From a virus, in IMG/VR virus record IMGVR_UViG_3300020183_000151, positions 1 through 43,696 of that record: DNA of 43,696 bases; one strand, 5' to 3'. Both the position numbers and the translations under genes were made by a program. Shown piece after piece: positions 1-43,696 of this stretch. How positions within the stretch are numbered: the stretch's first letter is position 1; every line of letters begins with the position of its first letter. The notes under the pieces were generated by a model. That model was not told the origin of the DNA. It was given only the letters and a program-made list of their open reading frames with translations, and did not search any database.

Positions 1-57
1 GATGAAGACCAACAAAGTTGTAAAAGGGTATGTAGAGAGTTATTGAGTCGTTTGTAA
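1..57 (+). CDS. 3' end of an unidentified gene (cut by window start)
   Basis: Frame 1 is open from the first base and stops with TAA at 55-57, giving 18 residues ending in CRELLSRL. A rho-independent terminator follows nine bases later, as expected at the end of a transcription unit. The fragment is too short to assign a family. Confidence 0.55.
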   Translation, partial: DEDQQSCKRVCRELLSRL

Positions 58-65
58 TATATACT

Positions 66-91
66 GGGGGAGTTGATCTCCCCCTTTTTTT
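66..91 (+). terminator. Rho-independent terminator
   Basis: A perfect 7-bp stem, GGGGGAG (66-72) with CTCCCCC (78-84), encloses a TTGAT loop and is followed by eight T residues (84/85-91). It closes the gene ending at 57. The loop and 3' arm also supply the -35-like hexamer of the promoter at 73-101. Confidence 0.88.
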
Positions 92-101
92 ATGGTAAAA
101 T
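73..101 (+). promoter_or_regulatory. Sigma70-type promoter overlapping terminator hairpin
   Basis: TTGATC (73-78) lies in the terminator loop and is separated by exactly 17 bases from TAAAAT (96-101). The start codon of the small ORF at 123 is 21 bases further on. The -35 match is 4/6 and the -10 match 5/6. The same geometry recurs, with better hexamers, at 247-275, which raises confidence. Confidence 0.5.
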
Positions 102-122
102 TGCCTGAAAGGATATGAACTT

Positions 123-233
123 ATGGATAAAGAAAAATTAAAACTTATCGTCCTGCAATTGATTAAGGAGCAAAAGCAAAAAGAAGAGATGCGCCGTAAA
201 GCATCTCTTGCTACTCTGGTAGCATCAAAATAA
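123..233 (+). CDS. Small hypothetical protein, 36 aa, MDKEKLKL leader
   Basis: ATG at 123 follows an AAGGA-type ribosome binding site (about 109-113) and the ORF ends with TAA at 231-233. The 36-residue product is lysine/glutamate rich and largely helical in composition, and starts MDKEKLKL. The next gene (299-469) begins with the same eight residues and sits behind the same terminator/promoter layout, so the two look like diverged copies of a duplicated cassette. No family is recognised. It is flanked on both sides by terminators, so it is probably a monocistronic early transcript. Confidence 0.6.
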   Translation: MDKEKLKLIVLQLIKEQKQKEEMRRKASLATLVASK

Positions 234-237
234 TTTG

Positions 238-266
238 GAGAGGGACTTGACTCCCTCTCTTTTTTT
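238..266 (+). terminator. Rho-independent terminator
   Basis: An 8-bp perfect stem, GAGAGGGA (238-245) with TCCCTCTC (252-259), has a CTTGAC loop and is followed by a run of T (260-266). It starts four bases after the stop codon of the 36-aa ORF. Confidence 0.88.
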
Positions 267-275
267 ATGTATAAT
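247..275 (+). promoter_or_regulatory. Sigma70-type promoter overlapping terminator hairpin
   Basis: TTGACT (247-252) occupies the hairpin loop, and TATAAT (270-275) follows after exactly 17 bases, just past the T-tract. This is a 5/6 plus 6/6 match to the host housekeeping sigma consensus. The expected start site is near 282, ahead of the ATG at 299. It should drive the 56-aa ORF and thyX. Confidence 0.72.
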
Positions 276-298
276 TACCTTTGTTGAGGTTGATAAAG

Positions 299-469
299 AT
301 GGATAAAGAAAAACTTAAACTTGTTGTTAGAAATCTTGAGTCTTTAGTTGATTGCCTTAAGGCAGAGATTTACTCTGATGTGTCTTCATACAAATATGAA
401 GAAATTGCTTCACATATAAATGATTACGACGAAGTTTTTTATGACGATGATGATGGATATGCAGATTAA
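299..469 (+). CDS. Small acidic hypothetical protein, 56 aa
   Basis: The start chosen is ATG 299, with GAGG at 286-289 ten bases upstream, rather than the in-frame TTG at 281, which would lie at the predicted transcription start. The product begins MDKEKLKLVV, as does the ORF at 123, and ends in a strongly acidic stretch (DYDEVFYDDDDGYAD). No known domain is seen. The stop at 467-469 is only six bases before the thyX start, so the two are probably co-transcribed from the promoter at 247-275. Function unknown. Confidence 0.65.
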   Translation: MDKEKLKLVVRNLESLVDCLKAEIYSDVSSYKYEEIASHINDYDEVFYDDDDGYAD

Positions 470-475
470 GAAACT

Positions 476-1231
476 ATGAAACCTATTAAAGCAAAAGATC
501 TTTTAGAACTAGATAAAGAAATGAAAGTTGTAATGCTTCGGCAGACACAACTTCCACAAACTCTGGTTTGGCAAGCAGGAAAAAATGATTATTCCGAGGA
601 ACCCATTCATACTAAATTTCCACCGAACGAAGCGGAATGCGGTAAATGGGTTATTGAGCAATTACTTGCAAATGAACGTGGCCACTGGGGTCCGTTGGAA
701 CACCCTGCGATTGCTATGGACTGTGTTGGATTTGTCCATAATGTAATGGTCCAGGCACGAACTCATCGTGTTGGTGTATCATTCGATGTCCAATCGCAAC
801 GTTATACTGGTCGTCGTGTTCTTAAAGTTGCTAAAGGAGAACTAAAACCAGAAGAAGTTTTTTATGTGCGTCCTGCTGGTCTCTATCTTGACCGTAAAGG
901 GCACAAATACGAATGGACACAGAACGACTACGAACGTCAGTTAAAGTTCTGTCTAGCGGCATCTGAACGATATACAGAGGGTTATGAAGAGCGTGGAATG
1001 GCAGAAGAACATCTTCGTGATTATCTTCCACAAAATATTCGTCAAAACTTTGTAGTATCTTTCTCACTTCGTGCCGCACTTCACTTTCTTGATCTTCGTG
1101 CTAAACTAGACGCTCAAGTTGAAATCCAGGCACTTTGTGAAGGTATGGTTCCAGTTTTAAAAACTTGGATTCCAGAAATCTTCCATTATTATGAAGAAAA
1201 GAGATTGCATCGTGCTCGTTTGAGTCCTTAG
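476..1231 (+). CDS. thyX: Flavin-dependent thymidylate synthase ThyX
   Basis: A 251-residue protein of the ThyX family, which makes dTMP from dUMP using methylene-tetrahydrofolate, NADPH and FAD. The family signature is visible at residues 95-110: RTHRVGVSFDVQSQRY, with H97/R98, S102, S107 and R109-Y110 in the order of the ThyX motif. The upstream GHWGPLEHPAI (69-79) and the downstream QNIRQN segment with its helical region are also typical. Length is normal for phage and cyanobacterial ThyX. It follows the 56-aa ORF by six bases and likely shares its early promoter. ThyX is common in T4-like cyanophages, where it supports dTMP supply for genome replication. The start at 476 is the first ATG after the preceding stop. 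Confidence 0.95.
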   Translation: MKPIKAKDLLELDKEMKVVMLRQTQLPQTLVWQAGKNDYSEEPIHTKFPPNEAECGKWVIEQLLANERGHWGPLEHPAIAMDCVGFVHNVMVQARTHRVGVSFDVQSQRYTGRRVLKVAKGELKPEEVFYVRPAGLYLDRKGHKYEWTQNDYERQLKFCLAASERYTEGYEERGMAEEHLRDYLPQNIRQNFVVSFSLRAALHFLDLRAKLDAQVEIQALCEGMVPVLKTWIPEIFHYYEEKRLHRARLSP

Positions 1232-1259
1232 TCTGTCAAAATAAAAGAAAAAGTCATTC

Positions 1260-1288
1260 TGGACATATTTGGAAATATGTGTTAGAGT
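1260..1288 (+). promoter_or_regulatory. Possible sigma70-type promoter with palindromic spacer
   Basis: TGGACA (1260-1265) and TAGAGT (1283-1288) are separated by 17 bases. The spacer overlaps a perfect 8-bp inverted repeat, ACATATTT (1263-1270) and AAATATGT (1273-1280), separated by GG. Hexamer matches are moderate (5/6 and 4/6). The small ORF starting at 1310 lies just downstream. Confidence 0.4.
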
Positions 1289-1309
1289 AAATTTATTTAA
1301 AAAATCCAT

Positions 1310-1468
1310 ATGAAAAATTGGTGCCTTAAGGATAACTTGACAGGAAATGTTTTTAAAGTCTTTCTTACTAAAGAAAGTCTTGATGAATATCTTGAAAGAA
1401 ATCCAGATATTGAAGAGTGTATTGATTGTATAGAATGCGACGATGCTCCCTCTATCACTCTTGAATAA
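1310..1468 (+). CDS. Small cysteine-containing acidic protein, 52 aa
   Basis: An ATG ORF of 52 codons (MKNWCLKDNLTGNVFKVF...), ending TAA 1466-1468. It has four cysteines (C5, C37, C40, C43), three of them clustered near the acidic C-terminus as CIDCIEC. The spacing could suit metal binding, but no family is recognised. A short central part (FLTKESLDEYLERNPDIEE) resembles the small helical segment found in many tiny cyanophage proteins. It lies between thyX and a gene with a late promoter, and the late promoter uses this gene's stop codon. Function unknown. Confidence 0.6.
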   Translation: MKNWCLKDNLTGNVFKVFLTKESLDEYLERNPDIEECIDCIECDDAPSITLE

Positions 1469-1471
1469 ATA
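1464..1471 (+). promoter_or_regulatory. T4-type late promoter (AATAAATA)
   Basis: AATAAATA matches the T4-like NATAAATA late -10 element and includes the TAA stop of the 52-aa ORF. The gene at 1555 is downstream. Confidence 0.55.
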
Positions 1472-1554
1472 TTCTGTATAGCACCATCTTTAATTTGTCA
1501 GATACGCAAAGGAAAGTCAAACGCTTACAAACATATAATTTAGGAGTGAAAATT

Positions 1555-1803
1555 TTGGCGACGTACCCCATTATTAATAAAGTTACAGGTGAACAGAAGG
1601 AAATTGTTCTAAGTGTTCATGATTGGGAGAAATGGAAAGAGGATAACTCTGATTGGGATCGTGATTGGTCTGATCCAACAACTTGCCCTGCATCTGGAGA
1701 ACTGGGTGAGGTTTATGATAAACTTAAAAAATCTCATCCTGGATGGAATGAAATTTTAGATAGAACTTCGCGTGCTCCTGGATCAAAAGTAAAAAAAGTA
1801 TGA
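1555..1803 (+). CDS. Conserved small cyanophage protein, 82 aa (TTG start)
   Basis: The reading frame is open from TTG 1495, but TTG 1555 is preferred: AGGAG at 1542-1546 lies eight bases upstream and yields a product starting MATYPIINKVTGEQKEI. The central part (SVHDWEKWKEDNSDWDRDW) is tryptophan/aspartate rich, and the C-terminal part contains a GWNEIL segment followed by a basic tail. This organisation resembles small FmdB-like regulatory-type proteins seen in cyanophages (a TYxxxNxxTGE start, then KWxEDNP-like), but the CxxC pairs of a zinc ribbon are absent, so the link is weak. It is followed by phoH. Function unknown. Confidence 0.6.
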   Translation: MATYPIINKVTGEQKEIVLSVHDWEKWKEDNSDWDRDWSDPTTCPASGELGEVYDKLKKSHPGWNEILDRTSRAPGSKVKKV

Positions 1804-1861
1804 AACCTTTATTCACAAAACATATTTTAAAAATTGCAAATCATTTACAAAAAACTTAAAC

Positions 1862-2623
1862 ATGGTCTCAAGAAGAAATACGCCAAAAACTCCAGTACCT
1901 TTTAGTATGAGTAATAAGCAAACGAAGCGCAAGAAGCCAATTAATCAAGACATAATGAGAGTGATTGAACCTCTTACAAAGAATCAAGAAATACTTTTTG
2001 ATGCTTATAAGGAAAATCAAAATCTTGTTGCATATGGTTGTGCTGGAACAGGTAAAACCTTTATTACTCTCTATAATGCTCTTAGAGATGTTTTAGATGA
2101 AAGAACTCCATATGAAAAAATTTATATTGTTCGTTCACTTGTTGCTACTAGAGAAATTGGTTTTCTTCCTGGTGATCACGAAGACAAATCCTCTCTTTAT
2201 CAAATTCCTTATAAGAATATGGTAAAGTATATGTTTGAGTTGCCATCAGAAGCAGACTTTGAAATGCTTTATGGTAATCTTAAAACACAAGGAACAATTA
2301 GTTTTTGGAGCACCTCCTTTATTCGTGGAACTACACTGGACAAGGCAATTATTATTGTTGATGAATTTGCCAATCTAAATGGGCACGAATTGGATTCTAT
2401 CATCACTCGTGTTGGTGAAGATTCTAAAATTATGTTCTGTGGTGATGCAACGCAAAGTGATTTGGTAAAAACTAATGAACGTAATGGTATTATTGATTTT
2501 ATGAAAATTTTAAGAGTAATGCCATCGTTTGATATTATTGAATTTGGTATTGAAGATATTGTAAGATCTTATTTGGTTAAAGAATATCTAACAGCAAAAT
2601 ATGAGTTGGGGGTTACTCTTTGA
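1862..2623 (+). CDS. phoH: PhoH-like P-loop ATPase
   Basis: A 253-residue PhoH-family P-loop NTPase. Walker A is at residues 59-66 (GCAGTGKT), Walker B at 161-168 (KAIIIVDE, with D167 and E168), and the sensor-like FCGDATQSD at 192-200. The RSLVATREIGFLPGD segment (91-105) is typical of PhoH. The family is named after a phosphate-starvation gene of E. coli and is widespread in marine phages, where its exact role is unknown; RNA-linked activity has been proposed for cellular members. No good ribosome binding site is visible at ATG 1862; ATG 1907 (residue 16) is a possible alternative, since the first 25 residues are basic and low in complexity. The stop overlaps the start of the nuclease gene. 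Confidence 0.92.
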   Translation: MVSRRNTPKTPVPFSMSNKQTKRKKPINQDIMRVIEPLTKNQEILFDAYKENQNLVAYGCAGTGKTFITLYNALRDVLDERTPYEKIYIVRSLVATREIGFLPGDHEDKSSLYQIPYKNMVKYMFELPSEADFEMLYGNLKTQGTISFWSTSFIRGTTLDKAIIIVDEFANLNGHELDSIITRVGEDSKIMFCGDATQSDLVKTNERNGIIDFMKILRVMPSFDIIEFGIEDIVRSYLVKEYLTAKYELGVTL

Positions 2624-3300
2624 CATTTATTCATCATAATTACTTGGGTGACCTTGAGTTAAATTGTAAGACTACAGAGAGTATTCGTCTGTACAATCTT
2701 CCCAGTGGTAAGTGGGTTCCCTCAATTACTTCTGTAACTTCTTTCTATAATCGTGAGATTTTTGTTAAGTGGAGAAAGAAAGTTGGGATTGAAGAAGCAA
2801 ATCGTATTACAAAAAGAGCAACAGCAAGAGGAACTGATTTTCACCAAGTCTGTCAAGACTATTTGGAGAATAAAGAACTTGTATGGGAAAACTATCAACC
2901 CATATCAAAGTTTATGTTCTATCATGCAAAACCTTGTCTTGATAAGATAAATAATATTCATGCAATTGAACGCACACTTTACTCTGAGTATTTTGGACTT
3001 GCTGGAAGAACGGACTGTATTGCAGAATATGAAGGAGAACTTGCAGTCATCGACTTTAAGACTTCCGAAAAGATTAAACCAGAAGAGTGGTTGGAAAACT
3101 ACTTTGTTCAAGAAACATTTTATGCTGCTGCTTATTATGAATTAACTGGAAAAATAGTTAAGAAATTAATCACAATTATGGTAACACCAACTGGAGAAGT
3201 AAAAATATTTGACAAAAGAAACAAAGGGGATTATATTAAGTTATTAGTTCGCTACATTAAAGAATTTGTACATCACAATACTAGGTCAGATGGAGAATGA
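2620..3300 (+). CDS. PD-(D/E)XK exonuclease, MGME1/Cas4-RecB-like
   Basis: A 226-residue protein with the motif order of the RecB/Cas4 branch of PD-(D/E)XK nucleases: RGTDFH at 70-75, AGRTD at 128-132 (D132), VIDFKT at 143-148 (D145, K147) and a QETFY motif at 164-168. This layout is also that of the mitochondrial MGME1 exonuclease. It is expected to cleave single-stranded DNA ends using a divalent metal, plausibly for recombination, end trimming or host DNA breakdown. The TTG start at 2620 overlaps the phoH TGA by four bases, indicating translational coupling. Its 3' end overlaps gene 33 by 11 bases. The family is common next to phoH and gene 33 in cyanophages. Confidence 0.85.
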   Translation: MTFIHHNYLGDLELNCKTTESIRLYNLPSGKWVPSITSVTSFYNREIFVKWRKKVGIEEANRITKRATARGTDFHQVCQDYLENKELVWENYQPISKFMFYHAKPCLDKINNIHAIERTLYSEYFGLAGRTDCIAEYEGELAVIDFKTSEKIKPEEWLENYFVQETFYAAAYYELTGKIVKKLITIMVTPTGEVKIFDKRNKGDYIKLLVRYIKEFVHHNTRSDGE

Positions 3301-3547
3301 ATTAGAAAAAGCACTAGAAGATAAGTTCTTCTGCCCATCTAAATTCGCACAAGAAATTGAAAATCTTGTACAAATTAATGTTGAGATGAATTACATTGAT
3401 GCTATAGTTCATTTTTGTGAGAAGAATAGCATTGATTTAGAATCAGTTCCTAAACTTATTTCAAAACCATTAAAAGAAAAAATTAAGTGTGAGGCAACGG
3501 AACTCAACTTTCTTAAGAAGACCTCTCGTGCAAAATTGGTTTTTTAA
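3290..3547 (+). CDS. 33: Late transcription coactivator gp33
   Basis: An 85-residue protein starting at ATG 3290, inside the 3' end of the nuclease gene. An in-frame TTG at 3266 exists but is buried in the upstream gene. It resembles cyanophage gp33, the RNA-polymerase-associated coactivator that links the beta-flap to the DNA-tracking sliding clamp during late transcription. The small acidic/helical N-terminal part, the central KPLKEKIKCEATELNFLKKT segment and the hydrophobic end KLVF fit, the last resembling the sliding-clamp-binding tails of gp33 and gp55. Its place directly before gene 59 matches the T4 order 33-59-32. Its targets would be the NATAAATA promoters throughout this window. 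Confidence 0.8.
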   Translation: MENELEKALEDKFFCPSKFAQEIENLVQINVEMNYIDAIVHFCEKNSIDLESVPKLISKPLKEKIKCEATELNFLKKTSRAKLVF

Positions 3548-3603
3548 TCCATTTTAGAGGGTAAAAAATCCCGGCAAAAAATTCCTTATATTACCTTTTT
3601 TGA

Positions 3604-4191
3604 ATGATGCCATATGATGCCTATTGTCAATATCTTGCACTCAAAAATCACTTTACAAAAGATAGTTTTGACTATCATAAGTATTGTGGTAAATCAAGAG
3701 CAACAGTACAATCTTTCTACAAACGGAAAGATAGGATGTGGTTTGAAAAGTTCTCAAGACAAAAAACAGATCAAGAAGTTATAGATTTTTTTGTTGCAAA
3801 CTTTGTATCTTGTAATGATCCAGAAACTTTATGGATTGGTGAAATAGTTGAGGAAGGTGAAGGGAGATATAAAAACTGGCAGAAAAAAATTCAATCATTA
3901 TCATATCTGTTTAAAGAAGAATCTGAATATCTTTTTGAAGAAAATAAACTTGAAGAAGTTTTTAAATGTTCAAAAGGACATCCAATTCTTCTCAAAAGAT
4001 TCTTGGGTGGAAAAATTTCATTAGAGACAATGGTTATTTACGATAAGATATTCCTGTTCGGTAAAGATTTTGATAAGAAACTTAAAGATCCTGTGTGGGA
4101 GTGTGTTTCTCTCAAAATTAAAAAATACACACCATTCCTTCAAATAGATATTTTTAAATTTAAAAAGATTCTCAAAGAAATAATTTTATGA
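3604..4191 (+). CDS. 59: Helicase loader gp59
   Basis: A 195-residue homologue of T4 gp59 (217 aa), which binds forked DNA and gp32 and loads the gp41 replicative helicase. Visible similarity includes the N-terminal AYCQYLALKNHF and DYHKYCGKS segments and YKRKDRMWFEKFSR, equivalent to the T4 YQKRRDKYFFQKLSEKY region, followed by a conserved FFVANFV. The start is one of two tandem ATGs (3604 or 3607); no clear ribosome binding site is seen. The C-terminus, IDIFKFKKILKEIIL, appears a second time, diverged, at 4830-4886 beyond the endonuclease gene. This 3' end has therefore probably been replaced during insertion of that gene. Confidence 0.9.
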   Translation: MMPYDAYCQYLALKNHFTKDSFDYHKYCGKSRATVQSFYKRKDRMWFEKFSRQKTDQEVIDFFVANFVSCNDPETLWIGEIVEEGEGRYKNWQKKIQSLSYLFKEESEYLFEENKLEEVFKCSKGHPILLKRFLGGKISLETMVIYDKIFLFGKDFDKKLKDPVWECVSLKIKKYTPFLQIDIFKFKKILKEIIL

Positions 4192-4236
4192 ACGTACTAA
4201 ATAATTATACCTGAACTACCGCAATCGTTCCGGGTG

Positions 4237-4260
4237 GGAGGTGCCTTTGGTGCCTCCTTT
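4237..4260 (+). terminator. Terminator after gene 59
   Basis: GGAGGTGCC (4237-4245) pairs with GGTGCCTCC (4249-4257), nine pairs including two G-U, across a TTT loop, followed by TTTCT. It isolates gene 59 transcripts from the endonuclease gene. Confidence 0.65.
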
Positions 4261-4264
4261 CTAT

Positions 4265-4272
4265 TATAAATA
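4265..4272 (+). promoter_or_regulatory. T4-type late promoter (TATAAATA)
   Basis: An exact match to the T4 late consensus TATAAATA, 24 bases before the endonuclease ATG. The endonuclease therefore seems to have its own late promoter, separated from gene 59 by a terminator. Confidence 0.7.
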
Positions 4273-4296
4273 CTTGTGCGGTAGTTTAGAGTAGAA

Positions 4297-4827
4297 ATGA
4301 CTAACAAGAAGTATCACTATACCTACTATTCTTATGAAGAATGGGGTATGGGTTATTTTGGCAGCAGAAGTTGTGATTGCTTACCAGAAGAAGATGTAAA
4401 TTACTTTGGTTCATTTTCTGATAAAACATTTAAACCAACTCATAAAATAATACTCAAAGATCATTATGATACAAGAAAGGATGCGATGAGAGATGAAATA
4501 ATTCTCCATAATTATTATGATGTTGCTATTAATCCACATTTTGCCAATAAATCTAAATTAACATCCACTGGATTTATTTGTTCTAAAAGATTTTCTGATG
4601 AAGAAATGAAAGAACGTAGGAGAGTTCAAAAAGAACAATCTAGAGAAAAGTGGAGAGATAAAAATCCAGATTATGAAAAGAAAAGATGGGCAAAAGGTTT
4701 GACTGAGGAACAAATTTTAGATAGACGATCTAGAGAAAAGAATAGGTATTGGGAAAATAAAAAAGATAGGGAAACCCGTAAAAAACGGGCAAGAGAAAGA
4801 AAACAAAGGTTAAAGAACGATTCATAA
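4297..4827 (+). CDS. GIY-YIG-like (SegE-type) homing endonuclease
   Basis: A 176-residue protein. The N-terminal half shows a GIY-YIG-like order: a tyrosine-rich start (YHYTYYSYEEWGMGYFGSR, residues about 6-24), a DVNYFGS repeat (33-39), an acidic helix with DEIILHNYYDV (about 66-76) and a closing INPHFAN. This resembles SegE-type endonucleases of T4-like phages, although the canonical GIY is replaced. The C-terminal third is highly charged (many RR, KK and EE pairs) and may bind DNA non-specifically. It sits between genes 59 and 32, has its own terminator and late promoter in front, and is followed by a duplicated gene-59 tail. This points to a free-standing mobile endonuclease. The recognition site is unknown; an unrelated role for the basic tail cannot be excluded. 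Confidence 0.7.
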   Translation: MTNKKYHYTYYSYEEWGMGYFGSRSCDCLPEEDVNYFGSFSDKTFKPTHKIILKDHYDTRKDAMRDEIILHNYYDVAINPHFANKSKLTSTGFICSKRFSDEEMKERRRVQKEQSREKWRDKNPDYEKKRWAKGLTEEQILDRRSREKNRYWENKKDRETRKKRARERKQRLKNDS

Positions 4828-4830
4828 ATA
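4823..4830 (+). promoter_or_regulatory. T4-type late promoter (CATAAATA)
   Basis: CATAAATA includes the TAA stop (4825-4827) of the endonuclease gene. The DUF1825-like gene starts 53 bases downstream. Confidence 0.5.
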
Positions 4831-4886
4831 TTGATGTACTTAAATTTCGTAAAATTTTGAAAGAAATCGTTTTAGGAGGAGCATGA
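4830..4886 (+). pseudogene. Remnant of gene 59 3' end
   Basis: In the frame starting at 4830 the sequence reads IDVLKFRKILKEIVLGGA and then TGA (4884-4886). It aligns without gaps to the last 15 codons of gene 59, IDIFKFKKILKEIIL; 11 residues are identical and the rest conservative, while codons differ at many third positions. The remnant's TGA overlaps the ATG of the next gene as ATGA, and its AGGAGG serves as that gene's ribosome binding site. This is most likely the ancestral gene-59 terminus, cut off when the endonuclease and a substitute 3' end were inserted. Confidence 0.75.
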
Positions 4887-5212
4887 GTTTTTTTGATTCA
4901 GAAATTGTAAGAGCAGAGATGACAGAAATCTCTGAACTGCAAGAAGAGGTTTATGGAAGCGTATTAAAGTTTCCATCTATGTCTAATACTGATAAACTTT
5001 ATCATGTTGAACTAATGGAAAAACTCCTGGACAAGCAAAAGGTTCTCTATGCTCGCTTGAGTTTATCGGACGATCCTGATGCTGTTGAGATGAAAGAAAA
5101 AATCTGTCAGTCTGCAATTATGATGGGACTTCCACCAAATGTTGATATGAATGTTGTGCTTGGAAGAATGTCAGAAATGCTTCAAGTGATGAAAAGACAG
5201 ATTGACAGTTAG
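4883..5212 (+). CDS. DUF1825 family protein (cyanobacterial-type)
   Basis: A 109-residue helical protein beginning MSFFDSEIVRAEM. The FFDSEIV start, the central MEKLLDKQKVLYARLSLSDDP and the C-terminal MSEMLQVMKRQID follow the pattern of DUF1825, a small family found in cyanobacteria and their phages and of unknown function. The start has AGGAGG three to four bases upstream, derived from the old gene-59 end. It occupies the position of dsbA in T4, between 59 and 32, but shows no similarity to DsbA. The 3' end contains the -35 hexamer of the gene 32 promoter. Family assignment is from motif recognition only. Confidence 0.75.
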   Translation: MSFFDSEIVRAEMTEISELQEEVYGSVLKFPSMSNTDKLYHVELMEKLLDKQKVLYARLSLSDDPDAVEMKEKICQSAIMMGLPPNVDMNVVLGRMSEMLQVMKRQIDS

Positions 5213-5230
5213 ATAATTAACTGATAAAAT
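5202..5230 (+). promoter_or_regulatory. Strong sigma70-type promoter for gene 32
   Basis: TTGACA (5202-5207), 17 bases, then TAAAAT (5225-5230). The -35 is perfect and overlaps the last codons of the preceding gene; the gene 32 ATG is 46 bases downstream. This gives the ssDNA-binding protein an early promoter read by unmodified host polymerase. Confidence 0.75.
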
Positions 5231-5276
5231 AACAAGGTACACAAAAGCCAAATACGTACAAATCCGAGGTAATCCT

Positions 5277-6233
5277 ATGTCTTTCGCAGACCTTAAAAAA
5301 CAATCTTCTCTGGGATCTCTTACACAGAAACTAGTCAAAGAAGTAGAGAAGATGAGCACAACTTCAGGTGGAGATGATGATCGTCTCTGGAAACCTGAAC
5401 TGGACAAAACTGGCAACGGTTTTGCAGTTGTTCGTTTCCTGCCTGCTCCTGAAGGTGAAGAACTTCCCTGGGCAAAAATGTACTCACATGCCTTCCAAGG
5501 AAATGGTGGGTGGTATATTGAAAATTCTTTGACTACTATTGGTGGTAAAGATCCACTTGGTGAATATAATCGTGAATTATGGAACACTGGATCAGAAACA
5601 AATAAAGAAATTGTTCGTAAACAAAAACGTAAACTGAATTATTATTCCAACATCTACGTTGTAAAAGATCCTACAAACCCTTCAAATGAGGGTAAAGTCT
5701 TTCTGTTTAAGTATGGTAAGAAAATCTTTGATAAGATTATGGAAGCAATGCAACCTGAGTTTGAAGATGAATCACCAATCAATCCTTTTGATTTCTGGGT
5801 GGGAGCAAATTTCAAACTGAAGATTGTAAAGAAAGATGGTTACTGGAACTATGATAAGTCTGAGTTTGATCGTGTAGGTCCTTTGCTGGACGATGATGAT
5901 GCTATGGAAGCAATCTGGAAAAAGGAATATTCACTGACTGCGATCACCGCACCAGATCAGTTCAAGACTTACGAGGAACTTGAGCGTCGTATGAATATGG
6001 TTCTTGGATTGAGTCCAAGTTCTTCTCCTACTCAGTCTCGTGCTGTTGTAGAACAAGAAGATCGGTACGAATCTTATAATCAACCAGTAAATAGTGAGAC
6101 TAAAGTTCTAGAAGAACTTGAGCAGTCTTATGCTCGTTCTAAGTCTCCTACACTTCCTACAGTCACTAGTGCTGTTGATGAAGATGAGGATGAGGATGAT
6201 GCTCTCGCATATTTTTCCCGTTTGGCAGAATAA
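5277..6233 (+). CDS. 32: Single-stranded DNA binding protein gp32
   Basis: A 318-residue homologue of T4 gp32 (301 aa), which coats ssDNA cooperatively and organises replication and recombination. The N-terminus has a basic-serine patch (KKQSS, 7-11) like the LAST motif used for cooperativity. The core includes FAVVRFLPAPEG, a WYIEN region, RKLNYYSNIYVVKDP and FDFWVGANFKLKIVKK. The C-terminus is a serine/proline-rich linker and a very acidic tail (DEDEDEDDALAYF) for partner binding (gp59, polymerase, primase). No cysteine occurs anywhere in the protein, so the T4 His-Cys3 zinc site is absent. An own promoter and a GAGG ribosome binding site precede it. It converges with gene 53 without a spacer. 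Confidence 0.95.
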   Translation: MSFADLKKQSSLGSLTQKLVKEVEKMSTTSGGDDDRLWKPELDKTGNGFAVVRFLPAPEGEELPWAKMYSHAFQGNGGWYIENSLTTIGGKDPLGEYNRELWNTGSETNKEIVRKQKRKLNYYSNIYVVKDPTNPSNEGKVFLFKYGKKIFDKIMEAMQPEFEDESPINPFDFWVGANFKLKIVKKDGYWNYDKSEFDRVGPLLDDDDAMEAIWKKEYSLTAITAPDQFKTYEELERRMNMVLGLSPSSSPTQSRAVVEQEDRYESYNQPVNSETKVLEELEQSYARSKSPTLPTVTSAVDEDEDEDDALAYFSRLAE

Positions 6234-6902
6234 TCAACTATAAAGTTTGATATTATTTCCTTTTTTTAAGGTGCTGCTCACATACTGAGTGGCACCTTCT
6301 CTATATTCCATAATTTCTGGCATATCATTTATAATAATGCCAAGATAAGTACTTTTAAGTAAGAAAATATTTCTTTTATCATTATCTACTTTTTCTTCAT
6401 ATTCATAGTTTGTGATTGGAACTGAAATATTTCCTGTAGTAATCTGTTGTTCTATAAAGAAATCATAATAACTCACAGAATAAGAAGCATCTACTTGAAG
6501 TCTGGCAGGAACTATTGTAACCCCTTGGCTATTTTTAACTTCTTCTGTCTCGTAGTGATGAATACCATTATAAAGAGTATTATAATCACCATACTTATCT
6601 AATAAAAATCTATCAAAATCTGTTTGAGGTAATGGCCATTCTGATTGAATATTGAGAATATTATTTGATAACAGAATAACCCAATCTAATTTTGAGTCTC
6701 CATAAACTTTAAATGCAACATTATCAGGACGATCATTACCTATAATCTTATACTTCTCAAAGAACGATAAATTCTGAAAAATATCTTCTCTGAGTTTTCC
6801 TTTTTTGAATAAATTTTTAACACGAATATAATCTCCTATTTTAGAATCAGGAAGTCTGCTCACATAATCTAAATCTGGAATGTAACTGAAGTAATTTGAC
6901 AT
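6234..6902 (-). CDS. 53: Baseplate wedge protein gp53
   Basis: A 222-residue homologue of T4 gp53, the wedge component added late in wedge assembly. The diagnostic region is EKYKIIGNDRPDNVAFKVYGDSKLDWVILLSNN (about residues 48-80), matching the T4 pattern of GSPRPEELANAIYGNPQLYWVLLMCN, after a short N-terminal FSYIPDLDY. Its stop (6234-6236) directly abuts the gene 32 stop. The start lies two bases from the gp48-like stop, so it is the last gene of a minus-strand operon gp4 - hypothetical - gp48 - gp53. Confidence 0.88.
   Translation of the reverse strand: MSNYFSYIPDLDYVSRLPDSKIGDYIRVKNLFKKGKLREDIFQNLSFFEKYKIIGNDRPDNVAFKVYGDSKLDWVILLSNNILNIQSEWPLPQTDFDRFLLDKYGDYNTLYNGIHHYETEEVKNSQGVTIVPARLQVDASYSVSYYDFFIEQQITTGNISVPITNYEYEEKVDNDKRNIFLLKSTYLGIIINDMPEIMEYREGATQYVSSTLKKGNNIKLYS
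6268..6298 (+). terminator. Hairpin inside the gene 53 3' end, possible gene 32 terminator
   Basis: AAGGTGC (6268-6274) pairs with GCACCTT (6292-6298), with a further CTCA/TGAG helix and a CATAC loop. A TTCTCTATATT tail on the plus strand follows. It lies 35 bases past the gene 32 stop, antisense within gene 53, and could stop gene 32 transcription before it opposes the late operon. The U-tract is imperfect. Confidence 0.4.
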
Positions 6903-6903
6903 T

Positions 6904-8202
6904 TTAGAAACCTACATTATTGTAGTCGGATTCACCATACTCATCATCAAAGAGTGGCTCAAGTTCCCCGAACTGTAATGTCATTTTGTAAGCAGTCATT
7001 GATTTTTCAGATCCACCATAAGTCATATATGTTCCATCAGGAGTGTAATCAACACTACAAGAAGTTAGAGCACATTCCTTAAATCTATTTAAGTAAGGAT
7101 GTTGTTTTTTTCCTGTGGTCATATACTGAATAGCAAAAGTATGTGGTGATTTTAAAAGTAAAGAAGTTTCACTTCGTTTTACTGACATTGATTGTTTAAA
7201 TGTGCGAATGATTTTTCTTACTATTATTGCTTCTGGTTCACTCCTTGGATAAAATGAAAATCCAAATGTAAAATTTCTTAAACCTGCACTACCAAAGAGA
7301 AGTTCTTGATTGTTATTCGGAGTAGCACCTAGCGTTCTTTTTGCAACATTTTGGTTTTGCGCTGCCATCCCTGTAATAATTCCTCTCACTGTATCTTTTA
7401 ATTCTGGTCCTTTTAGTTTGTCCATCGCCGGTTGAGACGCTTCTTCTGCACTTCCCCCACTCAGAAATATATTTGCGCCCTGGGCTGCGGCCTCTTGTAG
7501 ATCATTCAGTGAATCATCCATTGCCCAACCTACAGTATTGCCATCACTAATTCCAGCGGGAATGGGTAGAGTAATTGAACCAAGTACTGTAGTACCTGCT
7601 ACTATACCATTAAGATCTACAATTCTACCTGTTTGTGTTGCGTTTTTTCCTGCTAGGGATGGTTTGTATTGTAAAATAGTGAACTTAATTACATCTTGAG
7701 TTTCTAGCGACAAGTTTTCTGGATATCTTAAATTCTCATATTTTTTTCTTGTTCCCGCTTTAAAACTATCGGCTTCCGCAGCAGCAGCAGCAGCCGCTGC
7801 TGATTGTTCGGGTGTTGGTGGAGCTGCTGCTTGACTAGGTGGATTTGGACTATTAGTTGCTTTGTTTGGTGTTCCCGCAGCAGTATTTATTGCTTTTTGT
7901 TGTTCTGCAGTTGGATTTGCACCATATGGATTTTGCGATTGAACTTGTTGTGTATATGCCTGTCTTTCTGGAGAGTTTGGGTTGTTGAATGCTGCCGTTT
8001 CTGCCGCTGTTGCACCAGGTTCAGGTGTACGAGTTGACACCCCAGCACTTGTCGTATTAACGGTTGATACTGGTACTCCATTATTTCCCTGAGAATCAGT
8101 TCTGAATGTAGTTGCCTTTAAAGACCCATCAGCGTTCGTAGTGACTGATGTGTTATAGAAATTATTTCCTACTTTATTAATACCACTAGTCGTAGTAGCC
8201 AT
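6904..8202 (-). CDS. 48: Baseplate tail tube cap gp48-like protein
   Basis: A 432-residue protein. The first ~150 residues are low in complexity (Ala, Pro, Asn, Thr, Gln), including a nine-alanine run. The remainder resembles cyanophage gp48 and its paralogue gp54: a SLETQDVIKFTILQYKPS start of the fold, then LRNFTFGFSFYPRSEPEA, IIRTFKQSM, HPYLNRFKECALTSC and MTAYKMTLQFGELEPLFDDEYG at the end. gp48 caps the baseplate and starts tail tube polymerisation together with gp54. It is longer than T4 gp48 (364 aa) because of the N-terminal tail. It lies between the hypothetical gene and gene 53, with a late promoter at 8217-8224. Confidence 0.72.
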   Translation of the reverse strand: MATTTSGINKVGNNFYNTSVTTNADGSLKATTFRTDSQGNNGVPVSTVNTTSAGVSTRTPEPGATAAETAAFNNPNSPERQAYTQQVQSQNPYGANPTAEQQKAINTAAGTPNKATNSPNPPSQAAAPPTPEQSAAAAAAAAEADSFKAGTRKKYENLRYPENLSLETQDVIKFTILQYKPSLAGKNATQTGRIVDLNGIVAGTTVLGSITLPIPAGISDGNTVGWAMDDSLNDLQEAAAQGANIFLSGGSAEEASQPAMDKLKGPELKDTVRGIITGMAAQNQNVAKRTLGATPNNNQELLFGSAGLRNFTFGFSFYPRSEPEAIIVRKIIRTFKQSMSVKRSETSLLLKSPHTFAIQYMTTGKKQHPYLNRFKECALTSCSVDYTPDGTYMTYGGSEKSMTAYKMTLQFGELEPLFDDEYGESDYNNVGF

Positions 8203-8215
8203 TAGACACGGTTTT

Positions 8216-8602
8216 TTATTTATTTAGACGGAACTTTGCATAAGGTATAGAAAGCATCTCATCAAGTTCATCATACTTTATAACGTGAAGTTTTCCTGCA
8301 ACTTCTTCCCAGGTATATTGTCTTCCTTGTCTCCAATGAAAATTGATTGCTTTAAATCCCCACTTCTCTAATGATGTACAAGCAATCAAAGGATGTTGGT
8401 CATACTCAATATTTGGTGTCTTTGGATTATAAATGAATGTATAAAACTTTCCTGGTTCTGGATACAATACTTCTTCCTTTAATACATCTGTAATAATCAA
8501 CATTAAGTCTTCTGGATCTTTTGCTCCTTCTTTGTCAATTCTTTTTTTTAACTCTCTCATTCTTGGAGGAATACCAACATACTGTCCGAAACCTTCTGCC
8601 AT
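8216..8602 (-). CDS. Conserved hypothetical virion-region protein, 128 aa
   Basis: A 128-residue protein starting MAEGFGQYVGIPPRMREL. It contains LYPEPGKFYTFIYNPKTPNIEYDQHPLIACT and a WGFKAINFHWRQGRQYTWEEV segment. The aromatic-rich, beta-type composition suits a small structural or assembly protein, and similar proteins accompany gp4 and gp48 in cyanophages. No T4 counterpart is recognised. Its ATG overlaps the gp4 stop (TAATG), so translation is coupled; its own stop is reused in the late promoter for gp48. Confidence 0.75.
   Translation of the reverse strand: MAEGFGQYVGIPPRMRELKKRIDKEGAKDPEDLMLIITDVLKEEVLYPEPGKFYTFIYNPKTPNIEYDQHPLIACTSLEKWGFKAINFHWRQGRQYTWEEVAGKLHVIKYDELDEMLSIPYAKFRLNK
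8217..8224 (-). promoter_or_regulatory. Minus-strand late promoter (AATAAATA)
   Basis: The plus strand reads TATTTATT, i.e. AATAAATA on the minus strand, 15 bases before the gp48-like ATG. It overlaps the TAA stop (8216-8218) of the preceding gene. Confidence 0.5.
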
Positions 8603-9048
8603 TAGAATAGATCTTTTTCTGTGATGATTTTAAATCCAATCATATTATCTTTGCAAAATTCCTCTGCTGCTCGCCACTTTGCTTGATTGGTTGCATATGT
8701 ATAAACCTCGTAGAGATATGATTTAGTTGCTCTTGATCTTGGTTTTGGTTCCATTGTTTGCTTTTGTGGTTTGATTTCTATAATATATTTTTTAATCTCC
8801 CCAGATTGCTCTTTCACTTTGATAATAAAATCTGGAAAGTATGTTCTTACTTTTTGTTTTACTGGGTCGTAATATTTGATACGAATTTCTTCGCTGCCCC
8901 ACGCAATTATATTTTCATTTAGATCGCACCAATAACAAAATTTTCTTTCCCAACTACTTCTACAAATAATATTATTAGGATTACCAATATATTTTTGAGG
9001 ATATGATGGTTTGTAGGTGGTCTTTAAACTTTCTCCCATTATCCCCAC
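8602..9048 (-). CDS. 4: Head completion protein gp4
   Basis: A 148-residue homologue of T4 gp4 (also called 50/65), needed to complete DNA-filled heads before tail joining. Diagnostic segments are YKPSYPQKYIGNPNNIICRSSWERKFC and YFPDFIIK. The arrangement E34 - PD (72-73) - EIK (91-93) is that of a TnsA-like/PD-(D/E)XK nuclease fold, so it may trim DNA at the packaged end. ATG 9039 is an alternative start that would remove three residues. It is the first gene of the minus-strand late operon and has a perfect TATAAATA promoter in front. Confidence 0.9.
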   Translation of the reverse strand: MGIMGESLKTTYKPSYPQKYIGNPNNIICRSSWERKFCYWCDLNENIIAWGSEEIRIKYYDPVKQKVRTYFPDFIIKVKEQSGEIKKYIIEIKPQKQTMEPKPRSRATKSYLYEVYTYATNQAKWRAAEEFCKDNMIGFKIITEKDLF

Positions 9049-9072
9049 TACATAATATATAAGATCAAAAAG

Positions 9073-9080
9073 TATTTATA
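9073..9080 (-). promoter_or_regulatory. Minus-strand late promoter (TATAAATA), palindromic
   Basis: The plus strand reads TATTTATA, i.e. TATAAATA on the minus strand, 25 bases before the gp4 ATG. The centre, ATTTATAAAT (9074-9083), is a perfect palindrome, so the plus strand carries a 7/8 match (TATAAATG, 9077-9084) that runs into the start codon of the divergent gene. Confidence 0.65.
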
Positions 9081-9081
9081 A

Positions 9082-9963
9082 ATGCCTACCGAAAGGAACA
9101 TAGCACACATTAAAGCAAACTTACTTCATCCTGCACTTACATCTCATTTTGAGGTCACTATTCCAAACCCTACAGGTTTGACTCCGCAATATTTATCTCA
9201 AAATGGAGTCAGATATGACGAAGACAAATTAAATCTTCTTTGTTCTGAAGCAATACTTCCAGGGTCTCAACTTGCAACTCATAGTATTACCGGAGACTTC
9301 CACGGAGCTACTCACAAACATGCATATAGGAGACAATTTGATGATCGTATTGACTTAACTTTTTATGTTGATGCTGAAAATTATCTGCCAATTAGATATT
9401 TTGAAACTTGGATAAAATATATTGCAGGAGAATCAATTGCTTCAGACGCAGGACGGCCCGGAACTGAAAATAGTGAATATTTTTATAGGATGAATTACCC
9501 CAAAAATTATATTTGCAATCAAGGACTTAAAGTAACTAAATTTGAGAGAAGTAGTATTGGTAATGTTGAAGGAACAAAAGCTGGTCAAATGACTTATAAA
9601 TTTGTAGATGTTTTCCCAATCGCTGTTAACTCAATGTCTGTTTCTTATGATGCATCTTCATTATTAAAATGTACGGTTTCATTTTCTTATGTTAGATATT
9701 TTATAGATAGAGCAACTGCTGCTGGTCCTGCATCTCCTCAGGCAGCAACTGGGGATCCATCTTCCTCCAATTTTAATGCAACACCACAGCAACTCGCACC
9801 TTCCTCCAATTTTAATGCAACACCACAGCAACTCGCACAGATTAATAATCAAGCATTTAACCCTAATGTAAATTTAAGTAGTGTTACTGGAAATATTACT
9901 CCTGGTGGAGTTCCTTTTGATAGTGCTGGTGCTTCGCAAGCATCAAACTTTACTCTATTTTAA
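9082..9963 (+). CDS. 54: Baseplate tail tube initiator gp54-like protein
   Basis: A 293-residue protein of the tail-tube fold family. It has LLCSEAILPGSQLATHSITGDFHGATHKHAYRRQFDDRIDLTFYVDAEN in its first third, and FVDVFPIAVNSMSVSYDASSLLKCTVSFSYVRYF near residue 205; both are hallmarks of the gp19/gp54/gp48 group. Length suits gp54 (320 aa in T4), which sits on the baseplate and initiates the tube, rather than the 163-aa tube subunit gp19. The C-terminal tail is low in complexity and contains a 13-residue tandem duplication. No ribosome binding site is visible before ATG 9082, and the palindromic promoter runs up to the start codon, so the mRNA leader must be very short or start further upstream. 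Confidence 0.65.
   Translation: MPTERNIAHIKANLLHPALTSHFEVTIPNPTGLTPQYLSQNGVRYDEDKLNLLCSEAILPGSQLATHSITGDFHGATHKHAYRRQFDDRIDLTFYVDAENYLPIRYFETWIKYIAGESIASDAGRPGTENSEYFYRMNYPKNYICNQGLKVTKFERSSIGNVEGTKAGQMTYKFVDVFPIAVNSMSVSYDASSLLKCTVSFSYVRYFIDRATAAGPASPQAATGDPSSSNFNATPQQLAPSSNFNATPQQLAQINNQAFNPNVNLSSVTGNITPGGVPFDSAGASQASNFTLF
9761..9838 (+). repeat. Perfect 39-nt tandem duplication within the gp54-like gene
   Basis: Positions 9761-9799 and 9800-9838 are identical, 13 codons each, encoding SSNFNATPQQLAP followed by SSNFNATPQQLAQ. Identity at every base implies a very recent duplication. Confidence 0.93.
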
Positions 9964-9979
9964 TCTTCCCCAAAGACCT

Positions 9980-9987
9980 CATAAATA
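9980..9987 (+). promoter_or_regulatory. T4-type late promoter (CATAAATA)
   Basis: CATAAATA lies 29 bases before the gene 26 ATG, with AGGA in between as ribosome binding site. It is the first clear plus-strand late promoter of the baseplate/hub operon. Confidence 0.7.
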
Positions 9988-10016
9988 ACCATACCTGAAA
10001 TTCATTATAGGACATT

Positions 10017-10736
10017 ATGGGACTCCCAAAAATTTCAACACCAACTTATGAACTTGAGTTGCCCTCTACAGAACAATCAATCAAATATAGACCTTTTCTT
10101 GTTAAAGAAGAAAAACTTTTAGTTATTGCATTGGAGAGTGAAGATACAAAACAAATCACAAATGCAATCAAAACAGTCATCAAAAACTGCATTCTTACCA
10201 AAGATATTAAAGTAGAAAATTTACCTACTTTTGATATTGAATTCTTGTTTCTTAATATTCGTGGTAAGTCTGTTGGTGAAGAAGTAGACGTTAATATTAT
10301 TTGTCCAGACGATAATGAAACCAATGTCTCTGTAAGTATTAATCTTGATGATATTAAAGTGCAAAAAAGTGAAGATCACACTAATAAAATTAAAGTAGAT
10401 CCAACAATTATGATGGAAATGAAATATCCATCACTTGAGCAGTTTATTAAAAATAATTTTGATTTTAATAATCAAAATGCTATGGATCAATCTTTTGATC
10501 TTATTGCATCCTGTATTGATAAGATTTATACTGAAGATGAAGTTTGGTCTACTTCTGATGTTACCAAAAAAGAAGTTACTGAATTTTTAGAATCAATGAA
10601 CTCATCTCAATTTAAGGATATTGAGAAGTTCTTTGAGACGATGCCTAAACTTTCGCATAAGATAAAAATTAAAAATCCAAAGACAGGAGTGGAAAGTGAA
10701 GTTGTTTTAGAAGGGTTAGCAAGTTTTTTCGCATAG
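10017..10736 (+). CDS. 26: Baseplate hub assembly protein gp26
   Basis: A 239-residue member of the T4 baseplate protein family (gp26; 208 aa in T4). The N-terminal LPSTEQSIKYRPFLVKEEKLLVIALES and AIKTVIKNCI segments are characteristic. In T4 gp26 acts in hub assembly with gp51, whose gene is next to it. Here too a small ORF follows, and the gene ends in a slippery T-TTT-TTC run with a hairpin ten bases further on, so part of the product may be extended by -1 frameshifting to about 301 aa. The position just ahead of tape-measure-like genes is that of a tail assembly chaperone. Confidence 0.82.
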   Translation: MGLPKISTPTYELELPSTEQSIKYRPFLVKEEKLLVIALESEDTKQITNAIKTVIKNCILTKDIKVENLPTFDIEFLFLNIRGKSVGEEVDVNIICPDDNETNVSVSINLDDIKVQKSEDHTNKIKVDPTIMMEMKYPSLEQFIKNNFDFNNQNAMDQSFDLIASCIDKIYTEDEVWSTSDVTKKEVTEFLESMNSSQFKDIEKFFETMPKLSHKIKIKNPKTGVESEVVLEGLASFFA

Positions 10737-10754
10737 GAATGGTCCATATGGACC
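10711..10754 (+). promoter_or_regulatory. Candidate programmed -1 frameshift cassette
   Basis: AAGGG (10711-10715) resembles an internal ribosome-binding stimulator. The heptamer T-TTT-TTC (10724-10730) is in the gene 26 frame. After a 10-base spacer the perfect palindrome GGTCCATATGGACC (10741-10754) can form a 5-bp GC-rich hairpin. The -1 frame is open across the gene 26 stop and continues into the ORF ending at 10921. Confidence 0.55.
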
Positions 10755-10921
10755 TTGAGAATTACTTTAGACTTAATTTTTCTTTGATGCAGTACCATAA
10801 ATATTCATTATGGGAAATTGAAAATATGATTCCTTGGGAAAGGGATATTTACGTTGGTTTATTACAACAACACCTTGAAGAGGAACAACTAAAACAGCAA
10901 CAACAAAAATCTAATTTCTAA
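10748..10921 (+). CDS. Small gp51-position protein, possible frameshift extension of gp26
   Basis: 57 residues from ATG 10748 (MDLENYFRLNFSLMQYHKYS...), or 60 from ATG 10739. AGGA at 10735-10738 is nine bases from 10748 but touches 10739, favouring the later start. The central IENMIPWERDIYVGLLQQHL is helical and is followed by a Gln/Lys/Glu-rich tail. The ORF is in the -1 frame relative to gene 26, and no stop separates the two after a slip at 10724-10730. Position suggests the role of gp51 (hub assembly), or of the T part of a lambda-like G/GT tail assembly chaperone, but sequence similarity to T4 gp51 (249 aa) is not evident. The initiation codon lies in a potential hairpin. Confidence 0.65.
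   Translation: MDLENYFRLNFSLMQYHKYSLWEIENMIPWERDIYVGLLQQHLEEEQLKQQQQKSNF
10796..10803 (+). promoter_or_regulatory. Intragenic late promoter candidate (CATAAATA)
   Basis: CATAAATA lies inside the small ORF, 130 bases before the 827-aa gene. It is the only late consensus site near the three giant genes and could give them an extra start. It may also be coincidental coding sequence (HKYS). Confidence 0.35.
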
Positions 10922-10932
10922 TGTAAAAGAAA

Positions 10933-13416
10933 ATGGTAGCAGCAAATCCACAGAAATTGATGGGAAGCACCAAAACAGTTCAATCTGCTGTGGTTCAACC
11001 CCAGCAACAATTGGTTGCTGCTCCTGCGGATACTGCTGCTCTTCAAGACATTTCAAAGTCTCTTGCAAAAATTACTCAACTTCTTACTCAACAAAATTAT
11101 CAGGTTACTGCAGAAGCAAATCAAGAAAAAAAGAATCAAGAAAACGCTAGAAGAAAAAAAATAGAACTTGGATTAGAAAATAGTTTTGTAGCAGTTAAAA
11201 ATGTTGCTCAAGCAGTTGTTGCACCTGTAAAAAGTATTCTTGATCAGATTATACAATTTTTTGTTACTTTATTTATAGGAAAAGCAATATTAAATTTGAT
11301 AGATTGGTTTTCTAAAGAAGAAAATCAAGGTAAAATAAGATCTATTGCTAGATTTTTAAAAGACTGGTGGCCATCTCTTGTTGCTGGTTACATACTTTTT
11401 GGCACAGGATTTGGTAGAGTTGTAAGAAATCTTGCTGGTATTGGTCTAAGAGTAATTACAGGTCTTGGTGGAATAGCAGTCAAACTTGCAGGTGCTATAG
11501 CATCTGCGCTTAAGTTTAAAAAAGCAGGAGCATTATTATCTGGTCTTGGTGGTGGAGGAGGATTTAAAGGTCTTGCTGTAAGATTGGGAGTCGGGGCTCT
11601 TATTACTGGTGGTGGTGTTTTAGCAGCAAAGAGTATGATGGGTGGAGAGGATGCTCCACAAGTATCAGTACCAGAACCAGCAACCTTACCAACTGCAGAA
11701 GCATTTGGTGGGGGTCTTATTGATTTTAAGACGATGCTTGCTGCCTCTGGTGGGCAAGTTGATTCCAAACTAGGTATCTTTGCACAGCTTTTTGGGTCTG
11801 GTGGATTTGCAGGAATATTGAATAGTATCCCTGGAGTCGTATCTGGACCAAAAGGTATTGATAAAGTCCCTGCGATGCTGACAGACGGCGAGTTTGTGAT
11901 GTCTCGTGGTGCTGTTCAGAAGTTTGGTGTTAATACTTTAGAGGCAATGAATGCCGCAGGTGGAGGAACTAATAAACCAAAAATTGTTCAGAAAAGAATT
12001 TATGCTGCTGGTGGTGGGATGATCAGTGATAGGGACACAAGAAACTTTGCACGAGAGCAGTCAGTTCAGGTTGGGAGCGAGTCAAGAACATATGGTGGCG
12101 TTGATGATCGCAGAAGAAAATATGATGCAGTGCATGGTGCAGGCGCTTATGATAGGGAAAGTGCAAGAAGGAGAGCATTAGCCAACGCAACACCAGACGA
12201 AAAAGTAAATCTCCCTCCGATAAAAACTGGTAGTGAATATCACAAAAATAACCCCCCAACAAAAAGACCTACATCTACACCTTCTATAAGTGGAATGAGT
12301 ACTCTTCCACAGATAGACATTAAAAAAATGTCTAATAGTGCTGCCTCAAGTGCTCAAGGTCTTGTTGAATCTGTTAGTGCATCAACCGGAATTGGTAGTG
12401 GAAAACTAACTCCAGAGCAACAAAGAAGAATTGCTAAAGATGACGCAGAAAGAAAGAAAATTATACAAAAAGCGCAGCAAAGAAGAATGGGAGATGCACA
12501 AATAAGAAAAGAATGGAATAGAGCATTTAGTGATCCAACTCATCCTCTTTATGAAAAAGCTGCTTTTGGAGATTTAAATTACTCACAGTTTAAAAAAGAT
12601 TATCTGGCAAAACAGGGAACAACTGCCACACCAGCAGCAGGGACAGGATATACTCCATATCAATCTAGATTTGCAGGTGCTCGTGATGCTGCTTTTGCAG
12701 AGGCACAGGGACAATCTAGTATGAATCCATACAATCCAATGAATTTGTTTAAACCTGGAGGAACTTTTGGTGGTCCAAGAATGCAGGCAAGAACTGATTA
12801 TGCTGCATCAAAAGGAAAGTATTATTCTTCATCAGATCAAAAAACATATGGAAGTTACAATGATGCGATGGCTGCAAAAAAATCTAGAATGACTTCTCTT
12901 GCATCTCAACAAAGACTTGATAAGTTAAGTAGAGCTGGTGCAACTAGGTCATCAAGAGGAGTTAGATTTGAAGCAGAAGCTGAAGCAAGACGTGAAGATT
13001 TTAAGAAGAGAGGTGGACTTCTGGGGCAAATAGGAAGAGGGTTTACCTCAATGTTTGGATCTCAAAAAGATATTGATAAAAATAAAGCAGCAGACGCAGC
13101 AGCAACATTGAAAATGAAACAAGCAGGTGCAGAATCTATTGGTAGATACTACTCCTCATCTGATGGTAAGTATTATGCTAATTTTGCTGCAGCCGATAAA
13201 GCACAAAAAGCAAGAAAAGCAAAACTTGGAGCAACTCCAGTAAAAGGAAAACAAATAACTCCAACACCAAAACCAGCACCAAAGGTATATAATCCTGCAG
13301 GTGGTGGAATGGGTGGTGCAAGAGGTGGCAAGCGCCCAAAACCAAAAAAACAAGTGCCAAAAATACCTCCAGGTAAAGATAATAGGAAAACTGCAAATCA
13401 GTTGAATATTAAATAA
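10933..13416 (+). CDS. Tape-measure/hub-like structural protein 1 (827 aa)
   Basis: The N-terminus is Gln/Ala rich with a Lys/Glu-rich coiled-coil-like stretch (about 35-85), followed by hydrophobic segments near 104-124, 146-190 and a glycine-rich one at 203-234. Residues 305-345 contain KVPAMLTDGEFVMSRGAVQKFG, a motif common in tail tape measure proteins and echoed in the next two genes. The C-terminal half is basic and low in complexity, with two related repeats starting YYSSSDQKTYG (about 630) and YYSSSDGKYYA (about 736). Between gp26 and a gp27-like gene, this and the next two genes fill the place of T4 genes 27-29, so a tape measure or inner hub role is likely. Its stop overlaps the next start (TAATG). 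Confidence 0.7.
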   Translation: MVAANPQKLMGSTKTVQSAVVQPQQQLVAAPADTAALQDISKSLAKITQLLTQQNYQVTAEANQEKKNQENARRKKIELGLENSFVAVKNVAQAVVAPVKSILDQIIQFFVTLFIGKAILNLIDWFSKEENQGKIRSIARFLKDWWPSLVAGYILFGTGFGRVVRNLAGIGLRVITGLGGIAVKLAGAIASALKFKKAGALLSGLGGGGGFKGLAVRLGVGALITGGGVLAAKSMMGGEDAPQVSVPEPATLPTAEAFGGGLIDFKTMLAASGGQVDSKLGIFAQLFGSGGFAGILNSIPGVVSGPKGIDKVPAMLTDGEFVMSRGAVQKFGVNTLEAMNAAGGGTNKPKIVQKRIYAAGGGMISDRDTRNFAREQSVQVGSESRTYGGVDDRRRKYDAVHGAGAYDRESARRRALANATPDEKVNLPPIKTGSEYHKNNPPTKRPTSTPSISGMSTLPQIDIKKMSNSAASSAQGLVESVSASTGIGSGKLTPEQQRRIAKDDAERKKIIQKAQQRRMGDAQIRKEWNRAFSDPTHPLYEKAAFGDLNYSQFKKDYLAKQGTTATPAAGTGYTPYQSRFAGARDAAFAEAQGQSSMNPYNPMNLFKPGGTFGGPRMQARTDYAASKGKYYSSSDQKTYGSYNDAMAAKKSRMTSLASQQRLDKLSRAGATRSSRGVRFEAEAEARREDFKKRGGLLGQIGRGFTSMFGSQKDIDKNKAADAAATLKMKQAGAESIGRYYSSSDGKYYANFAAADKAQKARKAKLGATPVKGKQITPTPKPAPKVYNPAGGGMGGARGGKRPKPKKQVPKIPPGKDNRKTANQLNIK

Positions 13417-16268
13417 TGGCAAAAATGATTTCTCCCTTAACAGGAACCTTACAATCTATTAAGAAGCAGTTTATTAGTAAGGAGAAACTACTTAAATCTA
13501 CTCTGAATGTTCAGAAAAAAAGAATTACTTTAAATCAGTCTAATGCAGAAAGAGAAAGATTTATTGATTATGAAAAAGTATTAGAAAGACCTCTACGTTC
13601 TTTAGGAACAGGTATTAAGAGTGTGGTGGGTAAAAGACTTGGGTTTTTAGATACTCTCAAAACTTTTATAGTTAATGTTTTACTTGGATTTGTTGCTTTA
13701 AGATTATTAAAATATCTTCCACAACTCATACAATTTGCAACTACTGCTTTAAAAGTTGGAAATTTTATTCTCAATACTGCTGGAAACATATTAAATGGAT
13801 TGATTACTTTTGTTGATTATGGATATCAAGCATATGATCATGCAAGAAAAATTGTAGGAAAGGTAGGTGGTGAAAAAGCAATCTCAGCTTTAGATAATGC
13901 TACCAGTGAAAGCACTAAACTAATAAATCAACTTTTAATTGCTGGAATGTTATTCAGTGATTTTAGTCCATTTGCAGGATTGTCAAGTGCCCCAAAAGCC
14001 ATGGAAGCAACTGCTGATGCTATTAAGAATAAGGTGTCTGGTGAAGTTGCAAATGCTGCAGCAGATGCAGCGACAAAAACGGCAGGAAAATTGGCACTTG
14101 GTCCCTTAGCATCTGCTGGAATTATCATTGGTGCTGGATTGCTTTTCTCTGCTGCTGGTGAGGGTGTATTTCAGTTAACAAAATGGACAAAAGGATTGAT
14201 TGGTTTTGGACCAATATCCAAATTTTTTCAGGTTCCTCTTGGTATTCTAGAGGGAGTTGGAACTCTTTTTGATATTGTTGGTGCTCCTTTTAGATATGGT
14301 ATTGAGTTGGTACGTGCTGGATTTATGAAAATGTTTAATATGAAAGATGGATTGGAAAAACAAGCTAAAAATCTTGGTAAGTTTGATGCAAGAATAAGAG
14401 AAAATTTTAGAAGATTATCTGGAGTTTTTGCACCGGTTTTTAGTTTTTTTGGTCAACAAGATACTGCTAAAAAATTATCAACTCCTGGGTCTTTTGGAAG
14501 TTTGTATGGTGAAAAAGCAGTTAAAGATATGGGATATAGTGGTGGTGGACGAGTAATATCAATTCAAAAATATGCTAGAGGTGGATCTGTTGTTGATATT
14601 CCAAGAACAGAAGTAAAGGAAGTTGATATTCCTAGAGGTGAAGATATCAAACAAGCACCTACAAAACCAGGTGCTTCTATTGGTGGTGAAGAACGTTTTG
14701 CTGAAGTTTTTCCTAGTTCGGGAGGCGATAATTCTAAAATGGATCGTTATGGTTATATGACTGATTCTTATGATACGATTAGTTATATTTCTGATTTGGG
14801 TTCAGTATTTGCTCTCACAACCAAAACTTTATTGGGAGATCAAGTTATAAAAGATGATTATGATAGAGCAGCTGGATCATTAAGTAGTTTTATGCTATTG
14901 GGATTATATGAAACAAACCCAGGAGCATATCAAAAGTTTTCTTCTTTGATTGATATTAAACAATTTAATAGATCAATATCAGGATTTTTAATGAAGTCTA
15001 TGAGTGTACCGCTTGGAGGTATTATAAACTTACTAAAAATTCAAGTTGGACTTATTCCAAAACCAGATGAAACTACAAGTGCAACTCAGACAGGTAGTGA
15101 AAGTCCCGATGATATGGTTGAGGGATCAGTTCCAGGTGGACAATTGACTATGGAGCAATTAGTGGGACTTGCAAAAGGTGCTGGTTTTTCTGAAAATGAA
15201 GCAGTTATTATGGCTGCCATAGCAAAAGCAGAATCTGGTGGAAATTCAAATGCCAAAAACTTTAAACCACCAGATAAGTCTTATGGATTGTGGCAGATCA
15301 ATATGATAGGGAGACTCGGACCAGCGAGAATGAAGGAGTATGGTCTGCAGAGTGAAGATCAATTATTTGATCCTGTTACTAATGCTAAAGCAGCGTATGC
15401 AATTAGAAAAAGTCAGGGATTGGGTGCATGGACGGTTTATAAAACAGGAAAATACAGAGCACACTTAACTGCAGCAGAGGCAGCGAGGAGCGCACCATCA
15501 CTGAGCACTTCACCAACATCTACCAAAATTAAACCTGTTTCTTTATCATCAACTCAAAATAAATCTGGGTATAAACCATCAAGTCCTGGATTATTTAATG
15601 CAATTGAGTATATCACTGGAGATCCAAGTCATCCCAATTTTGAATTGTCAGGACATGGATTGCCTAAAAATTATCATGATCATATTGCTTTTTCCACTGT
15701 CGAAAACAAGGAAAAGGCAAAGAAAGCATTGCAATCATCTGGAATTAAAATTGGTAGTGAATTTAGATCTGGGGATCCTGGATATCATGGTTCTAATTTG
15801 GCTATTGATATTCCTGGTATTCAATGGGGTGGATCTGGTGCAATTGGGCAGAGAGAGTTTAGTGGATCTGCTAAAGTGCGAAGTATTTTGGGATTGAATG
15901 ATTCAATTCAATCGGGAAGAATGTCTGGTGGCCCAACTCTTCTGGGTGGAATTAGATTACTTCATAAAGGCGAGTACGTAATTGATAAGGATTCGGTTGA
16001 CTTGTTTGGCGGAACTTCTTTCTTTGGTATGATTAATGGAGTTGAAAACAAAAAACAAAGATCTGAAAAATCTTCTCAACTAATACAGCATTTGAGTAAA
16101 TATACTGGAAGAAAGATAGATCAAAGACCTGAAGTGATTGTTGAGAACTCTGATCCTATAATAATTCAGGGACCACCAACTTATATTGAATCAGCGTCTT
16201 ATGAAGGATCTTCTGGTGGTGGTTTTGGATCTAATTGGGAACAAGATATGTTGGAGTTGAGAGCATAA
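13416..16268 (+). CDS. Tape-measure/hub-like protein 2 with lytic transglycosylase and M15-like domains (950 aa)
   Basis: The N-terminal ~50 residues are charged. A hydrophobic segment (about 76-132) with LGFLDTLKTF and LLKYLPQL is shared with the next protein, as are GAPFRYGIEL and GSFGSLYG further on. Residues ~578-690 form a lysozyme-like transglycosylase domain: E606 in AKAESGGN, SYGLWQIN at 622-629 and a DPVTNAKAAYAI helix. Residues ~735-805 carry YHDH (H754, H756) and HGSNLAID (H791, D798), spaced like the zinc ligands of M15-type DD-peptidases. A GEYVIDKDSV motif (near 850) parallels GEFVMS of protein 1. It probably sits in the tail lumen or hub and opens the cell wall during DNA entry. 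The stop is three bases from the next gene. Confidence 0.75.
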   Translation: MAKMISPLTGTLQSIKKQFISKEKLLKSTLNVQKKRITLNQSNAERERFIDYEKVLERPLRSLGTGIKSVVGKRLGFLDTLKTFIVNVLLGFVALRLLKYLPQLIQFATTALKVGNFILNTAGNILNGLITFVDYGYQAYDHARKIVGKVGGEKAISALDNATSESTKLINQLLIAGMLFSDFSPFAGLSSAPKAMEATADAIKNKVSGEVANAAADAATKTAGKLALGPLASAGIIIGAGLLFSAAGEGVFQLTKWTKGLIGFGPISKFFQVPLGILEGVGTLFDIVGAPFRYGIELVRAGFMKMFNMKDGLEKQAKNLGKFDARIRENFRRLSGVFAPVFSFFGQQDTAKKLSTPGSFGSLYGEKAVKDMGYSGGGRVISIQKYARGGSVVDIPRTEVKEVDIPRGEDIKQAPTKPGASIGGEERFAEVFPSSGGDNSKMDRYGYMTDSYDTISYISDLGSVFALTTKTLLGDQVIKDDYDRAAGSLSSFMLLGLYETNPGAYQKFSSLIDIKQFNRSISGFLMKSMSVPLGGIINLLKIQVGLIPKPDETTSATQTGSESPDDMVEGSVPGGQLTMEQLVGLAKGAGFSENEAVIMAAIAKAESGGNSNAKNFKPPDKSYGLWQINMIGRLGPARMKEYGLQSEDQLFDPVTNAKAAYAIRKSQGLGAWTVYKTGKYRAHLTAAEAARSAPSLSTSPTSTKIKPVSLSSTQNKSGYKPSSPGLFNAIEYITGDPSHPNFELSGHGLPKNYHDHIAFSTVENKEKAKKALQSSGIKIGSEFRSGDPGYHGSNLAIDIPGIQWGGSGAIGQREFSGSAKVRSILGLNDSIQSGRMSGGPTLLGGIRLLHKGEYVIDKDSVDLFGGTSFFGMINGVENKKQRSEKSSQLIQHLSKYTGRKIDQRPEVIVENSDPIIIQGPPTYIESASYEGSSGGGFGSNWEQDMLELRA

Positions 16269-16271
16269 AAA

Positions 16272-19200
16272 ATGGCGTATATTAAACTAAAAGATCCCAC
16301 TTCTTTTATAATTAAAAAACAAGTTGTCCAAGTAGAAAAACTTGTAGGGCAAAAAAATAAATTTAAGGAGATTGCGTTTAAGCAAAAAATAAAACTGACA
16401 GAAAAACGTCGTAGAGAAGAAACAGAAGAATCTCTTGAAAAATATGAAGACCGAGGAAGTAAAATAAAAGGATTTTCTACTCCACGTCTTGGATTTCTTG
16501 ATAGTGTAAAGAACTTTTTATTCACTGTTTTATTTGGATCACTAGCTCTTAAACTATTACCATATCTACCACAACTAAAAGGATTATTAATTACCACTCT
16601 TAAAGTTGGTAACTTTGCAATTGAATTTGCAGGGACAATTTTAAATGCAATGGTGACTTTTATAGACAAGGTATATGGAATTATTGATTTTGGAAAACAA
16701 CAAGCAAAAATTCTTGGTGGTGAGAAAGGAGTAAAAGGTTACGAAAATATGTTGGGAATGATGAACAAGGTTATGAATAGTGTATTCATTGCTGGGATGT
16801 TATTCTCAGAATTGATTGTGATAAAAGCACAGGCAGATGCCAATCAAAATGCTATTGGAGAAATTGGAGAAGCAGTTTCGGAGGAAATAATAAAACGACA
16901 AGGATTTAGAGCGATCATTCAATCTCTTGGTCAGAAAATTGGTGTTCTCGCAAGAGGTGTGGGTGTTGTTGCCCTTGTTGGATTAGCATCTTCACTTTTA
17001 GGTGAACTGATGTTTCAACAAAGGAAATTTACAAAAAAACTTGAAAATGATGTCGCATATCAACTAAAGGAAGCAAATTTTGATCCAAATCCAATAACAA
17101 GAGCACTTAAACTTGTAGCATATAACGCTGCTCTTCCTGGACTTAAATTTTTTAATTTTGTTTCAACTGGAGTTGGAACATTACTGGATATTATTGGAGC
17201 TCCATTTAGATATGCAGGAGAGTTACTTAATCTTGGTATCATGTCTCTCACAGGTGACTCTGATGGGATTAGAAGACAAAGAGAAAATCTTGAAAAACTT
17301 GATGCAAGAATAAGAGAACAAATCAGAGAGATAGTGAATACTTTAAGTTTAGGAACTCTTGCAAAAGAAAAGGGTTCCTTTGGGAGTTTATATGGTAGTG
17401 GTGCAACAAAGGCAATGGGATATGCCTCTGGTGGCGCAGTTACTAGAGAAGGTGAAGAAGCAATTGGTGGTGTAATTACTAGATCTGGAGGTAAAAAGGC
17501 AATATTAAGAACATTTGAAATTCCAATGTCTCCACTAAATCCAGGAGCAGATGTTGGTGGGAAGATGAATTATGTGGATCCGACCACTGGGTTTCCTTCA
17601 CCAAAATCTAATATAGAAACATTTTTTCCAAATCCAGAAAATCCTCAATATATAAACCCATATTCATACTTAACTGGTTCATATAACGTAGTGTCTTCAG
17701 GTGAATTTCTAAAACCATTTTTACAGATGCCCATTAAAATGATTATGGGTAATGGTTCATCGGAGGGTGACTACAACTCTCTTGCATCATCAGTCAACAA
17801 TCTATTTGTTACTATATTAAGAAGGACCTTAGTTCCAGGAACCAAAAACTCTATAGCAGATGAACTTGGATTTGTTGATATTTTTAGTTGGGTTAGAGAT
17901 GCTATAGGAGAAAGTATGATTGATCCCGTGAATACTTTGTTACAATCTTTAAAAGAACAATTTATGCTTAAATCCGATGCTGGTCGAGGAATAGTTAAAG
18001 GTGCTGATGCTGAACCTGGTGCAGAATCTGAGGGCATTCAAGATGCTTCTATATCTGCAGGTGAAATGGATTTACTTACAAGAATGGTTTATGCAGAAGC
18101 AGGGGGAGAAGGAAAGACTGGAATGGCTTTAGTTGCAAGAGCAATTTTAAATCGTGCTGGGCTAATACAATCCGGTAAGGTTGGTGCTGGCACTTTTAAT
18201 GCTAAGAGTGGTAGTATAACTGATGTTATTAATGGAAGAGGGCAATTTTCTCCAATAACTGATGGTAGAATTAATCAAAAGTTATCAGACTCTCAAATTA
18301 GTCAAGCTAAAGATGCAATAACACTTGCACAAAATCCAGCACAATTGATGTCTGTATTAAAAAGTGAAGGTCTTGATGATATATCAATTAAAAAATTAGT
18401 TGCCTCAACCGGGTTTAGAAATTATGATGCAGGTGCGGGACAAGATCGTTCTCAACAAGTAAATGAGGTTAAATTTAAAAGGCATACTTTTAATACTGCG
18501 GGAAATGCTGGACTTGTTGTTCCACAATCTATTTCTATTGCCATTTTAAGGGAAGAATCTTCTGCTAATAATATTAGTTCTGGAACTGGAGGCACTCTTG
18601 GTGGTGGTAAATTTATTCAAGGTAATTCTGGTGCGTCAGCGGGAGTTCATTTTCATATCGGACCAGGAAGTCAGGCAGGTGGAACAATACTACAAAAACA
18701 ATATTTTGGTGATGCAAGAGCAACCGCAAAACAAGCAATTGATTATTTCTTAAGTAAAGGTAGTAGAGTATATGATGGAAGAAGGGGAGTTTATTATAAG
18801 TCTGGGAATGAAGTAGATGCAGCACAAAGAGCACATACAGCATCTGGATCTGCTGGTGGAATTGATATGCAGGTTGATTTTGAGAAACCTGTACCATTTC
18901 CACTAAAAACAACAGCTATGGCATATCGTCGAAATGGTTTTGGTGTGAGTGCTGATATTGTGGGATCTAATTCATTTGTAGCACACGGTAGATTTGATGA
19001 AAAAGGTAATGTCGCTCCACAAGAACGAATGAAATTGTATGCTAAAGGTGGTCCTGTAAATAAAACTGACTATGCACTGACTCATCCAGGAGAATATATT
19101 GTTGATGAAGACTCTGTAAGACTTTATGGAATGAATTTTTATGATATAATTAATAAGGTAGAAACAGTATCTCAGAGAAGGAACGCTGCTGATAGTTTAA

Positions 19201-19391
19201 TATCCATCTTAAGTCAATATACCGAAGATGGATTCCCCGAAACTGAAGATGATTATAGTTATCAAGTTTCTACACCAGAAGTTATAATGATTCCGGGTCC
19301 AGTTATTGAAGAATATGCATCATCTGGTTTTGGTGGAGGTGGAGGTGGAGGTTCAGAAGATCCCTCTCAAGATTCTGGAGAACTAAGGTAA
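16272..19391 (+). CDS. Tape-measure/hub-like protein 3 with SleB-like and M23-like domains (1039 aa)
   Basis: It has the same N-terminal plan as the previous protein: a charged start, PRLGFLDSVKNFLFTVLFGS (71-90), LLPYLPQL, LKVGNF, then GAPFRYAGEL, LDARIREQIRE and GSFGSLYG. Residues ~599-720 match SleB-type cell wall hydrolases: YAEAGGEG (E609 as likely catalytic acid), LVARAILNRAG and GQFSPITDGRI (about 657-667). Residues ~785-800 contain GVHFHIG with H793 and H795, like the HxH of M23 endopeptidases, though the second ligand pair is unclear. GEYIVDEDSVRLYG near 940 repeats the tape-measure motif. A glycine stretch lies near the end. It likely degrades peptidoglycan and takes part in hub or tape functions. 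The start is four bases after the previous stop. Confidence 0.75.
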   Translation: MAYIKLKDPTSFIIKKQVVQVEKLVGQKNKFKEIAFKQKIKLTEKRRREETEESLEKYEDRGSKIKGFSTPRLGFLDSVKNFLFTVLFGSLALKLLPYLPQLKGLLITTLKVGNFAIEFAGTILNAMVTFIDKVYGIIDFGKQQAKILGGEKGVKGYENMLGMMNKVMNSVFIAGMLFSELIVIKAQADANQNAIGEIGEAVSEEIIKRQGFRAIIQSLGQKIGVLARGVGVVALVGLASSLLGELMFQQRKFTKKLENDVAYQLKEANFDPNPITRALKLVAYNAALPGLKFFNFVSTGVGTLLDIIGAPFRYAGELLNLGIMSLTGDSDGIRRQRENLEKLDARIREQIREIVNTLSLGTLAKEKGSFGSLYGSGATKAMGYASGGAVTREGEEAIGGVITRSGGKKAILRTFEIPMSPLNPGADVGGKMNYVDPTTGFPSPKSNIETFFPNPENPQYINPYSYLTGSYNVVSSGEFLKPFLQMPIKMIMGNGSSEGDYNSLASSVNNLFVTILRRTLVPGTKNSIADELGFVDIFSWVRDAIGESMIDPVNTLLQSLKEQFMLKSDAGRGIVKGADAEPGAESEGIQDASISAGEMDLLTRMVYAEAGGEGKTGMALVARAILNRAGLIQSGKVGAGTFNAKSGSITDVINGRGQFSPITDGRINQKLSDSQISQAKDAITLAQNPAQLMSVLKSEGLDDISIKKLVASTGFRNYDAGAGQDRSQQVNEVKFKRHTFNTAGNAGLVVPQSISIAILREESSANNISSGTGGTLGGGKFIQGNSGASAGVHFHIGPGSQAGGTILQKQYFGDARATAKQAIDYFLSKGSRVYDGRRGVYYKSGNEVDAAQRAHTASGSAGGIDMQVDFEKPVPFPLKTTAMAYRRNGFGVSADIVGSNSFVAHGRFDEKGNVAPQERMKLYAKGGPVNKTDYALTHPGEYIVDEDSVRLYGMNFYDIINKVETVSQRRNAADSLISILSQYTEDGFPETEDDYSYQVSTPEVIMIPGPVIEEYASSGFGGGGGGGSEDPSQDSGELR

Positions 19392-19416
19392 ATAGTATTA
19401 AGAAAAGATTTAAAAA

Positions 19417-20793
19417 ATGGCTAATAAACCAATTACATCAGCACAAGCTAAAGAGTTTAACATTGATAAATGTTTGGTGTATTCTAATGACGAAAAAACA
19501 AAAGCAGATATTGGATCTTTAATTACCGACTTATATTACTTTGAAGATCTTTTGAGTCCCACTCTCAAGGTTGATATTCTTTTTGGAGATACGGGTGCGA
19601 TAGAAAAAGGTGGTGAAGTAAAAACGGTTATAGATGCTTTACAGATGGTTGGAACTGAAAAAGTTGATTTGGAACTTACTGATCCTAATAAAGAAAAAAT
19701 AAAAGTCACCTTATATACTGATACAATAGCACCTATCGCAAAAGAGAATACAAAATCTTTAGTTTCTATAAATCTTGGATCCAAAGAAGCAATTACAAAT
19801 TACAAAACTACTGTAAACTTTAGATTGGATGGAAAAATATCAGATCACATTAATCGCATACTTAAAGAAACTTTAAAGGTTGATGGGAAGAAAAAATTAG
19901 ATATAGAAGAAACATCTAACAATCTAAATCATATTGGAAACAATATGAGACCATTTGCTACTATTTTACAACTTGCAAGAAAAGCAGTGCCCCAAACACC
20001 AAATGCTCAAGGTAATACCGCAGGTTTCTTTTTCTTTGAAACTTCTGAAGGATATAAATTTAAATCAGTAGAAGGATTACTTTCAGAAACTGATCCTGGG
20101 GGTGGTAAAAAGAAATATAAAAGTTATGTCTATAACAATACTCCTGATGGAAGAGGATCAACTACTCCTCCTGAATATGGTGGAAAAATATTAGAGTATA
20201 ATGTAATCACCTCTGCCGGAAGTGTTCAATCAAAATTGCAAATTGGTACATACTCAACAAGAACAATTCTATTTGATCCTTTTAATTGTTATTATGAAGT
20301 TATAAATCCAAGTGTTAAAGGAGACAAAGGTGGAGAAAAAAATCTTCAAAAAGCAGGAAAAGATTTGCCAAAATATAATAAAGAATTTGATCAACCGGGC
20401 GCAAATCAAGACTACTCAAGAACTCAATATATGCTTTTAGATAAAGGAACTCTGCCTACAGGGGATTCAAAACAACAAATTGATAAATCTACAGAACAGA
20501 ATTTTGATCCCAAAAATGTTCTGAATCAATCCGTAATGAGATATAATCAATTTTTTTCATCTAAAGTTGAAATTACAATTACCGGTGATTTTAGTTTACA
20601 CGCAGGTGATTACTTTTTTGTTGATGCTCCAGAAATTTCTACAAAAGATACAAAAATTATGGACAAACAATTTGGAGGATTTTATGTGATTGCAAAGTTA
20701 TGCCACTATATTAGTATGAGAGATGGTGGATATACTAAATTAACTTTATGTAGAGACTCTACAGGAAGAAAAGGATCTCCATTACCATCATAA
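19417..20793 (+). CDS. 27: Baseplate hub protein gp27-like
   Basis: A 458-residue beta-rich protein. It starts MANKPITSAQAKEFNIDKCLVYSNDEK and continues with LYYFEDLLSPTLKVDILFGDTGAI and a SINLGSKEAITNYK region, the pattern of cyanophage gp27-like hub subunits, with a FFFFETSEGYKFKSVEGL segment near 205. Late parts (ITITGDFSLHAGDYFFVDAPE) resemble the second tube-like domain of hub proteins. gp27 forms the trimeric hub that joins tube and spike. The next gene encodes the gp5-like partner, as expected. T4 gp27 is 391 aa. The stop codon TAA is part of a late promoter for the next gene. Confidence 0.75.
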   Translation: MANKPITSAQAKEFNIDKCLVYSNDEKTKADIGSLITDLYYFEDLLSPTLKVDILFGDTGAIEKGGEVKTVIDALQMVGTEKVDLELTDPNKEKIKVTLYTDTIAPIAKENTKSLVSINLGSKEAITNYKTTVNFRLDGKISDHINRILKETLKVDGKKKLDIEETSNNLNHIGNNMRPFATILQLARKAVPQTPNAQGNTAGFFFFETSEGYKFKSVEGLLSETDPGGGKKKYKSYVYNNTPDGRGSTTPPEYGGKILEYNVITSAGSVQSKLQIGTYSTRTILFDPFNCYYEVINPSVKGDKGGEKNLQKAGKDLPKYNKEFDQPGANQDYSRTQYMLLDKGTLPTGDSKQQIDKSTEQNFDPKNVLNQSVMRYNQFFSSKVEITITGDFSLHAGDYFFVDAPEISTKDTKIMDKQFGGFYVIAKLCHYISMRDGGYTKLTLCRDSTGRKGSPLPS

Positions 20794-20796
20794 ATA
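20789..20796 (+). promoter_or_regulatory. T4-type late promoter (CATAAATA)
   Basis: CATAAATA spans the TAA stop of the gp27-like gene (20791-20793) and lies 41 bases before the gp5-like ATG. Confidence 0.65.
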
Positions 20797-20837
20797 TATC
20801 ATTAAAGACTCCATTAATATGGAAAGTATAAACAACA

Positions 20838-22574
20838 ATGAGTGAAGGATCTTTATTTAATTCAGGTTTTCTTGGTGCAAGTTTTAGCTGGTGGGTAGGT
20901 CAAATTGCCGATGACTCAACCTGGCGTGATAATATTTTACCTGGAAAGTTTGAAAGTGCTGATCAAATTCCTGGATGGGGTAGGAGATTTAAGGTTCGTA
21001 TTATAGGTCTTCATGATCAGGGAGAGGCTGAAATAGCATCAGACCAACTTCCTTGGGCACAGGTAATGTATCCCATTACTGCTGGTGGTGGTCAGGGAAG
21101 TTCTGGACAAACACCAAATCTCCGTCAGGGGAATATGGTATTTGGTTTCTTTCTAGATGGTCAGGAGCAACAAGTTCCTGTAATTATGGGAGTGCTTGGT
21201 AATAATGCACAAACTTCTCTTGCAACAAAAATTGGTGATGGGAAAGTAACTAATACTCAACCTGGAAGCCTTGCAACTAGTGGATTTGCTGAAGGTAAAG
21301 TACCATATCCTGGAGCTGCCACGGGATCATCAAAACCAAAGGCACCTGACACTGGACTTGTAATTAAGAAACCAGAGGCAGGAAAAGGAGCAACTATAGA
21401 AAATGCTGATGCAGTTCATTTACAGAGTAATGCTGATACAAAAAGACTAGATTTGTATCTTAAAAAGTCTGTGTTGTTAAGTCCTTGTGATGTTACTGGT
21501 TCTGCAATGAAAGGAATGCAGACAGAAATTGAAAGTCTTACAAAAGAAATGGATAAGATTTTGCAATCAGCATCATCTTATGTTGATGCGGTATCACAAA
21601 CTGGAAGTATTGGCACTCCTGATGAAAAAATACAAGCTTTAATGGAACAGTATGCACCAAAAATTTCAAAACATATGAAGGTTGTTTTTAATAAAATTTC
21701 AGAATATACTGCAAAGCAAGTCAATAAAACACTTGGACCTTTAGTTGATATAATGTATCCAAATCAAAGATTTCAATTTTTTGATATAAAACTAGAAGTT
21801 AATGAATTACTTGTAGGTCTCTTCGACAAAATTACGAATAATTTATCAAATCAAATATTAGGTACTTTAACAGACAAATTAAAAAATCCAACACCATCAA
21901 ATGATCCTCCCAATCCCACTCCAAATAATCCAAACCCAAAAGGAGGAACTGCACCCTTTGTTCCAATTTGTTCTGTTGAAGAACTGACAGGAAGTGTAAT
22001 TGCTGCAAATATGGGAGATATGGATAATACTATTGCAACAATAATTACCTCTGTCGGTGCTTTCTTAAATGATATTCAAGAGAATCAAATCAGTGGGATA
22101 GAAGAAAGTGCTAGTAGTGCATTAGCATCTCTAACTACTATTGCAGGAAGTGTTGATGATATTGCAGAAAAAGTTAGCAAAATGGGAAACTTAATTTCCA
22201 GAATAATTGGAGGTCTTCCTGAAATAGAAATACCTGATATTAATGCAAGTCTTGTATCAGCACTTTCTTTTGAAAATATTTCTCTTGATATTTTTAAGTC
22301 TGATTTAAAGCCAAATTGCCCCATATCAGATTTCTATACCTTACAAGAAGGTGCTGGGGCTGCAGAAGAAGCACAATTACCAAGACCTGCACAAGTTAGT
22401 AAGGATACAGAAAATCCTTCTACGGTAACTTCTGCAAGTCAACCAGATTTTGCATCACCATCAAAAGATACTGATGATTTACTTAGTGATGAAAATACAA
22501 GGTTGACAGGAAATGAAACTTCTGGATCTTTTGCTCCAGGTGGTGCTGCAAGTGGAGGAGCATTAGCAGAATAA
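20838..22574 (+). CDS. 5: gp5-like baseplate hub/spike OB-fold protein without lysozyme
   Basis: A 578-residue protein. Residues ~1-150 resemble the OB-fold region of gp5/VgrG: SFSWWVGQIADDSTWRDN, GWGRRFKVRIIGLHDQGE, LPWAQVMYP and QQVPVIMGVLGN. The T4 lysozyme domain, which lies between OB and needle in T4 gp5, is not visible, and neither is the regular beta-helix. Instead there is a helical middle (about 215-340), a Pro/Asn linker (near 355-370) and a second helical region. A Ser/Thr/Ala-rich tail closes it. It likely trimerises on the gp27-like hub. Muralytic domains are found in the two giant proteins upstream, and a needle-like protein is encoded two genes downstream. Confidence 0.75.
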   Translation: MSEGSLFNSGFLGASFSWWVGQIADDSTWRDNILPGKFESADQIPGWGRRFKVRIIGLHDQGEAEIASDQLPWAQVMYPITAGGGQGSSGQTPNLRQGNMVFGFFLDGQEQQVPVIMGVLGNNAQTSLATKIGDGKVTNTQPGSLATSGFAEGKVPYPGAATGSSKPKAPDTGLVIKKPEAGKGATIENADAVHLQSNADTKRLDLYLKKSVLLSPCDVTGSAMKGMQTEIESLTKEMDKILQSASSYVDAVSQTGSIGTPDEKIQALMEQYAPKISKHMKVVFNKISEYTAKQVNKTLGPLVDIMYPNQRFQFFDIKLEVNELLVGLFDKITNNLSNQILGTLTDKLKNPTPSNDPPNPTPNNPNPKGGTAPFVPICSVEELTGSVIAANMGDMDNTIATIITSVGAFLNDIQENQISGIEESASSALASLTTIAGSVDDIAEKVSKMGNLISRIIGGLPEIEIPDINASLVSALSFENISLDIFKSDLKPNCPISDFYTLQEGAGAAEEAQLPRPAQVSKDTENPSTVTSASQPDFASPSKDTDDLLSDENTRLTGNETSGSFAPGGAASGGALAE

Positions 22575-22577
22575 ATA
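22570..22577 (+). promoter_or_regulatory. T4-type late promoter (AATAAATA)
   Basis: AATAAATA includes the TAA stop of the gp5-like gene (22572-22574), 38 bases before the next ATG. Confidence 0.6.
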
Positions 22578-22615
22578 CTATTACTATGACGAAAGTAGAA
22601 ATATAAAACTTAAAT

Positions 22616-24709
22616 ATGGCATTAAATATATTTAATCCCCCAAGAAAAGATGATATTAAAGTTGCATATATTGATCCAACTTTGGGATTAGTTCGAGATG
22701 TCTCAATTTGTGATGCAAATATAGAAGCTCAGAAAAATCCAGGAACTATTTTTATTTTTAGGGATGGAAATCAAACACTTAAGTATTTAAATATTAATGA
22801 AGTTAATGCATTAAATCCTAATGATTTAGTTCCAACTGAAGAATGTGGAGGAATTACTTCTAAAAAGGAATGTGGTCCACCAACTATTCAAATTTTCGGT
22901 GGTGGTGGTATTGGTGCTGCGGGGAATGCAGTCATAAGTCCAACGGGTGCGGTTCTTGCAGTCGATGTTATTCGTGGTGGAAATGGTTATCAATATCCAC
23001 CACTTGCTTCTGTAAAAGATCTTTGTGCTAGTGGAAGTGGTGCTGTGTTATTAGCAACAATTGGAAACATTCCTAAAAAAAATGAAACACCTGATCCACA
23101 AAATCTTGAAATCTGCCCATCAACAAGAGTTGGTTATGGTAAAAATTGGGGACCAAATGGAGAAGATCTTGGTGACTGGGATCCAAAGACATATTTTCCT
23201 GAAGAATATTCTTCAGGTTCATCAAGTTCCTTTGAAGCAGGTGTATTTACACCTTCAAATCCACGTAATGTAAGAATTGGTGCAAGTAGGAGAACAACAT
23301 ATGATCTTAAGTATAAATTATCAATACCAGGATATACTTCTAAAGATCTTGTAAATGTAACTTGGAATATAACTGGTCAAGGGGACATTGGAAGAGGTTT
23401 TAGATTTACCTTTACCGCAATAGATAAGTCTCATTCCTTTGTTATAACAGAAGCAGTAAGAAACCCGAGAAACAGAGGTGCTAAGGTTGAAAAACACGGA
23501 GTAAAGCCAAATATTGATTATAATGTAGTTACATCATCAATTGGTGGTGTAGCTGGACCTGCTAGACCAGTAGTTCAACAAGGAACATTATCTGGAGGAC
23601 CACTCAATCTTGATCAGTTGTTTAATGCCTCACCTACTCCTGGTCAAGCGTCCAATGCTGCGTTTGCTGATGCACTGGGCACAAGATCCGACTCTGACGA
23701 TATGAGGATCGTTGCTTTTGATGTAGAACTACCTCCAGCAGTGCCTGAAGATGGAGTAGAGAGAGGAGTTGTAAAAAAAATAATTGTAATTGATCCCGGT
23801 AACGGTTATATACCACCAAATTTTCCCTCACCAGTTCCACCTGTCATTGTAGCAATTCCTCCCGGTCCTCCAGGTATTGGTATTGGTACTATTGGTATAG
23901 GTATTACTCCAGGCACTACTACAGGCACTACTCCAGGCACTACTCCAGGCACTACTCTAGGCACTATTCCAGGCACTATTCCAGGCACTACTCCAGGCAC
24001 TACTCTAGGCACTACTCTAGGCACTACTCCTCCCATTCTACCTCCTATTCCACCTCCTATTCCACCTTCAGGACCACCAACAGGTATTAATGCAACATTC
24101 CTACCACAATTTGAGGTTGTGAGAGATCCAATTGTAATAGATCCACAAAAACTTTTACAAGTGACTGATCTTGTTGGATTAAAACAAACTGGATATGTAA
24201 ATGGAAGGGCTTATTATGGTTCTGTTTATTATAACAGAGGTATTCGTTATGCAGGTTTCTATGAAACTGTTGGAGAACCAGTAATAGTTTATGATACTTT
24301 AAGAGAAAGTATTCTTGCACAAATTACTACTCCACCATCTGCAATTTTAAGACAAGGCACTGATATAAGAAGTAATGATCCCTTACTAAATATTCCAAGA
24401 ACAATTCAACCAACGTTAAATAGTAATAGCATTGTTGGTGCTGGAGATTATTTCCCACCATCAGTTCCGTTCACTCAAGAACCAACTCCAGGAGCAATTT
24501 ATTCAGTATCCTTAAGATTAAGTGAAGTTCTTGTAACAGATCCTGGAATTAATTATAATGTTACTGATAAAATTAGAATAACTCCAAGTAATGGTGCTAT
24601 TCTTGAACCAGTTTTTGGATCTTTTGGAAGAGTGATTAAAGTTTCTGTTATTGATCCTGGATTTGGATTTACTGAATATCCACAAATTGAAATGTATACG
24701 CCTTTATAA
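22616..24709 (+). CDS. Virion structural protein with PGTT repeat (697 aa)
   Basis: Not identified as a T4 protein. The N-terminus (MALNIFNPPRKDDIKVAYIDP) is followed by glycine-rich beta repeats such as GGNGYQYPP, DPGNGYIPP and, near the C-terminus, DPGFGFTEYP. This is the small GGxGY repeat also found in the 1938-aa and 620-aa proteins. Residues ~432-471 consist of ten four-residue units (PGTT, LGTT, PGTI), followed by a Pro/Ile-rich stretch, probably an extended linker. A conserved-looking segment around 500-560 (tyrosine rich, YVNGRAYYGSVYYNRG) follows. Position between the gp5-like and needle-like genes suggests a baseplate or spike-associated protein. Confidence 0.65.
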   Translation: MALNIFNPPRKDDIKVAYIDPTLGLVRDVSICDANIEAQKNPGTIFIFRDGNQTLKYLNINEVNALNPNDLVPTEECGGITSKKECGPPTIQIFGGGGIGAAGNAVISPTGAVLAVDVIRGGNGYQYPPLASVKDLCASGSGAVLLATIGNIPKKNETPDPQNLEICPSTRVGYGKNWGPNGEDLGDWDPKTYFPEEYSSGSSSSFEAGVFTPSNPRNVRIGASRRTTYDLKYKLSIPGYTSKDLVNVTWNITGQGDIGRGFRFTFTAIDKSHSFVITEAVRNPRNRGAKVEKHGVKPNIDYNVVTSSIGGVAGPARPVVQQGTLSGGPLNLDQLFNASPTPGQASNAAFADALGTRSDSDDMRIVAFDVELPPAVPEDGVERGVVKKIIVIDPGNGYIPPNFPSPVPPVIVAIPPGPPGIGIGTIGIGITPGTTTGTTPGTTPGTTLGTIPGTIPGTTPGTTLGTTLGTTPPILPPIPPPIPPSGPPTGINATFLPQFEVVRDPIVIDPQKLLQVTDLVGLKQTGYVNGRAYYGSVYYNRGIRYAGFYETVGEPVIVYDTLRESILAQITTPPSAILRQGTDIRSNDPLLNIPRTIQPTLNSNSIVGAGDYFPPSVPFTQEPTPGAIYSVSLRLSEVLVTDPGINYNVTDKIRITPSNGAILEPVFGSFGRVIKVSVIDPGFGFTEYPQIEMYTPL
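23909..24028 (+). repeat. Ten 12-nt tandem repeats (PGTT coding)
   Basis: Ten consecutive 12-base units of the type CCAGGCACTACT, varying only at the first one or two bases (CC, AC, CT) and at one base of the last codon (ACT or ATT). They encode PGTT, TGTT, PGTT, PGTT, LGTI, PGTI, PGTT, PGTT, LGTT, LGTT. Unit number is likely unstable. Confidence 0.93.
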
Positions 24710-24717
24710 GTAATTAT

Positions 24718-25335
24718 ATGCCAACCCCCCAGAATAGACCTGCACAAAAAACTCAAACTGGAGATACTGCAAAAAAGAGCTTTACATCAGTTAGTCAAGG
24801 TAATGATCATGGTTCAATTTGTTTTGGACAAGTTTCTGCTGATGGAGCAGTTACTTCGAGTATATTACTTCAAGCATCTGATGGAAGACATTCGATTGCT
24901 CTAGATAAGGATGGTCCCAGAAAAGGAGCTACTCAAATTACTGCACCCGGAAGAATTTCAATTCAATCAGGAGAAGATAAGGCAGAAGCAGAAGACACTC
25001 TATTCATTAATGCACTTAATGGAAACATTGATATTATTGCATCTAATGGTAAAATAAGATTACAAGGAACTGATATAGAACTCATTGCAGTAGGAGATGG
25101 AGGAACTAAAGGTAATATTCGAATAAAAGCAAGTGAAACTATCGAACTTGATGCAAAAAAAGTTCTTATTAATGCAAGAACAATGTATAAACTTGCATCA
25201 GCAGGATCTGCAGAAATCATTGCAAATAGTGCTATGACAATTTATTCATCAATTATTCGTGGAGTGACTGATGGATGTGCAAATCAGGATGGAAAATGTG
25301 GTGGAAAAGATTTTAAAAGAAAAAACAGTAGGTAA
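24718..25335 (+). CDS. Spike needle-like beta-helical protein (gp5 C-terminal-like)
   Basis: A 205-residue protein. From about residue 75 to 185 it shows short regular beta repeats: GRISIQSG, GNIDIIASNGKIRLQGTDIELIAVG, GNIRIKASETIELDAKKVLINA and SAEIIANSAMTIYS. This periodicity is that of the triple beta-helix needles of gp5 and VgrG spikes. The N-terminal 40 residues are polar with HGSICFGQV. The C-terminus has two cysteines (CANQDGKCGGKDF) and a basic tail. Placed after the gp5-like OB gene, it could form the membrane-piercing needle as a separate chain. It could instead be another trimeric baseplate protein. Confidence 0.62.
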   Translation: MPTPQNRPAQKTQTGDTAKKSFTSVSQGNDHGSICFGQVSADGAVTSSILLQASDGRHSIALDKDGPRKGATQITAPGRISIQSGEDKAEAEDTLFINALNGNIDIIASNGKIRLQGTDIELIAVGDGGTKGNIRIKASETIELDAKKVLINARTMYKLASAGSAEIIANSAMTIYSSIIRGVTDGCANQDGKCGGKDFKRKNSR

Positions 25336-25347
25336 AGGAGAAAACTT

Positions 25348-26094
25348 ATGGCATTTATGTTGGATGATGCTGCCTTCGGTGGACAATTGATGGTTGGTGC
25401 AGGGCAACCCATAGCACTTGGATTGGGACCAAAAGGTAAAATAAGAGGTTCTACATTTATTGAGGGACCAGCACAAATAGGAAAAGGTGGGGCATATCTA
25501 AAAAGAGAAGCAACCTTGATGATCGCAAGAACTGAAAATGTGGATTGTGAGAGTCCAAAAAGATCTCTTTTTGTAAGAGGAGATGTAAAAATTGAAGGAG
25601 ATGGTGAAACTAATGCAGCATTAATGGTAGTTGGAGATGTTAAAGCGGAGGGAGATGTTAAATCCAATGGAGGTTCTCATGTATTATCAGCGAAAAAAGA
25701 TTTTGATATTCCTCACCCAACGAAAGAGGGTTGGAGACTTACTCATGCTTGCGTAGAAGGTCCAGAAGCAGCAGTTTATATTCGGGGAAGAGTTACTAAC
25801 AAAACTGAAATTGAATTGCCGTTATATTGGAAAGAACTGGTTGATATTCAATCAATTACAGTTAATTTAACTCCTATTGGTGCTCATCAGGAAGTTTTTG
25901 TTCAAAGATGGGATTGTGAAAAAGTGTATCTTCATACAAATGGTGGTATGCCTATTGATTGTTTTTATCACATTATGGCAGAAAGAAAGGATACCGAAAA
26001 ACTTATAGTGGAGTATGAAGGAACTATTGAAGATTATCCAGGAGATAATTCTCAAAGATCCATTGCTGGATATCATTATGATGTGAAGGGTTGA
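25348..26094 (+). CDS. Virion structural protein with fibre-type C-terminal domain (248 aa)
   Basis: The strong ribosome binding site AAGGAG precedes ATG 25348. The first 110 residues are glycine-rich beta repeats (for example GDVKIEGDGE, VVGDVKAEGDVKSNGG). The second half begins KKDFDIPHPTKEGWRLTHACVEGPEAAVYIRGRV, a segment seen at the ends of many marine phage fibre or virion proteins; it continues IELPLYWKELVDIQSITVNLTPIG. It is probably a trimeric appendage or baseplate protein; the exact position in the virion is unknown. Its stop codon lies inside the -35 of the next promoter. Confidence 0.68.
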   Translation: MAFMLDDAAFGGQLMVGAGQPIALGLGPKGKIRGSTFIEGPAQIGKGGAYLKREATLMIARTENVDCESPKRSLFVRGDVKIEGDGETNAALMVVGDVKAEGDVKSNGGSHVLSAKKDFDIPHPTKEGWRLTHACVEGPEAAVYIRGRVTNKTEIELPLYWKELVDIQSITVNLTPIGAHQEVFVQRWDCEKVYLHTNGGMPIDCFYHIMAERKDTEKLIVEYEGTIEDYPGDNSQRSIAGYHYDVKG

Positions 26095-26119
26095 CACCAC
26101 CCCCAAGACCTGCTATGAT
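26091..26119 (+). promoter_or_regulatory. Near-consensus sigma70 promoter with extended -10
   Basis: TTGACA (26091-26096), 17 bases, then TATGAT (26114-26119), preceded by TGC (26111-26113), an extended -10. The -35 overlaps the stop of the preceding structural gene. The 60-aa ORF begins 27 bases downstream. It opens an early-type gene island inside the late region. Confidence 0.85.
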
Positions 26120-26145
26120 ACTCAGGTAATCACAAAACAAACCGA

Positions 26146-26328
26146 ATGACTGACGAATACCTGTCACGATGCGTGGTGGATCCACTTAGACGAACAGTTT
26201 ATTTGTACTCCGACGAAGGAACAAAAAAAGAAGTAGTCTGCGACACCGTAGAAGAGTTTATGAACGTGTTAAACTTTGTTCGTTCTACAGTGGATGAAGA
26301 TACTCTTGCTTATTCTTCTCCTCTATGA
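26146..26328 (+). CDS. Small hypothetical protein, 60 aa
   Basis: ATG at 26146, directly downstream of the sigma70 promoter. The product (MTDEYLSRCVVDPLRRTVYLYSDEG...) looks like a compact beta-beta-alpha protein, with a DTVEEFMNVLNFVRSTVDED helix. Similar small proteins occur in cyanophages, but no function is known. Its TGA overlaps the next ATG (ATGA), so translation is coupled. Confidence 0.75.
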   Translation: MTDEYLSRCVVDPLRRTVYLYSDEGTKKEVVCDTVEEFMNVLNFVRSTVDEDTLAYSSPL

Positions 26329-26486
26329 GACCTGAAACAAGACAATCTATGGAGATGCTTTTTGCCGCAAGGTGGAACATTCCAACTGCTGCACAAAACT
26401 GTGGATTAACTAACAAAGAAATGAAAATCACGTTTAATGAATACTGCCGTTTACATCCTCCGACTTATGAGGTAGAATCAAAATAA
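26325..26486 (+). CDS. Small hypothetical protein, 53 aa
   Basis: The ATG at 26325 overlaps the previous stop. The product MRPETRQSMEMLFAARWNIP... ends YEVESK. The part AARWNIPTAAQNCGLTNKEMKITFNEYC has the length and hydrophobic spacing of a helix-turn-helix, with a break at NCGLT, so weak DNA binding is conceivable, but this is inference. It is followed after 22 bases by tRNA-Leu and likely shares its transcript. Confidence 0.65.
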   Translation: MRPETRQSMEMLFAARWNIPTAAQNCGLTNKEMKITFNEYCRLHPPTYEVESK

Positions 26487-26508
26487 CTCATGTTTTCTGA
26501 GATTTTGT

Positions 26509-26592
26509 GGGAGTGTGGCGGAATCGGTAGACGCACCGGACTTAAAATCCGTTGAGAGCAATCTCGTGGGAGTTCAAGTCTCCCTACTCCTA
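26509..26592 (+). tRNA. tRNA-Leu (anticodon UAA)
   Basis: An 84-base class II tRNA. Acceptor GGGAGTG (26509-26515) pairs with TACTCCT (26585-26591), with G-U at both ends. D arm with GAATCGGTAGA, anticodon loop CTTAAAA with TAA at 26543-26545, long variable arm GAGA-GCAA-TCTC (26554-26565), T arm GGGAG-TTCAAGT-CTCCC (26568-26584), and discriminator A26592. CCA is not encoded. The first anticodon-stem pair is a C-U mismatch. It reads UUA, a codon favoured in this AT-rich sequence. Confidence 0.95.
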
Positions 26593-26596
26593 TTGA

Positions 26597-26604
26597 AATA
26601 AATA
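26597..26604 (+). promoter_or_regulatory. Possible late promoter (AATAAATA)
   Basis: AATAAATA lies four bases after the tRNA and 14 bases before the ATG at 26619. Spacing to the start codon is short, and it may be chance in AT-rich DNA. Confidence 0.35.
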
Positions 26605-26618
26605 AAAGAAAAAATCTC

Positions 26619-26897
26619 ATGAAATATAAGATCACAACCTCTTATAATTGGTATGAGACGAAAGAAGATAGGTTTATCATCAAAACATATTATATAAATG
26701 GGATCCCTTTCACATTTGATGAACTTCCAACTCTTGTCCAAGATGACCCAGAAATCATTGCCTGGGCAAACCAACAACTTACGATGAGTCCAGAGATTTT
26801 TTATCAAAAATCATTTTATTTGATAGACGAGCAATGTCATCCTTGTTTATTTGAAATGGATCTTGAGAACCCAGAAGTTCTTGACCAAATGCTCTAG
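26619..26897 (+). CDS. Hypothetical protein, 92 aa
   Basis: A 92-residue protein starting MKYKITTSYNWYETKEDRFIIKTYYINGIPF. It has aromatic-rich beta strands in the first third, then an acidic helical part (DELPTLVQDDPEIIAWANQQL) and CHPCLFEMDLENPEVLDQML at the end; the CxxC pair is isolated. No family recognised. It belongs to the small-gene island between tRNA-Leu and the Mom-like gene. Confidence 0.7.
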   Translation: MKYKITTSYNWYETKEDRFIIKTYYINGIPFTFDELPTLVQDDPEIIAWANQQLTMSPEIFYQKSFYLIDEQCHPCLFEMDLENPEVLDQML

Positions 26898-26928
26898 ATG
26901 ATTTATAATTTCTCAAAGCACCAAAAGA

Positions 26929-27087
26929 ATGATAATTAATCTATGGCATAATAAAGATATGGGCCAATGGAGATGGACTCTTACAGATCCAATTACTTTT
27001 GATATGGAATCAGGTCAAAGTGATAATCTTCGTGATGCAATGAATGATGTTGCAAATACAGTAGAATATCTTATCAGTAAATCATAA
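26929..27087 (+). CDS. Small hypothetical protein, 52 aa
   Basis: An ORF from ATG 26929 to TAA 27085-27087: MIINLWHNKDMGQWRWTLTDPITFDMESGQ... then a SDNLRDAMNDVANTVEYLI helix. The LWHN...GxWRWTL start followed by an amphipathic helix is a pattern of small cyanophage proteins of unknown role. An internal ATG at 26959 would give 42 residues. The ribosome binding site is weak. Confidence 0.6.
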   Translation: MIINLWHNKDMGQWRWTLTDPITFDMESGQSDNLRDAMNDVANTVEYLISKS

Positions 27088-27109
27088 CATAAGTAAGTAA
27101 ATATACTCA

Positions 27110-27748
27110 GTGAAGGACGAATATTTTATAGATAAAGTGAAGAAGTGCGAAGTAAAAGATTTACTGAATACTTTTCACTATCTCAAAGACGAATCCAAAG
27201 ATTTCAAAGTTAGTCCTTACTCATATGGCCTCTACAGAAACTCTGTTACAGATATTCTCCACGTTGGTGGTTGTCTCGGTGTCTGCATTTTTACTGGTCT
27301 CCCAGTCCCCGAAATAGCAGTAGGTGCATTTGGACTGCAAAGAAATGATCAAGAAGGTCTTTATGAACTCTCAAGACTTTGTATTCACCCAGATGTTCAA
27401 AAGGAAGAATACAATATCACATCCTGGTTCGTAAGTCGTTGTATCAAGAGGTTCCGCAAAGATGCCGCCGTTTCTGCTATTCTTAGCTATGCTGATGCTA
27501 ATCACCACTCTGGAATTATATACAGAGCTTGTAATTTTAGTTACTATGGGTTAACAGATCCAAAGAAAGACTTTTATTATGCTGATGGGACCAAACACTC
27601 TAGAGGTTCAGTAAAGGGTCTAGAAGGTGAATGGAAAGACCGTAGTAGGAAACATAGATACTTGATGGTTTTTGATAAATCACTAAATATCTATTGGAAA
27701 GAAGAGAAATGGTCTAATAATCAAGACGATACAAATTCGTCACGGTGA
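27110..27748 (+). CDS. Mom-like GNAT protein (possible DNA base modification)
   Basis: A 212-residue protein with a GTG start at 27110. The core GLYELSRLCIHPDVQKEEYNITSWFVSRCIKRF, followed by ILSYADANHHSGIIYRACNFSYYG, fits the GNAT-like Mom family: a central LSRLxI strand, a helix with SRCIK, and a YAD..HxGxxYRA motif. Phage Mu Mom modifies adenines to protect DNA from restriction, so a similar anti-restriction role is a reasonable inference. The C-terminus has SRGSVKGLEGEW and RSRKHRYLMVFDK, also typical for such proteins. It closes the early island and is followed by a terminator. A general acetyltransferase role cannot be excluded. Confidence 0.7.
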   Translation: MKDEYFIDKVKKCEVKDLLNTFHYLKDESKDFKVSPYSYGLYRNSVTDILHVGGCLGVCIFTGLPVPEIAVGAFGLQRNDQEGLYELSRLCIHPDVQKEEYNITSWFVSRCIKRFRKDAAVSAILSYADANHHSGIIYRACNFSYYGLTDPKKDFYYADGTKHSRGSVKGLEGEWKDRSRKHRYLMVFDKSLNIYWKEEKWSNNQDDTNSSR

Positions 27749-27768
27749 CCCAAAAAGTGTGACTTCAT

Positions 27769-27791
27769 AACCTCCTTATGGGGGTTTTGTT
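27769..27791 (+). terminator. Terminator after the Mom-like gene
   Basis: AACCTCC (27769-27775) pairs with GGGGGTT (27780-27786), with one G-U, around a TTAT loop, followed by TTGTTGT. It separates the early island from the late promoter at 27796. Confidence 0.65.
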
Positions 27792-27795
27792 GTAT

Positions 27796-27803
27796 GATAA
27801 ATA
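27796..27803 (+). promoter_or_regulatory. T4-type late promoter (GATAAATA)
   Basis: GATAAATA lies immediately after the terminator and 30 bases before the ATG of the 1938-aa fibre gene. Confidence 0.7.
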
Positions 27804-27833
27804 ACTCATAACGGAAACTATAAAGATAGTAAA

Positions 27834-30800
27834 ATGGGATTAAGTCGTCTTGATAATTTTCTTAAGAGTATACGTGGAAACATCATTTATGTAGACCCCA
27901 ATAGCCTGGATTCAACAGACTCTGTTCAGAATGTGGGAAGTTCATTAGCACGTCCTTTCAAAACAATTCAACGTGCTCTTATAGAGGCATCAAGATTTTC
28001 ATATCAGCAAGGATTAAACAACGATAGATTTGGAAAGACGACCATTCTTCTATATCCTGGTGATCATGTAGTTGATAATCGACCTGGTTGGATTCCTGAT
28101 GGTGCAAATAATTTTAGGCTTCGTAGTGGAGAAGTAAGTTCTGATTTTGATCAATTTACTCTAACTACAAGTTTTGATTTAACAAATCCAAATAATCAAC
28201 TTTATAAACTTAATAGCATTTATGGTGGGGTTATTATTCCTCGTGGAACATCTATTGTTGGTCTTGATTTAAGAAAGACCAAAATAAGACCTCTATATGT
28301 ACCAAAACCAGATAATGATAATATTGAGAGATCTACTATCTTTAGGGTCACTGGTTCATGCTACATCTGGCAGTTTTCAATTTTTGATGCAGATCCAAAT
28401 GGAAATTGTTTTGTTGATTACACAGGTAATCAATTTGTCCCTAACTTCTCACATCATAAACTTTCTTGTTTTGAGTATGCGGATGGTGTAAATGATGTAA
28501 GCATTGATGATACTTTCCAAACATATTCTACAGATCGTACTGATCTTGAAATGTATTATGAAAAAGTTGGTCTTGCATATGGACAATCATCAGGTCGTGC
28601 AATTTCACCTGATTATCCAAGTTCTGCTCTCGACATTCAACCTAAAATTGATGAATTTAGAATTGTAGGGTCTTTAGGAGAAACTGTAGGAATTTCAAGT
28701 ATTCGTGCAGGAGATGGTACTACTTCCTCTAAAATTATTACAGTTAATACTACAACTGAAGTTCCTGGTTTAGATGTTGATACTCCATTTAGAATTCAAG
28801 GTATTGCTACACCAGGATATAACGGACAATTTGTTGTAACTGAAAAATTAAGCACTACTCAACTCACATATCAGGTACAAAATGCACCAGACAATCCACT
28901 TCCTTCAGTTACTGGATCTTCTTTATCACTGAATAGTGATACTGTTACTTCTGCATCACCATATATCTTTAACATATCTTTACGTTCTGTTTTTGGTATG
29001 TGTGGACTAGTTGCAGATGGAAATAAGGCAACTGGATTTAAATCAATGGTTGTTGCACAATTCACTGGAATTGGTCTGCAGAAAGATGATAGTGCATTTG
29101 TTCTTTATGATGAAACTTCTGGAACCTATCAAGATAGCACTGTTCCTGGAAATGAAACTTTAAGTAATAATTCGAGAGCAGTATTTAAACCATCATATCG
29201 CAACTTTCACCTTAAAGTTATTAATGATTCAATCATTCAGGCAGTATCAGTCTTTGCAATTGGTTATGCAGATCAATTTCTTGTTGAAAGTGGTGGAGAT
29301 ATGTCTATCACAAACTCAAACTCTAACTTTGGTGCAAAAGCACTTGTTGCACAAGGATTTAGAAGAAATGCATTTCCACAAGATGATCAGGGATATATTA
29401 CACACATTATTCCACCAAAAGAATTTTCAAAAACCAAAAAAACAATTGAATTTAATGCAATTGATGTAGCCGCAACTGTTGGTGTGGCATCCACAGGACA
29501 CTTGTATCTTTATGCACAAAATAACCCTGATGTTCCACCCGAAAATGTCTTAGAGGGTTATCGTATTGGTGCAAAAGAGAATGATACTTTAAATGTACTT
29601 ATAGCATCTGCAGGAGCTCCTGTTCATTATAGTTCAAAAATTGTAATGCCGGGTTCACAAACCAGTTCAGAAAAGATTTTTAATGTTAACAGATCCACTA
29701 CTGGAATTAATAGCATTACTAACAATACATTTACTTTAACTGCCCCACATACTTTTGCAAATGGTGAAAGTATTCGTATTTTGAGTGATACTGGACAACT
29801 TCCAGATGGAGTAATTTCAAATAATGTTTATTATGCAATTACATCAGGGATTGGAACAAATCAAGTTAAAATTGCACAAACACAAAATGATGCAATTAAT
29901 GCAACACCAATATCTATTAATACAAAAGGTGGAATATTAAGCATTGTAAGTCGTGTATCGGATAAAAACCCTGGAGAAATTGGACATCCAATTCAGTTTG
30001 ATACTACACAAAATCAATGGTTTATTAATGTTGCAACTGCAGTTACTGAAAATACATTCTATTCAGCAATTATAAGTCTTGGATCTACCGTTTTAGGATC
30101 TGCAACTCCAAGAACTTATATTGATCGTTTTACAGACAATAGAAATGCAATCGATACAATCTATCGTGCTCGTTATGTTTTACCGGCAAATTCTGGTTCA
30201 GTTGCTAAACCACCAAATGATGGATTTATTCTTCAGGAGTCCAATACAACAATTGGAGCAACAAATGCTGAAATCCAAACTTATTTTGGAAGTGGTTCAA
30301 TCACAAATGTAAACCAACAAAGAAACTTTAAGTTTATTGCAAATGCAACTTGGAGTTCTAATGTTGCAACGATCACAACAGAACTACCTCACAATCTTTC
30401 AATTGGTTCTCAAGTTGAAATTTTACAAGTTAAGAGCACTAATAACTCTGCTGGAACTGAAAAACTTGGGTTTAATGGAACTTATACTATTACTGCGATT
30501 TCTAATTCCAAGACCTTTAGTTATGCAAGAACTACTGATCCTGGTACATTTACAAGCGATACAACTACAAGGACAACAGCACTTCCACACTTTAAGAGAA
30601 AGAAGTTTAATAATACTTATGTCGTTTATAGAACTGAAGAGGCACAAAAATACATTAATGGAGAGCAAGATGGAGTTTACTACTTAACTTTAACGAATGC
30701 ATCAAACTCTCCAAGCATTGCACCATTTACAGGAGAAAAGTTTTCACAACCAGTTAAAGAACTATTTCCTCAAATCAATCGGGATAATCCAAAAGCAGAT

Positions 30801-33650
30801 CCAGAGGAAACAAAATCTTTTGCATCTTCTTCACTGATTGGAGAAGTTGTAGTTAATGATGTTCGCAATAGTTTAACTAAAGAAACTGTTAATAAGTTAT
30901 TTAATGATGGTGAGATTGGTATTGGATTGACTGATATTCGTTCTGGGACATCCACTTCGCATACTATTCATACAGAATTAGATCACGGACTGAATCGTAT
31001 TACAAGACTTACTATTACCAATGGCGGTTTAGGTTATGGTTCTGGAACTGCAACAAACTTCTATGGTGTAACTCTTGTAGGATTTGCTGGTTCTACCGTT
31101 GGTTCACAAGCAAATGCAAAAGTTACTGTTGATGCTTCAGGAACCATCACTGATGTGAAAATAATGGATGGTGGTAGCGCATATGGAATCGGCAATACAA
31201 TAACTGTATCTGGTGTCACAACCACTGCTCCATTTACTCCAGCAGTTCTCACAGTTTCTCAAATTTATAATAATGTTGGTGATGTAGTTCAGATTTCAGG
31301 AGTAACTTCTACCTCTTATCAGGATTATAATAATCTTTATCGCATTACCAATGTTTCTGTTGGTTCTGCAAAAAGTTTCACTGCGATATCTGCCTCTGCG
31401 GTATCAGGATTCTCCACTACAGTTGGTGCAACTCTTACTTCTAATGGAACTCTCAATCTAACTGGAGAAGCACTTGTTGTTAATTCACTTGCTTATAATA
31501 ATGTAGTTGGTCTTGCAACTATAACAACTAATAACCATCATGGACTTAAGGTAGATAATAAGATTCGTATTACTGGTGCAAATTCAGCACTTTATAATGG
31601 AAGTTTTGTTGTTACTGAAAATGTGGGATTAACTACATTTATTGTAAAAATTGGAGTTTCTACAAATATTCCATCTACAGCAGGAAATCTCTTTGCATAT
31701 CGTGAAGGTTTGTCTTCCAACGATGGTGTGATTACTCGGGAGAATGAGAACCTGAATGGAAGAATGATTCCAATTTATGCAGGTATTACTACAACACTTT
31801 CTGTGTTAATTCCTGATGCAATAGATGATGAAATTAACCTTACTAATATAGCAAATCTTGACATTAATATTGGTGATTATTTGATGATTAATGATGAAAT
31901 TGTAAGAGTCAAAACAAATATCTCAAGCACTCCTGCAAACCCAATTGAGGTGTTCCGTGGTGTATTAGGATCTCGTGCAGTTACTCATGCAATCAATAGT
32001 GTTGTAAGAAGGATTCGTGTTGAACCGGTAGAACTCAGAAGACATTCTATTAATAGAGCATCTGGACATACTTTTGAATATGTTGGATTTGGTCCTGGTA
32101 ACTACTCAACTGCACTGCCAGATAAACATGATCGTTCTATTTCTGCACAGGAAGAAACACTTGCACAATCAACCAAAAAAGATGGAGGCATTAACTTCTA
32201 CACTGGTATGAATGATAAGGGAGTTTCTTACTCTGGTAATAAGAGATTAAGTTCTGTTACTGGACAAGAAGAAATCTTTGAAACTCCCATACAAACGATA
32301 ACGGGTGAGGACATTGGAAATCTTTCAGGATTGAATATAATTAATCCAATTGAGGGTAACTTCAGTCGTTCAATTCGTGTAGAGGGTGGTTCTGATAGTA
32401 AGGCAATCTCTGAGTTTAATGGTCCAGTAATCTTCTCTGGAAAAGTTACTTCCAACTCTTCTCTTGAAGCAATTTCACTTTTCTTACAGGGTGATGCAAC
32501 AGTTTCAAGAAAGTATACTATAGGCACTACTGAACCAACACTTTCTGGAAACACTGGTGATATTGTATATCTTGATAATCCCGAAGAAGGTGGTTATATT
32601 GGTTGGGTTTATACAACAGATAATAATTGGTATCGTTTTGGAAATATTAGTATTTCTTTGACCTCAAATGTTTATACCTTTGATCAAGTAGGTATTGCCA
32701 CCACCTCTCCAGGAAACTCTAAGCTTCTGGTTGGTTCTGGAACAACTCAAGTTTCTATTGATGAAAATGGTGGAGTTGGTATTGGAACTACCGCAAATCA
32801 ATACAAACTTCATGTTATTGGCAACACAAATATTGTAGGAACTGTCACTGCAACCTCTTTTGTTGGAAATGGTAGTGGATTAACAGGTCTTGCAAATGAT
32901 AGCCTTTGGGAAAATGTTGATGTTGGTTTAGGAACTGGTATATATCCCTTTAATCTGCTTAATGTTGGTATTGGTACTTCTGTTCCAAGATTTAATCTTG
33001 AAGTTGGTACTGTTGGTGCTGGTGGAACATCACTTTGGGTGAATAATGGGGCAAGATTTGAGTACTTAAATGCTAATAATTTAAATATTACTGGCATTAT
33101 CACCGCAAGTTCTTATAGATTTAGTGGTGGCACTGGATCAATTAATGCTGGTATTGTTACCACTGGAACTTTAGTAGTTGGTACTGCTGGAACTGTTATT
33201 ACAACTACATCATCTCAACTGGTTGGTGTTGGAACCGCATCCCCAAGAGCAAAACTTGATGTTGAAGGCACACTAAGAACTAAAGTCGTCAGAGAAGCAG
33301 TTCATACACTTTCAATTTCGGCAAATATTGTTACTGTAGACCTTTCTATAGCACAAAACTTCTTATTATCTGCAACTGCAAATGTAAACTCTTTCACAAT
33401 TGCTAATCCTCCAAGTGAAGTAAGTTCTTTTACAATTAAAATTGCTCAGGATGCTACTGGTGGAAGAATTATAGATATTGATGACTTTAAAACTTCTGGT
33501 GGATTTGCAATTCCTGTTTATTGGCCAGGTGGTGGTATTATTCCAGTCATAACACCAACTGCAAGTAGAAGTGATATTTACACCTTTAAAACTTTTGATG
33601 GTGGATCTAGCTGGTATGGAGTTGTTGTTGGACAAAACTTTATGAACTAA
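27834..33650 (+). CDS. Giant tail fibre/spike-like structural protein (1938 aa)
   Basis: The largest protein of the window. The N-terminal 150 residues (NIIYVDPNSLDSTDSVQNVG, ARPFKTIQRALIEASRF, GDHVVDNRPG, RGTSIVGLDLRKTKI) look like the entry of a right-handed parallel beta-helix. The long middle consists of beta repeats, including GGLGYGSGT and GGSAYGIGN near 1060-1110. Around residue 1400 RASGHTFEYVGFGPGNYSTALP recurs, diverged, in the 620-aa protein at 40417. The last ~330 residues contain VGIGTT-type fibre repeats and a beta-sandwich-like end (GGSSWYGVVVGQ). It likely forms a tail fibre or baseplate-attached spike that contacts the host. Cyanophage homologues have been labelled VrlC-like; that name carries no function. 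Confidence 0.78.
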   Translation: MGLSRLDNFLKSIRGNIIYVDPNSLDSTDSVQNVGSSLARPFKTIQRALIEASRFSYQQGLNNDRFGKTTILLYPGDHVVDNRPGWIPDGANNFRLRSGEVSSDFDQFTLTTSFDLTNPNNQLYKLNSIYGGVIIPRGTSIVGLDLRKTKIRPLYVPKPDNDNIERSTIFRVTGSCYIWQFSIFDADPNGNCFVDYTGNQFVPNFSHHKLSCFEYADGVNDVSIDDTFQTYSTDRTDLEMYYEKVGLAYGQSSGRAISPDYPSSALDIQPKIDEFRIVGSLGETVGISSIRAGDGTTSSKIITVNTTTEVPGLDVDTPFRIQGIATPGYNGQFVVTEKLSTTQLTYQVQNAPDNPLPSVTGSSLSLNSDTVTSASPYIFNISLRSVFGMCGLVADGNKATGFKSMVVAQFTGIGLQKDDSAFVLYDETSGTYQDSTVPGNETLSNNSRAVFKPSYRNFHLKVINDSIIQAVSVFAIGYADQFLVESGGDMSITNSNSNFGAKALVAQGFRRNAFPQDDQGYITHIIPPKEFSKTKKTIEFNAIDVAATVGVASTGHLYLYAQNNPDVPPENVLEGYRIGAKENDTLNVLIASAGAPVHYSSKIVMPGSQTSSEKIFNVNRSTTGINSITNNTFTLTAPHTFANGESIRILSDTGQLPDGVISNNVYYAITSGIGTNQVKIAQTQNDAINATPISINTKGGILSIVSRVSDKNPGEIGHPIQFDTTQNQWFINVATAVTENTFYSAIISLGSTVLGSATPRTYIDRFTDNRNAIDTIYRARYVLPANSGSVAKPPNDGFILQESNTTIGATNAEIQTYFGSGSITNVNQQRNFKFIANATWSSNVATITTELPHNLSIGSQVEILQVKSTNNSAGTEKLGFNGTYTITAISNSKTFSYARTTDPGTFTSDTTTRTTALPHFKRKKFNNTYVVYRTEEAQKYINGEQDGVYYLTLTNASNSPSIAPFTGEKFSQPVKELFPQINRDNPKADPEETKSFASSSLIGEVVVNDVRNSLTKETVNKLFNDGEIGIGLTDIRSGTSTSHTIHTELDHGLNRITRLTITNGGLGYGSGTATNFYGVTLVGFAGSTVGSQANAKVTVDASGTITDVKIMDGGSAYGIGNTITVSGVTTTAPFTPAVLTVSQIYNNVGDVVQISGVTSTSYQDYNNLYRITNVSVGSAKSFTAISASAVSGFSTTVGATLTSNGTLNLTGEALVVNSLAYNNVVGLATITTNNHHGLKVDNKIRITGANSALYNGSFVVTENVGLTTFIVKIGVSTNIPSTAGNLFAYREGLSSNDGVITRENENLNGRMIPIYAGITTTLSVLIPDAIDDEINLTNIANLDINIGDYLMINDEIVRVKTNISSTPANPIEVFRGVLGSRAVTHAINSVVRRIRVEPVELRRHSINRASGHTFEYVGFGPGNYSTALPDKHDRSISAQEETLAQSTKKDGGINFYTGMNDKGVSYSGNKRLSSVTGQEEIFETPIQTITGEDIGNLSGLNIINPIEGNFSRSIRVEGGSDSKAISEFNGPVIFSGKVTSNSSLEAISLFLQGDATVSRKYTIGTTEPTLSGNTGDIVYLDNPEEGGYIGWVYTTDNNWYRFGNISISLTSNVYTFDQVGIATTSPGNSKLLVGSGTTQVSIDENGGVGIGTTANQYKLHVIGNTNIVGTVTATSFVGNGSGLTGLANDSLWENVDVGLGTGIYPFNLLNVGIGTSVPRFNLEVGTVGAGGTSLWVNNGARFEYLNANNLNITGIITASSYRFSGGTGSINAGIVTTGTLVVGTAGTVITTTSSQLVGVGTASPRAKLDVEGTLRTKVVREAVHTLSISANIVTVDLSIAQNFLLSATANVNSFTIANPPSEVSSFTIKIAQDATGGRIIDIDDFKTSGGFAIPVYWPGGGIIPVITPTASRSDIYTFKTFDGGSSWYGVVVGQNFMN

Positions 33651-33651
33651 A

Positions 33652-35277
33652 ATGAGTGAACAACAAACTACTTTAGATCTTAATGGTCCTATTTTATCTT
33701 TTACAACACAACCAGTAGGAGTTTCTTCTGCTGGTGTTGGTGTTGGATCTACTGGTGGAGGAACTGCATCCTTTGTTGGTATTGCAACGGTAACATTTGC
33801 AACAGTAGATGGAACTCCTACAAATCCTGCAACTAATACTGGAAGTATAAATTATAGATGGTATGAAGAAGGAGTTGGAGCATTAAGTGATAGCACTTAT
33901 GTAACGGGAACTGCAACAACAACACTTACATTATCAAATCTCATTACACCTACAGATAATCAAAGAAAATTTTATCTTGAGGCAGATTATGCTGCTACTG
34001 CATATCAGTCATCATCACCAGTCACTGCAGGGACTGCTCGTTCTACAGGAAATGCAATTAATGAACCACTCAATTCTAACACAGCATCTGTTACCGTTTT
34101 TCCTGTGATTACAATCACATCTCAACCTGGAGTCGCAACTGTAACTGAAGGTTTCCCAGTAAATTTTTCTGTTGATGCAATATTATCAGACTCAACATTT
34201 GGTTCATTATCTTATCAATGGCAACTTAATCAACAAAATCTTTCGAATAATGCTTTAGTTCAAGGTTCATCGGAGAAAACACTTACAATTACACCTTTAA
34301 CTGCTGGAATTTCTACTGTTCGTGTGACTGTAAGTCATCCAAATGCACCATCAGTAATATCAAATAATGCAAATTTAAATGCATTATCAATATCAACAAG
34401 AAAACTTGTTAATTTTGAGTATATTTTATTGTCATCAACTAATTCACAATTATTGCAAACAAATCTTTTTGATGGTGAGTATATAATTTCTCAACAATCA
34501 AATCAAGGATTAGTTTCATTTTACAGTCCAGAAACTGATATTAATGTTGAAATGGATTTATATGGGGGTAAAGGATTTAATAGTGGAACTTCTCTTGGTG
34601 GAGAGGGTGGATTCTCAAGAATAAGATTTACAATGATAAAAAATACTGAATATGTAATAGTTGGACTTAACTCCACAATAAATACACCATTTATCTACAG
34701 AAAAGGAACTCTTATTGCTACTGTTGGTGCAGGTGGAAATGCAGGAACATCTGGTAAAGGAGGATTTGGTGGTGGAATTGGAGTGAGTGGTCAATTTGGT
34801 TTTGGACAATCTGGTGGACTTGGTGCGGGAGCTATTACTGCAGGAAATTTACCCTCAAATGGAATTTTCGGTTCTGCAACAAGTTTAACATCAATATCTC
34901 CTGACACTCAAGCAATTGCTCCTGATGGAGGAAGAGTTCTTCCCTGTACAAACGGCATTTATTGGAGACAAGAAGGAGTAAGTCCTTGTAGTGATGTGGG
35001 AACTACGAAATTTAGATTGTCTGCTGGAGCAATTGTAACAAACACTGCTTCTATTGTAAGAGGATTTAAAGCAGGTTATGGAATTAATGAAACTTCTGGT
35101 CAAGGATCTGCAGGTGGTGGTAATGGAGGATCTGGTGCTACTGGTGGTGGAGGAGGCACTAATGGTTTTGGTGGTGGAGGAGGAAGTGGATACACTGATG
35201 GGTCTGTTACAGTCGTAAGCACTCAATTGGGGGGAAGTACTGAAGATGCAAAAGTTATATTGCGACTTGCAGTTTAG
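33652..35277 (+). CDS. Adhesin-like protein: Ig-like domains plus glycine-rich tip (541 aa)
   Basis: Residues ~14-145 and ~150-245 are two Ig-like beta-sandwich domains (SFTTQPVGV, INYRWYEEG; then ITITSQPGVATVTEGFPVNF, LSYQWQLNQQ). Residues ~300-541 are glycine rich (GGKGFNSG, GAGGNAGTSGKGGFGGG, GGNGGSGATGGGGG, GFGGGGGSGYTDG), like the glycine-rich adhesin domains of some phage receptor-binding proteins and the Gly-rich domain of receptor kinases. Cysteines are few (two, near 433 and 444). It starts one base after the 1938-aa gene stop, so the two are co-translated. It is probably the tip or accessory of the neighbouring fibre. Confidence 0.72.
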   Translation: MSEQQTTLDLNGPILSFTTQPVGVSSAGVGVGSTGGGTASFVGIATVTFATVDGTPTNPATNTGSINYRWYEEGVGALSDSTYVTGTATTTLTLSNLITPTDNQRKFYLEADYAATAYQSSSPVTAGTARSTGNAINEPLNSNTASVTVFPVITITSQPGVATVTEGFPVNFSVDAILSDSTFGSLSYQWQLNQQNLSNNALVQGSSEKTLTITPLTAGISTVRVTVSHPNAPSVISNNANLNALSISTRKLVNFEYILLSSTNSQLLQTNLFDGEYIISQQSNQGLVSFYSPETDINVEMDLYGGKGFNSGTSLGGEGGFSRIRFTMIKNTEYVIVGLNSTINTPFIYRKGTLIATVGAGGNAGTSGKGGFGGGIGVSGQFGFGQSGGLGAGAITAGNLPSNGIFGSATSLTSISPDTQAIAPDGGRVLPCTNGIYWRQEGVSPCSDVGTTKFRLSAGAIVTNTASIVRGFKAGYGINETSGQGSAGGGNGGSGATGGGGGTNGFGGGGGSGYTDGSVTVVSTQLGGSTEDAKVILRLAV

Positions 35278-35284
35278 ATAAATA
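35277..35284 (+). promoter_or_regulatory. T4-type late promoter (GATAAATA)
   Basis: GATAAATA begins at the last base of the preceding TAG stop and lies 32 bases before ATG 35317, with GGAG as ribosome binding site. Confidence 0.65.
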
Positions 35285-35316
35285 ATAAAACAATAAAGGG
35301 TGGAGAGTGAAACCCA

Positions 35317-36495
35317 ATGGCTATCAATAAGAATTTTGTTGTAAAAAATGGTTTTGAAGCATCTACAGACCTCATTGCTGCTGATGCAGTTACAAGAAGG
35401 GTTGGAGTAGGAACTACAGTAGCAACACATACTCTTCATGTTAATGGTGGCATTGGAGCAACAACCATTGTTGTTTCTGGTATTGGTACTTTTACAAATG
35501 AACTGAACGTGGGTTTAAATGGTTCGGTTCTCACAGCTCTTGGAATTGGTGGTTCTGTTGGTATTGGATCAACACTTCCTTCATATCTTTTAGATGTGCG
35601 ATCTCCAGTTTCCGCCGGACAGACAGCACTACATGTTTTTGGTGATCTAGAAGTTACTGGTTCAATAAATTCCGTTGCAGTTAATTTTACAGATTTAATA
35701 GTTAGTGGAATAGCAACTTTTAATAATGTAACTCTTGAAGGTTATGTAAGTGCTGGTAATACTTTTGGACAAGCAAATCAAGTTTTAGTATCCACAGGAG
35801 TAGGAGTTACTTGGAAAGATAGTGGTTCTCTTAGGACTACTGCAACCTTTACCGCCACCGCAGCACAAACTACTTTTAGTGTAGTATATGATCCTAATGC
35901 ACCAGTAGACGTTTTTATTAATGGAGTAAAATTAGCAAACACTGAATTTACTGCAACAAGTGGCACCACTATAGTTTTAGATGACCCTTGCTTTGGTGAT
36001 GAAGTGGTTGAAATTATTATTTATGAACTTGAGTTTCCGGCGACATTTTCTGGTGTTACTATTAAAGAAGAAGGAAGTAATGTAGGAGTTAATATTAATA
36101 CAATTAATTTTGTTGGATCAGCTATCACTGCAACAGCAACAGGAACTGCTTCCACCATATCTATTGATGCACAACCTCCACTAGACTCTAACTCACAAAT
36201 TACAGTAGGTACTATCACTATTGGTTCTGCAACTACTATAAACTCTACTGGTATTGAAGTTGTTGGTATTATAACTTGTGCAGGTATTGCGGTTACTAGT
36301 AATGGTAGCATTAATGGTGACCTTAATGTTCAAGGCACTATAACATCTTCTAATGTTAGTGTTGTCGGAGATGTCTTTGCACCCAATGGATTTGTGAGTA
36401 CAGCAAATACTACTCCAATTCAAATTCAGTTGGTAGGAAATCTACTCACCTTCGAAGCTGTGGGAATTGGTAGCACTACCTTCACCTTATTCTAA
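35317..36495 (+). CDS. Tail fibre-like structural protein (392 aa)
   Basis: Starts MAINKNFVVKNGFEASTDLIAADAVTRRVGVGTT. The N-terminal half has VGIGST-type repeats (HTLHVNGGIG, YLLDVRSP, LEVTGSIN) and the middle a distinct small beta domain with TTFSVVYDPNAPVDVFINGVKLANTEFTATSGTTIVL, a fold common in phage fibres. The C-terminal part returns to strand-turn repeats (GDLNVQGTITSSNVSVVGDVFAPNGFVS). The NKNFVVKNGxE start is frequent in cyanophage fibre genes. It is probably one of several fibre segments. Confidence 0.75.
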   Translation: MAINKNFVVKNGFEASTDLIAADAVTRRVGVGTTVATHTLHVNGGIGATTIVVSGIGTFTNELNVGLNGSVLTALGIGGSVGIGSTLPSYLLDVRSPVSAGQTALHVFGDLEVTGSINSVAVNFTDLIVSGIATFNNVTLEGYVSAGNTFGQANQVLVSTGVGVTWKDSGSLRTTATFTATAAQTTFSVVYDPNAPVDVFINGVKLANTEFTATSGTTIVLDDPCFGDEVVEIIIYELEFPATFSGVTIKEEGSNVGVNINTINFVGSAITATATGTASTISIDAQPPLDSNSQITVGTITIGSATTINSTGIEVVGIITCAGIAVTSNGSINGDLNVQGTITSSNVSVVGDVFAPNGFVSTANTTPIQIQLVGNLLTFEAVGIGSTTFTLF

Positions 36496-36517
36496 ATAAT
36501 AATATAAGGAAAAATCA

Positions 36518-37738
36518 ATGTCTATAACAAGAAACAGAGAACTATCACAATTCGGATCTTTTATTCATATTGATGATTTTACTCAAAACATTGGCATTAC
36601 AAGTTTATCAACTCCTTTTGTTGGTATAGGTACGACTAATCCAGGTTTTAAATTAGATGTTAATGGTGATATAAACTTTACTGGAACATTTCTTCAAAAT
36701 GGATCTCCATTTGTTGCTTCTCGTTGGCTTGTTAGTGTTGGAAGTTCTATTTACAGGTTGGAAGGAAATGTTGGAATAGGAACATCAGTCACTCCTCACA
36801 AACTGACTGTACTTGGTGATATTTCTGCAGGACAGTTTATTTCTACAGTCACTTCAGGAACTGAACCATTAATCGTGCTTTCTGATACTCAAGTCACAAA
36901 TCTAAATGCTTCATTCTTAAGAGGAAAACTTCCCCCAACTGGTGATATTGTAGGAACAACAGATACTCAAACTCTTACGAATAAGACACTGACTTCTCCT
37001 ACTATTAATACAGCAATTATTGGTTCTGCTGGTATAACTTTTAATGGAGCAACAGGAACTACAATACTTGAGGCATCTGCAACTGCCTCTGGAACACTTA
37101 CTCTTCCTGCTGCAACTGATACATTAACAGGAAGAGCAACAACAGATACTCTTACTAATAAGACCATTGCAGCAGGTTCTAATACTATCACAGGACTGAC
37201 AAATACAAATCTATCAGGTTCTGCTGGTATTGCGAATGTTAATCTTGCAAATTCTACAATTTCTGGGGTTTCACTTGGAAGTAACTTAAATGCACTTTCT
37301 TTTGGTTCTTATTTGAGTGCTCCTGGTTCTTATGATGGTTCCACTGCAAGAACGGTTTCTGTTGCAGGAACATCAATTAATACAGGAAATACATTAGTTG
37401 CAAGAGATCCAAGTGGTGATTTTACTGCAGGATCAATCACTGCAACTCAATTTACTGCAACATCAGATATTAGTCTCAAAGAAAATGTGATTACAATTGA
37501 AAATGCACTGGAAAAAGTATTATCTCTTCGTGGTGTTGAGTATGACCGTATAGACAGTGGAGATCATCAGATTGGTGTGATTGCTCAAGAGGTTGAAAAG
37601 ATTATTCCTGAGGTTGTTTATGGAGATGAAATTAAATCAGTTGCTTATGCAAATATAGTTGCATTACTCATAGAAGCAATCAAAGAACAACAAAAAGAAA
37701 TTGAAGAGTTAAAGAAAAAATTTAATGAACAAATATGA
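36518..37738 (+). CDS. Tail fibre protein with S74 intramolecular chaperone (406 aa)
   Basis: N-terminal VGIGTTNPGFKLDVNGDINFTG repeats are followed by DTQTLTNKTLTSPTINTA and DTLTNKTIAAGSNTITG fibre repeats. The last 91 residues form a Peptidase_S74 intramolecular chaperone: SDISLKENVITIENALEKV (S316 and K321 as likely catalytic dyad), GVIAQEVEKIIPEVV, SVAYANIVALLIEAIKEQQ and a coiled coil end. In this family the chaperone directs trimerisation and then cuts itself off before the serine, so mature fibre should end near residue 315. No exact NATAAATA precedes the gene; TCTAAATA at 36492-36499 is a one-mismatch version. Confidence 0.88.
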   Translation: MSITRNRELSQFGSFIHIDDFTQNIGITSLSTPFVGIGTTNPGFKLDVNGDINFTGTFLQNGSPFVASRWLVSVGSSIYRLEGNVGIGTSVTPHKLTVLGDISAGQFISTVTSGTEPLIVLSDTQVTNLNASFLRGKLPPTGDIVGTTDTQTLTNKTLTSPTINTAIIGSAGITFNGATGTTILEASATASGTLTLPAATDTLTGRATTDTLTNKTIAAGSNTITGLTNTNLSGSAGIANVNLANSTISGVSLGSNLNALSFGSYLSAPGSYDGSTARTVSVAGTSINTGNTLVARDPSGDFTAGSITATQFTATSDISLKENVITIENALEKVLSLRGVEYDRIDSGDHQIGVIAQEVEKIIPEVVYGDEIKSVAYANIVALLIEAIKEQQKEIEELKKKFNEQI

Positions 37739-37774
37739 AATTTCATAGTTATCTAAACAAACTTGATTTTGATT

Positions 37775-37782
37775 GATAAATA
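37775..37782 (+). promoter_or_regulatory. T4-type late promoter (GATAAATA)
   Basis: GATAAATA lies 20 bases before ATG 37803 in the short intergenic region after the S74 gene. Confidence 0.65.
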
Positions 37783-37802
37783 CTTAAAACTCCTCAAGAA
37801 AA

Positions 37803-38138
37803 ATGGCAGCAGTATCACAAGTTAACTTAGTCATACCAAAAGGTGTTAACTTTGAAGAAACTTTTTTCTTAACTGCTGAAGATGGTGGTGGATTAAATTT
37901 AACTGGCAATACTGTAGTTGCAAAACTAAAAAAACATCCAAATGCTACTACTGAATTTTCATTTTCAACTACACTTACAATTGGTGAATCTTCTGTAAAA
38001 TTAACAATGTCAGGTGCAACAACTGCAACATTACCAAGTGGAAGATGTGTTTATGATATTGTTTTAACTTCTGCTGGTGGCATTAAATCTAAAGTTGTAG
38101 AAGGAACCGTTCTCGTTCAGGAGTCAGTATCAGTATGA
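37803..38138 (+). CDS. Small beta-rich virion protein (111 aa)
   Basis: MAAVSQVNLVIPKGVNFEETFFLTAEDGGGLNLTGNTVVAKLKKHP is followed by an SGRCVYDIVLTSAGGIKSKVVEGTVLVQ end. The pattern of a short N-terminal strand, NLTG..VVAKLKKHP and a C-terminal YDIVLTS strand suggests a small beta-sandwich like those of baseplate upper/BppU-type N-terminal domains. It is common beside cyanophage fibre genes. Its stop overlaps the next ATG (ATGA), so the next protein is co-translated. Confidence 0.7.
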   Translation: MAAVSQVNLVIPKGVNFEETFFLTAEDGGGLNLTGNTVVAKLKKHPNATTEFSFSTTLTIGESSVKLTMSGATTATLPSGRCVYDIVLTSAGGIKSKVVEGTVLVQESVSV

Positions 38139-38431
38139 GCTATCAAGTAAGAGCTTCATCAAAATCTAAAATTAAAGCAATCGTTGCATCAGGAGTAATT
38201 ATGGCACGAAATCTAAACGAACTCTTGGATGTTGATGTTACTGGTGTCGGGGATAAGTTTGTGATTATGTATAATGCTACTACCGGTAAATACACTGCAG
38301 TCAATCCAGATGAAGTTCTTTCTGCTGCTGCGGTTACTGAAACAACAGCAGTAGGACTTCCTCAAAACTTTATTGATACATTAGATGTTGACTTAGATGA
38401 TAAGATTGATTTGGATGCGGGTAGTTTCTAA
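38135..38431 (+). CDS. Small fibre-region structural protein (98 aa)
   Basis: 98 residues, MSYQVRASSKSKIKAIVASGVIMARNLNELLDVDVTGVGDKFVIMYNATTGKYTAVNPDEVLSAAA, then an acidic C-terminus (DVDLDDKIDLDAGSF). The LNELLDVDVTGVGDKFVIMYNATTGKYT segment is a beta-hairpin unit seen as a repeat in many phage fibres; here it stands alone. It is coupled by ATGA overlap to the preceding gene. The similar ending IDAGAF of the 552-aa protein may indicate a shared terminal strand. Confidence 0.7.
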   Translation: MSYQVRASSKSKIKAIVASGVIMARNLNELLDVDVTGVGDKFVIMYNATTGKYTAVNPDEVLSAAAVTETTAVGLPQNFIDTLDVDLDDKIDLDAGSF

Positions 38432-38434
38432 ACT

Positions 38435-38442
38435 TATAAATA
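38435..38442 (+). promoter_or_regulatory. T4-type late promoter (TATAAATA)
   Basis: A perfect TATAAATA, 32 bases before ATG 38475. Confidence 0.72.
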
Positions 38443-38474
38443 ACTAAAAACTAAAACGATATTAGTATAAGAAA

Positions 38475-40133
38475 ATGCCAGCACCTGTTCTACAGTTTAA
38501 AAGAGGTATTCTTAGCAATCTTCCTGGACTCAGGGCAGGTGAACCCGGATTTACCACCGATAGTTACGAACTCTATATTGGTATTAATAGTACTACTCAA
38601 GAAAATAAGTTCTTTGGTTCTCATCGTTATTGGACAAGAGAAACTACAACCACAGGAAGTGGTGTAAATCTTGTAGAAGGCACTAGTAACGGTGATCATT
38701 TTATTACCTTAGCATCACCAGCGTCCGTAGGTGCTGCTGTAACGTATTATTTTCCAGCAGCTAATGGTTCTGCATCTTCTGTATTAACTAATGATGGAAG
38801 TGGTAATTTAAGTTGGGCAAGTGGATCTGCTAATCCAGTTTTTACTGGTATTGCTACATTTAGTAATACATTAGTTGATATCAATAGTGATGTAGATATT
38901 TCTGGTATTACTACAGTTTCTAATAGCACTGATAATACTCTTGGGAATGAAAACACTGGTGCAGTTCAAATTGATGGTGGTGTAGGTATTGCAAAGAACC
39001 TTACCGTCAAGGAAAATCTTCATGTTGGTGGTTATGCTGAGTTTGTTGGTGTTGTAACATTTAAAGGTGGTACAATCAATATTGGTGATAATAATACTGA
39101 CGATATTAATGTTGGTGGTGAGTTTATTTCAGGTCTTGTACCAAATGTTGATAACACTCACGATTTAGGTATTACGACTCAAAGATGGAGAACTCTTAAT
39201 GTAGTAAATGTTAATACTACCAATCTAACAGGTACTGCTGGTACTATTACAAACTTTAATAGTACTGATGTTAGCATTAGTGGTATCTCCACCTTTACTG
39301 GTGCAATTGATGCTAATGGTAATTTAGATGTTGACGGATACACTGAACTTGATGATGTTAATGTATCTGGAACTCTTAATGTAGTTGGAGTTTCTACATT
39401 TACTGGTGCAATTGATGCTAATGGTGGTGCTGATATTTCTGGTGGAGAAACAACCCTATCATCCGCAACAGTTAGTGATTTAACTGCAGGTAGAGTTGTT
39501 CTTGCAGGAACTTCAGGTGCTCTTGAAGATAGTGCTAACCTTACTTTTAGTGGTGCAGGACTTATTGTTGGTGCTGGTGGTATTAATGTAACTGGTGTTT
39601 CTACTTTCAGCACAGATTTAGTTGTCGGTGGTGATATTAAAATTGGTGGTAATGATATTCAAGCATCTGATGGAACGGTTGCGATTACACTTGCGGGCAA
39701 TGATGTTACAGTTGCCGATGACTTAACAGTACAAGGTAATCTTTTTGTAAATGGTTCTACAACTCAAGTCAATACTGCTGCTCTTACGGTAGAAGACAGA
39801 ACGATTGATTTGGGTATTGTGAATGGTGCTGCTCCTTCAGGAAATACTACTTGGGACCTTGGTATTCTCTTTAATTATTTTAGTTCATCTACTGCTAAAA
39901 AATCAGCAGTTATTTGGGAACATGGAGATGCAAGATTTAAGTTTGCAAGTGTTCTGGATGCTGATACTGATGGTAGTAATGTAAATACTCCACAACTTAC
40001 TGTTACTACATTTGCACCAATTGAGATTGCATCTCTCTTTGTAAATGATTGTGCTGGAGCATCACAGGTTATTTCTTGCACAGGAAATGAAAGGTTCCTT
40101 GAGAACATCACGATTGATGCTGGTGCATTCTAA
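38475..40133 (+). CDS. Tail fibre-like protein with Mtd-like N-terminus (552 aa)
   Basis: The N-terminus PAPVLQFKRGILSNLPGLRAGEPGFTTDSYELYIG fits the N-terminal domain of major tropism determinant-type receptor-binding proteins, which anchors trimeric fibres. Then follow strand-turn repeats (for example DVDISGITTVSN, NLHVGGYAEFVGVVTF, TTNLTGTAGTITNF, ISGISTFTGAIDANG), two of which, STFTGAIDANG, are nearly identical. The C-terminal ~120 residues (TQVNTAALTVEDRTIDLGIVNG, WDLGILFNYFSSS, AVIWEHGDARFKF) form a distinct end domain. The TNLTGTAGTIT unit is the same as the tandem repeat at the window end. Confidence 0.78.
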   Translation: MPAPVLQFKRGILSNLPGLRAGEPGFTTDSYELYIGINSTTQENKFFGSHRYWTRETTTTGSGVNLVEGTSNGDHFITLASPASVGAAVTYYFPAANGSASSVLTNDGSGNLSWASGSANPVFTGIATFSNTLVDINSDVDISGITTVSNSTDNTLGNENTGAVQIDGGVGIAKNLTVKENLHVGGYAEFVGVVTFKGGTINIGDNNTDDINVGGEFISGLVPNVDNTHDLGITTQRWRTLNVVNVNTTNLTGTAGTITNFNSTDVSISGISTFTGAIDANGNLDVDGYTELDDVNVSGTLNVVGVSTFTGAIDANGGADISGGETTLSSATVSDLTAGRVVLAGTSGALEDSANLTFSGAGLIVGAGGINVTGVSTFSTDLVVGGDIKIGGNDIQASDGTVAITLAGNDVTVADDLTVQGNLFVNGSTTQVNTAALTVEDRTIDLGIVNGAAPSGNTTWDLGILFNYFSSSTAKKSAVIWEHGDARFKFASVLDADTDGSNVNTPQLTVTTFAPIEIASLFVNDCAGASQVISCTGNERFLENITIDAGAF

Positions 40134-40142
40134 ATCTAAATA

Positions 40143-40168
40143 GAGGAGTTTAATACTCCTCCTTTTTT
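40143..40168 (+). terminator. Rho-independent terminator abutting a start codon
   Basis: GAGGAGT (40143-40149) pairs perfectly with ACTCCTC (40155-40161) around TTAAT, followed by C and six T. The next ORF's ATG starts at 40169, directly after the T-tract, so its only purine-rich ribosome-binding-like sequence is in the stem. Confidence 0.8.
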
Positions 40169-40357
40169 ATGACTGAAGATGACTTAAAATCAGTGCTTGC
40201 AAAATATCAACAAAAAGCATTTGAATTATTCAATGCAAATATTGTATTGGAAACACAAATAGAACAACTCAATAATACTACAAAGATTTTAAATGCTGAA
40301 CTTGAAAAACTAAAAAAACCAAAAAGAGGCACAAAACCAGAAGAAGATTTTAACTAA
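40169..40357 (+). CDS. Small coiled-coil protein (62 aa)
   Basis: MTEDDLKSVLAKYQQKAFELFNANIVLETQIEQLNNTTKILNAELEKLKKP is followed by a short basic tail. Heptad spacing from about residue 20 to 50 indicates a coiled coil. Small proteins of this type occur among cyanophage fibre genes; they could be assembly helpers or fibre connectors, but nothing specific is known. No ribosome binding site is available between terminator and ATG, so expression may be low or depend on opening of the hairpin. No alternative methionine exists downstream. Confidence 0.65.
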   Translation: MTEDDLKSVLAKYQQKAFELFNANIVLETQIEQLNNTTKILNAELEKLKKPKRGTKPEEDFN

Positions 40358-40366
40358 ATAATCAAT

Positions 40367-40387
40367 AACTCTTATATAAGAGTTTTT
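40367..40387 (+). terminator. Palindromic terminator-like hairpin
   Basis: AACTCTTATATAAGAGTT (40367-40384) is a perfect 18-base palindrome followed by TTT. It lies between the coiled-coil ORF and the 620-aa gene. AT-rich and so weaker than the other terminators. Confidence 0.5.
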
Positions 40388-40416
40388 AAGGTTTATACCA
40401 AACATGCATGTAAATA

Positions 40417-42279
40417 ATGGCAGTTCCAGTTATCCGCATTAAGCGGTCAGCAGTTCAAGGAAAAAAACCAACGGTTAATGACCTTCCTTTGGGAGAGCTT
40501 GGTCTTAATACCTATGACGCTGAATTATATGCTCGTAGAGAACGCATAGGTATAGGAACTGATATTGTAAGTCTTGGTGCTGGAGCAACAGTTACAAATA
40601 TTCTTTATGTTACGAAAGATGGAAGTGATACAAACACAGGAAGAAAACTTGGAGACGCAAAAGCAACCATTGGAGCAGCCCTCACAGAATCCGGAGCAGG
40701 AACTGTTATTAAAGTTAGTGCTGGATCTTATGTAGAAAATAATCCACTCATAGTTCCGGCACAGGTTTCAATTATTGGTGATAGTTTAAGAGAGGTCTCT
40801 GTCTCACCACTAAATGTCGGAGAAGATTTATTCTATGTTGGAAATGGTGATTATATTGCTGAAATGTCTTTTACCGGATCTCTGAATGCCGGTAAGGCAA
40901 TTTTTGCTTTTAATCCAGATAAACCAGAATATAATAATCAATCACCCTATATTCAGAACTGCACTAATTTCATTCCAAATAGTATTGGACTGAAGATTGA
41001 TGGTTCTAAATCAATAGGACCAACAAAATCAATGGTGGTTGACTCTTATACTCAATACAATCAAGGTGGTATTGGAGTTTCAATCACAAATGAAGGTTAT
41101 GCCCAGTTAGTCTCTCTCTTTACTATTTGTGATGAGATTGCAGTTTTTACTGGTTCTGGTTCTGCATGTGATTTAACAAACTCTAACTCATCATTCGGCA
41201 ACTTTGGTTTGGTTTCTGATGGTGTTGGTCCAAGAAAATACACTGGTATTATTACAACTGCCGCATCTGCCGATAGTGATACTTTCGTGTTGGATTTAAA
41301 TGTTCCAACACTTGGGGTACAAACTGCTACTTATGATAATAATGTTGGAATTATTACAATTACCACAACCACAAATCATAACTTTAATGTGGGAATGGGT
41401 GTAACGATTGCAGGACTTGAATTTACATGCCCATCTGGTCCCGGAATTTCTACTTTTCCTTCTGGAAACTTTGGATATGTCTTTGAGGTTGCTGCTATTG
41501 GTGCCGCAAATAGTTTCTCTGCTTATGTGGGAGTTTCTACACTTGCACATACATATGTCTCTGGTGGAACTGTTAAGATAAATGTAGTAAGACCTTTTGA
41601 TGGTCAAGTAATTTATTTTGATGAATTATATTTTAGTGTTGATGGTGTGAATGTTGGATCCGGTGGAACAGGGTATACTGAAAATGTAGACATTACTTTT
41701 AGTGCCCCAAGTGAACCCTGGGGTATTCCTGCAACTGCTGTAGGTGAAGTTACGAATGGTTCTGTAACTTCTGTAGAAATGGTTTCTAACGGAAGAGGAT
41801 ATACAACAGCACCGACAGTCACCTTCGCATCACCTAACTCAGGAATAAATACTGCAACAGGAACTGCAAATCTAATTCCAATTTATTATTCTATATTAAG
41901 ATCAACACCAATCTCTGCTGGTATTTGCACCATTGTAGTAAATGATAATGTTCCCTATGCTGTGGGTGTTGGTAGTACTGCCCCATTCTTTAAGCAAAGT
42001 CGAATATTAGCATCAGGACACTCTTTGGAATATATTGGTTCCGGAACTAATATCAATAATGCTCTTCCAAATCAGGGTGGAGTTGTAATTCAAGAAAATG
42101 AAATTGATATGAGAAATGGTGGTTTGGTTGTATTCACTTCCACCGATCAATCAGGAAACTTTAGAATTGGTGATGGTGTTGTAATTAATCAACAAACCGG
42201 AACTATTTCAGGAACATTCTACTCTAAGAGTTTGTTCTCCGCGATGACACCATTCATACTCGCATTAGGAGGAGATTAA
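40417..42279 (+). CDS. Tail fibre/spike-like protein with beta-helix (620 aa)
   Basis: The N-terminus (MAVPVIRIKRSAVQGKKPTVNDLPLGELGLNTYDAELYARRE) is again of Mtd-type anchor character. ILYVTKDGSDTNTGRKLGDAKATIGAALTESGAGTVIKVSAGSYVEN (about 66-110) is the typical entry of a pectate-lyase-like beta-helix. The middle has GGTGYTENVDITF and GRGYTTAPTVTFASP repeats. RILASGHSLEYIGSGTNINNALPNQGGVVIQ (about 530-560) repeats a module of the 1938-aa protein. The C-terminus GTISGTFYSKSLFSAMTPFILALGG closes it. It is likely a host-contacting spike or fibre. No exact late promoter is visible upstream. Confidence 0.78.
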   Translation: MAVPVIRIKRSAVQGKKPTVNDLPLGELGLNTYDAELYARRERIGIGTDIVSLGAGATVTNILYVTKDGSDTNTGRKLGDAKATIGAALTESGAGTVIKVSAGSYVENNPLIVPAQVSIIGDSLREVSVSPLNVGEDLFYVGNGDYIAEMSFTGSLNAGKAIFAFNPDKPEYNNQSPYIQNCTNFIPNSIGLKIDGSKSIGPTKSMVVDSYTQYNQGGIGVSITNEGYAQLVSLFTICDEIAVFTGSGSACDLTNSNSSFGNFGLVSDGVGPRKYTGIITTAASADSDTFVLDLNVPTLGVQTATYDNNVGIITITTTTNHNFNVGMGVTIAGLEFTCPSGPGISTFPSGNFGYVFEVAAIGAANSFSAYVGVSTLAHTYVSGGTVKINVVRPFDGQVIYFDELYFSVDGVNVGSGGTGYTENVDITFSAPSEPWGIPATAVGEVTNGSVTSVEMVSNGRGYTTAPTVTFASPNSGINTATGTANLIPIYYSILRSTPISAGICTIVVNDNVPYAVGVGSTAPFFKQSRILASGHSLEYIGSGTNINNALPNQGGVVIQENEIDMRNGGLVVFTSTDQSGNFRIGDGVVINQQTGTISGTFYSKSLFSAMTPFILALGGD

Positions 42280-42282
42280 AAA

Positions 42283-42624
42283 ATGGCACTCGCACTTAAT
42301 GTATTTCAAACAGTTGTTGGAATTGTATCCACAAGTCCAGTTGATGTTTACACTGCACCAGTTGGATATACGGGTGTTGTTCTTTTAGCACAAGTTGCAA
42401 ATATTGGTGCAACTTCGCAAGATATTTCACTTTCACATCAAAGAACTGTTGCTGGAGTTGCAGTAACTACTGAAATGCTAAAACAATATCCAATTTCTGG
42501 AAATGATACTGCAAATCTTCTTTCGGGGAAATTAGTTTTAGAAAGTGGAGATAAGTTAGTTTTATCAGGTAGTGTTGCATCTAATTTGAAGTTTGTTGGA
42601 AGTATTCTAGAAACTCTTAACTAA
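42283..42624 (+). CDS. Conserved small virion protein (113 aa)
   Basis: MALALNVFQTVVGIVSTSPVDVYTAPVGYTGVVLLAQVANIGATSQDISLSHQR is followed by KLVLESGDKLVLSGS. Two beta-sheet halves with a conserved TAPVGYTGVVLLAQVANIG core. Proteins with this pattern are placed after fibre genes in cyanophages and may form a collar or tip of the fibre. It starts three bases after the previous stop, thus co-translated. Function unknown. Confidence 0.7.
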   Translation: MALALNVFQTVVGIVSTSPVDVYTAPVGYTGVVLLAQVANIGATSQDISLSHQRTVAGVAVTTEMLKQYPISGNDTANLLSGKLVLESGDKLVLSGSVASNLKFVGSILETLN

Positions 42625-42633
42625 TATAAGAAA

Positions 42634-43696
42634 ATGGCAAAATATCTCAGTAATCGTCAACAAAATCTAAAAATTGGTATTGTTTCTTATACTGAAAATA
42701 ATACAGTATTAGAGATTACTGGAAATGTTGGTATTGGAACCACAAATGCAACATCAACACTTACTGTAATTGGTGAAATTGAGACTACCAATCTTGTTGC
42801 AAATGGTAATGTTGAGTTTGGAAGTGGTGTAACTATAACTGGTGTTACTACTTCTCTTGATGGATTTGAAGGTGATTTAATCGGCAATGCCGACACTGCA
42901 ACTGCTCTTAATGATTTTAGAGATTTTAGCATAAGTGGTGATGCAACTGCTTCTAGTGTTTCCTTTAATGGTACTGCTAACGTTGGTTTAGCACTTACTC
43001 TTACAGACACTGCAGTTAGTCCTGGTTCTTATGGTTCATCAACAGAAGTTGCTACATTCACTGTTGATTCTAAAGGACGTTTGACTGCTGCTGGTACTGC
43101 TGCTGTTGGAACTGCTTTAACAGTTACTGGTGACTCTGGTTCATTAGATATTAATCTTCTTAGTGAAACTCTGACCATTGCTGGTGGAGATAATCTTACC
43201 TCAGTTGGTTCTGGTAATACCATAACAGTTAATCTTAATGATGATATTTCACTTGTAAATATTTTAACCGTAGGTGTCATAACTGCAATTGGTGGGTTTT
43301 CTGGTAACATAAGTGGAGACCTAACTGGAAATGTCAATGCATTTGCATTTGATACAAATAATAGTGGTATTGTTGTTGCTGGTATTGCTACAGCAACTTC
43401 ATTTTCTGGTGATAATTTAACTATTGTAAATGGAACTATAACAAATCTAACTGGAACAGCAGGAACTATTACAACCCTTGACACTACAAATCTAACTGGA
43501 ACAGCAGGAACTATTACAACCTTTAATAGTACTAATGGAACTATAACAAATCTAACTGGAACAGCAGGGACTATTACAACCTTTAATAGTACTAATGGAA
43601 CTATAACAAATCTAACTGGAACAGCAGGAACTATTACAACCCTTGACACTACAAATCTAACTGGAACAGCAGGAACTATTACAACCCTTGACACTA
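42634..43696 (+). CDS. Tail fibre-like protein, 5' part (cut by window end)
   Basis: ATG 42634 begins MAKYLSNRQQNLKIGIVSYTENNTVLEITGNVGIGTTNATSTLTVIGEIETTN, and the frame stays open to the last base (354 codons). NVGIGTT repeats are followed by GDLIGNADTATAL and VGLALTLTDTAVSPGSYGSSTEVATFTVDSKGRLTAAG, a block found in many phage fibre proteins, and then by a tandem repeat at 43441-43686. The gene continues beyond the window, so total length and any C-terminal chaperone are unknown. It starts nine bases after the preceding stop. Confidence 0.82.
   Translation, partial: MAKYLSNRQQNLKIGIVSYTENNTVLEITGNVGIGTTNATSTLTVIGEIETTNLVANGNVEFGSGVTITGVTTSLDGFEGDLIGNADTATALNDFRDFSISGDATASSVSFNGTANVGLALTLTDTAVSPGSYGSSTEVATFTVDSKGRLTAAGTAAVGTALTVTGDSGSLDINLLSETLTIAGGDNLTSVGSGNTITVNLNDDISLVNILTVGVITAIGGFSGNISGDLTGNVNAFAFDTNNSGIVVAGIATATSFSGDNLTIVNGTITNLTGTAGTITTLDTTNLTGTAGTITTFNSTNGTITNLTGTAGTITTFNSTNGTITNLTGTAGTITTLDTTNLTGTAGTITTLDT
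43441..43686 (+). repeat. Five near-identical 36-nt fibre repeats
   Basis: A 36-base core encoding TNLTGTAGTITT occurs at 43441, 43486, 43546, 43606 and 43651. The copies are separated by either 9 bases (LDT) or 24 bases (FNSTNGTI). Four cores are identical and the one at 43546 has a single change (G for A). Repeats may continue past the window end. Confidence 0.92.

Follow-up and report, generated by a model that had tools for sequence, protein, structure and literature searches.

Frameshifting in tail assembly chaperone genes was reportedly found by Vladimirov, Gautam and Davidson in 2022 to be apparently conserved in several T4-like groups, with T4 itself said to use genes 26 and 51. Passages in later papers that cite this work describe T4-like phages that do not frameshift but have two copies, one short and one long and fused (PRFect, PMC10885494) and poly-T frameshift signals in T4-like TAC-N genes (PMC12846349, citing Virology 566:9-15). 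The initial annotation of the DNA studied here had assumed that T4 gp26/gp51 had not been described in this way, which was wrong, as the 2022 study, to go by what these two papers cite from it, had identified T4-like chaperone genes. In T4, gp26 and gp51 count as hub assembly chaperones, gp51 is not in the particle, and gp29 is the hub protein and also the tape measure (PMC3004832). Our literature search found no open paper describing gene 26 frameshifting in cyanophages.

We analyzed gene 26 of a marine cyanobacterial virus in a window of 43,696 nucleotides, which is the whole stretch of DNA considered (IMG/VR record IMGVR_UViG_3300020183_000151). Very probably, a tail-assembly helper of this virus comes in two lengths, the longer one arising when the ribosome slips back by one base at a set position. 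We hold with high confidence that gene 26 and the small open reading frame after it are one tail assembly chaperone gene with a programmed −1 frameshift, gp26 being the short form and gp26-51 the long form, which makes the cyanophage locus a well-supported example of a trick already known in T4 relatives. The features of the cassette are as follows.

10017–10736, + strand: gene 26, predicted tail assembly chaperone short form (TAC-N), 239 aa, assigned from PF12322, PHROG 150 and an AlphaFold2 model
10711–10715, + strand: AAGGG, putative Shine-Dalgarno-like upstream stimulator, 8 nt before the heptamer
10724–10730, + strand: T TTT TTC, a slippery heptamer in frame with gene 26 and conserved in relatives
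10730–10921, + strand: −1 frame extension (TAC-C; gp51 in other annotations), 63 residues past the slip, PHROG 634
10734–10736, + strand: zero-frame stop TAG of gene 26, read from the sequence; relatives also stop before the C domain
10739–10921, + strand: small ORF as usually annotated, with ATG at 10739 and stop at 10919–10921, in the −1 frame
10741–10754, + strand: hairpin GGTCC-ATAT-GGACC, proposed 3′ frameshift stimulator, assigned from covariation and a recoding test

In the window, the slip site reads as codons TTT (10725–10727) and TTC (10728–10730), followed by GCA and then TAG, and gene 26 is the only one of the 23 plus-strand window genes checked that has an in-frame heptamer of the T6 type close to the stop. 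The −1 frame is already open ahead of the slip site, and a −1 slip gives a conceptual fusion of 301 aa with the predicted junction SFF-RIGMVHMDLENYFR. Sequence and conceptual translation bear out what the initial annotation had claimed of this cassette, namely the heptamer in the gene 26 frame, the downstream ORF in the −1 frame and open across the stop with its 301-aa fusion, the AAGGG preceding the heptamer, and the perfect GGTCC-ATAT-GGACC hairpin 10 bases past it. The small ORF at 10739–10921 is probably not an independent gene.

Conservation of the heptamer and phase was assessed in 357 loci in which the end of the gene could be read, obtained by scanning IMG/VR with seven gene 26 queries and including GenBank phages. 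An in-frame slippery heptamer was present near the stop in 335 of the 357, nearly always as T TTT TTC and in some as T TTT TTT, and in every one of the 357 the −1 frame stayed open past the stop for 49 codons or more, compared to none in which the +1 frame reached 40 codons. In one of the 357, Enterobacter phage fGh-Ecl04, gene 26 is of the T4 type and the long −1 frame is just the following gene, gene 25; this locus therefore provides no evidence for a fusion. The initial annotation had pointed to a heptamer or −1 phase not conserved among relatives as evidence against frameshifting, and these counts show the opposite outcome. Constraint on the slip site was also apparent at the codon level: T-TTT-TTC ended gene 26 in 139 of 139 deduplicated cyanophage loci, compared to TTTTTC at other Phe-Phe pairs within the gene in 5 of 162 cases, and in the window's group synonymous diversity was 0.00 at both slip-site Phe codons, compared to 0.86 of the expected value for the background of the gene. 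A sequencing error or a decayed gene was rejected as the origin of the arrangement, which recurs in hundreds of contigs. Vibrio phage VP-1, among these loci, carries GTTTTT. Ackermannviridae loci (L088 and L345–L362, with ends such as GAAATTTTCATTTAA) have the −1 phase and an extension of 49–53 codons without a canonical heptamer. Upstream of the heptamer, AAGG or GAGG is nearly always there in relatives by way of a conserved Glu-Gly, and AAGGG, a possible frameshift stimulator, showed no synonymous constraint beyond these conserved codons (ratios 0.82 and 1.04).

The placement of start codons bears on whether the small ORF is instead a separate gene, translated alone or by termination-reinitiation at ATG 10739, with the heptamer being incidental. 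Such a gene would fit the ATG just past the TAG, which the window shares with many relatives (the first ATG is at codon index 3 of the C domain in 159 of 324 loci), as well as the GenBank records that annotate the C domain as a separate ORF, gp51. However, 68 of the 324 loci have no ATG, GTG or TTG within the first 8 codons of the C domain, and some have none until codon 33; independent initiation at a standard start therefore could not make the whole domain in those 68. Sequence conservation of the C domain begins right at the slip site (FFR...), the −1 phase is invariant, as is the heptamer in the 139 deduplicated cyanophage loci, and in T4 the same domain belongs to a longer protein, all of which argue against a separate gene, and we regard this explanation as very unlikely. 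We suggest that the cyanophage "gp51", a separate ORF in some records and unannotated in others, is usually not its own gene. Cyanophage loci with a C domain lacking an early start codon include L099–L129 and similar ones. In several GenBank records (KJ019040, KJ019128 and MH629685) the matched region has no annotated gene other than gp26, and the C domain is missed.

The hairpin that follows the slip site has a perfect 5-bp stem, formed by GGTCC (10741–10745) and GGACC (10750–10754) on either side of ATAT, and begins 10 nt after the heptamer. The usual spacing between heptamer and structure is 5–9 nt, and both the short stem and a spacing slightly past this range count against the proposed frameshift mechanism. 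We assessed the hairpin by comparing folding stability to that of synonymous recodings that preserve the protein. For the 45 nt that follow the slip site, four cyanophage groups gave mean z values of −2.68, −1.81, −3.88 and −3.03 (−2.68 being the window's group), and in these groups the excess in stability was clearly greater there than at other tested positions in either gene. The window's own hairpin was within the most stable 1–2% of protein-preserving recodings (z −2.4 to −3.3). The structure signal was weak in the alphaproteobacterial/Pelagibacter phage group (z −0.95, then −1.55 ten bases on). The global fold of the 101 nt around the slip site was unexceptional (z −0.35), and the local hairpin alone stood out.

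Covariation was quantified across 64 related sequences, in which all 5 of 5 stem pairs showed double changes and 36 cells were counted compared to 13.1 after shuffling (0 of 500 shuffles reached the observed value), though relatedness among the 64 sequences inflates such counts. The hairpin structure also beat all slid versions of itself in this set. The wobble position of a Val/Ile codon was coupled to the first position of an Asp/Asn codon (C-G 38, U-A 13, C-A none), a coupling with no evident reason at the protein level. Other clades have different hairpin sequences and longer stems, and in P-SSM2-like and S-N03-like phages the stem is about 10–11 bp and starts 5–7 nt after the heptamer. 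We lean towards the view that marine cyanophages keep an invariant slip site and rebuild the stimulatory hairpin in each clade, with a new sequence and register, under selection. Stability and covariation support the hairpin as a selected structure and putative frameshift stimulator; the comparative evidence for it may be new, and the cyanophage hairpins represent a natural series for studying the evolution of frameshift stimulators.

Both the hairpin and the composition of the slip site also bear on transcriptional slippage, which is used by other phage and bacterial genes and would here involve RNA polymerase slipping on the T run, such that some mRNAs with an altered U count encode the fusion in-frame. 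The site is indeed a homopolymer of six T, but in nearly all loci the run is closed by C and is short for efficient slippage, the codon phase exactly matches tandem slippage, and a selected downstream hairpin would not yet exist as the polymerase passes. We consider this origin of the fusion extremely unlikely. For programmed frameshifting on the ribosome, we infer from the conserved cassette and the constraint on it that most ribosomes would end at the TAG and yield the short form gp26 (TAC-N, 239 aa), and that the efficiency of slippage would be such that a minority move by −1 on U UUU UUC, with tRNA-Phe re-pairing in both sites (P site, UUU to UUU; A site, UUC to UUU). The downstream hairpin would aid this slippage, and the slipped ribosomes would yield the 301-aa long form, which ends in a domain predicted to be helical (TAC-C). 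If the two forms divide the work as in lambda G/GT, gp26 may coat the tape measure protein, and the fusion may recruit tail tube subunits or the hub.

Homology to T4 proteins extends over both parts of the predicted fusion. The gene 26 product matched Pfam T4_baseplate (PF12322, 4e-77) and PHROG 150 (baseplate hub, 1.5e-80), and the small ORF matched PHROG 634 ("baseplate hub assembly catalyst", 1.8e-27). In one-against-one profile comparisons, with E-values uncorrected for database search, the fusion profile aligned end-to-end with T4 gp51 (residues 8–245, 233 columns, E 1.9e-13, score 93.7), compared to a score of 60.0 for gp26 alone, and T4 gp26 matched the N part of the fusion profile (1.2e-21). 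Genes 26 (208 aa) and 51 (249 aa) are separate in T4, which on these alignments appears to hold the short and long forms as two genes, and our finding agrees with the view that the pair is equivalent to the short and long products that frameshifting yields from one gene.

The AlphaFold2 model of gp26, which was compared with solved structures, had a pLDDT of 93.7, and the C domain encoded by the −1 extension was modeled as helical (pLDDT 84). Sequence search found no relatives of gp26 or the C domain among solved structures, and Foldseek alone gave no significant PDB match for gp26, with the HK97 chaperone appearing weakly. After realignment, the best PDB match was between gp26 residues 1–86 and the HK97 tail assembly chaperone gp13 (2ob9; Z 7.9, a value that chance matches also reach; rmsd 4.1, 84 aligned residues), with 7% sequence identity and about 150 residues more in gp26. 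The next matches were 3fgx and 3klu (YqbN), uncharacterized bacterial proteins that we take to be prophage chaperone-like, and all matches were over residues 1–96. The HK97 match of the model is support for, not proof of, a tail assembly chaperone role, which is otherwise suggested by homology and analogy; together with the T4 gp51 alignment, it lends weight to the link to tail assembly chaperones that the initial annotation had drawn.

Three long genes lie downstream of the chaperone locus (10933–13416, 13416–16268 and 16272–19391), the last two of which form a pair.

13416–19391, + strand: two paralogous long genes, candidate tape measure proteins of 950 and 1039 aa, with the role assigned tentatively

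These adjacent paralogues share about 31–33% identity over about 600 aa, have hydrophobic segments, and differ in their C-terminal lytic domains (SLT, Hydrolase_2). The three downstream genes, which the initial annotation called tape-measure-like, may encode a multi-protein tape measure. On the other side of gene 26, the head closure (gp4-like) gene at 8602–9048 on the minus strand also matched the TnsA endonuclease N-terminal domain (Pfam, 1.3e-22), and the tail tube gene has a tandem repeat near its C terminus (9760–9840) encoding SSNFNATPQQLA twice.

The long candidate tape measure genes, the short/long architecture and the HK97 chaperone fold match speak against a real frameshift whose product serves baseplate hub assembly only, not tape measure chaperoning. 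We find this restricted role unlikely, although it would fit the classing of T4 gp26 and gp51 as hub assembly chaperones and the lack of gp51 in the particle (PMC3004832). The hub and tape measure views may coincide, because gp29 of T4 combines the two functions.

Taken as a tail assembly chaperone gene with a programmed −1 frameshift, gene 26 of cyanophage myoviruses has strong comparative support for frameshifting. What sets its cassette in the window apart from lambda G/GT is the slip site, U UUU UUC, and the selected hairpin that follows; the lambda slip site is G GGA AAG, and we know of no comparable hairpin downstream of it. A short form with a minor long form is likewise the pattern of lambda G/GT, as given in the citing passage of PMC5009743 (Levin 1993; Xu 2004). 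The T4-like gp26/gp51 chaperones are the same proteins, with poly-T signals in TAC-N genes according to the passage on them in PMC12846349, and in T4 each form has its own gene, 26 or 51, in place of frameshifting. The chaperone locus of the Vandenendeviridae/Andersonviridae (PMC12846349) also belongs to myoviruses and resembles the present one in its T-rich slip site and in the conservation of the −1 phase, but these are other phage families and their motif is GTTTTT, compared to T TTT TTC in the window.
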